Origin: Bacteroidetes bacterium 47-18
Lineage (GTDB): Bacteria; Bacteroidota; Bacteroidia; Chitinophagales; Chitinophagaceae
Assembly (NCBI GenBank): GCA_001897155.1
Contig: MKSF01000021.1
Span: 1-64,000, forward strand
Length of the DNA: 64,000 nucleotides
Direction: 5' to 3'
The translations under genes and the position numbers were made by a program. This document shows, in pieces, positions 1 through 64,000 of the stretch. Positions within the stretch are counted from its first letter, which is position 1; every line of letters begins with the position of its first letter. The notes below the pieces were generated by a model. That model worked only from the letters and a program-made list of their open reading frames with translations, was not told the DNA's origin and ran no database searches.

Positions 1-771
1 AGTGATTTTAGCAGGGCTTCGACGGGGCTCAGCCTGACAGCCAAGGGACTTGTCACGTAGAGAACCTGTCCTGTCACTCTGAATTTTTTATTGTCACATG
101 GAGCCTGTCGAAATGTAAAACGATGCTATACAGCCTTATCGAAGGTTGATGCTTCGGCATGCTCAGCATGACCGTCACGTAGAGTTACACTAAATCATCT
201 TGTCACCCTGAGCTTGTCGAAGGGTCATTCATAATGGTTTTAGTGGGGCTTCGACGGGGCTCAGCCTGACAGCTAAGGGACTTGTCACATGGAGAATCTG
301 TCCTGTCACCCTGAACTTTTATTGTCACATTGAGCCTGTCGAAATGTAGAACGATGTTATACAGCCTTATCGAAGGATGTTACACTGAATCATCTTATCA
401 CCCTGAGCTTGTCGAAGGGCGGTTTATAGTGATTTTAGCAGGGCTTCGACGGGGCTCAGCCTGACAGCCAAGGGACTTGTCACATGGAGAATCTGTCCTG
501 TCACCCTGAACTTTTATTGTCACATTGAGCCTGTCGAAATGTAGAACGATGTTATACAGCCTTATCGAAGGATGTTACACTGAATCATCTTATCACCCTG
601 AGCTTGTCGAAGGGCGGTTTATAGTGATTTTAGCAGGGCTTCGACGGGGCTCAGCCTGACAGCCAAGGGACTTGTCACGTAGAGAACCTGTCCTGTCACT
701 CTGAATTTTTTATTGTCACATGGAGCCTGTCGAAATGCGGAACGATGTTATACAGCCTTGTCGAAGGGTGA
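1..771. repeat. Family A tandem array of palindromic intergenic repeats
   Basis: About four direct units: 1-232, 233-427, 428-622 and a partial 623-771. Units 2 and 3 are each 195 bp and almost identical. Units 1 and 4 share a nearly identical first 115 bp that differs from 2 and 3, so the order is A-B-B-A-like. Unit 1 carries about 37 extra bases (near 150-188). Each junction contains an imperfect inverted repeat: arm CCCTGAGCTTGTCGAAGG, then a short spacer, then arm CTTCGACGGGGCTCAG, able to form a hairpin. No reading frame in it looks real. The array runs up to the window edge and may continue. This resembles REP/BIME-type extragenic palindromes, but no REP-associated transposase is in the window. 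Confidence 0.9.
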
Positions 772-798
772 TATATATAAATACACAACCCTAAATAC

Positions 799-843
799 AC
801 AACCCTGTCAATATTGCGATTACGCTCTATATGACAGGGTTGT
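799..843. repeat. Family C 45-bp hairpin element, copy 1
   Basis: Perfect 12-bp arms ACAACCCTGTCA / TGACAGGGTTGT enclose a 21-bp centre. A second copy of exactly 45 bp lies at 55024-55068 in the opposite orientation, with the same arms and a related centre. Here it lies between the family A array and the 3' end of pruA. It could terminate transcription, but there is no clear T-run in the pruA direction. A small duplication (CTAAATACACAACC) partly overlaps its left edge. Confidence 0.8.
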
Positions 844-879
844 TGACTTTTTAAACAGTTATTTATTTAAACCGTATCC

Positions 880-2511
880 TTAAGAATGAAACGGGTACCT
901 GTAATCCGTAACGGGCACATAGGTTTCCTTGATGGTACGGGCGCTCAGCCAGCGGTACAGGTTCAGCGCGGAACCCGCCTTATCATTGGTACCGGAAGCC
1001 CTGGCTCCGCCAAAAGGCTGCTGGCCAACTACCGCGCCTGTAGGCTTGTCGTTGATATAAAAGTTACCGGCAGCATTGACCAGCCCTTTGGTCAGCGTTT
1101 CAATAGCATACCTGTCCTGTGCGAAAATAGCACCGGTCAGCGCGTAGCCGGAGGTCCGGTCCACCACAGGGATCATATCTTCCCACTGGTCGGCCTCATA
1201 TACATAGATGGTCAGCACCGGTCCGAACAGCTCTTCGCACATGGTCACATAATCCGCCTTTTTAGCCTCTATAATGGTCGGCGTAATATACCAGCCGTTC
1301 GTTTTATCGTAGGAGCCGCCGGCTATGATATCCGCATCTGCATCGGCTTTTGCCTTATCAATATAAGATGCCAGCTTGTCAAATGATTTTTCATCAATTA
1401 CCGCATTGACAAAATTGGAAAAATCATCTACCGGGCCCATTTTAAGGGCATTGGTCTCGGCTACCAGCTTTTCTTTGATAGCTGCTGCCAAGTTGGAAGG
1501 CAGGTAGGCACGTGATGCCGCAGAGCATTTCTGGCCCTGGTATTCAAAGGATCCTCTTACCAGATTAGCTACCACCGCATCCACGTTCGCGGAAGGATGC
1601 ACGAATACAAAATCCTTGCCCCCGGTTTCTCCCACGATGCGCGGGTAAGCCTTGTACTTATGGATATTGTTACCGATGGCCTTCCACATATTCTGGAATA
1701 CGCCCGTAGAACCGGTAAAGTGCACCCCTGCAAAATCAGGATGATTATAGCAGATTTCGCCTGTTGTCGGGCCGTCCGTATAGATCAGGTTGATCACGCC
1801 GTCAGGCAGACCGGCTTCCCTTAATATTTCCATGGTCAGGGCCGCCGCATAGATCTGTGTATTGGCCGGCTTCCATACCACCACATTGCCGCACATCGCA
1901 GGCGCCGTAGGCAGGTTGCCGCCGATCGCGGTAAAATTAAAAGGTGTCACCGCCAGTACGAAGCCCTCCAGCGGGCGCCATTCGATCCTGTTGTTGAATC
2001 CCTGCGGTGCAACCGGCTGCTCAGTATATATTTTACTTAAAAAGTGGACATTGAAGCGCAGGAAGTCTATCAGCTCACAGGCACTGTCTATTTCAGCCTG
2101 GTAAGCGTTCTTGGACTGACCCAGCATAGTCGCTGCATTAAAGGTATAACGGTATTTCGTAGCGATCAGCTCGGCCGCTTTCAGGAAGATGGCAGCCCTG
2201 TGTTCCCAACTGGTATTAGCCCATGCGGTCCTGGCGGCCAGCGCCGCGTCAATAGCTTCCTGGACGTGTACCGACTCTCCTTTATGATAAGTAGCCAATA
2301 AATGCCCGGTCTCATGCGGAGGACGGACCTCTCCGGTCTGTTGGGTTCTTACTTCCTTACCGTTGATATACATAGGTATATCCTTTACCTCTTTTTTAAG
2401 TGCGGCAATGGCCTGCTGTAATTGCTGCGCATCAGGAGAACCCGGCGCATAATCCCGTACCGGCTCATTTTTAGGTAATTCAAAAAAGAAATATCCGTTA
2501 TTCATTATCAA
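880..2511 (-). CDS. pruA: 1-pyrroline-5-carboxylate dehydrogenase
   Basis: Oxidises glutamate-5-semialdehyde (from P5C) to glutamate with NAD+, the second step of proline catabolism in the cytoplasm. The 543-residue length is that of the monofunctional P5CDH family. The aldehyde dehydrogenase fold is clear: NFTAIGGNLPTAPA and VVWKPANTQ in the cofactor domain, catalytic-base Glu in IVGETGGKD (about residue 294), nucleophile Cys in YQGQKCSAASR (about 328), and the C-terminal PFGGARASGTNDKAG segment. The proline dehydrogenase domain (putA) is not fused and not adjacent. The start could be the first ATG or the third codon (also ATG). A TACCTTTG -7 box at 2535-2542 on this strand lies about 24 bp upstream. 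Downstream lies a repeat region. Confidence 0.95.
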   Translation of the reverse strand: MIMNNGYFFFELPKNEPVRDYAPGSPDAQQLQQAIAALKKEVKDIPMYINGKEVRTQQTGEVRPPHETGHLLATYHKGESVHVQEAIDAALAARTAWANTSWEHRAAIFLKAAELIATKYRYTFNAATMLGQSKNAYQAEIDSACELIDFLRFNVHFLSKIYTEQPVAPQGFNNRIEWRPLEGFVLAVTPFNFTAIGGNLPTAPAMCGNVVVWKPANTQIYAAALTMEILREAGLPDGVINLIYTDGPTTGEICYNHPDFAGVHFTGSTGVFQNMWKAIGNNIHKYKAYPRIVGETGGKDFVFVHPSANVDAVVANLVRGSFEYQGQKCSAASRAYLPSNLAAAIKEKLVAETNALKMGPVDDFSNFVNAVIDEKSFDKLASYIDKAKADADADIIAGGSYDKTNGWYITPTIIEAKKADYVTMCEELFGPVLTIYVYEADQWEDMIPVVDRTSGYALTGAIFAQDRYAIETLTKGLVNAAGNFYINDKPTGAVVGQQPFGGARASGTNDKAGSALNLYRWLSARTIKETYVPVTDYRYPFHS

Positions 2512-2534
2512 TTAGTTTTTGGAATTAATTTAGG

Positions 2535-2542
2535 CAAAGGTA
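2535..2542 (-). promoter_or_regulatory. Putative -7 box of pruA promoter
   Basis: Reads TACCTTTG on the minus strand, matching the Bacteroidota -7 consensus TAnnTTTG. It sits 23 bp upstream of the pruA ATG. I do not see a clear TTTG -33 element at 19-20 bp upstream, so the call rests on the -7 box and position alone. Confidence 0.45.
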
Positions 2543-2544
2543 AT

Positions 2545-2586
2545 AAAATAAAAATTGCCCTGATGTATCCTAAGGCACACAGGGCA
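2545..2586 (-). terminator. Putative terminator of the DUF3127 gene
   Basis: Arms TGCCCTG and CAGGGCA (7 bp) followed on the minus strand by a T-rich run (revcomp of AAAATAAAAATT). It lies 30 bp past the stop of the DUF3127 gene and just upstream of the pruA -7 box, so the two units are separated here. Confidence 0.55.
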
Positions 2587-2615
2587 TATAAAAGGTCGTG
2601 AAGACAGAAGATCAA

Positions 2616-3053
2616 TTAGAAAGGCAGATCATCGCCGTCATCCGTAGCAGGCGGGGTAAAGCCCGGTGTGCTTTGCGTATTTTGCTGCGGTGCGGCAAAG
2701 TTATTCTGCGGTGCTCCCATAGGCTGTCCTGCGGGCTGGGCAGGCACTCCTGTCGCCAGGTTGGCCGGCTGTATCCTCCAGGCGTTCAGGTTGGTAATAT
2801 AACGTACCTGCCCGTCCCTTTCCCATTTATTACCACGGATATTAAAACTTACAGTCAACATATCCCCTAACTGGAAATTATCGATAAGGCTGCATTGGTT
2901 GTTAGCCAGCTGGAAACTTGCATAATTCGTGTAGGTCATCCCATTGGCTGCCTGTTCTGATAATTCCAATACAAACTCCCTTTTGGAGAACGTTGGTGTG
3001 ATTTGCTGTGTATCAAACTTCTCAAAAAGCCGTCCGGTGATTTCTAATGCCAT
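2616..3053 (-). CDS. DUF3127 family, SSB-like protein
   Basis: A 145-residue protein. The N-terminal ~100 residues match the Bacteroidota DUF3127 pattern (FSKREFVLE, then LIDNFQLGDMLTVSFNIRGNKW, then a Trp-Arg-Ile near residue 92). The C-terminal part is Pro/Gln/Asn-rich and low complexity, and ends DDGDDLPF, the acidic tip typical of single-stranded-DNA-binding proteins that recruit partner enzymes. I infer a nucleic-acid-binding OB-fold role. It is not the canonical Ssb family, whose N-terminus looks different, and the phylum usually has a separate ssb. It stands as a single gene with its own terminator, divergent from the secreted pair at 3388. Confidence 0.8.
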   Translation of the reverse strand: MALEITGRLFEKFDTQQITPTFSKREFVLELSEQAANGMTYTNYASFQLANNQCSLIDNFQLGDMLTVSFNIRGNKWERDGQVRYITNLNAWRIQPANLATGVPAQPAGQPMGAPQNNFAAPQQNTQSTPGFTPPATDDGDDLPF

Positions 3054-3387
3054 AATATTGTAAATTTTAATGTATTTGTAAAAAAGCGGAACATCAAAAT
3101 TCCGAAGGAATATCGAAAATAAAAAATTTTTTTAAATGAAAGCCTTTTCCTGCATATCTTAATAGGACTTAATAAACCCTATTTTAAAGATGTAAGACGT
3201 GCCTGTCAAAACCTCCGGTAAGCCCATGGCCCCGTCTTGCCATACCCGGGATCAGGGGTTATTACGTCATATTATGCGCCCGCTATTCTTATATTACAAT
3301 CTGTTTTAAAGATGTATGCATTTCGTTAATACAAAGGTAAATAAACAATAATCTGTTATCTTTGTTTTTCACGAAAATTTTAAGGGA
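3054..3387. other. 334-bp divergent intergenic region
   Basis: AT-rich spacer between two divergent genes; no gene seen. It holds a plus-strand TATCTTTG box (3357-3364) just before the gene at 3388, and a minus-strand TACCTTTG box (3332-3339) that would give a leader of about 280 nt for the DUF3127 gene. Two short TTTTAAAGATGTA repeats (about 3182-3194 and 3304-3316) flank the middle. Confidence 0.5.
3357..3364 (+). promoter_or_regulatory. Putative -7 box for the DUF2490 gene
   Basis: TATCTTTG matches TAnnTTTG. It ends 23 bp before the TTG start at 3388. No good -33 TTTG at the expected distance. Confidence 0.4.
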
Positions 3388-4164
3388 TTGAATATTAAGC
3401 TTTTAGGGGTCATAAAAACCTCAGTACTATTACTTACCTGTTATTTTGGTGCTACGGGGCTGCTTACAGGACAGACCAAGTCGCCCCCCAGACCTGAAGG
3501 CTACTGGCTGTCTTACTTCGGGGATAACAAGATCAATTCCCGTATCGGCATCCACTCCGAGCTCCAGCTACGCAGCTTCCTGATGCCTCATGCCATGCAG
3601 ACCCTGCTGGCACGTGCAGGTCTGAATTATTACATCAGGCCTTACGCGATGGCTACCGCAGGCTACGGGTACATCTACAGCGTACCCTCCGGTGATGAGG
3701 TGGCCGGCTCCCAGCTTTCCGAGCACAGGATCTGGCAGCAACTGCTGCTGCGACAGAAGCATACCCATATTTTTATGGATCACCGGTATCGCCTGGAACA
3801 GCGGTTCATCAATAATCTTACCACGCATACATCCCAGCTGGACCACCGCCTGCGATACAGGTTCCAGGCCCTTTTCCCGCTGTATTCCATAGACCCCCAT
3901 TTACGCCACTGGTTCCTGGCCTTCAACAACGAGATCATGATCAACCTGAAAAAAGAGCCGTCCAGGCTATTCGACAGGAACCGTCTTTTTGCGGGCATAG
4001 GCTACCAGGTGAGTCCCAGGATGAATTTCCAGTTAGGCTACCTGAACCAGTACGCACAGGTGCCCGGCAACAGCAGACCCCATATAGATCATGTATTGCT
4101 GCTCGCCGTATCCTATAATATGGACGACCTGATGCAGTCCCTTTACAGAAAAAAACCGGAATAA
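3388..4164 (+). CDS. DUF2490 family secreted/outer-membrane protein
   Basis: 258 residues with a signal peptide (hydrophobic VIKTSVLLLTCYFGATGLL, cleavage expected near GQT). The mature part has the DUF2490 layout: WLSYFGDNKINSRIGIHSELQLR near the N-terminus, several alternating aromatic strands (HRYRLEQRF, LDHRLRYRFQ, NEIMINL), then LFDRNRLFAGIGYQVS and MNFQLGYLNQY near the end, consistent with an outer-membrane beta-barrel. The start is TTG, preceded by AAGGGA and a -7 box; the next in-frame ATG lies about 55 codons in and would remove the signal peptide. Its TAA overlaps the ATG of the next gene (TAATG), so the two are probably translationally coupled. Molecular function is unknown. Confidence 0.8.
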   Translation: MNIKLLGVIKTSVLLLTCYFGATGLLTGQTKSPPRPEGYWLSYFGDNKINSRIGIHSELQLRSFLMPHAMQTLLARAGLNYYIRPYAMATAGYGYIYSVPSGDEVAGSQLSEHRIWQQLLLRQKHTHIFMDHRYRLEQRFINNLTTHTSQLDHRLRYRFQALFPLYSIDPHLRHWFLAFNNEIMINLKKEPSRLFDRNRLFAGIGYQVSPRMNFQLGYLNQYAQVPGNSRPHIDHVLLLAVSYNMDDLMQSLYRKKPE

Positions 4165-6041
4165 TGACACGTAACTTCATATTATTCATTTTTATTGCGC
4201 TTGGTCTTACCGTTACAGCAGCAGCTCAGCAAACAAAAACATTCGAGGATGCTTACGGCATAAAAGGCACCTATACGTACAGCGGCATATTGCCCGACAG
4301 CCTCCTGCCGCAACAGGGACCTGTGGATATCAAATGGCGGGAGATAGAAGGTTCCGGCATCACTACCTACCGGGCCAGGGGACGCACAGCGCGTCACCAG
4401 CCGGAAGGTAACTGGATATGGGAAGAAGCCCGCTGGGGCTATAATATTACCGTGGGAACAGGCATCCAGCCCGTCTTCAATACTATGGGAAAACGGATGA
4501 AATGGGAAGGCGGCTTTGCCCGGGGCATTCCCCATGGTAAGTGGATATTCACCCTGGACAGCATTACACCGGGTGATAAGGTCCTGAAAAAGCTGCTCAG
4601 GGTAGAGCTGACCTATAGGAACGGTATTCCCGCAGGCCCTGTGCTGTACGAAAATTATGAGAGCAACAGCCCGCTGAAGGTCAGTGGCACTACTGATGCG
4701 AACGGTATCGCAACCGGCACCTGGCTGTATGCTTATACCGGCGAGGACGGGCGACCCGTAAGAGAAGAACGTAACTATAAGAACGGTCTTCTTACCTCCA
4801 TCACCACCCGCAGGGGCAATGAAAAGACCATTACGGTACTGCAAGAGCAGCCTGAAAATACCCGGACGGGCACCAGGATATTCGCCTCTGACGGCCACCC
4901 TGCGCCGCACACCCTCCGGATGGACCGGGAACTGAACGCGTATTTCCTGGACGGCTGGAAGCTGGACCTGTTCCCTTATACGTTCAACAGGGCCTTACCG
5001 GGCTACAGGAAGCCGGAATATCCCTTATCCGAAGACGAAAAAGAGCAAATTACCGCCGGCAGGCAACTGGTAGCAGACCAGCAGGAAAGCATCCGTCATC
5101 ATTTAGCCGGTAATATCAATATCCACCGTTCCAGGAGCGGCACGCTGGATACCTCGATCGCTTACCTGCAATTATATTACCAAAGGCTGCAGTACACAGA
5201 TTCCCTGCTTAAGCGGACAGCAGACCCGCTTTTTACCTATAAGAACAGGTCTGAACAGGGCCTGCAGCATTGGGTGGATGGCCTGAACAGCATGACCTAT
5301 GCCAGGGGGGAGATTTACGACAGCCTGGAAGTGCATCTGCATGCTTTCAGGTTAGTCAACAGGCAGAACGTCTTTGCAGATATCCGTAACATGTTAGAGC
5401 AGGACGGCCACAAGCTCCCGGCATATTTTAAGGTGGTGGAGGAAGACCGGCAGGCCCTTGACCGGGAAGGCACGCTGCGGAAGCTGGAAGATGCCATGGC
5501 TGCCAGGCTGGAAGTGCTGCAGGACAGCTACGCCGGCAAGAGCGGGATAAGCGGCGAGATCTATCAAAAATGGATCAAAGGCGATATACAGGAACTCTTG
5601 CAGCATTATGCACGATCAGGTAATTACGATACCGCGCTGCATATAGGCCATACCATCATGACCCGTATGGATTCGCTGGAGCGCTGGACGCACCGCACCG
5701 CTGCATTTGACAGCATGCCACGGCTGCTCAGGCAGCAGTACACCTACCTGGCTTATAATCCTTATACGGGTGTCAATGATATAGAGATCACCCATAAAAG
5801 AAGGTTCATCACCAATATCCTGGTCAATATGTGGCCTTATATGGAGCAGGAAATGCAGCAGGAGCAGGACTGGCATACCTGGTCCGCCCTGTGGAACCGC
5901 CGTTTCCAGGTCTATCATTATCTTGTGGATTTTGTATCGCAGGAAGACCGGCAGGCCCGGAAGCTGGAACAACGTATCAGGAGCGAGCGCAAGCCCGATA
6001 AGATGATCCGGCTGCTCACGCACCAGGCAGAACATCCATGA
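4164..6041 (+). CDS. Secreted protein with MORN/YwqK-like N-terminal repeats
   Basis: 625 residues. A signal peptide is clear (MTRNFILFIFIALGLTVTAA, then AQQ). Residues ~60-240 contain MORN-2/YwqK-like units, seen as repeating EGNWIWEEARW, KWEGGFARGIPHGKWIF, YRNGIPAGPVLYEN and ANGIATGTWLYAY. The rest (about 280-625) is mostly charged helix without a motif I know. Coupled by a 1-nt overlap to the DUF2490 gene, so the pair probably acts together in the cell envelope. The function is not recognisable. The downstream gap carries repeat family B and a terminator. Confidence 0.75.
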   Translation: MTRNFILFIFIALGLTVTAAAQQTKTFEDAYGIKGTYTYSGILPDSLLPQQGPVDIKWREIEGSGITTYRARGRTARHQPEGNWIWEEARWGYNITVGTGIQPVFNTMGKRMKWEGGFARGIPHGKWIFTLDSITPGDKVLKKLLRVELTYRNGIPAGPVLYENYESNSPLKVSGTTDANGIATGTWLYAYTGEDGRPVREERNYKNGLLTSITTRRGNEKTITVLQEQPENTRTGTRIFASDGHPAPHTLRMDRELNAYFLDGWKLDLFPYTFNRALPGYRKPEYPLSEDEKEQITAGRQLVADQQESIRHHLAGNINIHRSRSGTLDTSIAYLQLYYQRLQYTDSLLKRTADPLFTYKNRSEQGLQHWVDGLNSMTYARGEIYDSLEVHLHAFRLVNRQNVFADIRNMLEQDGHKLPAYFKVVEEDRQALDREGTLRKLEDAMAARLEVLQDSYAGKSGISGEIYQKWIKGDIQELLQHYARSGNYDTALHIGHTIMTRMDSLERWTHRTAAFDSMPRLLRQQYTYLAYNPYTGVNDIEITHKRRFITNILVNMWPYMEQEMQQEQDWHTWSALWNRRFQVYHYLVDFVSQEDRQARKLEQRIRSERKPDKMIRLLTHQAEHP

Positions 6042-6061
6042 TAATATTTTAATGATTATAT

Positions 6062-6189
6062 AAGATGTACCTCACATCCGTTCGGAATGACCGGCACGCG
6101 ACAGTACTTTCATAGCACAAGCGATCTTTGGATATTTCCCAGCAAAGCTTACCTGGACAAGAGGCGATTTCCTGTAAGCCGATAACACT
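6062..6189 (+). repeat. Family B dispersed intergenic repeat, copy 1
   Basis: Core CCTCACATCCGTTCGGAATG at 6070-6089 and tail TTTCCTGTAAGCCGATAACAC at 6168-6188, with a less conserved middle (TTCCCAGCAAAGCTTACCTG). The same order of blocks recurs in four other places in the window. It lies in a convergent gap (genes end at 6041 plus and 6258 minus). Confidence 0.8.
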
Positions 6190-6211
6190 TAATATGTATA
6201 ATATGTATATA

Positions 6212-6241
6212 AAAAAGCTCCTGCTGACGCAGGAGCTTTTT
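6212..6241. terminator. Bidirectional intrinsic terminator
   Basis: Perfect stem AAAAAGCTCCTGC / GCAGGAGCTTTTT with a TGAC loop. A- and T-runs on both sides let it work for the plus-strand gene ending at 6041 and the minus-strand gene ending at 6258. Confidence 0.85.
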
Positions 6242-6257
6242 ATGCAGTAGCCGGGTT

Positions 6258-8318
6258 TTAATTTTTCACCGGCAGGTTATTGTAGGTCTTACCATATTCC
6301 AGCATCTGCTGGAAGAAGGACTGGGGATAGGTCAGCTTCACATCTGTAATATTGCCTTTCTCATCTTTCACCGCTTCCAGCTTAGGCTGGATAAAGCCTT
6401 TGTAAGGCCTGATGTTCAGCGCCTGGTAACGCTCCAGCACTTCCTTATGCAGTTGCGGGTCTATTTTCACGCCGTAAGTTTCCACCAGGTTCTTTCCGGC
6501 TTCATAATCACCTTCGGATTTGATCCTCTGGATCTCTCTCAGCAACTGGCCGAACAGCTCCCTTAATTTTTCGTAGTTATTGACCTGCACATAGGTCTTG
6601 TTGCCTTTCTTTACAAATTCCACCACTTTGTCCGCCTTGCCTTTCTCATATACCCAATAGGCATTCAGCGCCCTGTTGCGCATATGCGCCTCTTCTATCT
6701 CATCTCCGGGTTTGATACGTGTCAGCTGTGTCATCAGGCCATTCATCATATAGCTGTCATATTCCGCCTTGCCTACTTCCAGCGAAGGCATAACGCCTAT
6801 GTCCACCAGCTTCTGGTCCATCACATAGTATAAGGCCACCAGGTCAGCCCTTGCTTCTTCCAGTGTGGAGGCATAGCTTTTCAGGGTTTTATCAGGTGTG
6901 CTGACACCGGGATTGATCTGCCCGGAAGCGTGTCCTATACATTCGTGCATATCCGTATGCAGGTCGCTGGACAGGTTACCGTACTCCTTGATCCTTTTCA
7001 GCACTTCGGGGCTGACCGCAAACTCGTCCAGGAAGCCGGAGCTGGCGCTGCTGGTATTGTAAGCGGCTACAATATTACCCAGCGATACGGATTTGGAGCC
7101 GTATTCTTTCCTTAACCAGTCGGAGTTAGGAAGGTTGATACCTATCGGCGTGGTAGGAGCAGCATCTCCCGCTTCCACCACCACGTTGATCACTTTGGCA
7201 TTGATGCCGGTCACCTTTTTCTTCTTATGCTCCGGCATCAGCGGTGAATTATCCTCGAACCACTGCGCTTCCTTGGCGATAGCTTCTATCCTTTTGGAGG
7301 ACTCAAAGTCCTTGATGGACACGATAGATTCATAGCTGCCCTTTTTACCGATAGCGTCATTGTACACTTCAATAAACCCGTTGGTGAAATCCACGACCGT
7401 TTCCGTGGTCTTGGTCCATTCTATATTGTAGGCATCCCAGGTTTTCAGATCGCCGGTCTTATAGTAATCCGCCAGCAGCTTCAGCGCCTTGGCCTGCTGC
7501 GGGCTTTCCGCTACGGGGATCGCTTTCTCCAGCCAGTAGATGATCTTGTCTATGGCCGCGCCATACATGCCTCCTGACTTCCATACCTTTTCGGTCAGCT
7601 GGCCGTTTTCCTTTACCACCTTGGAATTCAGGCCCCATTCCGGCTCCCTGTCGGAGTGCGGGAATTTAGCATAGAAGTCTTCCACTTCCTTAGCGGTCAC
7701 ACCTTCATAGAAATTATTGGCAGAGCTCACTACATTGTCAATACCACTGCGCAGGTCCACCATTTTCGGCATATAATTCTTATCGAACATGATCTGCTTC
7801 AGGCTGCTCAGCAACTGATCTGCTGTCTCGCCTTCCTGCAGGGGCAGACTTTCTGCCGGCGTATTTTTTACGACAGCCGAAAAGTATTCGAAGGAGAAAT
7901 CCGGCATGATTTTATCATTGGCATAATGATGGTGCATACCATTGCTGAACCATATCCTCCCGGCATAGGTCTGCAGGGCATCCCAGTCTTTTCCCGTTTT
8001 ACTGCCTGTATAGGAGCTGAATATGCCTTCCAGCGTTTTTCTTACCAGGAGATTGTGCTTATTTCTCTGGTCATAAATGATGTCCCTGCCTGCCAGAGAG
8101 GCTTCGTACAGGTAATATGCCAGCTCTTTCTGCTTCAGGGTAAGCTGGTCCCAGCCCGGCACTTCATAGCTCAGTATCTGCAGGTCCGCAAAGGCTCTTT
8201 CATCAAAGCTGCTTTCCGGCTGCCCGGCCGCGCCCTGAGAGCTTTTTGTTCCATCTCCACAAGATGCCATCAACAACATTCCCGCTATTACAGACATACT
8301 TAAAACGGATTTTTTCAT
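6258..8318 (-). CDS. Dipeptidyl-peptidase III (M49) lipoprotein
   Basis: Zinc exopeptidase releasing dipeptides from the N-terminus of short peptides. 686 residues, the size of bacterial DPP III. Zinc motif HECIGH at about residue 457 (family HExxxGH) and second motif EEARAD at about 486 (family EExxAD) are both intact. Lipoprotein signal MKKSVLSMSVIAGMLLMASC with lipobox Cys at residue 20, so it is probably anchored in the periplasm or outer membrane, unlike cytosolic animal enzymes. It is a single gene facing a bidirectional terminator. Confidence 0.93.
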   Translation of the reverse strand: MKKSVLSMSVIAGMLLMASCGDGTKSSQGAAGQPESSFDERAFADLQILSYEVPGWDQLTLKQKELAYYLYEASLAGRDIIYDQRNKHNLLVRKTLEGIFSSYTGSKTGKDWDALQTYAGRIWFSNGMHHHYANDKIMPDFSFEYFSAVVKNTPAESLPLQEGETADQLLSSLKQIMFDKNYMPKMVDLRSGIDNVVSSANNFYEGVTAKEVEDFYAKFPHSDREPEWGLNSKVVKENGQLTEKVWKSGGMYGAAIDKIIYWLEKAIPVAESPQQAKALKLLADYYKTGDLKTWDAYNIEWTKTTETVVDFTNGFIEVYNDAIGKKGSYESIVSIKDFESSKRIEAIAKEAQWFEDNSPLMPEHKKKKVTGINAKVINVVVEAGDAAPTTPIGINLPNSDWLRKEYGSKSVSLGNIVAAYNTSSASSGFLDEFAVSPEVLKRIKEYGNLSSDLHTDMHECIGHASGQINPGVSTPDKTLKSYASTLEEARADLVALYYVMDQKLVDIGVMPSLEVGKAEYDSYMMNGLMTQLTRIKPGDEIEEAHMRNRALNAYWVYEKGKADKVVEFVKKGNKTYVQVNNYEKLRELFGQLLREIQRIKSEGDYEAGKNLVETYGVKIDPQLHKEVLERYQALNIRPYKGFIQPKLEAVKDEKGNITDVKLTYPQSFFQQMLEYGKTYNNLPVKN

Positions 8319-8415
8319 AAGATTGTATTGTTTAGATATAATTCAAATAGAGATTGCTAAGTTAAACTTTTTTCATTATTAAGACGCCTGTCCTTATTTT
8401 TGAAAAAATATTCCG

Positions 8416-8904
8416 ATGACCTTATTGCTAGACATTGACCCGGAAGCACAGGCTTATTTCGATAACCTCAGGCAACAATTCTTCCCTAAACATAAGCTCC
8501 GGGATAATGCCCATATCACACTGCTGTACCAGATACACGAAGCGCCGGAAAAGGTCATGGATAAGCTGTCCGCCATTACTTTTCCGGAGTTCAGCATCCG
8601 GGCCACCGGCATCCTTCCCTTTAGCACAGGGAATGCCGTCAGGCTGGAAAGCGAAGCCCTGCTGGAATTGCATGCCACCCTGAAAAAGACATTCAGAGGC
8701 CGGATATCCAGGAGAGACCTGGTGAGATACCGCCCGCATCTAACTATCCAGTTGCACGTTACCGCGTTCAAGGCACAGCGTACCTTAAAGGAGCTGGAAG
8801 GCGTCTTCGTTCCCTTTGAGTTTGCAGCCCGGGGTATGAGCCTGTGGGTCAAGGATAAGCAGGAGTCGGCAATGGTACGGAGCCTGCCATTTCCCGCCCC
8901 GTAA
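8416..8904 (+). CDS. 2'-5' RNA ligase / phosphoesterase family protein
   Basis: 162 residues. Two HxT motifs place it in the 2H phosphoesterase superfamily: NAHITLLYQ (about residues 32-40) and RPHLTIQLHV (about 110-119). Family members open or form 2'-5' or cyclic phosphodiesters in RNA, but the actual substrate of most bacterial homologues is unsettled. The single gene is divergent from DPP III and convergent, with only 39 bp between, to the alpha-2-macroglobulin gene. Confidence 0.85.
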   Translation: MTLLLDIDPEAQAYFDNLRQQFFPKHKLRDNAHITLLYQIHEAPEKVMDKLSAITFPEFSIRATGILPFSTGNAVRLESEALLELHATLKKTFRGRISRRDLVRYRPHLTIQLHVTAFKAQRTLKELEGVFVPFEFAARGMSLWVKDKQESAMVRSLPFPAP

Positions 8905-8943
8905 TTTGCCAAACTGTCCCTGTCATGGCAACACACATCCGCA

Positions 8944-11900
8944 TCACCTTACCTCTATGGTCTTAACGCCAGAAGTACCGTAGTTGAGCGGCATATACAT
9001 CATTTCTATCTTGGCAGGATTCATGGTAAATACCCCTTTATATTGCGCTTTCACAGGAATACTGAAGGTATAAGTACCCTTTTTGAGCGCCGGCAACGCG
9101 ATATTCACCTGCTCATCAAGGTATTCCCTGTGAGATTCATAACGGTGGCGGGCAGGTTCCGCCTTAGCTATACAGCCGGCAGGCAGCGGTATTTCCAGCA
9201 CCATAAATTCCGCGTCTTTCTTCACTTCCACTTCCACCAGCAGCTCAAAGTCTTCAAAAAGGCCTACCCGGCAGGTGGTCGTATCTTTCCTGTTGATAAA
9301 GGTCTTTACGGCAAAAACATCACTTTTATGTACGCCCAGCGTATCCCGCTGCCTGTAATAGTATGAGAAGAATACAGGCCGGTAGCCCGATTTGGCCACC
9401 TTTACAGCCGCATCGCTGTTTAAGCTGCCTGTATATGGAAAACGGGTAATGGTATCATTACCGACACAAAGACGGACCTCTTCTTTTTGTATGGCCGCGA
9501 GATCCAGCGTACGGGCAATAGCCTGTATGGCCAGGGATGATTCGTAAGTGTTACGCCAGCCGTTAAATGAGCGGTTAGCTATCAGCCAGAAGGCCACCCG
9601 GCCGGGACGAACGGCAGGATTCAGCTCCGGCTGACTTACAAGGCACTGCAGGGCATAAGCATTCAGCACCATATCATTGTTCCATAAAGACCCTGAATCA
9701 GCAGTAAAATAGGCATTACCGTAAACATCCGAATGATAGTTCAGGAATTCCCGGCTGTATTGTTTCATCACCTCCGTACTGAGCATCGCTATCAGCTGAT
9801 ACCGCTGCACGGTATGCAGTGCAGGGCGCAGCCTGCTGTCATCCAGCATACGCGTGATCACCGTATCCAGGTATGCCTGTGATGTTCCTAATCCTTTCAG
9901 TATCTCCAGCAGGCTGATCTTGCTGCGATGATCCATGGTACCGTCCAGCCGGCTTTCCATATACACCTGCGTGGCTTTTGTAAACCCTGCAGGCTGCGTC
10001 ATTTCCTTCACCGTGCCGGCCAGCAGCAATGCCTGGTAGGCACGGGCTGACACCCAATAATCAGCAGCTCCCTCACCCCACCAGCTCCAGGTACCATCTG
10101 CTTTCTTTCTTTGCAACAGCAGCTCCACATACCTGTTAAGCGCCTTGTATATTTTCCCGTCCACCGGCTCATCCAGCGCTTTCCGGATACGGATATAATT
10201 CACCAGCCCTATGATCTTGGCAGATAATTGCTCATTGCACAGGTGCCTGTAACGGAATAGGTACATGGCTTCTTCTTTTATGATATCATACTGCTGTGTA
10301 TATGCTGCCACCAGCACTTCTTTTCCCGGAGACAGTTGTTTGAGGAATATCGCGGTATCGCCGTTCAAGACCACAGCCTCGCCTTTATTCACCACCACGC
10401 CACGCGGCAGGACAGGAAGATCATGCACTTCCCCGTCCAGGTAGCCGTCCTCTTTGACAACCTCGTATTGAACTTTCATATGCTCTACACCGGTTTGCGC
10501 CTTCAGCAGCAGGACATCATCATAGGACCTGAACAATGCAATGCTTTTACCCGATACCACCGAATCGTTCAGGGATAGCCTGGCAAGGAGGGTCAGGGAA
10601 TCCGGCGTCAGGTTCTGTATGGTATTGGAAAACCATAAGCTGTCACCTTCCACGATAAACCGCGGCAGGTGGGATGTGGTAAATAAAGGCTTGAAAGCAT
10701 TGACGGTGGCCTGGTACTTGCCCCGCAGCTTTCTGCCTTTAGTGGCTATTATAGCCGCTTCCCAGGCAGTAATATCATCCGGGTATCGTACGGTAAAGGC
10801 GGCCTTACCATACTTGTCGGTGCGGACATGAGGTATCCAGAATGCGGCATCGTTAAAATAGCTCCGAAGGGAAGCCGTACCTTCCGGCTGATCGCCCGGC
10901 ACCGTCTGGCTTGCAATATCCGCGGGCAGGTCTGCCGGGTCGTAATCCTTTGTACTGATAAAGATCACACCGTTCCTGGCCGCATCACCATATAAGGCCA
11001 CATATGCCGGGTCGGTTACCACTTTGAACGTGTTACGCACTTTTTCGCTGAATGCAAGTATGCTGCCATTGTATAGTTTATTGTCTACAATGATGAGCGG
11101 CATTAAAGTATCAGGAGCGATTGCATTGACACCGGCAATGTTAACATTACCGGACACATACCTGCTATCAATAGTAGCAGAAGTAATACGGCCTGCTGAG
11201 CCCACCCATTTAGTCTTCTGCATTTCTCTGCCACTATAACGTTCCGTAATCTCTATGCCAAATAACGAACCTTCCAAAGGCAAGACAACGTTTTTTTCAA
11301 TGACCCGGTGAGTTTTGTTGCTTTTCCAGCCTCTGACAGCATCGTCATCATTGAGAGCTTTGCCCAGCTTCCAATTTTCGCCGCCATATAATGCTTCAAG
11401 AGACGTATCAGGATCTATTGCAGTTGCCGGGATATACAATGTATAATTTCCATCACTGTCTGAAAAAGTGCCAAAAGCTTTATACCTGATCCATACCGGC
11501 CCAGGGACTGGAAAGTCCTCAAACTGTACCTTCCCTTTCAAAGCGGCCGTATAATTTTTATAATACGTTCTCAATAAATATTGGATAAGCAATGCACCAC
11601 GCTCACCATTAGTTGTAGCATATGACAATATATCCTGTAATTCTCCTCCAATCAATGTATCATATATTTCAGGTTGAGACAGCCTTACATGATACCAGCC
11701 CGATCTTCCCAGATCAATATCTTTTTCCATATACATCCGCTTACTGTCAAGAAGAGCAATATCGTAAAGTCCCTTTTTCAGCCTGTAAGCACCCGCAATA
11801 TCTGCATTGACAAATTCATATTCAAACGGATCGTTTTTCTTGATGAATAATATATTCAATTGACTGCTGTCCGGTGCGTATGAAGTATCAGAAACAACAG

Positions 11901-14900
11901 GACCATAATCCAGGCGTACCCTTACATCAGCATCCAGCGTATCTTTAAACTTCATACCGGCCCAGACAGACCTTTTCCATAGCACCTGATACCTTTTATC
12001 CCGGATCTCCGCCATCACACCTGAATATTTTTTCTCAAACCTGCTATTATATACTCTCAACCTGGGTATTCCGGCCTCTCGCAGCATGTCCCTATACACA
12101 CTATTGTCAAGTGATGTTAAAACGGAACGGTTGGGGCTTTCAAAGTAGTATGCATACCCCGGCAATATCCTGGGTTCTGTAATGCTATACCTGACTGGTA
12201 ACCTGCTGCTTTCTTTAGCATACTCATTATTAACATCATAGGACCAGATACAATTACGAACGGGCGCAATGAGTGCATAGGGCTCCCTGTCACGTAACAG
12301 GAGATCCGATAAAAGGAGCGTATCATAGCCCGGCAGCAGAACAGCGGCCTGTGCAAAGCCCTCCGACTTCCTATCTATTGCCAATGTATGGGCCCTAAGG
12401 TCCTGCAGTGCCCTGTCATATTTATAAGGTATTATGCTGAAAGGCAGCAACGCGCCAGCCATACGAGGTTTCAGGACGACTATTTTTACTACTTTCTGAT
12501 CCTCCCGCGGAAGAAGGTCCACCATAACATCGTATAGCGTATCTCCCGAAAGCAACTGTATACGGTGGGTCTGCGAGGTATCATTTGATATTTTTACAGC
12601 ATAGGGCTGTGTCACATCTGCACCTCCCATATAATGCATACTATTATTATACCGCACAAAGACTACCGGTTGTATCCTATTGTTCTTGATGACTACCGGG
12701 ATAATATAGCTGAAAGTATCAGGACTGGCATATATGAATTCCTGGTATACGGTATCTTTATACAACATTGTATAGTAATCCTGTTCCGACAGCCTGAACT
12801 TTTCCTTCCAGGTATTGTATTGCAATCCGGTCCTGTCCTCCAGGTAAAGTTTGTAGACCTGCTTATAATTACGACCGCCTTTCTTTTGTTTACCGGGACG
12901 GAGGTACTGAAACCTGTCAAAAGCACTTTTCGCTGTAAACTTATTGGTATATGCATAAGCAAAAAGCGAGGCGTTTTTAACTTGTTTACCCTTGTTATCC
13001 GTAACAGTGACCTGCCATTCATCAAGAGCGCCCGGGAATATCTTCTGCCGGTGCTGTACCTCAAAATTAAGCCTGTAATCAGGCTTATCCAGGGCAAAAG
13101 AGTAGAATTGAGATTTGCCCGCCCATAAAGCGTTCATGAACAAATAATGTTCCTTACCGGGATTATACGGGTATGTAAAGCTTTTTAATACCTCATCCGA
13201 TATTATCTTGTCCAGCTCACGATTAGCCCGGTAGGTAAATAGCTGATACCGTATGCCATAAGGATTGTGAACTGATATATACAGCTTGCCACCATCTACA
13301 TAGCTGTTGATCGTGACGGGCTGATCTTCCAGCTCCTGTATGCTGAACGTCCGGGTACGGCCGGTGATACTGTCTGTCAATGCTATGCTTTCCACAACCT
13401 GGTTGACATGCCATAAAGCATATTTTTCGTTCTCTTTCAAGCGCAAAATTCCAGCAGTAACAGGATGCCCGAATGCGTCATATCCCCTTAGCCATAAGGG
13501 ATGCATCAATGTATCTTTATCACATATATTAAATATACGCATATCACCTTTATAAGGATGCAGTACAAGATTGTTGATCCGGCTCCAATACCTGCCGTTC
13601 CCTGATATTTCCTTTGTATAATCTCCATAACTTATTTGGCATTTGATACGAAAAGCCACATTACGGTCTTTGAAAATACTATCCGGGATATACAGCTGAT
13701 AACCGGATATATCTTCCAGTACCGTATCCAGACTATACAGCGTATCGGGCATGAACAATATGCTGCCACCTGTCCTATCAACCTCCATCAATGAGTCGGT
13801 CAGGATTATCAGCTTCAGGTTAGCGCCATATACGGGAATATCAGCCTTGGTAGACATTTTAAAATCAAGGGGTGCAATATTACCCCGGTACCAGTCTTCC
13901 TTGGGCAATTCCACCTGGAAGTCATAATTATCCAGGTTGTATTGCCTGACGGGGAAACTTATCCGGTTCCGGACGCCTACATTCTTTAATATAATAGTGT
14001 ATTGCCTGTCAGCCGTTATTCCCAGACTGTCATCCAGGACAAACTCCAGGTCATAACCATTATCTCCCGGAGCAACAGACAGTTTTGAAGTGATGCTCTT
14101 TTTATCAAAATCTATTCTCACGGATACCGGGCGCTTATAAAAACGGTTATTATAACACTCCAGGTAGATTTTAGTCCTGACCGTATCGCCTTTCCGGTAT
14201 TCGGGCTTAGAGAAGAAACATGTGGGCGTAAGATATGGGGATATAAAGTAATGACGGTTAGATCTCAATAGCTGGTAGGCCAACCAGCTATTATCATAAT
14301 AGTCACCTCTGCAGTAATCATAAAATTCCTTATTGAAAGGAATAGACAGAATAGCATCAGGTGAAGACAACAGGTCAAAGACATTCCAGGCATAGAGATT
14401 ACGGATCACTGAAGATTGCGGTACAACCCCGGTTGTCATAAACTGTTTATTCAGCGCCATCCAATATTTCCGGTCCCGGATCTTTATTTCCAATACACCG
14501 CTGTTGAAATCAAAAGGGGTACGGTAGGATTTTATAGCCGGGTCGTAATGAAGCTTATACGAACCAATACGGACCTCTGCATTTTCAACATATGCCAGGC
14601 TTTTCTTATCGAGCAGCTGGACACCCAGCCCGCCGTATTTATTATTATAGACAATATGAAAAGGAATTTTCGGAAGCAGCTCGTAAGACACCTTGTAGGG
14701 GCTGCTGAGTGTTGCGGTCAAATAATAGCCGTCCTCGTACGTGTCCTGGTCAATATGTTCCGAGGTGAAATTATAATCAGCCACCTGTAAACTTTTCAGG
14801 AGGACGGTATCCTCTACCCCGTTGTCAAACAATACCTTTTCCGCCTGCTCATTATTCAGCCTGAAGAGGACCACAGGATGCCTGACCGTATCTGCATCAT

Positions 14901-14982
14901 AATAAAAATATTCCTGCGCACGGACGTTCCGTACCAGGCCATGTATCCAGCATAACAGCAGCAGCAATAATACCCTTTTCAT
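8944..14982 (-). CDS. Giant alpha-2-macroglobulin family protein with TonB-plug-like insert
   Basis: 2012 residues; E. coli-type A2M is about 1650. Order: signal peptide (1-23, ending VRAQ); MG domains with the MG2 signature PEYRKGDTVRTKIYLE near 257; a carboxypeptidase-regulatory-like beta domain near 1160-1190 (SDGNYTLYIP); a segment at about 1290-1340 that looks like a TonB-receptor plug core (PLIIVDNKLY, then VALYGDAARNGVIFISTKDY); the A2M domain with DDITAWEAAIIATKG near 1405; a thioester-domain CNEQ near 1580 keeping the CxEQ Cys and Gln; and an alpha/alpha barrel plus receptor-binding-like beta domain to the C-terminus. Expected role: envelope protease trap. No pbpC partner is adjacent, unlike in enterobacteria. 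A pure plug/receptor function is unlikely because no beta-barrel follows. Confidence 0.88.
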   Translation of the reverse strand: MKRVLLLLLLCWIHGLVRNVRAQEYFYYDADTVRHPVVLFRLNNEQAEKVLFDNGVEDTVLLKSLQVADYNFTSEHIDQDTYEDGYYLTATLSSPYKVSYELLPKIPFHIVYNNKYGGLGVQLLDKKSLAYVENAEVRIGSYKLHYDPAIKSYRTPFDFNSGVLEIKIRDRKYWMALNKQFMTTGVVPQSSVIRNLYAWNVFDLLSSPDAILSIPFNKEFYDYCRGDYYDNSWLAYQLLRSNRHYFISPYLTPTCFFSKPEYRKGDTVRTKIYLECYNNRFYKRPVSVRIDFDKKSITSKLSVAPGDNGYDLEFVLDDSLGITADRQYTIILKNVGVRNRISFPVRQYNLDNYDFQVELPKEDWYRGNIAPLDFKMSTKADIPVYGANLKLIILTDSLMEVDRTGGSILFMPDTLYSLDTVLEDISGYQLYIPDSIFKDRNVAFRIKCQISYGDYTKEISGNGRYWSRINNLVLHPYKGDMRIFNICDKDTLMHPLWLRGYDAFGHPVTAGILRLKENEKYALWHVNQVVESIALTDSITGRTRTFSIQELEDQPVTINSYVDGGKLYISVHNPYGIRYQLFTYRANRELDKIISDEVLKSFTYPYNPGKEHYLFMNALWAGKSQFYSFALDKPDYRLNFEVQHRQKIFPGALDEWQVTVTDNKGKQVKNASLFAYAYTNKFTAKSAFDRFQYLRPGKQKKGGRNYKQVYKLYLEDRTGLQYNTWKEKFRLSEQDYYTMLYKDTVYQEFIYASPDTFSYIIPVVIKNNRIQPVVFVRYNNSMHYMGGADVTQPYAVKISNDTSQTHRIQLLSGDTLYDVMVDLLPREDQKVVKIVVLKPRMAGALLPFSIIPYKYDRALQDLRAHTLAIDRKSEGFAQAAVLLPGYDTLLLSDLLLRDREPYALIAPVRNCIWSYDVNNEYAKESSRLPVRYSITEPRILPGYAYYFESPNRSVLTSLDNSVYRDMLREAGIPRLRVYNSRFEKKYSGVMAEIRDKRYQVLWKRSVWAGMKFKDTLDADVRVRLDYGPVVSDTSYAPDSSQLNILFIKKNDPFEYEFVNADIAGAYRLKKGLYDIALLDSKRMYMEKDIDLGRSGWYHVRLSQPEIYDTLIGGELQDILSYATTNGERGALLIQYLLRTYYKNYTAALKGKVQFEDFPVPGPVWIRYKAFGTFSDSDGNYTLYIPATAIDPDTSLEALYGGENWKLGKALNDDDAVRGWKSNKTHRVIEKNVVLPLEGSLFGIEITERYSGREMQKTKWVGSAGRITSATIDSRYVSGNVNIAGVNAIAPDTLMPLIIVDNKLYNGSILAFSEKVRNTFKVVTDPAYVALYGDAARNGVIFISTKDYDPADLPADIASQTVPGDQPEGTASLRSYFNDAAFWIPHVRTDKYGKAAFTVRYPDDITAWEAAIIATKGRKLRGKYQATVNAFKPLFTTSHLPRFIVEGDSLWFSNTIQNLTPDSLTLLARLSLNDSVVSGKSIALFRSYDDVLLLKAQTGVEHMKVQYEVVKEDGYLDGEVHDLPVLPRGVVVNKGEAVVLNGDTAIFLKQLSPGKEVLVAAYTQQYDIIKEEAMYLFRYRHLCNEQLSAKIIGLVNYIRIRKALDEPVDGKIYKALNRYVELLLQRKKADGTWSWWGEGAADYWVSARAYQALLLAGTVKEMTQPAGFTKATQVYMESRLDGTMDHRSKISLLEILKGLGTSQAYLDTVITRMLDDSRLRPALHTVQRYQLIAMLSTEVMKQYSREFLNYHSDVYGNAYFTADSGSLWNNDMVLNAYALQCLVSQPELNPAVRPGRVAFWLIANRSFNGWRNTYESSLAIQAIARTLDLAAIQKEEVRLCVGNDTITRFPYTGSLNSDAAVKVAKSGYRPVFFSYYYRQRDTLGVHKSDVFAVKTFINRKDTTTCRVGLFEDFELLVEVEVKKDAEFMVLEIPLPAGCIAKAEPARHRYESHREYLDEQVNIALPALKKGTYTFSIPVKAQYKGVFTMNPAKIEMMYMPLNYGTSGVKTIEVR

Positions 14983-15099
14983 AAGATCTTGTAATTACCC
15001 GGAAGGAAAGATACTCATTTTAACACAAAATAAACATCTAACTGTGCAATAAATTACGGATTATGAAGGCATTACATACAAATACGGGTTTTCAAGGAC

Positions 15100-15732
15100 T
15101 TATTTCCTTCCGAAATCCGCCGGGTTTTCGCCCCAGGCTTTGGTTTCCCACTTTAAGACCTGGTTGGGATAGGTATGCGTTTTCAGCCATTTTTCTGCGC
15201 GGTCTATCAGCTCAAAGATTTTGACGTTATTACTGCTGGGTGCATGATTGGTCTTCGCTTTTTTGGCTTTGACCCAGCCAATGGCGTTACGGCTGTCGGA
15301 ATAGATAGGCAGGGTGATATTATGGGCTTTGCAATAGGCCAAAGCATGCACAATGGCAAGGAACTCGGCGATGTTATTGGTGCCGTCCTCAAAAGGTCCC
15401 TGCCGGAAGATCAGCTGCCTGGTCCGGGTATATACACCCTGGTACTCTATCATACCCGTTGCCGTATTCCAGGCACCGTCCACAGCGATGCTCTCCGGCA
15501 GCGGACGACCCACCATCTGCAGGTACTGCCGGTCCACAGGAGGAGGTGCAGCAGCTTTACCGATATACTGCCTGCTGTTTTTTTTAAAGGCCTCCTCAGC
15601 CTGCTCCCTTGACTCAAAGGATTTATATTTCGCCTGGGGATATTCGGATATCTGCTTTTTACACTCGTTCCAGTTATCAAAAACGCCCGTCTTCCGCCCC
15701 TCCCAGACTACATAAAATTTTCTTTTAGCCAT
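15100..15732 (-). CDS. rnhA: Ribonuclease H1 with viroplasmin domain
   Basis: 210 residues. The N-terminal 50 residues are a caulimovirus-viroplasmin/RNase H1 hybrid-binding domain (FYVVWEGRKTGVF, then YKSFESREQAEEAF), as in eukaryotic RNase H1. A Pro-rich linker leads to the RNase HI domain from about residue 80. The acidic catalytic set is visible: Asp in AVDGAW, Glu in NIAEFLAI, Asp in YSDSRNA and Asp in the terminal NPADFGRK. It degrades the RNA of RNA:DNA hybrids. The single gene is followed by the A2M gene on the same strand. Confidence 0.92.
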   Translation of the reverse strand: MAKRKFYVVWEGRKTGVFDNWNECKKQISEYPQAKYKSFESREQAEEAFKKNSRQYIGKAAAPPPVDRQYLQMVGRPLPESIAVDGAWNTATGMIEYQGVYTRTRQLIFRQGPFEDGTNNIAEFLAIVHALAYCKAHNITLPIYSDSRNAIGWVKAKKAKTNHAPSSNNVKIFELIDRAEKWLKTHTYPNQVLKWETKAWGENPADFGRK

Positions 15733-15803
15733 TGCTTGTCCTTATTATATTAGATAGATGTCTTAAATGGTGAATATTTCCCGTGTTCCGGGTCTGCTGA
15801 AAA

Positions 15804-16952
15804 TCATCGTCTCAGTACGATCCGGAAAGTGGTGCCTTTTCCCAGCTCGGAATGCTTTACGAACAATTCTCCTTCATGGTATTCCTCAATGATCCTTTTG
15901 GCGAGTGACAATCCCAGTCCCCATCCTCTTTTCTTGGTAGAAAAACCCGGCGTAAATATCCTTTGCCACTGCGATTTCGGGATGCCCTTGCCCGTATCGG
16001 TCACATCTATGGTAACTTTCCGGTCCTCGTTCTTCACGGTAATGGTAATAGCGCCCTTGCCTTCCATCGCGTCCAGCGCATTCCTGATCAGGTTCTCTAT
16101 GACCCAGTTGAACAGCGGGGCGCTCAGCATCACATGCGTCTCCCGGCAATCATGCCCGAAAGTTATCTGCACCTTGGCCGGCGCACGCTTCTGCATATAA
16201 TCCGTCATCTCCTGCAGGTGGCTTATCAGGTCCTCATCTTCCAGGTTAGGCACGCTGCCTATCTTTGAGAAGCGGTCCGCGATCAGCTGCAGCCGGGTGA
16301 CGTCCTTTTCCATTTCCGCCAGCCAGGGCCTGTTGGACTCGGTATCCTTGAGTATCTCTATCCAGCCCACTATGGACATCAGCGGCGTGCCCAGCTGATG
16401 CGCGGTTTCCTTGCTCATACCTACCCAGAGCTGATGCTGTATATTACGCTGGATATTGGAGATCACGATATACAGTATAAAGATAAATACAAAAATAATG
16501 GCTATCAGTATAAAGGGATAATACCTGAGATCGGCCAGTATATGGGAGTCCCCGTAATAGACCATCTGGTTCAGTCCGCCGCTGGTCACGGGGATGAAGT
16601 GTCCCTGCTCTTTGAAAAGCTGCAGCTTATTCTCCACGTAATTCTTCCTCCCGGCCACTTTATCCTCGTCAAAGTTCACATAGCTGATGATCTCCTGCCG
16701 GTCCTCATCCACCACGATCAGCGGTATGGAGGTATTGCCGTCGATGATCTTGGAGATAAAGGTCACATTCGACCCGCCGGAGGAAAGCTGGTCATTGCCC
16801 AGCGTCTCAATAGCCTCGACCACCAGCTCGACCTTTTTCCGCTCTTCCGTCTCCATTTCCTCCACTATATGCGTAAAGTAGAACAGGGCAAGGCCGGCGA
16901 TGACGACGGCAAAAACAACGAGATAGGTCCTGATATTCAAAAATCGCCTCAT
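15804..16952 (-). CDS. Orphan sensor histidine kinase
   Basis: 382 residues. TM1 at about 7-29 and TM2 at about 143-165 bracket a periplasmic sensor domain. The phospho-acceptor His is in KETAHQLGTPLMSIVGW (about 184). N-box NLIRNALDAMEG, G1 DTGKGIP and G2 RGWGLGLSLAKRI form an intact HATPase domain. The HTxGT-like phospho-site spacing resembles Bacteroidota HisKA variants. No response regulator is adjacent, so its partner must be encoded elsewhere. Confidence 0.9.
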   Translation of the reverse strand: MRRFLNIRTYLVVFAVVIAGLALFYFTHIVEEMETEERKKVELVVEAIETLGNDQLSSGGSNVTFISKIIDGNTSIPLIVVDEDRQEIISYVNFDEDKVAGRKNYVENKLQLFKEQGHFIPVTSGGLNQMVYYGDSHILADLRYYPFILIAIIFVFIFILYIVISNIQRNIQHQLWVGMSKETAHQLGTPLMSIVGWIEILKDTESNRPWLAEMEKDVTRLQLIADRFSKIGSVPNLEDEDLISHLQEMTDYMQKRAPAKVQITFGHDCRETHVMLSAPLFNWVIENLIRNALDAMEGKGAITITVKNEDRKVTIDVTDTGKGIPKSQWQRIFTPGFSTKKRGWGLGLSLAKRIIEEYHEGELFVKHSELGKGTTFRIVLRR

Positions 16953-17046
16953 AAGCGCGCCAAAAATACGATTTCAGTCAATATTAATAAAAACAACAGA
17001 CTCCTGAATGCCGCATCCGGCCCCCTGAGATTTGTAAAGGTAACTA

Positions 17047-17077
17047 TTCGTCACATATCAAATAATACTTACCTTTG
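17047..17077 (+). promoter_or_regulatory. Promoter of asnS
   Basis: TTCG at 17047-17050, 19-bp spacer, TACCTTTG at 17070-17077. This is a near match to TTTG-N19-TAnnTTTG. The ATG follows 30 bp later. The same TTCG-N19-TACCTTTG arrangement is found before folD. Confidence 0.65.
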
Positions 17078-17106
17078 CTCCTTAAAAATCAGAAACTTCA
17101 TATTAT

Positions 17107-18540
17107 ATGCAACGTACAAAGATCAAAGAGATTTTATACAGCGACAAATTAGACTACGAGTGCGTAGTAAAAGGATGGGTGCGTTCCTTCAGAAATAACC
17201 AGTTCATAGCAGTGAATGACGGTTCCTGCCTGGATAGTTTGCAGATAGTAGTTGATTCCAATAATACAGACAAAGACATTTTAGATCATATCACCGCCGG
17301 CGCTTCCGTAAGTGCCCGCGGCATCATCAAAGCCTCCCTGGGCAAAGGCCAGAAAGTAGAGCTTATCGCTGATTCGCTGGAAGTGCTCGGCAGGTGTGAC
17401 CCTGACCACTATCCGCTGCAGCTCAAGAACAGGCCTTCCCTGGAGTATTTAAGGGAGCACGCCCACCTGCGGATGAGAACGCATGTGTTCGGCGCCATAT
17501 TCCGCGTGCGGCACAGCCTGGCATTCGCCGTGCACGAGTTCTTTCATAAAAAAGGATTCGTGTACCTTAATACGCCTATTATCACCGCTTCCGACGCTGA
17601 AGGAGCCGGTGAGATGTTCCAGGTGACCACCCTGGACCTGAATAATGTTCCCAGGAAAGAAGACGGGTCGGTTGACTATTCGGAAGATTTCTTCGGCCGT
17701 TCCACCAACCTGACGGTAAGCGGGCAGCTGGAAGGCGAGCTGGGCGCCTTGGCCCTTGGCGAGATCTATACCTTCGGTCCCACCTTCCGCGCCGAGAACT
17801 CCAATACCACGCGCCACCTGGCGGAATTCTGGATGATAGAGCCGGAAATGGCCTTTTATGACCTTGCTGAAAACGCGCAGCTGGCACAGGAGTTCATTCA
17901 GTACGTGATACAATATGTGCTGGATCATAACCGGGCTGACCTGGAATTCCTAGACCAGCGCCTTGCCGAGGAAGAAAAGCAAAAGCCGCAGAACGAGCGC
18001 AGCGAGTTCAGCCTGCTGGAAAAGCTCCGGATGGTGACCGCCAACAGCTTTGAAAAGATCACCTATACGGAAGCCATTGATATCCTGCTGAAATCCAAAC
18101 CTTACCAGAAAAAGCAGTTCAAATATGATGTGAGCTGGGGCACGGACCTGCAGAGCGAGCATGAGCGCTACCTCGTGGAGAAGCACTTCAAAAAGCCGGT
18201 GATCGTAACGGATTATCCTAAAGAGATCAAATCATTTTATATGCGCCTGAACGATGACGAAAAGACCGTTGCGGCCATGGATATCCTGGCACCCGGCATC
18301 GGTGAGATCGTGGGCGGCTCGCAAAGAGAAGAGCGCCTGGACGTGCTGGAAAGCAGGATGCAGGAAATGAACGTACCCGTGGAAGAAATGAGCTGGTTCC
18401 TGGATACCCGCAGGTTCGGTACGGTACCGCACGCAGGGTTCGGGCTGGGCTTTGAGCGCCTGGTGCTGTTCGCTACGGGTATGACGAACATCAGGGACGT
18501 GATACCTTTCCCGAGAACACCTAAAAGCGCCAATTTCTAA
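17107..18540 (+). CDS. asnS: Asparaginyl-tRNA synthetase
   Basis: Charges tRNA-Asn with asparagine; class IIb synthetase of 477 residues. The N-terminal OB-fold anticodon domain (VKGWVRSFRNNQFIAVNDGS) is followed by the catalytic core: motif 2 with FRAENSNTTRHLAEFWM near 228-245 and motif 3 GFGLGFERLVLFATG near 444. The ending DVIPFPRTPKSANF is diagnostic for AsnRS rather than AspRS. An extra helical, charged segment near 280-310 (EEEKQKPQNERSEF) fits the bacterial insertion. Single transcription unit with promoter and terminator. Confidence 0.97.
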   Translation: MQRTKIKEILYSDKLDYECVVKGWVRSFRNNQFIAVNDGSCLDSLQIVVDSNNTDKDILDHITAGASVSARGIIKASLGKGQKVELIADSLEVLGRCDPDHYPLQLKNRPSLEYLREHAHLRMRTHVFGAIFRVRHSLAFAVHEFFHKKGFVYLNTPIITASDAEGAGEMFQVTTLDLNNVPRKEDGSVDYSEDFFGRSTNLTVSGQLEGELGALALGEIYTFGPTFRAENSNTTRHLAEFWMIEPEMAFYDLAENAQLAQEFIQYVIQYVLDHNRADLEFLDQRLAEEEKQKPQNERSEFSLLEKLRMVTANSFEKITYTEAIDILLKSKPYQKKQFKYDVSWGTDLQSEHERYLVEKHFKKPVIVTDYPKEIKSFYMRLNDDEKTVAAMDILAPGIGEIVGGSQREERLDVLESRMQEMNVPVEEMSWFLDTRRFGTVPHAGFGLGFERLVLFATGMTNIRDVIPFPRTPKSANF

Positions 18541-18568
18541 GCATGGGCATATCCCGGGATATTATTCA

Positions 18569-18605
18569 ATTCCGTCTGTAACATTTACAGGCGGAATTTG
18601 TTATT
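18569..18605 (+). terminator. Intrinsic terminator after asnS
   Basis: Stem AATTCCGTCTGTAA / TTACAGGCGGAATT (one G-T pair) with a very short loop, followed by TGTTATTTTAG. Confidence 0.7.
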
Positions 18606-18638
18606 TTAGATATATTTAAGCATTCTTACTACACATAT

Positions 18639-20294
18639 ATGAAAAAAATCGCTGCCGTCCTTCTTTTGTTGCTGACCTGTCAGGCCTATGCGCAGCCGAC
18701 CGTCCGGCAATTCACCTTTAAGCACCGCTGGGTGGATAGTGTCTATAACGCCCTTACGCTCGAGGAGCGCATAGGGCAACTGTTCATGGTAGCGGCCTAC
18801 AGCGGCGGGGAAAATAAGAATGACCGCCAGATCCAGTCGCTGATCGACCGCCACGGTATCGGGGGCGTTATTTTTATGCAGGGCACCCCGGAAGCGCAGG
18901 CGCAGCAGACCAACCGCTTTCAGAAAGCCGCCAAAGTACCGCTGCTGGTAGCCATGGATGCGGAATGGGGACTTGGCATGCGGCTGACCGGTGTAAAGGA
19001 CCTTCCCAGGCAAATGACCATCGGCGCCTCCCGCAGCGATACGCTGATGTACGAGATAGGCGTGGCCGTAGCGGAACAATGCAAGCGTCTCGGCGTACAT
19101 ATCAATTTTGCCCCGGCAGTAGATATCAACAGTAACCCTAAAAACCCGGTGATCGGCTTCCGTTCCTTCGGGTCGGACAAGGAGCTGGTCAGCAGGCTGG
19201 GCATAGCCTATATGCAGGCTTTGCAAAGCAATGGCGTGATGGCCTGTGCCAAGCACTTCCCGGGCCATGGCGATGTGACCGTGGATTCTCACCACGACCT
19301 CCCGCAGATAGACAAGGATGCCGCTGCCCTGAAAGTCCTGGAGCTTTACCCTTTCCAACAGCTGTTCGACCGGGGCATCCAGTCAGTGATGATCGCCCAC
19401 CTGAACCTGCCGCAGCTCGATACGGCCCGTGTGCCCAGCACCTTAAGCTATAATATCGTGACCAATCTCCTGAAAAAGGAAATGAAATTCGATGGCTTGA
19501 TCTTTACCGATGCCCTGAATATGAAAGGCGTAGCGAATTATTACCCGGCAGGTGAAGTAGAGGTACTGGCCTTCCTCGCCGGCAATGATGTCCTGTTATT
19601 CTCACAGGATGTGGGGCTGGCCATACAGAAAATAGTTGCGGCATATCATAACGGCACCCTGACGGAAGAGCGCCTAGCGCACAGTGTCAAAAAGATTCTG
19701 GGAGCCAAATATGACAAAGGCCTCCAGTACTACACACCTGTAGAAGAGCAGCGCGTCACCGAAGACCTGAACAAAGCTTATGATGATATCATGCTGCATA
19801 CGGCCGTGCAGACCGCCACGCTTGTAAGCGACCATTACAAGATGATCCCCGCTTTTTCAAAAATAAAAAATAAGGCTTTCATTACCTTTAATGCTTCCGA
19901 GCAGCAGATAAAAATGTACAAGGCGCATTATCCCAATGCCGTTTTTATCAATATGGACAGCCGGCAAAATGCGGCCTATATCCTGAAAACACTGCGAACC
20001 CTACCCAAAGGCACGATGCTGGTAGGCAGCCTTCATAAGCTGAGCAGGTATCCCGGGGATAAGGAACAATACGGTTATTCTGACAGCCAGATACAGGTGC
20101 TGCAATACCTGTCACAGCAGAAGCAATCGCTCCTGCTGCTGTATGGCGTACCTTATATGAGCAGGCATTTCTGCAAAGCCCCTGCCCTGCTCGTAGCCTA
20201 CGAGGACCAGCCGGCTTTCCAGAACAATATCATACGTGTGCTGGAAGGCGCACTGCCTCCTAACGGCACCCTGCCCGTGGAGATCTGCAGGTAA
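18639..20294 (+). CDS. Glycoside hydrolase family 3 beta-N-acetylhexosaminidase
   Basis: 551 residues with signal peptide MKKIAAVLLLLLTCQAYA, so it works in the periplasm. The GH3 N-terminal barrel is evident: RIGQLFMVAAYSGG, NFAPAVDINSNPKNPVIGFRS, the NagZ signature KHFPGHGD near 204 with SHHDLP loop (His acid/base) after it, and nucleophile Asp in FTDALNMKGV near 290. A short C-terminal alpha/beta domain follows (from about 380). Probable substrate: GlcNAc from peptidoglycan or chitin-derived oligosaccharides. Only about 180 residues remain after the barrel, so it lacks a full GH3 C-terminal plus FnIII architecture. Confidence 0.9.
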   Translation: MKKIAAVLLLLLTCQAYAQPTVRQFTFKHRWVDSVYNALTLEERIGQLFMVAAYSGGENKNDRQIQSLIDRHGIGGVIFMQGTPEAQAQQTNRFQKAAKVPLLVAMDAEWGLGMRLTGVKDLPRQMTIGASRSDTLMYEIGVAVAEQCKRLGVHINFAPAVDINSNPKNPVIGFRSFGSDKELVSRLGIAYMQALQSNGVMACAKHFPGHGDVTVDSHHDLPQIDKDAAALKVLELYPFQQLFDRGIQSVMIAHLNLPQLDTARVPSTLSYNIVTNLLKKEMKFDGLIFTDALNMKGVANYYPAGEVEVLAFLAGNDVLLFSQDVGLAIQKIVAAYHNGTLTEERLAHSVKKILGAKYDKGLQYYTPVEEQRVTEDLNKAYDDIMLHTAVQTATLVSDHYKMIPAFSKIKNKAFITFNASEQQIKMYKAHYPNAVFINMDSRQNAAYILKTLRTLPKGTMLVGSLHKLSRYPGDKEQYGYSDSQIQVLQYLSQQKQSLLLLYGVPYMSRHFCKAPALLVAYEDQPAFQNNIIRVLEGALPPNGTLPVEICR

Positions 20295-20311
20295 TATAAA
20301 TTTAATTTTTA

Positions 20312-20346
20312 CCGCTGTTTTATAAGGAAATAGCGGCTTTTTTTAT
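20312..20346 (+). terminator. Intrinsic terminator after GH3 gene
   Basis: Short stem CCGCT / AGCGG with a 17-nt loop followed by CTTTTTTTAT. Confidence 0.6.
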
Positions 20347-20387
20347 ACTTTTGGAACGTACAATAGTAATATATTTAAGCGTATAAT

Positions 20388-21512
20388 ATGTCATTGACCA
20401 TCAGAAAAATAACGGCTCCCGCTGATATAAAGAAGTTTGTAGAATTCCCTTTTGAGCTATATAAAAACAACCGTTACTGGGTCCCTCCCATCAAAATGGA
20501 CGAAATGCGTTCGCTGGACCCGGATAAAAATCCATCCTTTAAATATATTACTTCGGCTTTCTGGCTCGCTGAACGCGACGGAAAGGTGGTAGGCAGGATC
20601 GGCGCCATCATCCATCATAAATCCAATGAGATGAATAACGAAAAGCTGTGCCGCCTTACCCGTTTCGAATGTATTGACGATAACGAGGTAGCGCAACTGC
20701 TGTTCCACACGGCAGAGCAATTTGCCCTGGACAACGGTATGGAAGGCATCCATGGCCCGCTCGGCTTCTCGAACCTGGACCACCAGGCGGTACTGGTGGA
20801 AGGCTTTGAAGAGCTGCCTTCCGTAGCTTCGGAATACCATTTTCCCTACTACCAGACCCTCTTTGAAAAGAACGGCTATACCAAGCAGACCGACTGGATC
20901 GAATTCAAGCTCAAGGTGCTGGAGCAGATCCCTGAAAAAGCGCTGCGCATCAACGAGATTATTAAAAAGAAATATAACCTGACGGTTAAGAGCTTCCATT
21001 CCACCGCTGAAATGAAGCCGTACAGCCTGAAGATATTCCACCTGCTGAACGCCGCGTTCTCTGAACTGTTCAGTTTTGTGCCCATGCCGGACGAAGTGCT
21101 GCAATTCTATATAGATAAATACATTACCATCCTCAACCCTGCTTTTGTAAAAGTGGTGGAAGACAAGGACGGTGAGGTGATCGGCTTCATTATCTCTCTG
21201 CCTTCTTTGAGCGAGGCGATGCAGAAAGCCAAAGGTAAAGTATTTCCTTTCGGCTGGTGGCATATCAAAAAAGCCCTGAAGAAACCAAAAGTTGCCGACC
21301 TCCTGCTTACAGGCGTTCATCCCGACTGGCAGGCGCAGGGCGTGAGCGCGCTGCTGATAACGGAACTGCAGCAGATCATGATCCATCACGGTGTGGAATG
21401 GGTGGAAACGACCGGTATGATAGAAACCAATGAGAAAGCGATCAACCACTGGAAAAATTACGAGCATGTCCAGCACAAGCGCAAAAGATGCTATATTAAA
21501 ATGCTGAAATAG
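20388..21512 (+). CDS. GNAT-fold N-acetyltransferase-like protein
   Basis: 374 residues. N-terminal half: LTIRKITAPADIKKFVEFPF and YWVPPIKMDE, then AERDGKVVGRIGAI (the strand-turn-strand of GNAT proteins) and GMEGIHGPLGFSNLDHQAVLVEGF. C-terminal half repeats the pattern (VIGFIISLPSLSEAM, GVHPDWQAQGVSALLITELQ, the latter close to the acetyl-CoA loop Q/RxxGxG/A). The two-lobe layout suggests a tandem-GNAT enzyme. The acceptor is unknown. It stands alone between the GH3 gene and the WG-repeat gene. Confidence 0.7.
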   Translation: MSLTIRKITAPADIKKFVEFPFELYKNNRYWVPPIKMDEMRSLDPDKNPSFKYITSAFWLAERDGKVVGRIGAIIHHKSNEMNNEKLCRLTRFECIDDNEVAQLLFHTAEQFALDNGMEGIHGPLGFSNLDHQAVLVEGFEELPSVASEYHFPYYQTLFEKNGYTKQTDWIEFKLKVLEQIPEKALRINEIIKKKYNLTVKSFHSTAEMKPYSLKIFHLLNAAFSELFSFVPMPDEVLQFYIDKYITILNPAFVKVVEDKDGEVIGFIISLPSLSEAMQKAKGKVFPFGWWHIKKALKKPKVADLLLTGVHPDWQAQGVSALLITELQQIMIHHGVEWVETTGMIETNEKAINHWKNYEHVQHKRKRCYIKMLK

Positions 21513-21577
21513 CTCCGTGGCTGCCCGACAGGGTAGCCATTTCGGTATTATCCTTTATTGTATTATCTGAACATTAT

Positions 21578-23197
21578 ATGAAACAAATCTTACTGTTCCT
21601 CCTGTTATGGAACCTCTCCCTGCAATGCTTCGGGCAAAAATATTTCATCCCCTTCAGGGATGGCGACAAAAGCTACCTTCAGAATGAAAACGGTAAAAAG
21701 GTCATTGATAAAGGCTATGACCTTCTTTACTGGGACAAAGGCGCTTTTTTTGTCGGCGGCACGATACAGGAACGCGTCAACCCGGGCACACCCGATGGCT
21801 TTAATACGTACCTGTCGGATATCATCTACCGGGGTAAGGTCATCCTGCACGAGCTGCCCTTCGATAAGTTCAGCTATATCCTGGATGAAATAATAGTAGC
21901 CCGGAATACCTCCTTCCATAAGCCCGAGCTTTTCAAACCATATAACATAACAGTAGCAGAAAGCATCATATTGTTCAATACGAAAGGAAAGACCTTGCTG
22001 AACGGTCCCGTAAAGCATATGGCACTCCTGGATACAACAGGAACGAGCAGACAGCAGCCTCATGCTTTCCGGTATATCCTGCTGCTCACCCGGGACTTTA
22101 ACGACCTGTTCTCCCTGTACGTGTACGATGCCGATGCAGATAAGATAGCCAGGACGGTGCTGAAAGATGTGACGATCCTGAAGGAGAATGCACACCCCGA
22201 CAAGCGGAATGGCGTACTGTATTTCAGCATACAGGAAAACAATAAGATCACTCCAAAGGTATTCCATTATAAGGATGGCAATTTTAAGCTGTCGGATGGA
22301 GCAATGCCTGTACGGCAGCAGGAGGAGGAAGCGGAAGAGGACCCCTATTACACCGGCAATATCATTACAGGTAAGCCCGGCATCGACGGCGACTCCTACC
22401 GGTCTCCTGACGCAGACCCTATGAAGCCCCGGCCCGCTCCCAGCCCCTACCTGCGCATACAGGATGATTCCGTGCTGCGCATGCCTGATATTTACAACCG
22501 ATCCGGTGCATCCGTGCTGCACGTGAAGCTCACACCGCAGCAGCGGCTGATCCCTAAATTATCCAATGAGTACCGTACCGGTATCATTTACCTTGAAAAC
22601 GGTAAATTCGGCATTATCAACCTGCAGGGTAAGCAACCGGCCATATATGATTCGCTGTTCTATTTTGACCAGGCTGTTTTCGTAGTGCATCAAAACAACA
22701 GGAAGGGCATCATAGGCGCTGACGGCGATACCCTGCTCCCGGTAATATATGACTCGCTGGCATTTGACATAGACCAGATACGCACCAGGCATACGGGCAT
22801 CCATATCACCAACTCTTCCGATTCTAAACGCCGCAATTTTGAATTCAGGAACACGGGGGTGATCAAAGTGGTGAAGGATGGGAAAACAGGCCTGTACGGC
22901 CGTAACTTCAAAGTGATATTCCCGGTGGAATATGACTTTATTGCTCAAAACGATATCTATACCCTTCGTCCCAAAAAGAATATCCGTTATATTCTCAAAA
23001 AGGGGAATGCGTATTATGGCTTGCCTAACTATGGCGGTGATATGTCAGGCAAAACGGGCGATCCTTACGAGTATATACCGCTATATTATTATGAAAACTA
23101 TTATAATATCGACGGGCTGAAGCTCATCGAGCTGTATGACGAGGCATATCAGTTCAAAGGCTTTATTTCGGATAAAGGACAAAAATATTATAAGTAA
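21578..23197 (+). CDS. Secreted WG-repeat protein
   Basis: 539 residues with signal peptide MKQILLFLLLWNLSLQCFG. At least four WG-type units are visible: ENGKKVIDKGYDLLYWD near 35, ENGKFGIINLQGKQPAIYDS near 335, RKGIIGADGDTLLPVIYDS near 375, and DGKTGLYGRNFKVIFPVEYD near 435. A linker rich in Glu and Pro lies near 245-290. WG repeats form beta structures used in binding; the ligand is unknown. It ends 11 bp before the Crp/Fnr start, so the two may be cotranscribed. Confidence 0.8.
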   Translation: MKQILLFLLLWNLSLQCFGQKYFIPFRDGDKSYLQNENGKKVIDKGYDLLYWDKGAFFVGGTIQERVNPGTPDGFNTYLSDIIYRGKVILHELPFDKFSYILDEIIVARNTSFHKPELFKPYNITVAESIILFNTKGKTLLNGPVKHMALLDTTGTSRQQPHAFRYILLLTRDFNDLFSLYVYDADADKIARTVLKDVTILKENAHPDKRNGVLYFSIQENNKITPKVFHYKDGNFKLSDGAMPVRQQEEEAEEDPYYTGNIITGKPGIDGDSYRSPDADPMKPRPAPSPYLRIQDDSVLRMPDIYNRSGASVLHVKLTPQQRLIPKLSNEYRTGIIYLENGKFGIINLQGKQPAIYDSLFYFDQAVFVVHQNNRKGIIGADGDTLLPVIYDSLAFDIDQIRTRHTGIHITNSSDSKRRNFEFRNTGVIKVVKDGKTGLYGRNFKVIFPVEYDFIAQNDIYTLRPKKNIRYILKKGNAYYGLPNYGGDMSGKTGDPYEYIPLYYYENYYNIDGLKLIELYDEAYQFKGFISDKGQKYYK

Positions 23198-23208
23198 GGC
23201 TGCCCGTG

Positions 23209-23772
23209 ATGCATATAGACCAGATACTTGCAACCATCCATCCCCTGCCGGAAGCTTCCTGCTCCCTGCTGAAGCAGCATATCCGGGAATGCAGCTTTCC
23301 CAAAGGACACCTGATCATCAGGGCCGCTACTATAGCCCGCAAGCTCTATTTTATCAAAAAAGGGCTGGTCAGGGCCTATGCCCATGCGGATGGCCAAGAA
23401 GTTACCTTCTGGTTCGGACGTGAAGGAGAGACCGTGATCTCCATGAAAAGCTATGTGGAGCAGCAGGAAGGATATGAAGATATCGTGCTGATGGAAGACT
23501 GTGATCTTTACGAGCTGGACGCTGCTACGTTGCACAGGCTGTTCGCGCAGGATATCCATATAGCCAACTGGGGACGGCGCTTTGCCGAGCTGGAGCTGGT
23601 CAAGACCGAAGAACGGCTCATCTCCCGGCAGTTCAGGACCGCTACGGAACGCTACAAGGCCCTGCTGGCCGATAACCCGGACCTGGTCCGGCGGGTACCT
23701 TTAGGCCATATCGCCTCTTTCCTGGGGATCACGCAGGTAAGCCTCAGCCGCATCCGGGCAGAGATCAGGTAG
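23209..23772 (+). CDS. Crp/Fnr family transcriptional regulator
   Basis: 187 residues from the ATG at 23209; a GTG one codon upstream is also possible. The cyclic-nucleotide-binding-like beta-roll comes first (GHLIIRAATIARKLYFIKKGLVRAY, then DGQEVTFWFGREGETV). The DNA-binding helix-turn-helix is at the very C-terminus (PLGHIASFLGITQVSLSRIR). No Cys cluster for Fe-S and no clear cAMP-contact motif, so the effector is unknown. Downstream, 62 bp away, is a Gdx-type exporter that may be its target or merely a neighbour. Confidence 0.88.
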   Translation: MHIDQILATIHPLPEASCSLLKQHIRECSFPKGHLIIRAATIARKLYFIKKGLVRAYAHADGQEVTFWFGREGETVISMKSYVEQQEGYEDIVLMEDCDLYELDAATLHRLFAQDIHIANWGRRFAELELVKTEERLISRQFRTATERYKALLADNPDLVRRVPLGHIASFLGITQVSLSRIRAEIR

Positions 23773-23834
23773 TTTTTATCATTTGTAAAAAAATTCCCGC
23801 GATTAATCCGGATTTTTGCATAAAATATACAACC

Positions 23835-24161
23835 ATGAACTGGATCATCCTAATCATCGCCGGATTATTTGAAGTAGCCTTTGCCTCCTGCCTGGGAAAA
23901 GCCAAAGAAGCCACGGGCGCAGCCGCTGCCTGGTGGTACGGCGCTTTCCTGCTCTCCCTTACGATCAGCATGCTGCTGCTCATCAAAGCCACCCAGACCC
24001 TGCCGATAGGCACGGCCTACGCCGTATGGACCGGCATAGGCGCCGTAGGTACGGCGCTGATGGGCATCATTTTCTTCAAAGACCCTGCCAGCTTCTGGAG
24101 ACTGTTCTTTATCACCACGCTGATAGGATCTGTCATCGGGCTTAAGGCGGTTTCCCATTAA
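23835..24161 (+). CDS. gdx: Small multidrug resistance (SMR) exporter, Gdx/SugE type
   Basis: 108 residues, four TM helices. The conserved proton-coupling Glu is in AGLFEVAFA (residue 13-14). AYAVWTGIGAVGTALMGI matches the Gdx (guanidinium exporter) subfamily more closely than the EmrE drug-efflux branch. SMR proteins act as antiparallel dimers in the inner membrane. It is encoded as a single gene, not the paired form. The 62-bp upstream spacer is too short and unstructured for a guanidine riboswitch, so any control would be by protein, for example by the adjacent Crp/Fnr regulator. Confidence 0.88.
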   Translation: MNWIILIIAGLFEVAFASCLGKAKEATGAAAAWWYGAFLLSLTISMLLLIKATQTLPIGTAYAVWTGIGAVGTALMGIIFFKDPASFWRLFFITTLIGSVIGLKAVSH

Positions 24162-24214
24162 GGCGCTGTAAGAAGCGGTTGTAAGGCACGCCCGGCAAAT
24201 TTTATGAAATACAT

Positions 24215-24245
24215 TTCGCTATCAGCCTTTTTCAAATTACCTTTG
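24215..24245 (+). promoter_or_regulatory. Promoter of folD, probably giving a near-leaderless mRNA
   Basis: TTCG at 24215-24218, 19-bp spacer, TACCTTTG at 24238-24245. The folD ATG begins at 24250, only four bases after the box, so transcription should start at or next to the initiation codon. Confidence 0.65.
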
Positions 24246-24249
24246 CGGT

Positions 24250-25137
24250 ATGCAATTATTAGATGGTAAACTGGTATCTGAAACCTTGTTGGCAGATATC
24301 GCCCGGCAAGTAGAAGAACTGAGGTCAGCAGGCAAAAAAGCGCCGCATCTGGCCGCTATCCTGGTAGGTACCGACCCCGCCAGCGAGACCTATGTAGCAT
24401 CCAAGGTTAAAACATGTAAGCAGATCGGTTTCCAGTCCACGGAGATCAGGCTGTCAGCAGATACACCGGAAGAGGAGGTGCTGGAATATATCCGTTCTTT
24501 CAATTCCAATACGGATATAGACGGCATCCTGGTGCAACTGCCCTTACCCAGGCATATTGATGAGCAGAAGGTCATCGATACCATTGACCCTAAAAAGGAC
24601 GTGGACGGGTTCCATCCTGTCAATGTCGGTAAGATGGTGATCGGTCAGCCGACCTTTATTTCCGCCACGCCCAACGGTATCATGCTGATGCTGCAGCATT
24701 ACGGTATTGATACTGCCGGTAAGCATTGTGTGGTGATAGGACGCAGCAATATAGTAGGTACACCTATGAGCATCCTGCTGAGCCGCAATACCAACCCGGG
24801 CAACTGTACCGTAACCCTCGCGCATTCCCGCACGCAAAACCTGAAAGAATTGTGCCTGCAGGCCGACATCATAGTGGCAGCTATCGGCCGTCCCGCATTT
24901 GTCACTGCGGATATGGTCAAGGACGGCGCCATTGTCATAGATGTGGGTATTAACAGGATAGAGGATGCCGGCAGGAAAAGCGGTTTCCGACTTGTGGGCG
25001 ATGTGGATTTCGATGCTATCAGCCGGAAAGCCAGCTGGATAACCCCCGTTCCGGGAGGTGTGGGCAAAATGACCATCTGCGCGCTGATGTACAATACCTT
25101 ACAGGCCTGTAAAGCCAGGCAGTCCCTAACATATTAA
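24250..25137 (+). CDS. folD: Methylenetetrahydrofolate dehydrogenase / cyclohydrolase
   Basis: Bifunctional enzyme interconverting 5,10-methylene-THF and 10-formyl-THF. 295 residues, full length. Landmarks: N-terminus MQLLDGKLVSETLL as in the family; ETYVASKVKTCKQIGF with the catalytic Tyr and Lys near 50-56; ILVQLPLPRHID near 96; DGFHPVNVGKM; NADP loop VVIGRSNIVGTPMS near 163; and PVPGGVGKMTICALM near the end. The start is fixed by family alignment, which makes the promoter distance (four bases) notable. thyA follows after a terminator, so two folate enzymes are neighbours but separate units. Confidence 0.96.
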   Translation: MQLLDGKLVSETLLADIARQVEELRSAGKKAPHLAAILVGTDPASETYVASKVKTCKQIGFQSTEIRLSADTPEEEVLEYIRSFNSNTDIDGILVQLPLPRHIDEQKVIDTIDPKKDVDGFHPVNVGKMVIGQPTFISATPNGIMLMLQHYGIDTAGKHCVVIGRSNIVGTPMSILLSRNTNPGNCTVTLAHSRTQNLKELCLQADIIVAAIGRPAFVTADMVKDGAIVIDVGINRIEDAGRKSGFRLVGDVDFDAISRKASWITPVPGGVGKMTICALMYNTLQACKARQSLTY

Positions 25138-25154
25138 TAGAGATAAACATTACA

Positions 25155-25190
25155 CAAAAAAATTGCAGTAACTTTACTGCAATTTTTTTG
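25155..25190 (+). terminator. Intrinsic terminator between folD and thyA
   Basis: Stem ATTGCAGTA / TACTGCAAT with loop ACTT-like centre, A-run before and TTTTTTT after. It separates folD from thyA. Confidence 0.85.
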
Positions 25191-25212
25191 TGACCCTAAA
25201 AGCAATACGGCA

Positions 25213-26031
25213 ATGGATCAGTATTTAAAGCTCCTGCAACATATATTAGACCACGGAGAGACCAAAAGCGACAGGACCGGTACCGGTACCGTCAGCTGCT
25301 TCGGCTACCAGATGCGCTTCGATCTTCAGCAGGGCTTTCCCCTGCTCACTACCAAGAAGCTGCACCTGAAATCCATCATATATGAGCTCCTGTGGTTCCT
25401 GAAAGGCAGCACCAATATCGCGTACCTGCAGGAGCATAAGGTAAAGATCTGGGATGAATGGGCGGACGAAAACGGCGATCTCGGGCCCGTATACGGCAAG
25501 CAATGGCGCAGCTGGGAAGGAGCGGACGGCAAGGTGTACGACCAGATCAGCCTGGCGATAGGCCAGCTGCGGAACAACCCGGACAGCAGGCGTATCATCG
25601 TCAACGCATGGAATGTGGCCGACCTGCCGCAAATGGCATTAAGCCCCTGCCATGCCCTCTTCCAGTTCTATGTCAGCAATCCCTCCGAAGGCTCCGGCAA
25701 AAAAGGGAAGCTGTCCTGCCAGCTGTACCAGCGAAGCGCGGATGTTTTTCTCGGCGTCCCTTTCAATATAGCCTCCTATGCCCTGCTGACCATGATGGTA
25801 GCGCAGGTATGCGACCTAGAGTATGGTGAATTCATTCATACGTTCGGTGATGTACATATCTACAGCAATCATATAGAGCAGGTAAAGGAACAACTGAAAC
25901 GCACGCCTTTTCCACTGCCGCAGATGCGCATTAATCCGGAGGTGAAGGATATTTTCGGATTTACATATGAAGATTTTGAGCTGGTCAATTATGAAGCCCA
26001 CCCGCATATAAAAGGCACCGTAGCCGTATAG
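25213..26031 (+). CDS. thyA: Thymidylate synthase
   Basis: Methylates dUMP to dTMP using methylene-THF. 272 residues, close to E. coli ThyA (264). [16 protein letters not shown] and [14 protein letters not shown] open the protein, nucleophile Cys lies in [12 protein letters not shown] (about 146), and the nucleotide-binding segment [22 protein letters not shown] follows. [10 protein letters not shown] is the other dUMP-contact block. Between the Cys and CQLY there is a small insertion ([11 protein letters not shown]) not present in the E. coli protein. It uses the product of the neighbouring FolD. No folA (dihydrofolate reductase) is adjacent. Confidence 0.97.
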
Positions 26032-26050
26032 CACGGTAATATAATCCATT

Positions 26051-26285
26051 TGATAGTAGCTTCGGCAGGGCTTCGACGGTGCTCAGCCTGACAGCAGGAA
26101 GGATTATTACCTGGAACCTGTCGAAAGGTAGCAGCAGTTTGGCAGAACTTCGGCGGCGCTCAGCCTGGCAGCAGGAAGGATTATTACATGGAACCTGTCG
26201 AAGGGTGATAGTAGCTTCGGCAAGGCTTCGACGGCGCTCAGCCTGGCAGCAGGAAGGCTTGTCACATTGAGCTTGTCGAAATGTG
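26051..26285. repeat. Family A short-period array
   Basis: Three units of about 75-80 bp starting near 26051, 26126 and 26206. Each has GGGCTTCGACGG-like and GCTCAGCCTGRCAGCAGGAAGG blocks followed by GGAACCTGTCGAA or GAGCTTGTCGAA. The motifs are those of the array at 1-771 but the period is much shorter. Confidence 0.85.
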
Positions 26286-26321
26286 CTTGCTATGTATCAG
26301 AAAATAAATACAAATTATCAG

Positions 26322-26449
26322 AAGAGCTGCCTCACATCCGTTCGGCATGACCAATATGCTACTTTATAGCAAACACTCTCTCTGACCCGCAGAGAGGACG
26401 CTTTCCCGCGAAGCGTATCTGTAATAAAGGTTGTTTCCTGTAAACAGAC
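26322..26449 (+). repeat. Family B dispersed intergenic repeat, copy 2
   Basis: Core CCTCACATCCGTTCGGCATG at 26330-26349 and tail TTGTTTCCTGTAAACAGA at 26431-26448, with the middle block TTTCCCGCGAAGCGTATCTG. Convergent gap, directly after a family A array. Confidence 0.8.
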
Positions 26450-26487
26450 AGGTACTACCAACAGCAACCTGCCGCTTACCGTTCCCG

Positions 26488-27588
26488 TCAATATCCCGAC
26501 AATGCCAGCACCGCGAAGGTACCGAGCCAGTGGCCGCCGCCGTAATTGGATTCCTGCAGGTGCTTTAGCCCGGTATCCAGCAGTACCTGCTGCGCCTGGT
26601 ACAACTGCTGCCTGACTGCCGTATTCGCCAGGTAAGGAATGATCTGCCTCATATTGGCTACCTTACTGAACATCAGTCCGTCAAGGTGAACGATCTGGTA
26701 ATCGTTCCGGTCACTGACCTCCGGCGCCTTACAGACCTGCTCCAGACCCTCTGGATCAAAAAACTGTTCAAACCAGGTGTTATAAGCGGCGCTGTCCAGC
26801 ACACGGGTCATCAGGTCGGCCACGTACAGGCTGGGAGAAAAGAAATCGCTCCCGTCCGGCTCAAAACGGGCCGGCACCTGACGGACATCCTTATAGAAGA
26901 ACAGGGCTTTCTGCTTTAGCTGGTACTCAAAGGCGGTATCCTGCACTGCCGCCGCCCAGTCTATAGCCAGGCTCAGGGCAAACGCGGTATTGCCATGCAC
27001 CCCAGTCTTATTGGGATAGCTTTGTTTGGGCAGGAACTCTTTCCATAAGGCAACGATCTTCCGGGTCAGGGGCTGCAGGTGCTGGTATAAGACCTGCACA
27101 TCCTTATCGGCCGACATTCTTAATTCCTGGTCCAGCTTCAGCAGCCAGGCCCAGCCATAGGTACGCTCAAAGGAAGTTCCCAGGATATTAGTGTTAAAAT
27201 AGTCCGTTTCCGCCTGGATATTGGACGCGGTGATCGTTCGTTGCAGCAGTTGTATATACGCCTCTTTCCCGGGCATATCAGGAAAACGGTTGAGCACCCT
27301 TACCAGCAGCCAGTGTCCGTGCACGCTGCTGTGCCAGTCGAAACAACCGTAGAATGCCGGGTGCAGCTGGGAAGGTGTGAATACGGCGTCATCAGGCCCA
27401 GAAGCCGTATGATCGGTCTTATTGGGGTATTCCTGCAGCATGCATTCCAATGGCATCTTTGCTATGACCTGCGCCTTCTCCGGGGTCAGGGTATCATACC
27501 GGAAGAGCGCTTCCGTCGATGCCGGACCTCCGGGCCCGGTACACCCTGTGATACATAATACCGCAATGACCCAACTGAATTTTTTCAT
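26488..27588 (-). CDS. DUF2891 family lipoprotein
   Basis: 366 residues with lipoprotein signal (MKKFSWVIAVLCITGC, lipobox Cys at 16). The DUF2891 core is recognisable: LECMLQEYPNK, HPAFYGCFDWHSSVHGHWLL near 98-117, SFERTYGWAWLLKL, then VHGNTAFALSLAIDWA, DGSDFFSPSL and the C-terminal GGHWLGTFAVLALSGY. The many conserved His, Trp and acidic positions suggest an alpha/alpha-barrel enzyme, possibly acting on carbohydrate, but the family has no assigned activity that I know. It stands alone, 93 bp from the next gene on the same strand. Confidence 0.85.
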   Translation of the reverse strand: MKKFSWVIAVLCITGCTGPGGPASTEALFRYDTLTPEKAQVIAKMPLECMLQEYPNKTDHTASGPDDAVFTPSQLHPAFYGCFDWHSSVHGHWLLVRVLNRFPDMPGKEAYIQLLQRTITASNIQAETDYFNTNILGTSFERTYGWAWLLKLDQELRMSADKDVQVLYQHLQPLTRKIVALWKEFLPKQSYPNKTGVHGNTAFALSLAIDWAAAVQDTAFEYQLKQKALFFYKDVRQVPARFEPDGSDFFSPSLYVADLMTRVLDSAAYNTWFEQFFDPEGLEQVCKAPEVSDRNDYQIVHLDGLMFSKVANMRQIIPYLANTAVRQQLYQAQQVLLDTGLKHLQESNYGGGHWLGTFAVLALSGY

Positions 27589-27681
27589 CCTGATGTTATT
27601 TTAAGGTTTCCAAAAATTTTCAAGATAGTAAATATAAGGGAGCATTGCAAGGATGAAGTGATCCGTAGCCGGAAAACCTTA

Positions 27682-28086
27682 TTACTCATAGACCGGCACC
27701 GGCTTATTGTCCTCACATTTGATACCGGTGGGCACGGGTGCTACGGTACAGTCGGACTTGATGTCCCAGCGCTGGTTATAATTGGCTTCCGCCGCATTAT
27801 ATTGCGCCAGCTTTTCCAGGAATTTCTTAGTATCGATGTATTTGGAATAGATGATATACGTCTGGGGTCCGCCACAGGCTTTGCTGCCAAAAGGAGCGAA
27901 GGCAAATTCGTTGGGATTATTACAGTGCTTGTTATCTGCCATATCTATGAGCTCCCGGTAATGTCGCTGCAGGGCTTCCTTATGCTGTTCCCTTGTAAAT
28001 CCTTTTTTGCGTTTCTGGGCCTGTACAGTGCCTGCGGACAGGGTAATGGCTGCGGAGCACAGCACGATATACTGAAATAATTTCAT
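27682..28086 (-). CDS. Small secreted protein of unknown function
   Basis: 134 residues. Signal peptide MKLFQYIVLCSAAITLSAGT ending VQAQ. A basic stretch (KRKKGFTREQHK) follows and there are four Cys in the mature part (near 59, 70, 110 and 124), which could form two disulfides. I do not recognise the family. Coding is supported by the signal peptide and by length, but not by homology. Confidence 0.6.
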   Translation of the reverse strand: MKLFQYIVLCSAAITLSAGTVQAQKRKKGFTREQHKEALQRHYRELIDMADNKHCNNPNEFAFAPFGSKACGGPQTYIIYSKYIDTKKFLEKLAQYNAAEANYNQRWDIKSDCTVAPVPTGIKCEDNKPVPVYE

Positions 28087-28165
28087 AACCGGATATTATA
28101 ATAACGGATTGTAAATTATACAAATTCCGTTATTACAGCAACAATAGGTAAAATTTAACGCAATT

Positions 28166-28816
28166 TTATTCCTTCCATAAAAAAGGGAACAGGAGCAGCG
28201 CCAGGCCGACTATGACGCCGTTCATACCTGTCATCACCAGCAGCAAGGTACCCCAGTCCTCCTGGAAAACAGGCGCCAGCGCCGCAAAGCTGAGCTTGTC
28301 CAGGATCAGCAGCAGGGGTATGCTTAAGGGGAATCCCAGTATCGCCATAAGCGCGGCATTCTGCTTGGCCTGCGATGCGATGGCCGAAAGGAAAGTGAAC
28401 AGCAGCGCGAGCCCCTGTGAGCCCAGGACCGCCACCAGGATAAACCTGTAAGGATTATGAAAATGAATGTCCATAATGCCGTAAAAAAGCGTCACGGACA
28501 CCAGCGTCATCAGCAGCATCAGGATGCTGCTGTACATCAGCTTGGCCAGGATGAACCTGGAGGGGCTTACAATAGTATAATAATAGCGGTAACGCTCCAC
28601 GGTTTCCTGCAGGAAGGATTTGGATACGGTATTGATAACGATAAACAACTGTGCGATCCAGAACAGCGCATTCCATACCCTGCTTTCAGGCTGCCGGGCC
28701 ATTAAAAACACGATGAATACCGTGCAGCCGATATACAGCAGCGCTCCCCAGAAGGTATGCTTAAGCCGCCATTCGATCAACAGCTCCTTTTTCAATATGG
28801 CCCAGATCTGCCGCAT
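28166..28816 (-). CDS. ccmB: Heme exporter CcmB
   Basis: 216 residues, six TM helices. ILKKELLIEWRLKHTFWGALLY at the N-terminus and LFWIAQLFIVINTVSKSFLQE identify the CcmB permease of the CcmABCD heme-handling ABC complex in cytochrome c maturation. The rest follows the family (AVLGSQGLALLFTFLSAIA, LGFPLSIPLLLI). ccmA and ccmC are not adjacent. It begins 13 bp after the nitroreductase stop, so the two form an operon. Confidence 0.88.
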   Translation of the reverse strand: MRQIWAILKKELLIEWRLKHTFWGALLYIGCTVFIVFLMARQPESRVWNALFWIAQLFIVINTVSKSFLQETVERYRYYYTIVSPSRFILAKLMYSSILMLLMTLVSVTLFYGIMDIHFHNPYRFILVAVLGSQGLALLFTFLSAIASQAKQNAALMAILGFPLSIPLLLILDKLSFAALAPVFQEDWGTLLLVMTGMNGVIVGLALLLFPFLWKE

Positions 28817-28829
28817 GAGATTGAATGGT

Positions 28830-29408
28830 TTATTTGGTCCAGTGAATTTTATCCGCTACCGGGGTCTTCCTCGTGGCCGGTATATCTTCTTTATCCGTTT
28901 TGCCCAGGTATATGAACCCTACCACCTCATCTTCCTGCTGCTGCAGTCCCAGGTAGGCTTTCATTTCGGGCTTCAGGGCCATGCCGCCGGTGCTCCAGAT
29001 CGCAGCGATCCCCAGGCTGTGCGCCATCAGCAGTATGTTCTGAACGGCAGCCGACACGGCCGCGTACTCTTCCAGGAAGGGTATTTTGGTCATCGGCGTC
29101 CGCTGCATACCCACCACTACGAGGTGAGATACGGTATGAGACATATTTTTCAGGCTGTCGTATTTGGAGACCATAAAATTCTCCGGCCCGGCAGCCGAGC
29201 GGTACATTTCCGCATGGTCGGTACAAAACCGGGCCAGGGCTTCTCCTGAATACACGAAAAACCGCCACGGTTCGGTGCGTCCATGCGTAGGCGCCCAGTG
29301 TGCGGCTTCCAGGCATTTCAGGATAGCGCTGTCGTCCAGTATCGTTCCGTTCATGGCCGCAGGCTTGACAGTCCTTCTCGTTTTGATCAGTTCCAGCAGA
29401 TCCGTCAT
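28830..29408 (-). CDS. Nitroreductase family protein
   Basis: 192 residues. FMN-binding signature TRRTVKPAAMNG near 10-21 and HWAPTHGRTEPWRFFVY near 36-52, with GIAAIWSTGGMAL and VGFIYLGKTDKED later, as in the YdjA-like branch of the nitroreductase family. It reduces substrates with NAD(P)H through FMN; physiological substrate unknown. First gene of a pair with ccmB. Confidence 0.88.
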   Translation of the reverse strand: MTDLLELIKTRRTVKPAAMNGTILDDSAILKCLEAAHWAPTHGRTEPWRFFVYSGEALARFCTDHAEMYRSAAGPENFMVSKYDSLKNMSHTVSHLVVVGMQRTPMTKIPFLEEYAAVSAAVQNILLMAHSLGIAAIWSTGGMALKPEMKAYLGLQQQEDEVVGFIYLGKTDKEDIPATRKTPVADKIHWTK

Positions 29409-29496
29409 ATGATAATGATTTCAGTCCTTAAATGGTTAATAACAGCCGGTTGCGCGTGAAAATTTTCCGGCTAATGCAACCAGCAGATATGACAAA

Positions 29497-29531
29497 GCAC
29501 CTTTCCACTTGACAAACAAGCAGAAAGGTGC
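29497..29531 (-). terminator. Putative terminator of rpsT
   Basis: Inverted arms GCACCTTTC / GAAAGGTGC with a 17-nt loop, followed on the minus strand by TTTGTC. It lies 30 bp beyond the rpsT stop. Confidence 0.5.
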
Positions 29532-29559
29532 AAATGGTATAAATTAGACAACTAAAAAA

Positions 29560-29817
29560 TTATGCAGTTAATGCATTGATCTTTTTAGTCAATTTAGATT
29601 TGATATTGCTTGCTTTATTCTTATGGATGATGTTCCTTTTAGCCAGTTTATCAACCATAGAAATTACTTTAGGCAATTGTTCACCGGCAACATCCTTTTC
29701 ACTCACTTTCAATAAAGCACGGATTGCATTACGGGTGGTTTTTGCATAATAACGATTGTGCTCACGACGTTTCAGACTTTGACGGGCAGATTTACGGGTA
29801 GCTTTATGATTTGCCAT
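29560..29817 (-). CDS. rpsT: 30S ribosomal protein S20
   Basis: 85 residues, Lys/Arg-rich helical protein that binds 16S rRNA. MANHKATRKSARQSLKRREHN and IHKNKASNIKSKLTKKINAL are typical S20 ends. Single gene with a recognisable promoter (29863-29894) and terminator. Divergent from the small membrane protein at 30026. Confidence 0.97.
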   Translation of the reverse strand: MANHKATRKSARQSLKRREHNRYYAKTTRNAIRALLKVSEKDVAGEQLPKVISMVDKLAKRNIIHKNKASNIKSKLTKKINALTA

Positions 29818-29862
29818 TTCTTTTATTTTATATTTAAATTACTTACGTTTTCAAAAGGAATG

Positions 29863-29894
29863 CAAAGGTAAATATTCCAATAATAATATCCAAA
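29863..29894 (-). promoter_or_regulatory. Promoter of rpsT
   Basis: On the minus strand: TTTG (29891-29894), 20-bp spacer, TACCTTTG (29863-29870). Good match to the Bacteroidota consensus; the leader is about 40 nt. Confidence 0.65.
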
Positions 29895-29997
29895 AATTTA
29901 CCTGCTCTATTTTATTTTTTTCAATTGCTGTGCAAATATAGGGACTTTGCCTCATATTCCAATACAGAAAATTTTACTTTACGTCCGATTTACTTTG

Positions 29998-30005
29998 TAT
30001 TTTTG
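29998..30005 (+). promoter_or_regulatory. Putative -7 box for the gene at 30026
   Basis: TATTTTTG matches TAnnTTTG and ends 20 bp before the ATG. No clear -33 element. Confidence 0.4.
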
Positions 30006-30025
30006 CAGCCATACCTTTATTTTAT

Positions 30026-30406
30026 ATGAAACAGTTTCTGGTCACGCTCATTATAACGTTCCTCCTGCTGACAGGCACGGCTTTTTACCTGAACAGTATC
30101 GACCCTGCCTACGACGTTATGACACTGATACTTGCCAATGCGCTGCTGGCCGTGGTTACGTTCATTTCCTTCAATATGATCTATAACGGCATCAAAAGGA
30201 AGCAGGGAGAAAGCATGTACCGCGCCAAGATAGGCAGCACCATGCTGAAATTCTTCGTGATCATAGGAGCGGTATTGCTGTATGTGGTCACCCGTGAAAA
30301 AGGTATGCTGCACCGCTCTACCATTATGAGCTTTGCGGGAGCCTACATCATATATATGGTGCTGGAAACTATCATATTATCCAAAATTGCAAGAACAGCC
30401 AAGTAA
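30026..30406 (+). CDS. Small integral membrane protein of unknown function
   Basis: 126 residues with four predicted TM segments (about 4-21, 32-50, 72-88, 101-118) and a basic loop after TM2 (IKRKQGESMYRAKIGS). No catalytic motif. The overall plan (four TM, short) resembles AtpI-like assembly factors, but I cannot assign it. The SprT gene follows after 31 bp, so cotranscription is likely. Confidence 0.65.
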   Translation: MKQFLVTLIITFLLLTGTAFYLNSIDPAYDVMTLILANALLAVVTFISFNMIYNGIKRKQGESMYRAKIGSTMLKFFVIIGAVLLYVVTREKGMLHRSTIMSFAGAYIIYMVLETIILSKIARTAK

Positions 30407-30437
30407 TACCGGGACAGGAAACCCGGACACCCAGCGA

Positions 30438-31076
30438 ATGAAAGCGAAAGAAGGTCCCATAGACGGCTTAAAGCATTTCCTCCCTGAAGGCACCTTTGAA
30501 TGGGTAGCTCCCTATTTCCGGCAATATACCATCCGGCTGACGATCAAGCAGGAACGTAAGCGTATCCTGGGCGATTACCGGAACCCCACCCCTCAAAGCC
30601 CCGCCCATAAGATCAGCATCAATGGCAATCTGAACCCCTACGCGTTCCTGGTCACGCTCCTGCATGAGCTGGCTCACCTAGTCAACTATAATCAATACGG
30701 TCATACCGTGGCCTCACACGGCAAAGAATGGCAGGAAAATTACCGGCAGATACTCCGGCCTTTTGTAGGGCACCACCTGCTCCCTGCCGATATTTCAGCA
30801 GCGCTGGCCCGGCATATCCATCATACCAAAGCCACTACCTGCAGCGATCCCGACCTGTACAAGACACTGGCCCGGTATGACAGCGACAACAGCCGGCTTG
30901 TTTTCGTTGATGACCTCCCAGAAGGCACTTACTTCCTATACCCCAGGGACGGCAAAACCTACCGGAAGAGCGCCAAGGTCAGGACCCGGTACCGCTGCAT
31001 ACAGGACGGGACCGGCGCCATCTACCTGTTCCCGGGCATCGCGGAAGTAGCCCCGGTCGCACCGCCCGCTCCCTGA
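30438..31076 (+). CDS. SprT-like zinc metallopeptidase domain protein
   Basis: 212 residues from ATG 30438; the open frame extends upstream but overlaps the previous gene. Zinc site LLHELAHLVNY near 74-84, followed by a third ligand in SHGKEWQENYRQIL. This is the SprT/Spartan-like arrangement. The C-terminal part (YRCIQDGTGAIYLF) is where some relatives have a zinc ribbon; here the Cys pairs are missing. Eukaryotic relatives cleave DNA-protein crosslinks; the bacterial role is not established. Confidence 0.82.
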   Translation: MKAKEGPIDGLKHFLPEGTFEWVAPYFRQYTIRLTIKQERKRILGDYRNPTPQSPAHKISINGNLNPYAFLVTLLHELAHLVNYNQYGHTVASHGKEWQENYRQILRPFVGHHLLPADISAALARHIHHTKATTCSDPDLYKTLARYDSDNSRLVFVDDLPEGTYFLYPRDGKTYRKSAKVRTRYRCIQDGTGAIYLFPGIAEVAPVAPPAP

Positions 31077-31081
31077 CAACA

Positions 31082-31117
31082 AAAACGGGTTGCATCCGCA
31101 GGGATGCAGCCCGTTTT
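31082..31117. terminator. Intrinsic terminator between convergent genes
   Basis: Stem ACGGGTTGCATCC / GGATGCAGCCCGT with loop GCAG and flanking A- and T-runs. It fills most of the 67-bp gap between the SprT-like gene and dnaJ and can serve both. Confidence 0.85.
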
Positions 31118-31143
31118 ATATACGGCACTTCTTATAAGGCATC

Positions 31144-32295
31144 TTAGAAAATATCCTTGATCCTGTCAAAGAAGGATTTCTCTTTCTTGGCTTCTTCCGA
31201 TGGCTGGAAGTTAGGCGCGTCCTTCAGCTTCTCCATCGCCTCCTTTTCACTGTCGGTGAGGTGCTGCGGCGTGTACACGCTGACCTGCACCAGCTGGTCT
31301 CCCTTGTTATAGCCATTCACTTCGGGGAATCCCTTGCCTTTGAGCTTGAATACCTTGCCGCTTTGCGTACCGGCAGGGATCTTTATTTTGGCAGAGCCGT
31401 CAATGGTAGGCACTTCCACCTGGGTACCGAAGACCACCTCGTAGAAGGATAAGGTAAGGTTATACAGTACATCGTTATCCCTTCTTACCAGCTCAGGATG
31501 CCTTTCCTCTTCGATCAGTATCAGGAGGTCGCCTGCAGGTCCGCCGTTCTCACCGGCATTACCTTTTCCTGTAATGCTCATCTGCATACCTTCCTGTACT
31601 CCGGCCGGCACATTGATATCCACTGTTTCCTCACCGTAAACCCGGCCTTCGCCTTTACAGGTATTACATTTATGGGTGATGGTCGTACCCTGGCCGTTAC
31701 ATTTGGGGCAGGTGGTCACTGTCTGCATCTGTCCCAGGAAGGTATTGGTCACCTGGCGGACCTGTCCGGAGCCGCCGCAGGCGGTACAGGTCTGCACCGA
31801 ATTGGAATCCCTCGCGCCCGAACCGGCACAGGTATTACACACCACGTATTTTTTTACCTTGATCTTCTTGGAAACGCCATTGGCGATCTCCGCGTAGGTA
31901 AGCTTCAGCTTGATCCTCAGGTTAGAGCCCCTGGAGCCCCTGCGCTGCTGGCCGCCGCCCCTGGCGCCGCCACCGAAAAAGCTGCCGAATATATCATCCC
32001 CGAATACGTCGCCGAAATTGGAAAATATATCTTCCATCCTCATGCCACCGGAACCGCCACCCGGTCCGCCACGCATACCTGCATGGCCGAAGCGGTCATA
32101 TTGCTGCCGCTTATTGGCATCGCTCAGCACTTCGTAGGCTTCCGCAGCTTCCTTGAACTTCTCTTCCGCTTCCTTATCGCCCGGGTTCTTATCCGGGTGA
32201 TACTTCATAGCCACCTTCCTGTAAGCCTTTTTGATCTCATCAGCAGTAGCGGTCTTACTTACGCCTAATATCTCGTAATAGTCTCTTTTACTCAT
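31144..32295 (-). CDS. dnaJ: Chaperone DnaJ
   Basis: Hsp40 co-chaperone stimulating DnaK ATPase. 383 residues. J domain 1-70 with HPD in YHPDKNPGD; Gly/Phe-rich linker ([17 protein letters not shown]); zinc domain with four CxxCxGxG units ([32 protein letters not shown]); two beta-sandwich client domains. Operon grpE-dnaJ, gap 40 bp; dnaK is not adjacent. Confidence 0.98.
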
Positions 32296-32335
32296 TGGAC
32301 TAATAAATGTTAATTTTGATGGTTGAATTTAATAA

Positions 32336-32899
32336 CTACTCCGCTCCTTTGCCTACTACTACTTTTGCGTGCCGGATGATCTTGCCATTAAGGAGATAGC
32401 CTTTCTGTACGGTATCAATTACCTTGTTGACCAGCTCAGGTGCAGGAGCAGGGATCTCCGCAATAGCTTCGTGAAGATCAGCATTGAAATCCTCTCCCGT
32501 AGATTTCATCTCTTCCAGCCCCTTACCTTTAAATACATTGGCCATTTTATTGAAGATCAGGTCAATACCTTCTTTCAGCGCTGTTACGTTCTCAGATTTG
32601 GACAACTGGTCCTTTGCCCTGTCATAGTCATCCAGTATTTCCAGCAGGGAAAGCATCACATCCTTGCCCGCGCTCTTAATGATATCGCTGACCTCTTTGG
32701 AAGTACGCTTACGGTAATTATCAAATTCAGCAGCCAGACGGGCATATTTATCATTCCAGTGCTGCTTGACAGATTCCACGGTTTCTTCCTGTACGTCCTG
32801 CGCATCGCTATTGCCATTTACAGCCTGAGGTTCAGAAGCCTCTGCTTCCGTATTCACCTGTTCGTTTAATTCCTCCGGGTTTACTTGCTCTGTTGCCAT
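32336..32899 (-). CDS. grpE: Nucleotide exchange factor GrpE
   Basis: 187 residues. Acidic, low-complexity N-terminus, long coiled coil (HWNDKYARLAAEFDNYRKRT), four-helix bundle, and C-terminal beta domain with signature VIDTVQKGYLLNGKIIRHAK. Exchanges ADP for ATP on DnaK. Upstream gene of the dnaJ operon. I see no CIRCE element upstream. Confidence 0.96.
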   Translation of the reverse strand: MATEQVNPEELNEQVNTEAEASEPQAVNGNSDAQDVQEETVESVKQHWNDKYARLAAEFDNYRKRTSKEVSDIIKSAGKDVMLSLLEILDDYDRAKDQLSKSENVTALKEGIDLIFNKMANVFKGKGLEEMKSTGEDFNADLHEAIAEIPAPAPELVNKVIDTVQKGYLLNGKIIRHAKVVVGKGAE

Positions 32900-33101
32900 A
32901 ATATATACTTTTTAATAATTTCTGATCCTGTTTTTGGACATGCGAAGTTAGTAAATTTCAGTGTAATAAAATGAATGATGTTGCCTATCGGACCATAAAA
33001 CAACATGATTTTCAGAAATAAGTTTTTTTCAGTATATTTAAAGAAGGGCATCTTAGAAAGACGGCCGGTTCCCTTTGCCGGGAACGGCTCCATAAGCGGG
33101 C

Positions 33102-33836
33102 TTAGTGCCTGACAGCCCTGCGTGCCCGTTCCAGGTCTTCCGCTGTGTCTATACCGATATTCACATAATCAGTGACCACCACCTTGACGGCAATATTATT
33201 TTCTATAAAACGGAGATTTTCCAGCTTTTCCGCCAGCTCCAGCCTGCCGGGCGGCAGGGCTGCAAATTCACGGAGCGCCTGCGCCCTGAACGCGTAGATG
33301 CCGATATGCTTATAGTAAGGAATGTCACCGGACCGGTCCCTGTCATAGGGTACCCTGGACCGGCTGAAATATATGGCTGTATCATCCGGGCGCGTGATCA
33401 CTTTTACCACATTCGGGTTATCTATCATATCCGGTTCGGTGATCTGCTGACGTAAGGTGCATACGCCTATCCGCTGCTCCCGGTCCTCTTCAAATACGCG
33501 GATGAGCTGCTCCAGCGGCTCCTTAACGGTAAAGGGCTCATCTCCCTGTACATTGATATAGATATCCGCTGCCCCCACCTGTGGCAATACGCTAGCTATC
33601 CTGTCCGTTCCGCATTCAAAATCCGTTCCGGACATGACCACATTACCCGCAAAGGATCGTATCTCATCATAAATAACCTCGCTGTCCGTGACCACGTAGA
33701 CGGCAGCGAACAGCCCGGTAGCGGCAACAGCCTCGTAAGTGCGCCGGATAACGGTCTTGCCGTTCAGGTCCAGCATCAGCTTGCCGGGAAGGCGTGCAGA
33801 GGCATATCGGGCGGGGATCAGTGCTATGACTTTCAT
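33102..33836 (-). CDS. kdsB: 3-deoxy-manno-octulosonate cytidylyltransferase
   Basis: Forms CMP-Kdo from CTP and Kdo for lipid A inner core. 244 residues. ALIPARYASARLPGKLMLDLNGK at the start (substrate loop), VVTDSEVI, GTDRIASVL, NVQGDEPF and SRSRVPYDRD are the family's conserved blocks. Begins 7 bp after the CBS-protein stop, so the two are cotranscribed. Confidence 0.97.
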   Translation of the reverse strand: MKVIALIPARYASARLPGKLMLDLNGKTVIRRTYEAVAATGLFAAVYVVTDSEVIYDEIRSFAGNVVMSGTDFECGTDRIASVLPQVGAADIYINVQGDEPFTVKEPLEQLIRVFEEDREQRIGVCTLRQQITEPDMIDNPNVVKVITRPDDTAIYFSRSRVPYDRDRSGDIPYYKHIGIYAFRAQALREFAALPPGRLELAEKLENLRFIENNIAVKVVVTDYVNIGIDTAEDLERARRAVRH

Positions 33837-33843
33837 GACACGC

Positions 33844-34515
33844 TTACATTTTCAGGAAATTCATCAGCAGGTCATAACGTTCCTGCACAAGACTGTTGGT
33901 ATTCAGGTCGCCCTCTATGACCGATACATTATATTCGTACCTGCTGAATGCCGCCTGTACCGCGCTGAGGTCCCTGGTATTGGTCTTAATAATAATGTGC
34001 AGGGCATCCTCGTCCGGTATGGATTTGATCTGCAGGTTCAGGATCAGCACATCGTTCGTTTCGCAGATCCTGGCGATCTCCGACAGCGAGTAGTTGAACG
34101 ACTTCACTTCCAAGATGATAATGCCGCCAGACTGCAAAAGGCCGGTCTGCTCTACGAGGAAGCCCAGCATGTTCTTCTTGTCTATCATTCCCTGCAACTC
34201 ATCCGCGTCATTCACCACCGGTACCATGTCCAGGCCGTTGTCGAACATGACCTTTGCGGCACGGTAGGGAAAAGCGCGTTCATTGACGGCCGCTTTCAGC
34301 AAGGGCATCTGGTGCACCAGGTCTTTAAGCGTAGCATCAGGAGCCGCCGCATTGGAAAGCATTTCAAAGGTAAGAATGCCAAGATACAGACCTTTCTCAT
34401 CCACAACGGGTAGTTGCTCCAACTGGGCATCTTCCATGCTATCCAGGGCATCTGCCACCTTACCGGTATCCGGCAAGGGCTTTAATTCATATGCTATCAG
34501 GTCCTTACAGGGCAT
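33844..34515 (-). CDS. Tandem CBS domain protein with ACT-like C-terminus
   Basis: 223 residues from the ATG at 34515 (MPCKDLIAYEL); an upstream in-frame ATG (34569) would add an atypical 18-residue extension. Two CBS motifs: DALDSMEDAQLEQLPVVDEK with LYLGIL, and AAKVMFDNGLDMVPVVND with ELQGMIDKK. The C-terminal ~80 residues (GGIIILEVKS, then SLSEIARICETNDVLIL) look like an ACT-type fold. CBS pairs bind adenine nucleotides and ACT folds bind small ligands. It sits in an operon with kdsB; a regulatory link to Kdo or sugar nucleotides is possible but not shown. Confidence 0.8.
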   Translation of the reverse strand: MPCKDLIAYELKPLPDTGKVADALDSMEDAQLEQLPVVDEKGLYLGILTFEMLSNAAAPDATLKDLVHQMPLLKAAVNERAFPYRAAKVMFDNGLDMVPVVNDADELQGMIDKKNMLGFLVEQTGLLQSGGIIILEVKSFNYSLSEIARICETNDVLILNLQIKSIPDEDALHIIIKTNTRDLSAVQAAFSRYEYNVSVIEGDLNTNSLVQERYDLLMNFLKM

Positions 34516-34602
34516 AAATAAAAAACACTTTCGTATTGCAATAATACAAAAGTGTGGGATGTGTATCAAAATTAATTTTAAAAATTACATTTCTTTTACG
34601 CT

Positions 34603-35364
34603 TCAGCCAATTGGATGCTTTTTAAGGAAATCGTGCAGCAGGACATTGAATTCCCCGGGTCTTTCCATCATTGCGGCATGACCGCATTCGTCTATCCAGT
34701 ACAGCTCGGAATTCGGGATCAGTTGCTTGAACTCTTCCGCTACCATAGGCGGCGTAACTGTATCGTTCTTACCCCAGATAAGGCAGGTCGGCACGTGGAT
34801 ATCCCGCAGCTCATCGCTGAGGTTATTCCTGATGGCAGATTTGGCCAGCGCGATCACCTTGATGACCTTCAGCCTGTTATTAACGATGTCATATACCTCG
34901 TCCACCAGCTCTTTGGTAGCCACCTTCGGATCATAGAACGTCAGCTCTGTCTTCTTTTTAATGAACTCGTAATCCCCGCGCTTGGGATATGTTTCGCCCA
35001 TACCGTTCTCATACAGACCGGAGCTGCCTGTCAGCACCAGGGTCTTCACCTTGTTCTGGTTTTTAAGGGTGTATAGCAATGCCACATGACCGCCTAATGA
35101 ATTACCCAGCAGGTGCACCTTTTCCAGGCCACGGTGGTTGATGAATTTCTCCACGTATTTCATCAGCGAGGTGACACCGGTATCCAGTCCAAGATCGTAC
35201 AGGGGTAATACCGGGATTATAACTTTATAGCTTTTTTTAAAATGATTGAATAAATCCTGAAAATTACTTAAAGCCCCAAACAATCCATGCAATAAAACCA
35301 ATGGCTCTCCTTCACCCGCTTCCAGATATTTAAATTTCCCGCTTGTTATAATTTCTAATTCCAT
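34603..35364 (-). CDS. Alpha/beta hydrolase
   Basis: 253 residues. Oxyanion-hole HGLFGALSNF near 25, nucleophile Ser in LLGNSLGGHVALLY near 90, acid Asp in WGKNDTVTPP near 198 and His in ECGHAAMMERP near 229. Substrate not predictable. Located 87 bp upstream of the CBS-kdsB pair on the same strand, so it may share a transcript. Confidence 0.87.
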   Translation of the reverse strand: MELEIITSGKFKYLEAGEGEPLVLLHGLFGALSNFQDLFNHFKKSYKVIIPVLPLYDLGLDTGVTSLMKYVEKFINHRGLEKVHLLGNSLGGHVALLYTLKNQNKVKTLVLTGSSGLYENGMGETYPKRGDYEFIKKKTELTFYDPKVATKELVDEVYDIVNNRLKVIKVIALAKSAIRNNLSDELRDIHVPTCLIWGKNDTVTPPMVAEEFKQLIPNSELYWIDECGHAAMMERPGEFNVLLHDFLKKHPIG

Positions 35365-35860
35365 AGAATATTCAGATTTAATAATCTTAAATTTTTAAAG
35401 GTTGGATATGAACGTCTGTTATTTCATCTATCCAACAAATGTATTAAATACTCACAAAAAAACGCATTTACATTCCCCATATTTTTTACAGTCACCCGGG
35501 AATATAACATGCCGTTTTAATGCCGGAGCCCTTCGTCCATATCTTTTCTTCACCTTTGATAAAAAGATTAGTGACTATCTGCTTACAGGCAACAACCTTT
35601 TATACGGATACGCCCCGCTGAGCAGTGTCCTTTATGAGGCTCAGATGCTCCTTTAGCTTAGGAAGGAACTGAGAGTACTGGTCATTCCGAACGGATGTGA
35701 GGAATCTCTTATAATAATTTATAACTTATAATGAATTTGTTGCCTATATATAGATAGTCAGTTAAAAAAGATCTACAGGACCGGCGCCAGCAGCTATGTA
35801 TGATAAAAGAAAATCAGGTTCATTGAACATACGCCGGACCCTCGGTCAGTATGTTATGCT
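35365..35860. other. 496-bp intergenic region containing a family B repeat
   Basis: No convincing gene. An 84-codon open frame (35402-35656) runs into the repeat and is low-confidence. The right half (35711-35860) shows nothing recognisable. Confidence 0.7.
35571..35710 (-). repeat. Family B dispersed intergenic repeat, copy 3
   Basis: Inverse orientation: GGTCATTCCGAACGGATGTG at 35680-35699 (core) and TATCTGCTTACAGGCAACAACC at 35576-35597 (tail). It is the only copy in a gap between co-directional genes. Confidence 0.8.
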
Positions 35861-37099
35861 TTATGCCCCTGGTACGCGCTTCAGATCAGCCAGGAATTGC
35901 TGCAGGTACTCGATCTCCACATGCTCCATCACTACTATCTTATACCATCCTGCATCTCCTTCATGAGTATCCGGCACAAGCCCGTATTTTTCCACGAGGG
36001 ACTTCGGTACAAAAGAGGCCCTGATAGTGATGATGTTCATATCGGGATGCCTGTAATACACTATACCCATCTCATCCAGCTGCCTGCAGGTCCATTGAGT
36101 CCTGTACAGCAGGGTATGCAGCTTCTCATACCAGCCATAGGGACCATAGGTCACCAGGATCATCCAGATGGCAATAGCATTGGCGCCTGACCTGCTGCCC
36201 GAGAGCGTGATATCCATTCCATGAACATAGCTGGCCTCTTTGGTGAACACATGCTGCATCAGCCCTTTGCGCGCTATAAAGATACCGGTGCCATAAGGCG
36301 CCTGGAGCATCTTATGGGCATCCAGGGTAACAGAGCTTACGTGCTCGTTCCGGAAGCCTACATTATTCTCAGGCTGTACAACCGGGTAGATAAAGCCGCC
36401 GAAAGCAGCATCCAGGTGCAGCCTGAACGGCAGGTCATATTTGAGCAGGCAACGGGCATACATATCGGGATCATCTATGGACCCGAACATCGTAGTGGCC
36501 ACATTGCTCAATACGATAAAGTACTTCTTGCCGTCCTGCTGCGCCCGCCTTACCACGGCATCCAGCTCCGCCTCCTGTATAGCACGCGTGCTGTCTTCCA
36601 CGGGGACGCTGTACAAGTCTAAAAACAGCAGGTTAGCGGCTTTTACCACGGAGTAATGCGTATCGGCAGAAGCCAGTATAGCAATCTCATCATGTGTGGC
36701 ATTAAAGGTGCGGATAAAATAATTACGGTATATCCATACGGCCTGTATGTTCGCTTCCGTGCCTCCGGCCGCTACATACCCGTCACTACCGCCTTCTTCA
36801 GCTCTTAATATATCTACCGCTATCATTTCTATCAGGTCCCTTTCTATCTGCTGGGTACCTTTAAAGAACATTTCAGACTCAGAAAGCGTATGACAGCCTA
36901 TATGATTGGGATTCTGGACGATAGAGCGCAGGAAGGGCGCATCTTTCAGGAAAGAAGCCTGGTCGTAGAACACCTTCCCGTCCAGCCGGGATGCCGGGAT
37001 GCCGAGACTGGTGCGGCGGCTGAAGTCTATATTCTCCCGGAGCGCTTTATCAATATAATCACTGCATTCCTGCTGGCTTAATTTTTTCCAGAATCTCAT
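35861..37099 (-). CDS. Pyridoxal-dependent group II decarboxylase
   Basis: 412 residues from ATG 37099. A longer frame starts at 37132, but a TAATTTTG -7 box (37117-37124) sits between the two ATGs, so I prefer the shorter. PLP site: stacking His in ILASADTHYSVVKAANLLF, Asp in LHLDAAFGGF and Schiff-base Lys in VTLDAHKMLQAPYGTGIF. GSDGYVAAGGTEANIQAVW is the typical loop. Glutamate, tyrosine or related amino acid decarboxylases share this pattern; I cannot name the substrate. No amino acid antiporter is adjacent. Confidence 0.87.
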   Translation of the reverse strand: MRFWKKLSQQECSDYIDKALRENIDFSRRTSLGIPASRLDGKVFYDQASFLKDAPFLRSIVQNPNHIGCHTLSESEMFFKGTQQIERDLIEMIAVDILRAEEGGSDGYVAAGGTEANIQAVWIYRNYFIRTFNATHDEIAILASADTHYSVVKAANLLFLDLYSVPVEDSTRAIQEAELDAVVRRAQQDGKKYFIVLSNVATTMFGSIDDPDMYARCLLKYDLPFRLHLDAAFGGFIYPVVQPENNVGFRNEHVSSVTLDAHKMLQAPYGTGIFIARKGLMQHVFTKEASYVHGMDITLSGSRSGANAIAIWMILVTYGPYGWYEKLHTLLYRTQWTCRQLDEMGIVYYRHPDMNIITIRASFVPKSLVEKYGLVPDTHEGDAGWYKIVVMEHVEIEYLQQFLADLKRVPGA

Positions 37100-37116
37100 A
37101 GGTTGATTTTTGCCGT

Positions 37117-37124
37117 CAAAATTA
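37117..37124 (-). promoter_or_regulatory. Putative -7 box of the decarboxylase gene
   Basis: TAATTTTG on the minus strand, 17 bp before the ATG at 37099. It lies downstream of the alternative ATG at 37132. No -33 TTTG at the usual distance. Confidence 0.4.
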
Positions 37125-37182
37125 AACAGCATAACGTATAAATCCGCTGATAATTATCATTTCTTCCATAATGCCAGACAAA

Positions 37183-37212
37183 ACGGCTGCCCTTCGTTAT
37201 GGGGCAGCCGTC
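37183..37212 (-). terminator. Putative terminator of the AhpD-like gene
   Basis: Stem ACGGCTGCCC / GGGCAGCCGT, loop 9 nt, followed on the minus strand by TTTTG. It lies 20 bp past the stop. Confidence 0.65.
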
Positions 37213-37231
37213 GCTATGGTACCGTATATAC

Positions 37232-37813
37232 CTATAATACAGTGCTCAGGGATTTTATAACGGCAGCTATGCGGATCGCGTCATAGATGCGGGCTTCCGT
37301 ACCGCCATGGTTTTTAACGGAGCTTTCGTGGGAGGTCACACACATTTCACAGCCGTTCAGCGCCGATATGGCCAGGCTTACCAGCTCAAAGAACTCTTTG
37401 CCGAGCACCGGGTTCATCATGATGCTCATACGGATGCCGGCGGGGGTATTGTTATAATAGGTGTTCTCAGGCAGCCAGTGACGGAAACGATATAATACAT
37501 TATTGGCACTCATCAGGGATGTACAGGCATGGATCTCTCCTATCTCATCGGCAGTAGCTCCTTCCGTAGCTGCCATCTCCGTAAAGGCCTGCACCAGCAC
37601 CTTATGCTTCTGGTTCACCGCTACCGACAGGGCCAGCAATGCTGTTTCCTTTTTTGAAAAATGAGCGCTTTTCAAAACACCCGAAACGTTCAGTTTCAGG
37701 TCTTTCAGGAAACGGCTTTCGGTCTGTGCTATGGCGTTTAAGGATACGCTCTGATGCTCCTGAGGAATTCCTAATTCTGCGTAGATACCTGCGATGGTCT
37801 CATTCATGATCAT
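37232..37813 (-). CDS. AhpD-like carboxymuconolactone decarboxylase family protein
   Basis: 193 residues; an alternative ATG two codons downstream (37807). Redox motif NGCEMCVTSHESSVKNHG (CxxC plus His), the same as in AhpD, an alkylhydroperoxidase that also reduces AhpC. ahpC is not nearby, so the electron partner is unknown. The preceding 120 residues are helical, as expected for the family. Single gene. Confidence 0.86.
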   Translation of the reverse strand: MIMNETIAGIYAELGIPQEHQSVSLNAIAQTESRFLKDLKLNVSGVLKSAHFSKKETALLALSVAVNQKHKVLVQAFTEMAATEGATADEIGEIHACTSLMSANNVLYRFRHWLPENTYYNNTPAGIRMSIMMNPVLGKEFFELVSLAISALNGCEMCVTSHESSVKNHGGTEARIYDAIRIAAVIKSLSTVL

Positions 37814-37957
37814 ATAATTTTTTAAAGATATGGTTGATATTTACCGATTTGATGCTGCAAAATACGGTCAACTTTCCGGGATTTGCTAATTGAAAAAGAC
37901 TGTCATAATATAAGCAAAATCTATCACAACAAAAATCACCATAACAGGAAATGATAT

Positions 37958-39196
37958 CTATTGATACCTGATAGCCTCAACAATATTGATCTTCCTGATG
38001 ATAAGCGTAGGAACTGCCAGGATCAGCACACTGACCACAAATGTACCAATAATGATACCCGCCACATGCCAGGGGACTATCTTGATGGGAACATATTTCA
38101 TGTAGTAGATGCTTTCATCAATACTTATGATATGGAAATAATATTGCAGCAGGCAAAGGAACAGCCCGAGCAGCACACCGCCCAGGATGCCCTTCAGCAC
38201 GATACGGCTGATATGATATACAAATATCTTGCGGACCTCCCAGTTATTCATCCCGAGCGCCTTCAGGATGCCTATCATATTCACCCGTTCCAGGATAAAG
38301 GTCAGCAGCGCCGTGATCATATTGATAACAGCCACCACTGCCATAATGGTAAGGATGATCCGGGCATTTACATTCTGGAGCTCCAGCCATTGGAATATCT
38401 CCGAATAGATATCGGAAATATAGACAATGGTCTGCGGGATGGACAGGTATTTGAAATATACCTCCTCGGCCACAGGATCGGCGTGTTCATAATCATCGGT
38501 AAGCACCTGGTAGCCGGTTACCTGGCCGTCATTCCAGTTATACAGCCGCTGCAGCAGCTTTATATCGCACAGGATAAAATTATTGTCTATCTCCTCTATA
38601 CCCATATGGTAGGTACCGGCAATGCGCACCTTGCGCACACGCGGCAGGCTTTCCTCCTTATCCAGCACATACAGCAGCACATCGTCTCCTGCCTGCTTAC
38701 CTATCTTATCCAGGATGGCCTGCGACAGTATCACATCGGCCGCATAGGAAGTGTCGTTATAACGGATAGGGTGCCCGCCGTAAGTGATCACGTTGTCCTT
38801 TGAGCCCTTGAAATAGGATGGCCCGACGCCTTTGATCCGCACACCCTCATTGTACAGCTCCGTAGCGATAATGCCCGCCCCCAGCGTATAGGGCTCCACA
38901 TCCAGGATATGCGGCTCCCGCTTCAGGGATGCCACCATGCCGCTGTCAAAAGGGATAGGCTTTGGAGAGATCATAAGATCATTGGTAGCCGTACTCTGGG
39001 AAATATGAAAATGCCCCCAGAATTCAAAGGCCTTGTCCTTGATCGTATCCTTAAATCCCTGTACCACGGCCGCCGCGATGATCATAACGGCCACACTGAT
39101 AACGGTAGCCGCAGTGGAAAGCCGGATGATAAAATTGGAAAATGACGATTTATGATGTCCCGTGATGCGCTTTGCTATATAACTGGAAAGATTCAA
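37958..39196 (-). CDS. FtsX/LolE-type ABC transporter permease
   Basis: 412 residues, one N-terminal TM (SNFIIRLSTAATVISVAVMIIAAA) then a large periplasmic domain (~50-270) and three C-terminal TM segments. The FtsX-like core ALGMNNWEVRKIFVYHISRIVLKGILGG is clear, and the N-terminus (NLSSYIAKRITG) matches lipoprotein-releasing LolC/E members of the phylum. A TATCTTTG box is at 39222-39229. The ATPase partner is not adjacent. Divergent from recN. Confidence 0.87.
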   Translation of the reverse strand: MNLSSYIAKRITGHHKSSFSNFIIRLSTAATVISVAVMIIAAAVVQGFKDTIKDKAFEFWGHFHISQSTATNDLMISPKPIPFDSGMVASLKREPHILDVEPYTLGAGIIATELYNEGVRIKGVGPSYFKGSKDNVITYGGHPIRYNDTSYAADVILSQAILDKIGKQAGDDVLLYVLDKEESLPRVRKVRIAGTYHMGIEEIDNNFILCDIKLLQRLYNWNDGQVTGYQVLTDDYEHADPVAEEVYFKYLSIPQTIVYISDIYSEIFQWLELQNVNARIILTIMAVVAVINMITALLTFILERVNMIGILKALGMNNWEVRKIFVYHISRIVLKGILGGVLLGLFLCLLQYYFHIISIDESIYYMKYVPIKIVPWHVAGIIIGTFVVSVLILAVPTLIIRKINIVEAIRYQ

Positions 39197-39221
39197 GGCT
39201 GCCTGTTTTAATCAATGTCAC

Positions 39222-39229
39222 CAAAGATA
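39222..39229 (-). promoter_or_regulatory. Putative -7 box of the FtsX-type permease gene
   Basis: TATCTTTG on the minus strand, 25 bp upstream of the ATG at 39196. Confidence 0.4.
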
Positions 39230-39377
39230 CTAATTGTTCAAATCCGCTGATATAAACACAAAAAATATTTAAGGACACCGGCATACCCGCGCCGGGTGAC
39301 AGGCGCAGGGAACGGCAGCGCCGGTAATATTTAAAATATTCTTATCAGGCGCGTGCATTTCAGAATGAAACATCTTT

Positions 39378-39385
39378 TAAATTTG
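39378..39385 (+). promoter_or_regulatory. Putative -7 box of recN operon
   Basis: TAAATTTG, 8 bp before the recN ATG (39394), preceding AGGAG. No clear -33 element. Confidence 0.45.
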
Positions 39386-39393
39386 CAGGAGCT

Positions 39394-41052
39394 ATGCTTG
39401 AGAAAATCTATATAAAGAACTACGTGATCATAAAGGAGCTCTGCATTCCTTTTGAACCGAACTTCAACGTGATAACCGGCGAAACAGGCGCGGGAAAGTC
39501 GATCATACTGGGCGCGCTCTCACTGATACTGGGTGAGCGTGCCGACAGCCAGGTGATCCTCAACCCGGAAGAAAAATGCATCATAGAGGGCCATTTCAAT
39601 ATTTCAGGCAACCATACCTGCCGGGAGATCTTAAGGCAGCACGACCTGGATGTCGAAACTCATACCATCATCAGGCGGGAGATCAACGCACAGGGAAAAA
39701 GCAGGGCATTCATCAATGACAGCCCCGTAAACCTGGGCCTGCTGAATGAATTCACCTCCCAACTGGTCGATCTGCACCGCCAATTCGATAATCTCGCGGT
39801 AAAAGATCATTTATTCGCTTTCCAGATCATAGACGCCCTTGCAGGCAACCAGGATCTGCTCCATACCTACCAGCAGCAATACCGTGAGCACCAGCGGCTG
39901 CAAAAGCAGCTGCAGGAGCTGACCGGCAACAGGCAGGCTTTCCGGCAGGAGCTGGACTATAAGCAATTCCTGCTGCAGGAGCTGGAAGACTTTGCTATCA
40001 GGGACAACGAGCTGGAGCAGCTGGCCGACGAAGCACGTTCCCTGGAACATGCGGATGAAATCCGGCAAAATATCAACAGCGTCCTTTATATGCTGGAGGA
40101 GGACGAAAATGCTGTCAACCACCAGGTCAGGAAAATGCTGCAGGTATTACAGCAGACATCCAGGATCTACCCGGGCGTTACAGCTTCCCATGACCGGCTG
40201 GACAGTGCCTGGATAGAGCTGAAGGACATCAGGGAAGAGCTGGAAAAAAGCCTGGAAGGCATTGATACGGACCCGCAGCAGCTGGCCGTCATACAGGAAC
40301 GCCTTGATACCGGGTATAAATTATTAAAGAAACACGGCGTAAGAGACAGCGCGGAACTGATCGCCGTTCAGCAGCAACTGCAGTCAGATGTGCAGAAAGT
40401 GCTGCACATAGACGAAGACATCCTGAACCTCGAAGAAAAAGTGGCCGGCCTGGCAGCCAGCCTGAACGAACAGGCGCAGCAACTGCACCGGCAGCGTAAT
40501 AGCGCCATAGCGCCGTTCGAGGCTAAGGTCAATGAATATATTCACTTAATGGGTATGGTCAATGCCGATTTCAGGGTGGACCTCCAGCCCGCGCAGCAAC
40601 CGGACCATCTCGGCAAAAGCGCTATCACATTCATGCTGGACAGCAATAAAAGCGGCCGTTACGCCACTGTTCAGCGTGCTGCTTCCGGTGGCGAGCTGAG
40701 CAGGATCATGCTGGCTGTAAAGACCATCACAGCCCGGGCCATAGAGCTGCCGACCCTCATTTTTGACGAAGTGGATACGGGCATCTCCGGGGAAGCGGCC
40801 AAGCAGGTGGGCACGCTGATGAAGGAGCTGGGCGCCTGTCACCAGATCATCTGCATCACGCACCAGCCGCAGGTAGCCGCCAAAGCCCACCAGCACTACT
40901 TTGTATATAAGCAGGAAGATGAGCAGCAGCGCATCTCCACCTCCATAAGACGCCTGGACGAATCTGAAAGGGTCACTGCCATCGCGCAGATGATCGGCGG
41001 CAACCAACTGACGGATGCCGCGTTGAATAACGCTAAAGAATTGATGCGCTGA
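39394..41052 (+). CDS. recN: DNA repair protein RecN
   Basis: SMC-like ATPase acting at double-strand breaks. 552 residues. Walker A GETGAGKSIILGALSLILG near 29-47, long coiled coil (about 150-370) interrupted by an Asn/Gln-rich hinge, ABC signature RAASGGELSRIMLAVK near 428, Walker B TLIFDEVDTGISG near 452-464. It overlaps folC by one base (TGATG), so translation is coupled. Confidence 0.97.
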   Translation: MLEKIYIKNYVIIKELCIPFEPNFNVITGETGAGKSIILGALSLILGERADSQVILNPEEKCIIEGHFNISGNHTCREILRQHDLDVETHTIIRREINAQGKSRAFINDSPVNLGLLNEFTSQLVDLHRQFDNLAVKDHLFAFQIIDALAGNQDLLHTYQQQYREHQRLQKQLQELTGNRQAFRQELDYKQFLLQELEDFAIRDNELEQLADEARSLEHADEIRQNINSVLYMLEEDENAVNHQVRKMLQVLQQTSRIYPGVTASHDRLDSAWIELKDIREELEKSLEGIDTDPQQLAVIQERLDTGYKLLKKHGVRDSAELIAVQQQLQSDVQKVLHIDEDILNLEEKVAGLAASLNEQAQQLHRQRNSAIAPFEAKVNEYIHLMGMVNADFRVDLQPAQQPDHLGKSAITFMLDSNKSGRYATVQRAASGGELSRIMLAVKTITARAIELPTLIFDEVDTGISGEAAKQVGTLMKELGACHQIICITHQPQVAAKAHQHYFVYKQEDEQQRISTSIRRLDESERVTAIAQMIGGNQLTDAALNNAKELMR

Positions 41053-42380
41053 TGAACAGGTTTAATACTTACGAAGAAGGATTGGATTTCCTGTTCGGGC
41101 AGCTCCCTGTATTTTCCAGGATCGGGCAGGATGCCATCAGGCCGGGACTGGACAATATAAAGATATTATGCGACCACCTGGGCAATCCGCAGCACCGATT
41201 TAGATCGATCCACATAGCCGGGTCTAACGGGAAAGGCAGCACCAGCCATATCCTCGCGGCGACCCTGCAGGCATGCGGCTATAAGACAGGCCTTTATACC
41301 TCCCCCCACCTTACAGATATCAGGGAACGCTTCAGGATCAACGGGCAACTGATAGATAAACAGTATGTCCTGGACTTCCTCAACAGCCATATTGACTGCA
41401 TTGAAGCCGTTAAGCCTTCCTATTTTGAGCTGAACGTAGCAATGGCCTTTGATTTCTTTGCCCGGGAAGCAGTCGATTTCGCGGTCATAGAGACCGGCCT
41501 GGGGGGCAGGCTGGACAGTACCAATATCATCCATCCCGTCCTGTCCGTCATCACCAATATCAGCCTGGAGCATACCGCCCTCCTGGGCGATACCCTGCAA
41601 AAGATCGCTTTTGAAAAAGCCGGCATCATCAAGCCCGGGGTGCCGGTGGTAATAGGTGAGACCCACGAAGCAACCGAACAGGCGTTTTTCCTGCAGGCAC
41701 ACCACAATAACAGCAGCATCACTTTCGCGGATGCCAGGTGGGATATGGTCAAAACAGGAGAAGACAGCGCCTTCCAGTACTTTAAGCTGGTGGATAAAGG
41801 AGCGCTTCAACTATATGATGCGCATACCGACCTGAAAGGGAGCTACCAGGCACGGAATATCGTAACCGCCGCCGCCGCCGTACAGGTACTGCACGAATCC
41901 TTCCCGGATATCACCATAGCGGCGTTGATCCGCGCACTGCCTGCTGTTAAAGCGGCAACAGGGCTCAGGGGCAGGTGGGAGAAAATATCAGAGCGTCCCG
42001 AGATCATCATAGACGTTGCGCACAACCCGGCAGGTATGGAATTTCTGCAGGCCAATGTAGGCAATACCTCAGGAAAGACCCTGCACTTCATTATCGGCTT
42101 TGCCGATGACAAGGATGTGGGCGCTGTTTTGCCATATTTTCCTAAATTAGCAAAATATTACTTTACACAGGCATCCGTACCGCGTGCCATGCCCGCATCG
42201 GTCCTGGCGCAAAAGGCAGCGGGCATACTGTCAGGCAACGCTTATACCACGGTAGGCGCGGCTATTGCAGCCTGCCTGGAGCAGGCCGGCGCTGAAGATA
42301 CCATTATTATCACAGGCAGCTTCTTCATTGTAGCGGATGCCCTGAATTATTTGCATACAACACCACAAAATGAGATATAA
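41052..42380 (+). CDS. folC: Folylpolyglutamate / dihydrofolate synthase
   Basis: Adds glutamate to folates and dihydropteroate. 442 residues. ATP loop HIAGSNGKGSTSHILA near 52-67, folate loop TGLYTSPHLTDIRERFRI, ETGLGGRLDSTNI near 155, and DVAHNPAGMEFL near 320 are diagnostic. Middle gene of recN-folC-M28; overlaps recN by 1 nt and the next gene by 11 nt. The third folate gene in the window but not close to folD and thyA. Confidence 0.96.
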   Translation: MNRFNTYEEGLDFLFGQLPVFSRIGQDAIRPGLDNIKILCDHLGNPQHRFRSIHIAGSNGKGSTSHILAATLQACGYKTGLYTSPHLTDIRERFRINGQLIDKQYVLDFLNSHIDCIEAVKPSYFELNVAMAFDFFAREAVDFAVIETGLGGRLDSTNIIHPVLSVITNISLEHTALLGDTLQKIAFEKAGIIKPGVPVVIGETHEATEQAFFLQAHHNNSSITFADARWDMVKTGEDSAFQYFKLVDKGALQLYDAHTDLKGSYQARNIVTAAAAVQVLHESFPDITIAALIRALPAVKAATGLRGRWEKISERPEIIIDVAHNPAGMEFLQANVGNTSGKTLHFIIGFADDKDVGAVLPYFPKLAKYYFTQASVPRAMPASVLAQKAAGILSGNAYTTVGAAIAACLEQAGAEDTIIITGSFFIVADALNYLHTTPQNEI

Positions 42381-43371
42381 CAGACTTTTCGCTTTTACGT
42401 TTTTAGGGCTAAGCACCTTCATATCCTGCGGAGGCAGCAGCAACACCTCTGCTCCCGCCGCTACTACCGCTCCTCCGGATGCGCAACAGGCAACTGCCGT
42501 AGCTGTCCCGGACTTCAATGCGGACAATGCCTTTATCCTTATCGAAAAGCAGCTTGCCTTCGGTCCGCGGGTGCCTAATACGGCAGGCCAGGCCCAATGC
42601 GCCGATTGGCTGCACGAGCAGCTCAGGTCCTTTACAGACACCGTGTATCGCCAGGAGACCACACTTACGGCCGGAGATAACAAGACCAGGCTGAAGTGTA
42701 TCAACCTGGTCGGCAGCATCAATCCCGGCGCCACACGCCGTATCCTGCTGCTGGCCCACTGGGACACCAGGCCCTGGGCAGACCAGGATACCAAAGATGT
42801 GAATAAGCCCATACCGGGTGCGGATGACGGCGGCAGCGGTACAGCCGTGCTGCTGGAAATAGCCAGGACCATCAGGCAAACGCCCCTGCCCAACGATATC
42901 GGCATAGACATCCTGCTGGCAGACGTGGAAGATTACGGCAGGTCTGAGTGGGGAGAAAACTCCTATGCCCTGGGTACCCAGTACTGGGCAAGGAACCCGC
43001 ATGTGCCGGGTTATACCGCTATGCATGGCATCCTGCTGGATATGGTGGGCGGCAGGAACGCGCTGTTCCGCCAGGAAGGCTTTTCGCGTGAATTCGCTCC
43101 CAAAGTGGTGCAGGATGTATGGACCGCTGCTTACAGGGCCGGCTACAGCTCCTTTTTCCTGAACGAGGCCGGCGGGTACATACAGGACGACCATGTGCCT
43201 GTCAACAGGATCATCAAGATCCCGACCATAGATATCATCAACCTTCCCCCGGGCAGCAATACCGGCTTTGTCAGCCACTGGCATACCCATGAAGATGATA
43301 TAAAGAATATCGACAAGGCTACCCTGAAAGCGGTGGGACAGACCTTACTCCACTACTTATACAACTTTTAA
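42370..43371 (+). CDS. M28 family lipoprotein, probable glutaminyl-peptide cyclase
   Basis: 333 residues. Lipoprotein signal MRYNRLFAFTFLGLSTFISC (Cys 20), with a Ser/Ala/Thr/Pro-rich linker. Zinc residues: LLAHWDTRPWAD near 131 (His, Asp), PGADDGGSGTAVLLEIA near 151, DVEDYG near 185, and FVSHWHTHEDD near 300. This is the pattern of bacterial type II glutaminyl cyclases that resemble animal QC, which cyclise N-terminal Gln to pyroglutamate. In Bacteroidota such an enzyme acts on secreted proteins after signal peptidase. It could instead be an aminopeptidase. Starts inside folC (11-nt overlap). Confidence 0.8.
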   Translation: MRYNRLFAFTFLGLSTFISCGGSSNTSAPAATTAPPDAQQATAVAVPDFNADNAFILIEKQLAFGPRVPNTAGQAQCADWLHEQLRSFTDTVYRQETTLTAGDNKTRLKCINLVGSINPGATRRILLLAHWDTRPWADQDTKDVNKPIPGADDGGSGTAVLLEIARTIRQTPLPNDIGIDILLADVEDYGRSEWGENSYALGTQYWARNPHVPGYTAMHGILLDMVGGRNALFRQEGFSREFAPKVVQDVWTAAYRAGYSSFFLNEAGGYIQDDHVPVNRIIKIPTIDIINLPPGSNTGFVSHWHTHEDDIKNIDKATLKAVGQTLLHYLYNF

Positions 43372-43375
43372 TTAT

Positions 43376-43421
43376 CCGAAAGGCAGACTGCAAGTAGCTA
43401 TGCGGCCTGCCTTTCGGTTTT
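43376..43421 (+). terminator. Intrinsic terminator of the recN-folC-M28 operon
   Basis: Stem CCGAAAGGCAG / CTGCCTTTCGG followed by TTTTAC, just after the M28 stop codon. Confidence 0.75.
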
Positions 43422-43440
43422 ACATTAGCCCTTATCAGGA

Positions 43441-43989
43441 ATGAACGCCATTATTCATCTGGCCACAGGTTTTGGTATCGCACTTACTATTATTGATGCA
43501 CAGTCTCCCAAAGCCTGCACCTTACATACCACAGGACTGGCAGTTGCAGGCTTTGCAGCAGGGATAATTGTACATGCGCTGCTGGATTATGCGCCACATT
43601 GTTACCCTGTCAACTCCAGGGTGGATTTCATTTCCAGTCTTATACTATTGGGCGTCCTTATCGTAACGGCACGAAAACAATACAGGTTGCTGCTTTGCTG
43701 CTGTCTCACCGGGTCTGTTCTCCCGGACATAGTAGACCTACTCCCAGCCATTGTGAACAAACAGTTAGGCTGGCACCTGCCCGTCAGCCGGACACCATTA
43801 TTCCCCTGGCATCAGCAAATATATTCCGGTTCTGTTTATTCCGGTGATTGCGGCGTTTCAAATCTCAACACAGGGATGGTGCTGGCAGCTGTTACAGGGA
43901 TAGTGTTGTTAAAAAGAAAGGGACTCCGGGCTATTTTCAGCCTGAAAATATCAACAATATATAAAAAGCCACGGGCGGGCAGAAAATAG
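43441..43989 (+). CDS. Membrane-bound YdjM/DUF457-like hydrolase
   Basis: 182 residues, several TM segments. Conserved-looking metal-binding positions: IHLATGF near 5, HALLDYAPH near 46-54, GSVLPDIVDLLP near 92-103 and PWHQQIYSG near 121-129. The alternation of His and Asp near membrane ends is that of the inner-membrane LexA-binding/YdjM metal-dependent hydrolase family. The match is moderate, and a run of Cys residues (LLLCCCLTG) is unusual. Activity unknown. Confidence 0.55.
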   Translation: MNAIIHLATGFGIALTIIDAQSPKACTLHTTGLAVAGFAAGIIVHALLDYAPHCYPVNSRVDFISSLILLGVLIVTARKQYRLLLCCCLTGSVLPDIVDLLPAIVNKQLGWHLPVSRTPLFPWHQQIYSGSVYSGDCGVSNLNTGMVLAAVTGIVLLKRKGLRAIFSLKISTIYKKPRAGRK

Positions 43990-44043
43990 TCTAAATATTA
44001 TTATTTTTGATCATAATTATTAATATTCCAAATACTTCACCGT

Positions 44044-44424
44044 ATGCGAAAAGCCGTTATTTATATCATCGCGATCGTAGTGCTTGTTCTCACAGGCGTC
44101 ATATACTACAAGTATTATTTTGTTTTTGGCAAAGGTGTGAAATCGGGCTACCTGAATTACGTGGTAGAGAAGGGATATATTTTTAAAACCTATGAGGGCA
44201 AGCTGATACAGGAAGGCTTTAACAGGGGGCAGACAGGCGCCGGGTTCCAGAGCAATGAATTTGAGTTCTCCATTGCCAATGAATCCGTTTTCAACCAGCT
44301 GCAGCTCAACAGCGGTAAATTCTTCGATCTTCATTACGTGGAATACCACGGCAAGCTGCCCTGGCGCGGCAATACGGTCTATGTAGTGGATTCCGTGATC
44401 AACATAAAAGAGAAGGAGCGTTAA
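44044..44424 (+). CDS. Small membrane-anchored protein of unknown function
   Basis: 126 residues. One N-terminal TM (AVIYIIAIVVLVLTGVIYY), then a globular domain with GYLNYVVEKGYIFKTYEGKL and DLHYVEYHGKLPWRGNTVYVV. Homologues in the phylum have been mis-annotated as 6-phosphogluconate dehydrogenase (from memory), but there is no dinucleotide fold. Probably periplasmic face of the inner membrane. Function unknown. Confidence 0.7.
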   Translation: MRKAVIYIIAIVVLVLTGVIYYKYYFVFGKGVKSGYLNYVVEKGYIFKTYEGKLIQEGFNRGQTGAGFQSNEFEFSIANESVFNQLQLNSGKFFDLHYVEYHGKLPWRGNTVYVVDSVINIKEKER

Positions 44425-44572
44425 GCTGCGGGAGCACCGGAAGGCTGCACATCCGTGCTACATCCGCCGCCGGCCCCCACAGGAGCGGCCACGGCTGTCT
44501 GTTATCATTCCCTTAAAAACTATTATCTAAATATAAGCTATTTTTGCTCCTGACATCATTATCCATTTCTGA

Positions 44573-45109
44573 ATGAAGCATATCATTGTATTCGGAGGGA
44601 GCCTGAGCAGCACATCCATTAATAAGAAGCTCGCGGTATATGCGGCGGAGCAACTGGACCAGGTGACCCTGCATATACTGGACCTTAATGAATACAGCGT
44701 GCCGGTTTTCAATACAGACCTTGAAAAAGAGAGCGGGATTCCGCCTGCCATTATAAAATTCATCAGCCTGTTCCAGCAGGCCGATGCTGTGATCTGCAGC
44801 ACTTCGGAACATAATGCCAATATCACTGCGGGCCTTAAGAGCATCCTGGACTGGGCCTCCCGTGAAGAGCTCCGTTTCTTCAACGACCTGCCTATGCTGC
44901 TGTTAAGCACCTCCCCGGGGGGATATGGCGGCCAGAATGCCCGGAAAGCGGCAGAGCTGATGTTCCCTAAGTTTGGCGCCCGTATCGTCAGCACCTTTTC
45001 GCTGCCCCGCTTCTACGATAATTTCAGTGACCATACAATAGTGAACGAGCAGTATCACCGGGAGTTCCTGGCCGCCCTTACGGCTTTCAGGCAGGCAGCC
45101 GGCCTGTAA
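44573..45109 (+). CDS. NADPH-dependent FMN reductase
   Basis: 178 residues, flavodoxin-like fold. Phosphate loop FGGSLSSTSINKKLA (residues 6-20) binds FMN; DAVICSTSEHNANITAGLKSILDW (near 64) and LLLSTSPGGYGGQNAR (near 103) are the family's conserved blocks. Reduces FMN or azo/quinone compounds with NAD(P)H. Located 39 bp upstream of the zinc alcohol dehydrogenase on the same strand. Confidence 0.86.
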   Translation: MKHIIVFGGSLSSTSINKKLAVYAAEQLDQVTLHILDLNEYSVPVFNTDLEKESGIPPAIIKFISLFQQADAVICSTSEHNANITAGLKSILDWASREELRFFNDLPMLLLSTSPGGYGGQNARKAAELMFPKFGARIVSTFSLPRFYDNFSDHTIVNEQYHREFLAALTAFRQAAGL

Positions 45110-45148
45110 GCCCGGTCATTTTAAACAACTTCAAAATACCAGTATCAT

Positions 45149-46192
45149 ATGTATCCCGTTAAAGCCTACGCAGCAGCAAGCTCATCCTCAGACCTCGCCC
45201 CCTATTCCTTTGAAAGGCGGGACCTCCTGGCAGATGACATCCTTATAGACATTTTATATTGCGGGATCTGTCACAGCGACATCCACGTTGTCCATAACGA
45301 CTGGGGCGGCGCGCAGTACCCGGTAGTGCCGGGCCACGAGATCATCGGCAAGGTGAAGGCCGTAGGCAGCGGCGTCACGAAGTTCCAGCCCGGCGATACC
45401 GTAGGCGTGGGCTGCCTGGTAGATTCCTGCCAGGATTGCGACAGTTGTCATTCCGGTTATGAGCAATATTGCTCGAACGGCAATACCGGCACCTACAATG
45501 CCCCGGACAAGATATCCGGCGGGTATACCAAAGGCGGGTATTCCGACAAGATCGTGGTAAAGGAGAGCTTTGTGCTCCGCATTCCCGACAACCTGGATCT
45601 CCGGGCGGCTGCTCCCCTGCTCTGCGCCGGGATCACCACCTGGTCGCCCTTAAAGCACTGGAATGTAAAGCGGGGAGACAAGGTAGGCATTATCGGGCTG
45701 GGTGGCCTGGGGCATATGGCTGTAAAATTCGCTCATGCCATGGGGGCGGAAGTTACCATGATCACCACCTCCCCGGAAAAGGGAGCAGATGCCAGGAAGC
45801 TGGGAGCAGATAAGATATTATTGTCCAACGACCCCGTAGCGATGAAGCAGCACAGCCACAGCTTTGACTTCCTGCTGAATACCATACCGGTGGGGCACGA
45901 TCCCAATCCTTATATCATGCTGCTCAAACGTGATGCCACCATGGTATTTGTAGGAGCCCTGGAGCCGCTCAGGGACCTGAACAGCCGGCTGCTGATAGGC
46001 AAAAGGAAGAATGTGGCGGGCAGCCTTATCGGCGGTATCCGGGAAACCCAGGAAATGCTTGATTTCTGCGGGCAGCATAACATTGTATCCGATGTGGAAG
46101 TAATAGCCATGCAGGATGTCAATAAAGCGTATGAAAGAGTGATGAAAGCCGATGTCAAATACCGTTTTGTGATTGACATGAGCACTCTTTGA
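45149..46192 (+). CDS. Zinc-dependent NAD(P) alcohol dehydrogenase, cinnamyl alcohol/YahK type
   Basis: 347 residues, medium-chain dehydrogenase. Catalytic zinc ligands in CGICHSDIH near 38-46 and GHEIIG near 65; structural zinc set CQDCDSCHSGYEQYC near 92-108; cofactor loop IGLGGLGHMAVKFA near 180. VHNDWGGAQYPVVPGHE is the pattern of YahK/CAD-type aldehyde reductases. Substrate probably aldehydes. May share a transcript with the FMN reductase upstream. Confidence 0.9.
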   Translation: MYPVKAYAAASSSSDLAPYSFERRDLLADDILIDILYCGICHSDIHVVHNDWGGAQYPVVPGHEIIGKVKAVGSGVTKFQPGDTVGVGCLVDSCQDCDSCHSGYEQYCSNGNTGTYNAPDKISGGYTKGGYSDKIVVKESFVLRIPDNLDLRAAAPLLCAGITTWSPLKHWNVKRGDKVGIIGLGGLGHMAVKFAHAMGAEVTMITTSPEKGADARKLGADKILLSNDPVAMKQHSHSFDFLLNTIPVGHDPNPYIMLLKRDATMVFVGALEPLRDLNSRLLIGKRKNVAGSLIGGIRETQEMLDFCGQHNIVSDVEVIAMQDVNKAYERVMKADVKYRFVIDMSTL

Positions 46193-46238
46193 CCTTACAG
46201 GTGTTAATGCCCGTGCTGCCTGCAATACAGCGGGGATG

Positions 46239-46268
46239 TTCGGGAGTTAATATATATTCCTAACTTTG
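46239..46268 (+). promoter_or_regulatory. Promoter of the TPR gene
   Basis: TTCG at 46239-46242, 18-bp spacer, TAACTTTG at 46261-46268. The box covers a possible TTG start at 46266, which argues for the ATG at 46302 as the true start. Confidence 0.5.
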
Positions 46269-46301
46269 ACGAAGAAAATACAAGGAGTTAAAAAACTGCA
46301 G

Positions 46302-47366
46302 ATGACACATTTAAAAAGAATAGCTGTAACCTTGGCTTTCAGCCTGCTGGGCATTTACAATGCCGGAGCGCAGTTGTCCAACCCGGAGGCCCGGAAGATG
46401 AAGGAGAATGCCCAGAATGATATGAACCGGGGCCAATACGGCAATGCCATCTTATTATACAACCAGGCCATCAAGCTGGAGCCCAATGACGTGGAACTGA
46501 GAAGGGACCTGGCCTACGCGCATTACCTGAACGGTACAGCGGACAAAGGCAGGGAGATCATCAGCGAAGTGCTGAAAACGGACTATGCCGATGAGCAGAC
46601 CTTCCAGATAGCGGCGGCCATAGAAAGCAAGCTCGGGAATAACAATAAGGCCAAAAGCATACTGAACAACGGGCTGAAAAAATACCCGAAGTCAGCGCTG
46701 CTGTATTTTAACAGGGGCAACCTGCTGTCGCTCGAAGGCAAATCCCGCCAGGCGGTCCAGAACTTCGAGGACGGCATCAAAGCGGACCCTAATTATGCCG
46801 CGAACTATTTTGCGCTGGCCAGGCAGTATGAAAGCAGCAATAACCTCTGGAGCATCCTGTATTACGAGATATTTATCAACCTGGAGCCTTCATCCAAGAA
46901 AACGGCTGAGGCCAAAAGCAGCCTTTACAAGGGTTATATCAACTATTTCCAGAAGGAAAGCACCACGCAACTGCCGTCCTTCGGCACTTCCGGCAACGGC
47001 CCTTCCGGGCAGTCGTTCGACAAGGTGCTTACTTACCTCATCAATAAAAACGTGGCGGCCATCACCAGCGGTATCAATACGGAAAGCCTGTCGATGCTGC
47101 GGACCAGGATCATCCTGGACTGGAACCTTTCCTATGCCGGCAATTATCCTTTCTCCCTGTTCTCTTATTATGACAGGCTGCTGAAAGCCGGTCATTTTGA
47201 GGCCTATAATCAATGGCTGTTCGGAGCCAATGAGAATTCCACCACCTTCGCAACGTGGATCAAGACCAATACCGCGTCCTATTCGGACTTTGAGAAGTGG
47301 CTGAACAATAACCCGCTGCAGCTCAACAGCTATGACCCCGCCCCCTTTAAGCAGGGTTCCAGATAA
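46302..47366 (+). CDS. Secreted tetratricopeptide repeat protein
   Basis: 354 residues from ATG 46302 (MTHLKRIAVTLAFSLLGIYN, signal peptide ending AGAQ). An in-frame TTG at 46266 would start inside the -7 box. At least four TPR units: GQYGNAILLYNQAIKLEPND, NNKAKSILNNGLKKYPKS, ALLYFNRGNLLSLEGKSRQA and NYAANYFALARQYESSNN. The C-terminal third (from about 225) is not TPR and carries FDKVLTYLINKNVAAI and FSLFSYYDRLLKAG. A scaffold role is expected; partner unknown. acpP-like gene follows. Confidence 0.8.
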   Translation: MTHLKRIAVTLAFSLLGIYNAGAQLSNPEARKMKENAQNDMNRGQYGNAILLYNQAIKLEPNDVELRRDLAYAHYLNGTADKGREIISEVLKTDYADEQTFQIAAAIESKLGNNNKAKSILNNGLKKYPKSALLYFNRGNLLSLEGKSRQAVQNFEDGIKADPNYAANYFALARQYESSNNLWSILYYEIFINLEPSSKKTAEAKSSLYKGYINYFQKESTTQLPSFGTSGNGPSGQSFDKVLTYLINKNVAAITSGINTESLSMLRTRIILDWNLSYAGNYPFSLFSYYDRLLKAGHFEAYNQWLFGANENSTTFATWIKTNTASYSDFEKWLNNNPLQLNSYDPAPFKQGSR

Positions 47367-47382
47367 ATAATGATAAATTACC

Positions 47383-47390
47383 TAATTTTG
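47383..47390 (+). promoter_or_regulatory. Putative -7 box for the acyl carrier protein gene
   Basis: TAATTTTG, 31 bp upstream of the ATG at 47422. No -33 TTTG seen. Confidence 0.4.
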
Positions 47391-47421
47391 CGTATCGTTT
47401 CAAATCAAATTACGTTTAAGC

Positions 47422-47679
47422 ATGTCTGACACTACGGTTAAGTTAAAGCAACAAATTATAGAAGCATTGAATTTACAGGGTATGACGCCCGATGAAATAG
47501 CAGATGACGCTCCATTGTTCGGGGACGGCCTCGGGCTGGACAGTATAGACTCACTCGAGCTGATGGTCCTGCTGGAAAGGAATTACGGCATTAAAATAGA
47601 AGATGCTTCGGAAGGCCGGAATATCATGCATTCCGTTCAGTCCATGGCAAGCTATATTGACGCCCACAGGAAATTTTAA
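47422..47679 (+). CDS. Acyl carrier protein (solitary)
   Basis: 85 residues. Phosphopantetheine site GLGLDSIDSLELMVLLE (Ser of DSIDSLEL). The long first helix and ASEGRNIMHSVQSMASYID match the Bacteroidota branch that serves flexirubin/aryl-polyene or specialised lipid synthesis rather than the main AcpP. No ketosynthase, acyltransferase or other fatty-acid gene is adjacent; it has a strong terminator of its own. Carrier partners are therefore encoded elsewhere. Confidence 0.88.
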   Translation: MSDTTVKLKQQIIEALNLQGMTPDEIADDAPLFGDGLGLDSIDSLELMVLLERNYGIKIEDASEGRNIMHSVQSMASYIDAHRKF

Positions 47680-47701
47680 TATGCTCCCATCTTATTCCCC
47701 T

Positions 47702-47741
47702 AAGCCGGCCGCGTTCTCTGTCACGCGGCCGGCTTATTTTT
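47702..47741 (+). terminator. Intrinsic terminator of the acyl carrier protein gene
   Basis: Perfect 12-bp stem AAGCCGGCCGCG / CGCGGCCGGCTT followed by ATTTTTG. Confidence 0.85.
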
Positions 47742-47858
47742 GACCCGCTCACAGCCGCTGCCGGACCCGATGCCAGCACATCGCCGGAAGCCTTACGGAG
47801 CAGCGTGATGGTCTGCCTGCCGGAGCCTGTGCATCTTAAATATAAAAGTTTAAAAAAA

Positions 47859-47889
47859 TTTGACTGTTATGTATATTTTCTTACATTTG
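47859..47889 (+). promoter_or_regulatory. Promoter of the PUR-alpha-like gene
   Basis: TTTG at 47859-47862, exactly 19-bp spacer, TACATTTG at 47882-47889. A textbook Bacteroidota promoter. Transcription should begin near 47894, downstream of the first ATG of the open frame (47860). Confidence 0.85.
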
Positions 47890-47934
47890 CAACAGTCAGA
47901 TTTATTATTAATTAACTTTAAATTAAAAAGAAAA

Positions 47935-48327
47935 GTGGCGTACGATAACAACAAAAATTACGACGAGAAGCGCAACAGCGAAAGTTTTTTCAGTAAGAAA
48001 ATCAGAGCTGGTAAAAGAAGAACTTATTTTTTTGACGTAAGAGAGACTAAAAGTAATGACTACTTCATTACCATTACGGAAAGCAAGAAGCGTTTTAATG
48101 ATGATGGCTATGACCGTCATAAGATGTTCCTGTACAAAGAAGACTTCAATAAATTCCTGGCCGCATTAACTGAAACTATCAACTACGTGAAAACAGACCT
48201 GATGCCGGACTTTGATTTTGATGCGTTCAACCACTTCAACGAAGGAGAAGAAAACGGTACCCCTGCCGCTGAAGAGTATGTGCCGGCTAATGTCACTGAT
48301 GACAACATCGACTCCTGGAATAACTAA
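47935..48327 (+). CDS. PUR-alpha-like DUF3276 protein
   Basis: 130 residues from GTG 47935 (start residues VAYDNNKNYDEKR). The frame opens earlier at ATG 47860, but that codon overlaps the -33 element, so it cannot be in the mRNA. One PUR domain: GKRRTYFFDVRETKSNDYFI near 29-48, ITESKKRF and HKMFLYKEDFNKFLAALTE. PUR repeats bind single-stranded nucleic acid and dimerise to form the fold. The acidic tail ends DDNIDSWNN. Separate unit with own promoter and terminator. Confidence 0.88.
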   Translation: MAYDNNKNYDEKRNSESFFSKKIRAGKRRTYFFDVRETKSNDYFITITESKKRFNDDGYDRHKMFLYKEDFNKFLAALTETINYVKTDLMPDFDFDAFNHFNEGEENGTPAAEEYVPANVTDDNIDSWNN

Positions 48328-48353
48328 TATACTTATCAAATCAAAATATCAGA

Positions 48354-48389
48354 AAACGCTTTACCTTTACAGGTAAAGCGTTTTTTTTG
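48354..48389 (+). terminator. Intrinsic terminator of the PUR-alpha-like gene
   Basis: Stem AAACGCTTTACCT / AGGTAAAGCGTTT followed by TTTTTG; lies 17 bp before dapF. Confidence 0.9.
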
Positions 48390-48405
48390 ACCAATACGAA
48401 CGGCA

Positions 48406-49347
48406 ATGGAAGCAATAACACTCATAAAGGGACACGGATCGGAAAATGATTTTTTTATCATTGACAACCTGGAACAACGGTTCGATGACCGGGCAAAATC
48501 AGACCTGAGCAGGATATTGTGCGACAGGAAGAATATACTGGGCGGGGCGGACGGCGTCCTGTTTATGGAAAAGGGCCGGCAGAGCCCTCACCTGATGCGT
48601 ATCTTCAATGCTGACGGCACGGAAGCCCTGATGTGCGGTAACGGCATGCGGCTGGCGGGAAGATGGTCTGCCGGTCAACTGGACGCAACCGAGGTGACGG
48701 TGGAGAATGTGACCCACCTGCCTTACCGTATCAGGGTACAGGAAGATTTTTTCAGGGACGTTTTCGGTATCAGCATTCGTTTTCCGCCTCCCGGCCTGGA
48801 GCAGGATTTTATCAAGGGCGCCCCGGTGGTACTGCAGCAGCAAGCGATCGGGGGATTCGATGAAAAAAGGGCTTACACGGCCATTACCATGCCCAACCCG
48901 CATATCATCGCCTTTATGCAGCATATTGATGACCAGGAGCTGGAAGCAGCAGGAAAAGCCGCCAATGATAACAAACAGCTGTTTCCCCAGGGTGTCAATG
49001 TAAGCTGGACCTCCGTCATAGATGACCATACTATTTTCGTCAGCACCTATGAGAGAGGTGTAGGGCTCACCAATGCCTGTGGAACGGCCATGGTAGCCGC
49101 TACCGTGGCGGGTGTGCTGAGAGGCGACCTGCCGCCCGGCGAAACGATCACCGTCCGCAATAAGGGCGGCTTCATAAAGGTAACGGTATATGAAGACTGG
49201 TCCACCCTTATGACCGGCAATGCCACGTATAACGCGCATTATTCCGTAGCTGTTGACGGGCAGGACCAGATACTCATCCTCAGCCATGTGACCGGCAATG
49301 AGCAGGAAAAGTACGAGCTGCTGAAAGCCGCTGCCGCCCGGCAGTGA
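48406..49347 (+). CDS. dapF: Diaminopimelate epimerase
   Basis: Interconverts LL- and meso-DAP for lysine and peptidoglycan. 313 residues, a little longer than E. coli DapF (274). GHGSENDFFIID at the start, first catalytic Cys in LMCGNGMR near 76, second in TNACGTAMVAAT near 224, with PNPHIIAFM between. Both Cys are present, so the epimerase should be active. It stands alone; no lysA or dapL next to it. Confidence 0.93.
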   Translation: MEAITLIKGHGSENDFFIIDNLEQRFDDRAKSDLSRILCDRKNILGGADGVLFMEKGRQSPHLMRIFNADGTEALMCGNGMRLAGRWSAGQLDATEVTVENVTHLPYRIRVQEDFFRDVFGISIRFPPPGLEQDFIKGAPVVLQQQAIGGFDEKRAYTAITMPNPHIIAFMQHIDDQELEAAGKAANDNKQLFPQGVNVSWTSVIDDHTIFVSTYERGVGLTNACGTAMVAATVAGVLRGDLPPGETITVRNKGGFIKVTVYEDWSTLMTGNATYNAHYSVAVDGQDQILILSHVTGNEQEKYELLKAAAARQ

Positions 49348-49380
49348 CAATCCATATGCCGGGATAGCAGGTACATCTTT

Positions 49381-49462
49381 ATAAGCGATTATCAGCTTAC
49401 AGGCAGCACTTTTGTCATAAATGTACTGCATGCGTACCGGCCATTCCGAACGGATATGAGAC
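49381..49462 (-). repeat. Family B dispersed intergenic repeat, copy 4 (short)
   Basis: Inverse orientation: GGCCATTCCGAACGGATATG at 49439-49458 (core) and ATCAGCTTACAGGCAGCAC at 49391-49409 (tail). The middle is shorter than in the other copies. Convergent gap between dapF and the gene ending at 49513. Confidence 0.75.
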
Positions 49463-49512
49463 ACCTCTTACCCTACATCACCCAACTATATTATAACATT
49501 TATAAAATTGGC

Positions 49513-50481
49513 TTAGGGCAGCAGGAGAGTGTACAGCACATTGTCTGCCAGGAAATGCATGGTGTACTCCGTAGCCAGTTCCAGGATAGTAGCATTCCGG
49601 CTGTCATAATCTGCCAGGAAAGTGGCGACCGCCTTACGCCCGGCCTTATCCAGCTCCACCGTCTGCGCCAGCTCATGGATCGCATGGAGCGTAAGCCCGT
49701 CATCCTTCAGCTCCCCGATCGTCGCGATCATCCAGCTAAGCGCCATAAAGCCGGTCTTATCAAGACAGATCAGCTTTTCATACTTATAGCTGCCGGTAAA
49801 CTGGTTAAAAGGAGATGCCAGCACCTTATCTGTCAGGTATTTCCTGAACTTTTCAGGTACCGGGTCGGCTGTTTCCTTAAGCTTTACCATACCGTCCAGA
49901 GCGTGACAGTAAATGCTGAGCCAGCGCAGCTTCCTGCGCAGCTCATGTACATGCTCCTCTATATCTTCAAAGGGGAATGGCGCCTTTCCTATAAAAGAAT
50001 AGACCTTGCGGATTTCAGAACGGTACACCTCTACCAGGGCCTGCCGCTCTTCCGCTTCCTTCAGCCATTTCAGGGTCCTGAGCTTTTTATTCCACTCAGG
50101 CAGGCGTCGCCCGTTCCACCAGTCACCTGATGCCAGCACTTCGTTCACATGCTGCGCTGCCGCTTCCCTCTTCCGTACTATCTGTGTCCTGATGACCTCC
50201 GGTAATGCCGCATCCGCAGACAATTCCTTGTCCAGCACCACATAAAAGTCGTACATGCCCAAAGCGTCTTCTACCAGCTTGGCCTGCTCCAGCATCTTCT
50301 TAAAGGTTTTGCCATTGTGCAGGTCCTGGTACAGGCGGCACAGCCCTTCCACCATAAAGAACGGCGTTCTTAAATCATTTTTATAAACATACTCCACCGG
50401 GTCGTCCGACCGGGAAGCTTTCTCCAGGATAGCGCCGATATTATCCATTTGCTTTACAAATCTCAGGTAGCCGAATTTCAT
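49513..50481 (-). CDS. CHAD-like alpha-helical protein of unknown function
   Basis: 322 residues, strongly helical and rich in Lys, Arg and Glu. Internal segment EEHVHELRRKLRWLSIYCHAL near 178-198 resembles the basic helix of CHAD domains (HxxRxxxRRLR), and KLRTLKWLKEAEERQALVEVY shows a similar spacing. CHAD proteins bind polyphosphate. The match is by eye only. Neighbouring same-strand genes: ElaA-type acetyltransferase and M42 peptidase, with 60 bp between the acetyltransferase and this gene. Confidence 0.45.
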   Translation of the reverse strand: MKFGYLRFVKQMDNIGAILEKASRSDDPVEYVYKNDLRTPFFMVEGLCRLYQDLHNGKTFKKMLEQAKLVEDALGMYDFYVVLDKELSADAALPEVIRTQIVRKREAAAQHVNEVLASGDWWNGRRLPEWNKKLRTLKWLKEAEERQALVEVYRSEIRKVYSFIGKAPFPFEDIEEHVHELRRKLRWLSIYCHALDGMVKLKETADPVPEKFRKYLTDKVLASPFNQFTGSYKYEKLICLDKTGFMALSWMIATIGELKDDGLTLHAIHELAQTVELDKAGRKAVATFLADYDSRNATILELATEYTMHFLADNVLYTLLLP

Positions 50482-50551
50482 AATCGTTCTGTTTAAAGGT
50501 GAATAACAGGCTGCAGGTGACCGATAGCTGCCAGCGCAGCTTTGATATGGA

Positions 50552-50998
50552 TCAGGACAGCAGCATTTCTATATGCGGTATATCGTCTTCAAGGTATTGC
50601 ACACCCTGCGGCACAAAGCCAAGGCGCTCATAAAATTCCAGCAAGTACAACTGCGCGGAGATTCGTACAGGATATCCCGGATAAGCCATACGGCACTGCT
50701 CCATGGCGTACTCCATCAGGGGGACGCCCCAGCCCTGCCTCCTGATGTCCGGATGGGTCACTACCCTGCCTATGGCTGCAGCGGCATCGTACTTTATGCC
50801 CGGAGGTATGCACCTGGTATAGCCTGTAATGCGGTCGTTCTCATCCACCATCAGGTTATGGGAGGCCAGGAGATCCACCTCATCCATATCCTGATAAGGG
50901 CATTGCTGCTCCACCACGAATACCAGGGAGCGGAGCTGCAGCAAGGCATACAGCTCCCTGTTCGTAAGCGCTTCAAAGGTTTTGGTAACGAATCGCAT
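50552..50998 (-). CDS. elaA: ElaA-type GNAT N-acetyltransferase
   Basis: 148 residues from the ATG at 50998; an alternative at 51013 would overlap the M42 gene by 14 nt. FVVEQQCPYQDMDEVD near 30 is the ElaA signature. Acetyl-CoA loop IGRVVTHPDIRRQGWGVPLMEY near 80-100 (here RQGWG), then ISAQLYLLEFYERLGF. Substrate unknown. It starts one or two bases from the M42 stop, so the pair is an operon. Confidence 0.85.
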   Translation of the reverse strand: MRFVTKTFEALTNRELYALLQLRSLVFVVEQQCPYQDMDEVDLLASHNLMVDENDRITGYTRCIPPGIKYDAAAAIGRVVTHPDIRRQGWGVPLMEYAMEQCRMAYPGYPVRISAQLYLLEFYERLGFVPQGVQYLEDDIPHIEMLLS

Positions 50999-50999
50999 T

Positions 51000-52088
51000 T
51001 TAAAGCTTATCAAAATATTTGAAAGAATGATTTTTCCGGATATTCAGCAAGGTATGGTAGATCAGGGAGATCACGTTCGACACATCATCCTTATGCACCA
51101 TTTCAACGGTAGTATGCATATACCGGAGCGGTAAGGAGATCAGCGCCGAAGGCGTACCCGCGTTGCTGTAGGCAAAGGCATCCGTATCCGTACCGGTGGA
51201 ACGGGAGCAGGCATTCTTCTGTAAAGGTATCTCCTGCTCGGAGGCGGTATCCAGCAGCAGCTTCAGGAGATTCATCTGCACTGCCGGTCCATAGGCCACT
51301 ACGGGTCCTGAACCGCATTTCACATCACCCTGCACATGCTTGTTGATCATCGGCGTATGCGTGTCGTGCGTGACGTCCGTACAGATCGCCACATCCGGCT
51401 GCAGCCTCCTGGAGATCATTTCAGCACCACGCAACCCTATCTCTTCCTGTACCGCGTTGACCACATACAGGGTATAGGGCAGCTTCTTTTTATTCTCCTT
51501 CAGGAGCCGGGCCACTTCCGCTATCATAAATCCCCCTATCCTGTTATCCAGCGCACGGCCCACATAGTACCGGTCATTCAGCACCTCGAAGGTATCTTCA
51601 TAGGTGATGACAGAACCGATATCAATGCCCAGCTCCAGGACCTCGTCCCTGGAAGTACAGCCGCAGTCGATAAAGATATTCTTAAGGGTCGGCGCCTCTT
51701 CCTTCTCGCCGGAGCGGGTATGGATGGCAGGCCAGCCGAAGACGCCTTTCACAACGCCTTTAGCACCGTGAATCAGCACTTTTTTGGAAGGTGCGATCTG
51801 GTGGTCCGAACCTCCGTTCCTGATCACATAGATCAGCCCGTCATTCGTGATATAATTGACATACCAGGATATCTCGTCCGCGTGCGCCTCGATGACCACC
51901 TTGTAATCCTTACCGGGATTGATGACACCTACCGCCGTTCCGTAATCATCCAGGAACCATTCATCTATATAGGGCTCTAAATATTTCAGCCATATCTTCT
52001 GCCCTCCCGCTTCAAACGATGTGGGAGAAGGGTTATTGATATAAGACTCTAAAAATGCCAGGGACTGCTTAGTCATTACTTTTTTCAT
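51000..52088 (-). CDS. M42 family metallopeptidase (glutamyl aminopeptidase-like)
   Basis: 362 residues. Metal and catalytic residues of the M42 family: His in VIEAHADEISWYV, Asp in GRALDNRIGGFMIAEV, Glu pair in VNAVQEEIGLRGA, Asp in AICTDVTHDT and His in MHTTVEMVHKDD. M42 enzymes form large tetrahedral dodecamers that trim peptides in the cytoplasm. First gene of a pair with the ElaA-like acetyltransferase. Confidence 0.92.
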   Translation of the reverse strand: MKKVMTKQSLAFLESYINNPSPTSFEAGGQKIWLKYLEPYIDEWFLDDYGTAVGVINPGKDYKVVIEAHADEISWYVNYITNDGLIYVIRNGGSDHQIAPSKKVLIHGAKGVVKGVFGWPAIHTRSGEKEEAPTLKNIFIDCGCTSRDEVLELGIDIGSVITYEDTFEVLNDRYYVGRALDNRIGGFMIAEVARLLKENKKKLPYTLYVVNAVQEEIGLRGAEMISRRLQPDVAICTDVTHDTHTPMINKHVQGDVKCGSGPVVAYGPAVQMNLLKLLLDTASEQEIPLQKNACSRSTGTDTDAFAYSNAGTPSALISLPLRYMHTTVEMVHKDDVSNVISLIYHTLLNIRKNHSFKYFDKL

Positions 52089-52191
52089 ATGGTCGCTCTT
52101 TGCTGTAAAAGGTTATGCAATAGTACAAATATCGCGTATTTCGGCTTAAAAACCCTGTACTTCGACCGGCGCCGGTTTTTTGAAATATTTT

Positions 52192-52222
52192 TTTGCGGAA
52201 ATCAAAACTCGTTATATATTTG
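52192..52222 (+). promoter_or_regulatory. Promoter of the tRNA-Thr pair
   Basis: TTTG at 52192-52195, exactly 19-bp spacer, TATATTTG at 52215-52222. Perfect consensus; the first tRNA begins 22 bp later. Confidence 0.85.
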
Positions 52223-52243
52223 CACCCGTTTCGATGCAGCTAC

Positions 52244-52316
52244 GCCGCCTTAGCTCAGTTGGTAGAGCAGCTGATTTGTAATCAGCAGGTCGTAAGTTCG
52301 AGTCTTATAGGCGGCT
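52244..52316 (+). tRNA. tRNA-Thr (anticodon UGU), copy 1
   Basis: 73 nt. Acceptor stem GCCGCCT / AGGCGGC, D-arm GCTC-AGTTGGTA-GAGC, anticodon stem GCTGA / TCAGC with loop TTTGTAA (anticodon TGT at 52277-52279), T-arm GTAAG-TTCGAGT-CTTAT, discriminator T. CCA is not encoded. Confidence 0.97.
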
Positions 52317-52355
52317 CTCTGAAAAACCCCGTACCATCGTGTACAATATGCTATT

Positions 52356-52428
52356 GCCGCCTTAGCTCAGCTGGTAGAGCAGCTGATTTGTAATCAGCAG
52401 GTCGTAAGTTCGAATCTTATAGGCGGCT
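52356..52428 (+). tRNA. tRNA-Thr (anticodon UGU), copy 2
   Basis: 73 nt. Same acceptor, anticodon and T-stems as copy 1; differs at only two positions (D-loop AGCTGGTA, T-loop TTCGAAT). It lies 39 bp after copy 1 and probably shares its promoter. Confidence 0.97.
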
Positions 52429-52560
52429 CTTTTCCCTCTCCTGTTTTCCCGGCGCTGTTCATCATTTCCCTGTCCTATAATCCATTGTTATTAAAGCCTG
52501 GCGTGAGCGGTCTTGTCCGTAATTTTTGTAACTTGCCGCATTAATTTCAGAATACATCTT

Positions 52561-53769
52561 ATGCTTAAAATAGGACTCATCAGGGAAGGCAAGAAGATTC
52601 CCGACACCAGGGTGGCGCTGACGCCCGAGCAATGCGCTGTCATCACCAATACCTACCCGGACATCCGGATCGTAGTGGAATCCTCTCCCAACCGGTGCTA
52701 TACGGACCAGGAATATACCGCGCAGCATATACCCGTAGTGACCGACGTCAGCGACTGTGATATCCTGTTAGGGATAAAGGAAGTGCCCATTCCGTCCCTG
52801 ATCCCCGGCAAGACCTATTTTTTCTTCAGCCACACCAAAAAGAAGCAGCCCTATAACCAGGACCTGATGAAGGCCATGATAGCAGAGCGCATCACTATGA
52901 TAGACTATGAGACGCTCACGTATGATGACGGCGCCAGGATCATAGGCTTTGGGTTCTATGCAGGCGTGGTAGGTGCCCACAACGGGTTGCTCACCTATGG
53001 TATGAAAAGTAAAAAGTATAACCTGATCCCCGCGCATCTTTGCAGGGACAAAAAAGAAATGCTCCAGCAGTACAACCATGTCAAGCTGCCGCCGATGAAG
53101 ATCGTGGTGACAGGCAGCGGTAAGGTAGCTGCGGGCATTCTGGATATACTGCATTCCTGGGACATCAAGAATATAGAGCCCGAAGATTTCCTGGGCCAGT
53201 CCTATGATTACCCGGTCTATACCCACCTGAAAGGCCACGACCTCTACCAGCATAAGGACGGTGAGCACTTTAACAGGAGTGAGTTCCACGAGCATCCCGA
53301 AAGATACAAATGCGTATTCGGTCCTTATACCCGTACTGCCGACATATTGATGCACGGCATTTACTGGAACGATAAAATAGACGCTATGTTCAGGGCGGAA
53401 GATATCAGGAACAGGGATTTCACCCTCCAGGTCATAGCCGATATCACGTGCGACCCCTTCGGCTCCATACCGATCAATGTAGGCGCTTCCACCATCACCC
53501 AACCCGTGTACGGTATTGACAGAAAATCCGGCCAGCAGACCGTCCCGTTCCTGCCCTCAGATATCAGCGTTGATGTGATGGCGGTGGACAACCTGCCCAA
53601 TGAGCTGCCCAGGGATGCCTCTGAGCATTTTGGTGAGCATATGATCAAATACATCATACCGGAGCTCCTAAAGGAAGAGAGCGAGATGCTGGACAGGGCC
53701 ACTATCTGTAAGGACGGTCGCCTGACCTCTTATTTTGACTACCTGGCTGATTATGCTTACGGTGAATGA
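52561..53769 (+). CDS. Saccharopine/lysine dehydrogenase-like NAD(P) oxidoreductase
   Basis: 402 residues from ATG 52561 (MLKIGLIREGKKIPDTRVAL); an upstream in-frame ATG at 52513 lies in AT-poor leader without homology. N-terminal alanine-dehydrogenase/PNT-like domain with VALTPEQCAVI and YFFFSHTKKKQPYN, catalytic-looking DYETLTYDDGARIIGFGFYAG, then IVVTGSGKVAAGILDIL (NAD loop) near 182. The HTKKKQPYN plus GFYAGVVGAHNGL pattern is that of Lys1-type saccharopine dehydrogenase. The exact substrate is not fixed by sequence; alanine dehydrogenase-like activity is an alternative. Confidence 0.85.
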   Translation: MLKIGLIREGKKIPDTRVALTPEQCAVITNTYPDIRIVVESSPNRCYTDQEYTAQHIPVVTDVSDCDILLGIKEVPIPSLIPGKTYFFFSHTKKKQPYNQDLMKAMIAERITMIDYETLTYDDGARIIGFGFYAGVVGAHNGLLTYGMKSKKYNLIPAHLCRDKKEMLQQYNHVKLPPMKIVVTGSGKVAAGILDILHSWDIKNIEPEDFLGQSYDYPVYTHLKGHDLYQHKDGEHFNRSEFHEHPERYKCVFGPYTRTADILMHGIYWNDKIDAMFRAEDIRNRDFTLQVIADITCDPFGSIPINVGASTITQPVYGIDRKSGQQTVPFLPSDISVDVMAVDNLPNELPRDASEHFGEHMIKYIIPELLKEESEMLDRATICKDGRLTSYFDYLADYAYGE

Positions 53770-53828
53770 ATAGAACCCGGTAAAACAATTTTTTAGGCAT
53801 CCGTGTACCAAAAAATTCAGAGTTGAAT

Positions 53829-53836
53829 TATCTTTG
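53829..53836 (+). promoter_or_regulatory. Putative -7 box of carA
   Basis: TATCTTTG, 38 bp upstream of the ATG at 53875; no clear -33 element. Confidence 0.4.
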
Positions 53837-53874
53837 CACCATCTTTACTTAATATACAGCAACTAAATTTCAGA

Positions 53875-54984
53875 ATGTCTCAAGAAAATTCACCAGCCCA
53901 GGCTTTATTACTTTTGGAAGACGGTACTCTTTTCAGGGGAAAAGCTTATGGCAAAACAGGCACTACAGCAGGAGAGATCTGCTTCAACACGGGAATGACA
54001 GGCTACCAGGAAGTCTTTACCGACCCCAGCTATACCGGGCAGATGCTGATCATGAATACCTGCTATATCGGCAATTACGGGGTTAATGAAGCCGATGTGG
54101 AATCCGACAGTGTGAAAATAAGGGGACTGATCTGCAAAAATATAACCAAACGCTATTCCAGGATGGTAGCTACAGGCTCCCTGGAAGATTACCTCTCCGC
54201 CAACAACATAGTAGCTATCCAGGATGTGGATACACGGTCGCTGGTACAGCATATCCGCCAGAAAGGGGCTATGAACTGCATTATCTCCTCCGAGATAAGC
54301 GATATCGACACCCTGAAGGCAGAGCTGGCCAAAGTGCCGCCGATGGAAGGGCTGGAGCTGTCTTCCCAGATATCCACTACCGCCCCGTATTACTATGGTG
54401 ACAAGGACGCAGCGCTGAAAATATCGGTGCTGGACCTGGGCGTGAAGAAAAACATCCTGCAATGCCTTGCCGAAAGAGGCACTTACCTGAAAGTATTCCC
54501 GGCAAAGACCCCCGCGCAGGAGCTGCTGGACTTCCAGCCGGACGGTATCTTTATTTCCAACGGCCCCGGAGACCCGGCATCTATGCCTTATGCTATAGCA
54601 ACCGTAAAAGAGCTCCTGGCAGCCAATAAGCCGTTCTTCGGCATCTGCCTGGGTCACCAGCTGCTGGCGTCCGCGATGGGCATACCGACCTTTAAGATGC
54701 AGCATGGGCACAGGGGCCTGAACCACCCGGTAAAGAACCTGATCACCGGCAGATCCGAGATCACTACCCAGAACCATGGCTTCGGGATAGAGCCGGAAGC
54801 TACCCGGAACCACCCGGATATCGAGATCACCCACCTGAACCTGAACGACCAGTCCATTGAAGGTATCCGTATTAAGAACAAGCCGGCCTTCTCTGTGCAG
54901 TATCACCCGGAAAGCACACCCGGACCATTCGATTCCAGGTACCTCTTCGATGATTTCATCGCGATGATCCGGCAACACCAGTAA
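53875..54984 (+). CDS. carA: Carbamoyl-phosphate synthase small subunit
   Basis: Glutamine amidotransferase subunit feeding ammonia to CarB for pyrimidine and arginine synthesis. 369 residues. N-terminal CPSase domain (GEICFNTGMTGYQEVFTDPSY), then class I amidotransferase with nucleophile Cys in FFGICLGHQLLASAMG near 258 and His-Glu in FSVQYHPESTPGPFDS near 340. carB is not adjacent; it must be elsewhere or past another locus. pyrD, another pyrimidine gene, is 6 kb downstream. Confidence 0.97.
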   Translation: MSQENSPAQALLLLEDGTLFRGKAYGKTGTTAGEICFNTGMTGYQEVFTDPSYTGQMLIMNTCYIGNYGVNEADVESDSVKIRGLICKNITKRYSRMVATGSLEDYLSANNIVAIQDVDTRSLVQHIRQKGAMNCIISSEISDIDTLKAELAKVPPMEGLELSSQISTTAPYYYGDKDAALKISVLDLGVKKNILQCLAERGTYLKVFPAKTPAQELLDFQPDGIFISNGPGDPASMPYAIATVKELLAANKPFFGICLGHQLLASAMGIPTFKMQHGHRGLNHPVKNLITGRSEITTQNHGFGIEPEATRNHPDIEITHLNLNDQSIEGIRIKNKPAFSVQYHPESTPGPFDSRYLFDDFIAMIRQHQ

Positions 54985-55023
54985 AAATATTCAGATATAA
55001 AGGCGGTGCCGCCAAAAAAGTAC

Positions 55024-55068
55024 ACAACCCTGTCATATGGAGCTAAGCTCAAATATTGACAGGGTTGT
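55024..55068. repeat. Family C 45-bp hairpin element, copy 2 (also carA terminator)
   Basis: Perfect arms ACAACCCTGTCA / TGACAGGGTTGT, 21-nt centre, then TTTTTTATAC on the plus strand, so it can terminate carA. Opposite orientation to copy 1 at 799-843 and the same 45-bp length. Confidence 0.85.
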
Positions 55069-55086
55069 TTTTTATACATAGATATC

Positions 55087-55150
55087 ACATTTCGACAGGC
55101 TCAATGTGACAGACACAACGAACTTAATGTGACAAGACCAAAGCTCAATG
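55087..55150. repeat. Family A short fragment
   Basis: CATTTCGACAGGCTCAATGTGAC followed by two degenerate copies of the same phrase (AACTTAATGTGAC and AAGCTCAATGCAAC). Degenerate family A sequence in the convergent gap carA - serine hydrolase, adjacent to family C. Confidence 0.7.
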
Positions 55151-55203
55151 CAACAAAAGCAGGCTTGTTAAAAAGCGTTTTTTTGGCACCGGGAGCTATA
55201 AGG

Positions 55204-56373
55204 CTACCGGGTAATGACCCCAACGATCTTATCCCGCATCTCAAAAAATACCGGGCGCAGCGCGCTGTTGCCATCCGTACCATAGTTGACGATCAGTACC
55301 ATAGTGGTCTGCCGTTCGGGAAAGTAAAAAAGGTCGGCGCTGTAAGCCAGGTCACGTCCCCTGTGCCCGTAAGCATAGTCATTGCCCTTATTGATAAAAT
55401 CCTTCATTACGCCCAATCCCAGCAGCCTGTTGCTGCCTTCTTCCTCATAACTGTTGAACGTCAGCAGGGTATCCAGGTAGGAACCAGGCAGCAGGGTCTT
55501 CCGTTCAAACAGCGCCTCGCTGAATTTCAAAAGGTCTGACACGCTGGAATAGATACCGGTATAGCCATTGCCGCTGCCCGTATTATAGCTGGACAGGTTG
55601 GCGATCGTTCCGTTGTTATACAGGTCATAATAGCCCTGTGCCACTTTGCCCTCCGGCAGCTTATCATGGTAATAGTAATAAGTATTTTCCAGGCCAAGGG
55701 GATCAATGATCCTGCTGTGCAGCAGCGATGCGTGACTGCCTGCCTGGCCGTCTATGATCATGCTTAGCAGGAGCGTATTGGTATTGGAATACCCTGCCCT
55801 GCTTCCTGCGGCAAAAGCAGCCGGCCGGTTCCGCACAAAGGCCAGTATATCCTCCTGTGTCCTGTGGTAAGGCGGGTTATTCAATATGCTGAGATAAAAT
55901 TCCGTGTCCTTGATCACATCATAGATACCAGAGGTATGGTTCAGGAGCTGGCGGATGGTCACCTCGTCTGCGTTGGCAATGCCTTTCAGCGTAGCGGCAT
56001 CCAGGTAATCGCTTATTTTCCGGTCCAGGTCCAGTCGTTGCTCCGCCACCAGCTGCAGGGTCAGCACGCCCATAAACAGCTTGGTGATGCTGGCGACCTT
56101 ACTGACATGACAGGGCTGCATGGCCACCTGCCTGCCGATATCGGCAAAGCCGGCGGATTCCGTCCATACGCCTTCATTATCCTTGATCAGCAGGGTCATG
56201 CCGGGCAGTCCCCGCTCCCTGGCTTCCTTCAGGATGGTACGGTATTGCTGTGCTTTACTGTGCTGATCGTTGGACATAACATTACATTGGACGGTAGCTT
56301 CTATCGTTGGTTTGGTGCAGGTGCTGAAACATAGCATTCCTGCCACCGCGCCGATCATATGTTTAATTTTCAT
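55204..56373 (-). CDS. Serine hydrolase (beta-lactamase class C fold) lipoprotein
   Basis: 389 residues. Lipoprotein signal MKIKHMIGAVAGMLCFSTC. Catalytic motifs: SITK near 94 (nucleophile Ser and Lys), Tyr of GYSNTN near 196, and HRG near 336 (in YGHRGRDLAYSAD) in place of the KTG triad. This is the pattern of penicillin-binding-protein-like or esterase class C proteins, not a confident beta-lactamase. It overlaps the upstream gene by 11 nt. Confidence 0.87.
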   Translation of the reverse strand: MKIKHMIGAVAGMLCFSTCTKPTIEATVQCNVMSNDQHSKAQQYRTILKEARERGLPGMTLLIKDNEGVWTESAGFADIGRQVAMQPCHVSKVASITKLFMGVLTLQLVAEQRLDLDRKISDYLDAATLKGIANADEVTIRQLLNHTSGIYDVIKDTEFYLSILNNPPYHRTQEDILAFVRNRPAAFAAGSRAGYSNTNTLLLSMIIDGQAGSHASLLHSRIIDPLGLENTYYYYHDKLPEGKVAQGYYDLYNNGTIANLSSYNTGSGNGYTGIYSSVSDLLKFSEALFERKTLLPGSYLDTLLTFNSYEEEGSNRLLGLGVMKDFINKGNDYAYGHRGRDLAYSADLFYFPERQTTMVLIVNYGTDGNSALRPVFFEMRDKIVGVITR

Positions 56374-56998
56374 GTTGCCGGTCTTTTTGTCGTTTGATAG
56401 TGTACTGTATGCCTATATGGAAAGCGGTATTGGGCAGTAGAGGCACATAATCTTTCACAAAAGGGGTCTGCATCCAGAACTGGTATTGGATAAAGGGCTT
56501 TACAGGCAATTTCAGGCAAGGCTCCAGGTCGTATCCCAGCGTCAGCGCCGTGCTGAACATCGCCTGTGGCCTTCCCCAGTTAGCCTTGGCCACATAGGTG
56601 CCGTTTTCCTGCCGGAATACGGGAATAGCGGGGAAAGCGTGCAGGTAACCGGCACCGGCTGTCAGTGCAGCAGACAGCCTGAATTTAAAGCGGTATTCAT
56701 ACCCGGCCTCCGTATAAAGCTGCACGGCCTGCTGCGCGAACCTGTGATAAAAATAGCCCAGCTTCGCGGTCTGGAAAAAGCTGCTGTTAGGCCACTTTTT
56801 ATAAGTGTGAAAATAACCGGCCTGCACGCCGGGATGCACAGAACGGTTCCAGATGCCTGCAAAGCCCGTTCCGGGCAACGAGGTCCCGTTATTAAAAAAG
56901 CTCAGGCTAAGGGGTATATCTCCTTTCCCGGCCCGCACTTCCCTGCTACAGCATACCAGAGACAGGATAAAAAATCCGTATAATATTCTCATAAACAT
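56363..56998 (-). CDS. Small outer-membrane beta-barrel protein of unknown function
   Basis: 211 residues from ATG 56998; the open frame extends to 57067, but two TATATTTG boxes (57016-57023 and 57025-57032) lie in that extension. Signal sequence FMRILYGFFILSLVCCSRE-like. Aromatic-ended strands (QTAKLGYFYHRFA, LYTEAGYEYRFKFRLSAAL, FIQYQFWMQTPF) end with a C-terminal FHIGIQYTIKRQ. Pairs with the serine hydrolase in one operon (11-nt overlap). Function unknown. Confidence 0.68.
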   Translation of the reverse strand: MFMRILYGFFILSLVCCSREVRAGKGDIPLSLSFFNNGTSLPGTGFAGIWNRSVHPGVQAGYFHTYKKWPNSSFFQTAKLGYFYHRFAQQAVQLYTEAGYEYRFKFRLSAALTAGAGYLHAFPAIPVFRQENGTYVAKANWGRPQAMFSTALTLGYDLEPCLKLPVKPFIQYQFWMQTPFVKDYVPLLPNTAFHIGIQYTIKRQKDRQHEN

Positions 56999-57241
56999 TA
57001 GATAATACGATCTTACAAATATATCAAATATAATCGCTTTGTCCGTAGCAGCATCCCCGTATGCCAAAAAGATTTTAGAATACCGGCGGCGGTCACCTGG
57101 GCGTCACGGCACTGATCGGGATATCATAGCGTCAGACACCGCATTGAACAAAACAGGTTTAAAACTACTTATAACAGGAATTTCACGTGGGATTTACAAG
57201 AGTTATAAATACCTTTATGCGGTCCATTCAAACTACGTACT

Positions 57242-58522
57242 ATGCAGGAAAAGATCATTATAGTCGGTGCCGGTTTTGCCGGTCTGCATCTGGCCAAGCA
57301 GCTCCAGAATACCCATAATGAGGTCATGCTGATCGATAAACATAACTATCACCAGTTCCAGCCGCTGTTCTACCAGGTAGCTACGGCCCGTATTGAGCCC
57401 AGCAGCATCTCCTTCCCGCTCCGGAAGGTCTTCCAGCGCTCCCGTAATATCAGCATCAGGATCGCGGAAGTACAGCATATTGACAGCGCACAGCAAACCT
57501 TACATACCAATATAGGCCCTTTTAACTATACCAGGCTCATCATAGCTACGGGATGCACCACCAACTTCTTCGGCAATAAGGCTATCGAGGCCTATGCTTT
57601 CCCGATGAAATCAACACCCGAAGCCCTGACCCTCCGGAACAGGATATTATCCAACTTCGAAAAGGCGCTCTCTGCCGCACCGGAAGAAATGGAAGGCATC
57701 ATGAACATCGTGGTGGTGGGCGGCGGGCCTACCGGCGTGGAGCTGGCCGGCAGCCTGGCGGAAATGAAGACCAAGATATTGCCCAAGGACTATCCTGATA
57801 TGGATTTCAGCAGGCTCAACATCTTCCTGCTGGAAGGCAGCAATACCCTGCTGGGACCGATGTCCGAAGTATCCAGGCGCAAAGCAAAAGAGTATTTGGA
57901 AGCCCTGGGCGTAAAAGTATGCCTCCAGACGCTGGTAGAAGCCTATGACGGCCATACCATTTCCCTCAAAGGCAACGGCACCATCGTGTCCGACAACCTT
58001 ATCTGGGCGGCAGGCGTATCGGGCAATCTCATCAAGGGACTTGAAAAGGCCACCATACAGCGCGGCAACAGGATCGTGGTGGACCGCTATAATAAAGTAG
58101 TGGGCTATGATAATATCTTCGCGGTGGGCGACATCGCCTTTATGGAAACCCCGCTCTACCCCAACGGCCACCCTCAGGTCGCGAATGTGGCCATCAACCA
58201 GGGCAAGCTGCTGGCCCAAAATATAAAGAAATACCCGGACCGGCCGAATAGCTGGAAAATGTTTGAATACAAGGACCCGGGGTCTATGGCCACGGTCGGG
58301 AAAAGGAAAGCGGTAGTGGACCTGCCGAGCTTCAGCTTCCAGGGCAGAATGGCCTGGTTCACCTGGATGTTCCTCCACCTGATGCTCATCCTCAGCGTCC
58401 GGAACAAATTATTTATATTCATTAACTGGGCCATCAGCTATTTCACCAATGACACTACGCTGAGGCTTATACTCCATCCTTCCAGGCGGCAGGTAGAATT
58501 ACTGGACAATCAACCGGAATAA
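57242..58522 (+). CDS. ndh: Type II NADH dehydrogenase (NDH-2)
   Basis: Non-proton-pumping NADH:quinone oxidoreductase at the inner face of the membrane. 426 residues. FAD loop IIVGAGFAGLHLAKQL near 5-20; second dinucleotide loop VVGGGPTGVELAGSLAEM near 159-176; DNLIWAAGVSGN; IFAVGDIAF near 297 (FAD). The C-terminal amphipathic and TM-like segment (MFLHLMLILSVRNKLFIF) anchors it. Its VOC neighbour starts 4 bp downstream. Confidence 0.93.
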   Translation: MQEKIIIVGAGFAGLHLAKQLQNTHNEVMLIDKHNYHQFQPLFYQVATARIEPSSISFPLRKVFQRSRNISIRIAEVQHIDSAQQTLHTNIGPFNYTRLIIATGCTTNFFGNKAIEAYAFPMKSTPEALTLRNRILSNFEKALSAAPEEMEGIMNIVVVGGGPTGVELAGSLAEMKTKILPKDYPDMDFSRLNIFLLEGSNTLLGPMSEVSRRKAKEYLEALGVKVCLQTLVEAYDGHTISLKGNGTIVSDNLIWAAGVSGNLIKGLEKATIQRGNRIVVDRYNKVVGYDNIFAVGDIAFMETPLYPNGHPQVANVAINQGKLLAQNIKKYPDRPNSWKMFEYKDPGSMATVGKRKAVVDLPSFSFQGRMAWFTWMFLHLMLILSVRNKLFIFINWAISYFTNDTTLRLILHPSRRQVELLDNQPE

Positions 58523-58525
58523 GCT

Positions 58526-58963
58526 ATGGTACCTGACGGCAGAGATATACCCGGTGTATGCCCGTTCTATATCACGGACGATGTGGAAGGGTTCATTGAC
58601 TTTTGTAGGACGTGGCTGCAGGGGCAGGTAGCGCACCTGCTAACGGACCAGGCCACCGGTACGGCCAGGTATGCGGAAATAAAGGTCGGAGAAAGCCTGC
58701 TGATGGTCACCAGGACCGGGAACAGCCTGGCAGCCACCCGGAACCATACAATGGTGAGCGTGGAGGACTGCGTCTCCCTGTACGGGCGTGCCGTGGCAGC
58801 CGGTGTGGTGTCCGTACAGGCCCCTGTCTCCGTCCACCATTCGGGCGAGACCTATGCCGGCATAGCGGACGGCTGCGGTAATGTCTGGTGGCTCAGCACA
58901 CGGACAGAGCGGCTGAGCTACCGGGAGCAGCAGGAAAGATACCAGCAAAAAAGACAGCCCTGA
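58526..58963 (+). CDS. VOC superfamily (PhnB-like) protein
   Basis: 145 residues with the beta-alpha-beta-beta-beta halves of the vicinal oxygen chelate fold: CPFYITDDVEGFIDFCRTWL, IKVGESLLMVT, VSVEDCVSLYGRAVAAGV and YAGIADGCGNVWWLST. Metal ligands expected of the family are only partly visible, so it may be a non-enzymatic binder. It follows NDH-2 by three bases and is in the same operon. The terminator stem begins inside its last codons. Confidence 0.78.
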   Translation: MVPDGRDIPGVCPFYITDDVEGFIDFCRTWLQGQVAHLLTDQATGTARYAEIKVGESLLMVTRTGNSLAATRNHTMVSVEDCVSLYGRAVAAGVVSVQAPVSVHHSGETYAGIADGCGNVWWLSTRTERLSYREQQERYQQKRQP

Positions 58964-58976
58964 GGGACTGTCTTTT
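58949..58976. terminator. Terminator overlapping the 3' end of the VOC gene
   Basis: Stem AAGACAGCCC / GGGACTGTCTT with one bulged base and short loop, flanked by A- and T-runs. It covers the stop codon TGA (58961-58963). Confidence 0.75.
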
Positions 58977-59014
58977 AGTATTTTATACCGGTATCGGGAG
59001 CAGGGCTGCCGTTA

Positions 59015-59668
59015 TCAGGAAAGGGTCTTTTTCAGGCGGGAGATCGTATCGACCGGCGCGGTGGCGTTAAATACCGTATTGCCTGCCACCAGCACATCGG
59101 CGCCTGCTGCTATAATGGTCGCCGCATTGTCCAGGGTCACGCCGCCGTCTATCTCTATCAGCGCGCTGCTGCCGGATGCGAGGATCATCTGCTTAAGCTG
59201 CTCGATCTTTTTCAAGGTATGCGGAATGAATTTCTGGCCGCCAAAGCCGGGGTTGACAGACATCAGGCACACCAAGTCGATATCCGCGATCACATCTTCC
59301 AGCAGGTGCACCGGGGTATGGGGATTGACCGCCACGCCCGCTTTCATACCTTCGTTATGAATGGTCTGGATAGTACGGTGCAGGTGAGGGGACGCTTCTA
59401 TATGAACAGACAGGATATCAGCGCCGGCCCGGGCAAATTCCGTAACATACTTTTCCGGCTCCAGTATCATAAGGTGCACATCCAGCACTTTCTTTGCCTT
59501 GCTGTGTATCGCCTGTATCACCGGCAGCCCGAAACTGATATTGGGAACAAAACGGCCATCCATTACATCCAGGTGAAACCAGTCGGCCTCACTGTTATTG
59601 ATCATTTCTATTTCGTCTTCCAGTCGTAGAAAATCTGCGGAAAGCAAGGACGGAGCTATAAGTGCCAT
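59015..59668 (-). CDS. rpe: Ribulose-phosphate 3-epimerase
   Basis: Interconverts ribulose-5-P and xylulose-5-P in the pentose phosphate pathway. 217 residues, TIM barrel. APSLLSADFLRLEDEI at the start; WFHLDVMDGRFVPNISFG carries the metal-binding His and Asp; VHIEASPHLHRTI; MSVNPGFGGQKFIP; IEIDGGVTLDN; and VAGNTVFN at the end. Full length and intact. Confidence 0.97.
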   Translation of the reverse strand: MALIAPSLLSADFLRLEDEIEMINNSEADWFHLDVMDGRFVPNISFGLPVIQAIHSKAKKVLDVHLMILEPEKYVTEFARAGADILSVHIEASPHLHRTIQTIHNEGMKAGVAVNPHTPVHLLEDVIADIDLVCLMSVNPGFGGQKFIPHTLKKIEQLKQMILASGSSALIEIDGGVTLDNAATIIAAGADVLVAGNTVFNATAPVDTISRLKKTLS

Positions 59669-59706
59669 ATTAAATCTGTTTGGTTAGGTATGAGGTGTGA
59701 AGGTTA

Positions 59707-60054
59707 TTAAATGTGCATTTTCTCTTTTTTCTCCAGCAATGCTTCTACGGTCTCTACATACATTTCATCCGGCACACAGCAATCCACCGGGCATACGGCA
59801 GCGCATTGCGGCTCCTCGTGGAAACCCTGGCATTCCGTACATTTATCCGGAACAATATAATAGACATCTATCGCTACGGGATCGTGGGGGCTGGACGCAT
59901 CGGTTGTCGCACCATTCATCAATACATATGCTCCGTTGACGTTGGTACCATCTGCCATTTTCCATTCCACGCCGCCTTCATAGATCGCATTATTCGGGCA
60001 TTCCGGTTCGCAGGCTCCGCAATTGATACATTCATCTGTTATTTTAATAGCCAT
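59707..60054 (-). CDS. fdx: 2[4Fe-4S] ferredoxin, Alvin-type
   Basis: 115 residues. First cluster [15 protein letters not shown] (residues 11-25); second [21 protein letters not shown] with the long insertion between Cys 2 and 3 typical of Alvin-type ferredoxins. Electron carrier in the cytoplasm. A TAACTTTG box on this strand lies at 60126-60133. The gene is divergent from the acyl-CoA reductase-like gene. Confidence 0.93.
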
Positions 60055-60125
60055 TGTGAAATAAAATTTGTTAAGTAAGTATAATTACTTTGAATTTTTT
60101 GAATAATTATTAGTTTTTACGCCAG

Positions 60126-60133
60126 CAAAGTTA
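60126..60133 (-). promoter_or_regulatory. Putative -7 box of the ferredoxin gene
   Basis: TAACTTTG on the minus strand, about 70 bp upstream of the ATG. Confidence 0.35.
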
Positions 60134-60163
60134 CAATTTCGCGTTCATAAAATCTAATGGAAT

Positions 60164-61213
60164 ATGTTTACCATTTCTAAAAGAACGAATGCCGTCTGCG
60201 GCCTGGCAGCAGCCTTTGACAGTCATGACGAAACCTGGAAAAAGGTGCGGGAAGAGGCTCACAGGGCCAACGGCTGGTTCACGGTGGCATACATTGACCT
60301 TGCAGTACAACATATCGTTAACCGGTTCCTGGACAGGACCCTCCTGGAAGCATGGCTCCTGCAGTATCCTGACCTCTCCCGGAAATTCCCGGAGCACCAG
60401 TCCCTGACGGTCGGCATTGTAATGGCAGGCAATATCCCGCTTGTGGGATTCCATGATTTCCTGGCCGCGTTCCTGGCCGGCTTTAAGGTCAGAATGAAGC
60501 TCTCTTCCAAAGACACCGTACTCTGGAATTATATATACGGCTACCTGTCTGATCAGTATCCTGAGTTCCGGGATACGGTGGCCATAGTACCGATGCTGAA
60601 GGACTGCGATGCCTACATTGCCACCGGCAGCAACAATACCTCCCGCTACTTTGAGCAGTATTTCGGCCGCTACCCGCATATCATCCGTAAGAACAGGACT
60701 TCCGTAGCCGTCCTGACAGGACAGGAAACGGACGCGGAGCTGCAGGCGCTCGAAAGCAGCATCAACACCTATTTCGGGCTGGGCTGCAGGAATATTTCAA
60801 AGATATATGTGCCTGAGGGCTATGATTTTGAGCACTTCATCGCTAAAACAAAGCACCACATCTGGCAGCGGGACCATAACAAATACAAGAACAATTACGA
60901 CTACCAGCTGGCCATGTACATCCTGAACAAGGTGCAGTACATGAGCAATGAAGCAACGCTTTTCGTGGAGAACAGGGAAATATACGCCCCGGTCAGCGTG
61001 GTGCATTATGAATATTACGACAGGCAGGAAACCATCTACCCCGACCTGAACAGGTCAGAGGTCCTGCAATGCATAGAAACCGCGGCGGCAAACCTGCCCG
61101 TGCTGCAGGCCCATACCACCGTACCGGTCATTCCCCTGGGCAGCAGCCAGTCTCCCGGCCTGACGGATTATGCAGATAATGTAGATACTATGGCATTTTT
61201 ATCGGCCCTTTGA
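60164..61213 (+). CDS. Acyl-CoA reductase (LuxC-like) family protein
   Basis: 349 residues, shorter than LuxC (about 480). LTVGIVMAGNIPLVGFHDF near 83-100, VRMKLSSKDTVLW, YIATGSNNTSRYFEQYFG near 148-165 and nucleophile Cys in FGLGCRNISKIYVP near 208. It keeps the aldehyde-dehydrogenase-like core and the catalytic Cys but lacks the full N-terminal domain of bioluminescence LuxC. Family: fatty acyl-CoA to aldehyde reduction. Physiological substrate not known. It shares its divergent promoter region with ferredoxin, and pyrD follows after 16 bp. Confidence 0.78.
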   Translation: MFTISKRTNAVCGLAAAFDSHDETWKKVREEAHRANGWFTVAYIDLAVQHIVNRFLDRTLLEAWLLQYPDLSRKFPEHQSLTVGIVMAGNIPLVGFHDFLAAFLAGFKVRMKLSSKDTVLWNYIYGYLSDQYPEFRDTVAIVPMLKDCDAYIATGSNNTSRYFEQYFGRYPHIIRKNRTSVAVLTGQETDAELQALESSINTYFGLGCRNISKIYVPEGYDFEHFIAKTKHHIWQRDHNKYKNNYDYQLAMYILNKVQYMSNEATLFVENREIYAPVSVVHYEYYDRQETIYPDLNRSEVLQCIETAAANLPVLQAHTTVPVIPLGSSQSPGLTDYADNVDTMAFLSAL

Positions 61214-61214
61214 T

Positions 61215-61222
61215 TAATTTTG
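61215..61222 (+). promoter_or_regulatory. Putative -7 box of pyrD
   Basis: TAATTTTG directly after the luxC-like stop (61213) and 7 bp before the pyrD ATG. It could give a very short leader; a shared transcript with the upstream gene is the alternative. Confidence 0.35.
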
Positions 61223-61229
61223 TGACGCT

Positions 61230-62267
61230 ATGTACAATCTTATTAAACGCATACTCTTCAGAAAACCGCCGGAAGAAGCGCATTACTGGACCATGACCCA
61301 ACTGCAAAGAGCTTACCGGATGGGTTTTATGAGACGGATACTGAAGAAACAATTCGCTACCGGGCGCACGGACCTGTCACAGACCATCTGGGGCATTACC
61401 TTCAAAAATCCCGTAGGACTGGCAGCAGGCTTCGACAAGGATGCCAAGTTCATTAACGAGCTGGATATGCTGGGCTTCGGCTTTATAGAGATCGGTACGC
61501 TCACACCCCGGCCGCAGGACGGCAATCCCAGGCCCAGGCTGTTCCGACTGCCGGAAGACGAAGCACTGATCAACAGGATGGGGTTCAACAATGAAGGAGT
61601 GGCGGCAGCGGTGCAGCGGCTGAAAAATACCAACCGGAATATCGTGGTAGGCGGCAATATCGGCAAGAACAAAGTGACGCCCAATGAAAACGCGGACGAT
61701 GACTATATCAAATGTTTCGAGGCACTGCACGATGTGGTGGACTATTTCACCGTCAATGTCAGCAGCCCCAATACGCCCAACCTCCGCGCCCTGCAGGACA
61801 AGGAACCGCTGGAAAAGCTGCTCCACAGCCTTGTACAGCTCAATCGTAAGAAAGCCGCACCCAAACCTATCCTGCTCAAGATAGCGCCTGACCTTAATGA
61901 CAGCCAGCTGGACGATATCATAGCGATCGTAAAAAATACCGGCATAGACGGCATTGTGGCTACCAATACCACCATCTCCCGTGAAGGACTGAGAACGGAC
62001 GCTGCCACCGTCAGCGAGATAGGCGCCGGCGGACTCAGCGGCAAGCCTGTAAAAGAACGCGCCACGGAAGTGATCAGGTACCTGCACCGGCATTCCGGCG
62101 GCAGCATACCTATTATAGCCGTAGGCGGCATACAGACCGCACAGGACGCACAGGAGAAGCTGGATGCGGGCGCGTCACTGGTACAGGTATATACCGGCTT
62201 TATCTATGAAGGCCCGTATATCGTAAAGAATATCTGCAATGGCATTACGCTTCCCAAAAGATCATAG
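61230..62267 (+). CDS. pyrD: Quinone-dependent dihydroorotate dehydrogenase (class 2)
   Basis: Oxidises dihydroorotate to orotate, feeding electrons to quinone. 345 residues. N-terminal amphipathic membrane helix region ([17 protein letters not shown]), then [38 protein letters not shown], catalytic Ser in [14 protein letters not shown] near 178, and [19 protein letters not shown] and the C-terminal FMN-phosphate site [10 protein letters not shown]. The N-terminal extension defines class 2. Gene 16 bp after the LuxC-like gene. Confidence 0.96.
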
Positions 62268-62341
62268 GATAGTATAATAACCGGCTATCTATATGTAAGC
62301 AGACAATCCATTATATGGAAGCTGTCAGGGATAAGCCACAA

Positions 62342-62470
62342 AGAGATGCCTCACATCCGTTCGAAATGACCAGGCAGGCTGTAGTACTTTGGGGCAGTAA
62401 AAGCATTCTATGGCCTACAGAGCACACAATTTCCAGCGAAACATACCTGTAATAACAATAGTCATTTTAT
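62342..62470 (+). repeat. Family B dispersed intergenic repeat, copy 5
   Basis: Core CCTCACATCCGTTCGAAATG at 62349-62368; middle TTTCCAGCGAAACATACCTG; tail CTGTAATAACAATAGTCATT. Convergent gap pyrD - clpB. Confidence 0.75.
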
Positions 62471-62675
62471 ACTATTTTTCCCGGAGGAACTGCCTGCAAG
62501 GGTCTTCATCCGGGCGAAACGGACTGTAGCAGGGAACTATGCCCAGCGGCGCTGAATTACTTTCTGATCTGTTGATTATGAGATCTTGCTCCGCAGGAGA
62601 GCAGTTCCTCCAGGTCGCTACGTTTCAGCCGGGATGACGTATAAAGACAACCTCTTTTTATCGGCACACTCATCA

Positions 62676-62708
62676 CAAAAAAACCGCCCCCCTTACCGGG
62701 AGACGGCT
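62676..62708 (-). terminator. Terminator of clpB
   Basis: On the minus strand, stem CCGTCTCCC / GGGGGCGG (with G-T pairs) followed by TTTTTTTTG. It lies 20 bp past the clpB stop. Confidence 0.75.
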
Positions 62709-62728
62709 ATCTGCATGGCGTTTCTTCT

Positions 62729-64000
62729 TTACTGCCCGTTCCTTACTACCACAACGCCATCAAATACATCAATGATCACTTCTTTTTCCTTATCTATATC
62801 GCCTGCAATGATCTTTTTACTCAGCAGATTAATGATCTCTTTCTGGATCAGCCTTTTCAAGGGCCTTGCACCGAACTGCGGATCATAGCCGTGCTTCGCA
62901 AAGAAGTCCAGGGCATAATCTGTAAAAGTAATATGGATACCCTGCTCTTCCACCCGTTTCTTCAGGTCGTCCAACTGTATCCTGATGATACCCCTCAGGT
63001 CGGCACGGGACAGGGGCCTGAACATCACCACTTCATCTATACGGTTGATGAACTCGGGCCGTAGCGTTGTACGCAGCAGCTGCATCAGCTCATCTTTCGT
63101 ATTGTCCACCACCTGTTCGATATCATCACCTTCCTTCAGGTTATCAAAATGCTCCTGGATGATATGGGACCCGAGGTTGGAGGTCATAATGATAATGGTA
63201 TTTTTAAAGTTCACCACCCTTCCCTTGTTATCCGTCAGGCGACCGTCGTCCAGTACCTGCAGCAGGACATTGAACACATCAGGATGCGCTTTTTCTATCT
63301 CGTCCAGCAACACCACGCTGTATGGCTTACGGCGTACGGCTTCGGTGAGCTGACCGCCTTCATCATATCCCACATATCCCGGAGGCGCACCTATCAGGCG
63401 GCTTACGGTATGCTTTTCCTGGTATTCGGACATATCGATCCGGGTCATCATCGTTTCATCATCAAAGAGGCATTCCGCCAGCGCTTTGGCCAGCTCGGTC
63501 TTACCCACACCGGTAGTACCCAGGAAGATGAACGAACCGATAGGTCGCCTGGCGTCCTGCAAGCCGGCCCGGCTGCGCCTGATGGCATCGGAAACCGCTT
63601 CAATAGCCTCATCCTGTCCTACCACCCGCTTGTGCAGCTCATCCTCCAGCGTCAGCAGCTTCATCCTTTCGCTCTGCACCATCCGCTGTACGGGAATGCC
63701 CGTAGCTTTGGCCACATTTTCCGCTATATCTTCCGCATCCACTTCCTCTTTCATCAGGCGTTTTTCTGATATTTCATCCAGTTGCGCCGTATAATCTGCT
63801 ATGGTCTTTTCCTCTTCCTTGATCTTGCCGTAACGGATCTCCGCTACCTTACCGTAATCGCCGTCCCTTTCCGCTCTCTCCGCATCTGTTTTAAACTGCT
63901 CTATCCTGGCTTTAGCTTCCTGTATCTTGTTCACTATATCTTTTTCTTCCTGCCACTTGGCTTTAAGCGTATCTCTTGCTACGGCCAGGTTAGCGATATC
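62729..64000 (-). CDS. clpB: ATP-dependent disaggregase ClpB (3' part, cut by window edge)
   Basis: At least 424 residues of the C-terminal half are in the window; the frame stays open to base 64000. The first visible part is the coiled-coil middle domain (LAVARDTLKAKWQEEKD), followed by NBD2: Walker A GTTGVGKTELAKAL, Walker B SVVLLDEIEKAHPDV, sensor RGIIRIQLDDL and C-terminal GARPLKRLIQKEI. It unfolds aggregated proteins together with DnaK, DnaJ and GrpE, the latter two encoded about 30 kb away. The start codon lies outside. Confidence 0.96.
   Translation of the reverse strand, partial: DIANLAVARDTLKAKWQEEKDIVNKIQEAKARIEQFKTDAERAERDGDYGKVAEIRYGKIKEEEKTIADYTAQLDEISEKRLMKEEVDAEDIAENVAKATGIPVQRMVQSERMKLLTLEDELHKRVVGQDEAIEAVSDAIRRSRAGLQDARRPIGSFIFLGTTGVGKTELAKALAECLFDDETMMTRIDMSEYQEKHTVSRLIGAPPGYVGYDEGGQLTEAVRRKPYSVVLLDEIEKAHPDVFNVLLQVLDDGRLTDNKGRVVNFKNTIIIMTSNLGSHIIQEHFDNLKEGDDIEQVVDNTKDELMQLLRTTLRPEFINRIDEVVMFRPLSRADLRGIIRIQLDDLKKRVEEQGIHITFTDYALDFFAKHGYDPQFGARPLKRLIQKEIINLLSKKIIAGDIDKEKEVIIDVFDGVVVVRNGQ

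What the first reader, a model, noticed from the sequence alone, without database searches (positions are those of the whole stretch)
8944..14982. 2012-residue alpha-2-macroglobulin with TonB-plug-like insert and CNEQ thioester
The insert near residues 1290-1340 shares the plug core of SusC/TonB receptors (IIVDNKLY, then ALYGDAARNGVIFIST), yet no beta-barrel follows. The thioester CNEQ retains both reactive residues. No pbpC partner is present. It could be a membrane-anchored protease trap using a plug-like module for docking or as bait.
Basis: partly seen in the sequence, partly recalled or inferred. Interest (0 to 1): 0.5.

Follow-up and report, generated by a model that had tools for sequence, protein, structure and literature searches.

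The report
Protease trap baited with receptor plug
A bacterial alpha-2-macroglobulin (a protein built to trap proteases) carries, at the place where such proteins keep their protease bait, a worn copy of the front end of a SusC-type nutrient receptor without the receptor's barrel, which hints that the trap may be baited with a piece of the cell's own receptor.

Summary
The finding is real and larger than described. Window 8944-14982 (minus strand) encodes a 2012-aa thioester A2M. The plug-like stretch is residues 1279-1346; with an upstream NTE-like domain (1144-1224) and a Ton-box-position segment (1243-1261) it forms a degraded SusC N-terminus without barrel. It ends before R1373/F1376, which align with the post-bait residues R730/F733 of human A2ML1, so it sits in the bait slot (anaphylatoxin domain in complement). 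Of 96 subfamily proteins read, the window's included, 82 match a SusC N-terminal profile in that slot and none outside it. The module seems to have been replaced more than once: clearly in one genus, less surely in two more lineages, the window's among them. A [K/R]TKWVG motif occurs three times in the window's genome: in its one SusC-length signature protein and in the slots of both A2Ms. Most likely it is a secreted or periplasmic covalent protease trap whose bait derives from SusC: anatomy well supported, bait function inferred. A membrane anchor is not supported. AlphaFold models are poor (pLDDT 42-44), so the plug fold is unproven. New variant of a known kind.

The parts
8944..14982 (-). 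alpha-2-macroglobulin gene, 2012 aa
14917..14982 (-). probable signal peptide, residues about 1-22, no lipobox
   Evidence: sequence; cleavage site judged by eye
12943..13065 (-). probable first half of the MG6 domain (residues about 640-680), before the bait slot
   Evidence: alignment with relatives; inferred, no family match; pLDDT 65-82 for residues 635-674
11311..11553 (-). NTE-like (CarbopepD_reg-type) domain, residues 1144-1224
   Evidence: Foldseek rank 1 is the NTE of SusC BT3090 (9hfj, prob 1.00, but E 4.7e-3); VIA Z 6.9, with FimD ushers at 7.7 above it; HMM only 5.4 bits; CarbopepD_reg_2 matches 93 of 108 slots of the set
11200..11256 (-). Ton-box-position segment IEITERYSG and MQKTKWVG motif, residues 1243-1261
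   Evidence: aligned with the genome's own SusC ATVQTYGGKMEKTKWVG
10945..11148 (-). SusC plug remnant, residues 1279-1346; the middle of the plug is missing
   Evidence: 22.7 bits, E 3.4e-7; TIGR04057 below cut-off; alignment
10855..10866 (-). R1373-S-Y-F1376, aligned with R730-Q-Y732-F733 of human A2ML1 (BR-C, just behind the bait)
   Evidence: alignment; R in 108 of 108 and F in 106 of 108 slots; role from passages of PMC9156758
10594..10845 (-). A2M domain PF00207, residues 1380-1463
   Evidence: E 1.3e-12
10228..10239 (-). thioester motif CNEQ, residues 1582-1585
   Evidence: CxEQ in 107 of 108 of the set
8989..9249 (-). bMG10 C-terminal macroglobulin domain, residues 1912-1998
   Evidence: E 8.7e-13

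Best explanation
It is a secreted or periplasmic thioester alpha-2-macroglobulin whose bait slot (the insert in the MG6 domain, just before the BR-C residues) is occupied by a captured SusC N-terminus: NTE, Ton-box region, plug, no barrel. Shown by sequence: the homology of the module (strong in relatives, weaker in this copy), its position, the retained thioester residues and BR-C anchor. Supported but not closed: that the module was replaced more than once. Inferred: the plug, having no barrel to fold into, together with the basic stretch after the Ton box, is the protease-accessible bait; a cut there lets BR-C retract, opens the molecule and exposes the CNEQ thioester, which couples to the attacking protease. 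If the bait copies the lineage's own receptor for a reason, the trap would be tuned to proteases able to cut SusC from the periplasmic side.
For: A profile of 15 A2Ms matches SusC structures over NTE+Ton box+plug at E 8.3e-47, and human A2M resumes directly behind it; with 8 sequences SusC is matched to profile position 687 and human A2M from 694. 82 of 96 subfamily proteins have SusC matches in the slot (the 330 residues before the A2M domain), 0 of 108 proteins elsewhere, at E under 1e-3. CxEQ in 107 of 108; BR-C Arg in 108 and Phe in 106 of 108. The plug part is less conserved than the rest in 33 of 37 close pairs (pairs not independent), as expected of a bait; L048/L185 0.50 against 0.97. 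Of the 7 pairs (of 14) in which the script found the Ton box, plug dN/dS is 0.07-0.19 in six and 0.68 in one, C-terminal body 0.04-0.12: constrained, but mostly less than the body. A2M modules of genus g32 group with that genus's SusC (95/91) and one origin of 17 modules is rejected, p-AU 0.021. The [K/R]TKWVG motif occurs three times in the genome, in a SusC and in both A2M slots; window and SusC share 16 of 21 residues there, 11 of these with different codons.
Against: No experiment. Both AlphaFold models are poor (pLDDT 42.1 and 43.9) and no plug is among the 50 listed Foldseek matches of either. The least conserved 50-column window lies in the slot in only 14 of 37 pairs. 14 of 96 subfamily proteins show no SusC match. 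One origin was not rejected on 24 modules (p 0.161); the set that rejected it was chosen after the similarities were seen. Over the whole module the window's best matches, its own SusC and an A2M of another genus, tie at 66.2 bits. SusC plugs also sit in barrel-less proteins of this genome that have no bait, so the module may have another role. The window copy is on a long branch and may be decaying.
Confidence: 0.6

Rival explanations
1. The module is a TonB-coupling or docking device: the Ton box of the barrel-less plug binds TonB (or another SusC partner), which places the A2M near the envelope machinery or pulls on it.
For: A Ton-box expression fits 44 of 54 full modules (14 of the 21 SusCs fit the same expression), and these columns are nearly as informative as in SusC (3.12 against 3.27 bits per column); the motif behind the Ton box is kept in both A2Ms of this genome; 7 TonB_C matches in the genome.
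Against: Only 6 of 30 NTE-only slots fit the expression; the window copy has only a divergent equivalent; no barrel to gate; the second A2M keeps the motif alone, without a plug match.
Confidence: 0.2
2. Passive capture: SusC N-termini are abundant and the bait slot tolerates inserts, so copies land there without a function of their own.
Against: The window's genome has one SusC-length frame over the signature cut-off yet several plug copies; plug dN/dS is under 0.2 in six of seven usable pairs; no copies in these A2Ms outside the slot.
Confidence: 0.15
3. The stretch is an ordinary MG domain with chance likeness to plugs.
For: Pfam calls no Plug in the window copy; TIGR04057 is below cut-off.
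Against: 22.7 bits against at most 8.4 in 2160 shuffles; a relative's module passes the TIGR04057 cut-off (65.8 against 46.2 bits); the best match of residues 1231-1352 in the set compared is the genome's own SusC (E 1e-11).
Confidence: 0.02

Closest known systems
E. coli / Salmonella A2M (ECAM, YfhM)
   Same: bacterial thioester A2M with CxEQ motif and a bait insert
   Different: lipoprotein at the inner membrane, largely disordered bait, Pbp1C suggested as partner (passages of PMC4498604); here a plain signal peptide, no PF06832 in the genome, SusC module in the slot
Human A2ML1 / A2M
   Same: R-x-Y-F behind the bait and the following MG region align; bait is an insert in MG6 (passages)
   Different: bait is a linker, not a captured domain
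Complement C3/C4/C5
   Same: a folded domain, the anaphylatoxin domain, replaces the bait in the same slot (passages of PMC9156758)
   Different: unrelated domain; no SusC homology
SusC/RagA TonB-dependent transporters (BT1763, BT3090, RagA)
   Same: NTE, Ton box and plug in the same order
   Different: no beta-barrel; the module lies inside an A2M
Other barrel-less plug proteins of the same genome (anti-sigma-like protein, 131-aa secreted protein, DUF4139 protein; L227)
   Same: SusC plug without a barrel
   Different: no A2M domain, no thioester

Membership tests
Alpha-2-macroglobulin family (bacterial) | A2M domain PF00207 and bMG10 above Pfam cut-offs | tested here: met
   47.8 against 21 and 49 against 26.2 bits; TED_complement is below its cut-off (18.1 against 22)
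Alpha-2-macroglobulin family (bacterial) | thioester motif CxEQ | tested here: met
   CNEQ 1582-1585; whether the bond forms could not be tested
Alpha-2-macroglobulin family (bacterial) | bait insert in MG6 followed by conserved R and F | tested here: met
   R1373 and F1376 aligned with A2ML1; the first half of MG6 is inferred only
Alpha-2-macroglobulin family (bacterial) | protease-triggered trapping | not testable with these tools
   needs purified protein
ECAM/YfhM type with pbpC | lipoprotein anchor | tested here: not met
   no lipobox by regular expression in the window protein
ECAM/YfhM type with pbpC | PBP1C partner (PF06832) | tested here: not met
   0 matches in the genome, which is 98.8% complete
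SusC/RagA TonB-dependent transporter | N-terminal NTE, Ton box, plug | tested here: inconclusive
   plug significant, NTE weak by HMM but first Foldseek hit, Ton box divergent; clear for the family profile
SusC/RagA TonB-dependent transporter | beta-barrel behind the plug | tested here: not met
   A2M domains follow
SusC/RagA signature TIGR04057 | 46.2-bit cut-off | tested here: not met
   21.3, 23.9 and 27.8 bits in the window; 65.8 bits in the A2M of relative G424

The most novel reading that the evidence does not exclude
Bacteroidia A2Ms practise self-mimicry: the bait is repeatedly rebuilt from the cell's own SusC receptor, so that a protease able to attack the receptor's Ton-box/plug region cuts the decoy first and is caught; bait and receptor evolve in step.
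Probability: 0.22. Interest if true: 0.8.

Novelty: new variant of a known kind. Interest (0 to 1): 0.6.

Why it matters
The bait decides which proteases an A2M catches, and I know of no established target protease for bacterial A2Ms (recalled). A bait derived from a receptor gives a direct, testable guess about what these traps defend, and it would be a second domain class, after the anaphylatoxin domain of complement, to have entered the same slot. It also warns that profile searches may name such genes SusC: one relative's A2M passes NCBI's SusC signature cut-off.

Tried and rejected
AlphaFold of residues 615-1490 and 1120-1483 gave poor models. Foldseek on the first listed A2M structures on top, at probability 0.10 or less; taken as uninformative. 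Foldseek on the second gave no match at E 0.001 or better; its first hit is a SusC NTE. VIA-align 2 mostly tested model residues 25-105; FimD ushers score Z 7.7-7.4, above the SusC NTE at 6.9, so it does not single out SusC, and the plug part was hardly tested. One origin of the module: not rejected on 24 modules (p 0.161), rejected on 17 chosen after (p 0.021); the test on all 51 was not finished. The three changes forced could formally also be one gain and two losses. I first held that the window copy had lost its Ton box; comparison with the genome's own SusC shows a divergent equivalent. In one search the script placed the Ton box wrongly in 7 of 14 pairs; I use the other 7 for dN/dS. One search carries two swapped genome labels (L221, L222). 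On second reading I found the tie and lowered the novel reading from 0.25 to 0.22. Promoter and terminator scans were at chance level.

The set of 108. Eight high-scoring rows were not fetched (G473, G263, G596, G699, G670, G625, G687, G769; mostly short frames). L164 was dropped as the same gene as L077, and L076 was left out as the same gene as L033. The border between the subfamily (96) and the 12 others was set at 200 bits; L147, at 150 bits, fell among the 12. The 12 others are a hand-picked part of many low-scoring rows.

Literature (held open-access library only). Searches found no paper; one search listed three and search 50 seven, none on this by their listings; two gave papers cited here or listings; 49 was swamped by 'susceptibility'; one listed ten of 39, none on barrel-less plugs by listing. 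That isolated plugs are unfolded is recalled (FepA work); one search found nothing. Papers were seen as passages only: PMC4498604, PMC7782687, PMC9156758.
Full report
What was checked. The gene lies on the minus strand of the window, 8944-14982, start codon at 14982, 2012 aa. Pfam finds A2M (PF00207, 1380-1463) and bMG10 (1912-1998) above cut-off, and TED-like and squalene-cyclase-like matches (1576-1661) below cut-off. Seven of nine neighbours tested have Pfam matches (aldehyde dehydrogenase, DUF3127, M49 peptidase, 2'-5' RNA ligase-like, RNase H, histidine kinase, GH3); they do not suggest an operon. No BiPBP_C domain was found in the genome.

More than chance. Against NCBIfam the SusC/RagA signature matches at E 1.7e-4 (whole protein) and 2.6e-5 (slot), below the curated cut-off. 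An HMM of 21 SusC N-termini from genomes (21 of 30 loci passed the script's filter) scores 22.7 bits at 1279-1346; 257 of 2160 shuffled slots gave some hit, at most 8.4 bits. The NTE part of the window reaches only 5.4 bits.

Relatives make it clear. In 98 genomes of the family, 72 matched at E 0.001 or better, but many of the listed matches are SusC-length frames matched by residues about 1145-1346. A profile of the A2M part separates two sets: in 394 family genomes 63 rows score over 200 bits and the next score 140 and 119; in 396 class genomes 39 rows score over 200 bits, one 157, the next 117. I read 108 proteins: 96 of this subfamily, the window included, and 12 others. Slot by slot, at E 0.01 or better and not necessarily over cut-off: CarbopepD_reg_2 in 93 of 108, Plug in 57, TIGR04056 in 73, TIGR04057 in 53. 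With my HMM at E under 1e-3: subfamily 82 of 96 in the slot (NTE 81, plug end 54, both 53), others 5 of 12, and none of the 108 outside the slot. Profiles of 15 and 8 sequences match solved SusCs at E 8.3e-47 and 5.3e-37. One relative's module passes NCBI's SusC signature cut-off.

The position is that of the bait. The SusC match ends at profile position 687 and human A2M begins at 694. In human A2ML1 linker and bait form one insert in MG6, complement replaces the bait by the anaphylatoxin domain, and residues behind the cut, R730 and F733, are highly conserved and are proposed to pull the chain out after the cut (PMC9156758, passages). In the alignment these are R1373 and F1376 (chain numbers 712 and 715 plus the offset of 18 that also fits Y732). 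Arg is in 108 of 108 slots, Phe in 106. Cleaved ECAM likewise works by freeing the bait (PMC4498604, passages). BT1763 has the order NTE, Ton box (DEVVVTG), plug (PMC7782687, passages), as the relatives have.

Structure. Two AlphaFold runs with eight sequences gave pLDDT 42.1 and 43.9; residues 1290-1359 reach 56-78 in blocks of ten. Foldseek's first hit for 1120-1483 is the NTE of SusC BT3090 (prob 1.00, E 4.7e-3; none at E 0.001 or better). VIA-align gives it Z 6.9 and the NTE of BT1763 Z 5.3, but unrelated ushers score up to 7.7. The plug fold is not shown by structure.

How it evolves. On the A2M tree (a quick tree) the full-module label needs 11 changes, at least 9 forced by well-supported branches. 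The window is on a long branch and its place is unsure. In the 7 of 14 pairs in which the Ton box was placed rightly, plug dN/dS is 0.16, 0.19, 0.07, 0.13, 0.15, 0.11 and 0.68, against 0.04-0.12 for the C-terminal body; some dS values are high. Over 37 pairs (not independent) the plug part is less conserved than the rest in 33, and the least conserved window lies in the slot (NTE included) in 14. Module trees with 51 A2M modules and 39 receptors and with 24 and 30 unite the A2M modules in no bootstrap tree, but one origin was not rejected in the second (p 0.161). With 17 modules and 18 SusCs, including SusCs of the genera concerned, one origin is rejected (p 0.021); this set was chosen. There the modules of genus g32 group with that genus's SusC with good support (95/91); those of g2 stand beside a group of the g2 SusC and the window genome's SusC, with weaker support (80/82). 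The window's module was not in that tree.

The window's own lineage. Its genome has nine TIGR04057 matches, of which one SusC-length frame (C37, 1073 aa) and a 318-aa frame pass the cut-off; TIGR04056 was not run on it. Residues 1231-1352 match this SusC best (E 1e-11, 55.1 bits), ahead of the best A2M relative (51.6 bits); over the whole module SusC and that A2M (L182) tie at 66.2 bits. Behind the Ton box the SusC reads YGGKMEKTKWVGSAGQITSA and the window protein YSGREMQKTKWVGSAGRITSA; the second A2M of the genome (C8, L049), without a SusC HMM match, has FGGSMERTKWVG in its slot. The DNA pattern for the motif core occurs three times in the genome, at these three places, and in one of 28 other genomes, whose two matches encode H and N, not K or R, at the first place. 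Sixteen of 21 residues agree between SusC and the window, 11 of them with different codons; SusC and L049 share 10 of 21. So the likeness is not a fresh DNA copy and seems kept at protein level. In genus g32 SusC and A2M share VYGxKxDxRxYxG-like sequence.

Interpretation. Shown: A2M architecture, SusC kind of the insert, its slot. Supported: more than one replacement. Inferred: that it is the bait, and that copying the own receptor is selected. A barrel-less plug should be flexible and easily cut (recalled). The main rival is docking through the Ton box: a Ton-box expression fits 44 of 54 full modules, 6 of 30 NTE-only slots and 14 of 21 SusCs. Other barrel-less plugs in this genome, in an anti-sigma-like protein, a 131-aa secreted protein and inside a DUF4139 protein, show that the plug can have uses that have nothing to do with bait; this counts against the specific bait reading.

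Verdict. New variant of a known kind; interest 0.6.

Noticed in passing
L227:456-4308 (window's genome, C13): Cluster of an ECF sigma factor, an anti-sigma-like protein (by position and a membrane-spanning stretch; no Pfam anti-sigma match) with a C-terminal SusC plug, a 131-aa secreted plug protein and a DUF4140/DUF4139 protein with a plug inside DUF4139; two of the plugs share 61 of 86 residues.
   Followed up: partly
L049:3623-9583 with L049:855-3314 (window's genome, C8): Second A2M of the genome (1986 aa) next to an 819-aa outer-membrane receptor (CarboxypepD_reg, OMP_b-brl_3); its bait linker holds a lone RTKWVG motif.
   Followed up: partly
L179 and L180: Tandem A2M genes in two genomes in which one copy has a full SusC module and the other does not, by the labels.
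   Followed up: partly
L131, L132, L134, L135, L138, L169 slots: A second plug type (FRGARADGTAYYIDGVRV-like) sits in the same A2M slot (output cut in the middle).
   Followed up: no
L146: One A2M relative shows no CxEQ in the stretch searched, possibly a thioester-less A2M.
   Followed up: no
L185 and L048: Two A2Ms 96-98% identical in the body but 0.50 identical in the plug slot: a fast-changing bait slot.
   Followed up: partly
L245 (G031:C8): A 189-aa frame in which only a SusC plug was recognised.
   Followed up: no
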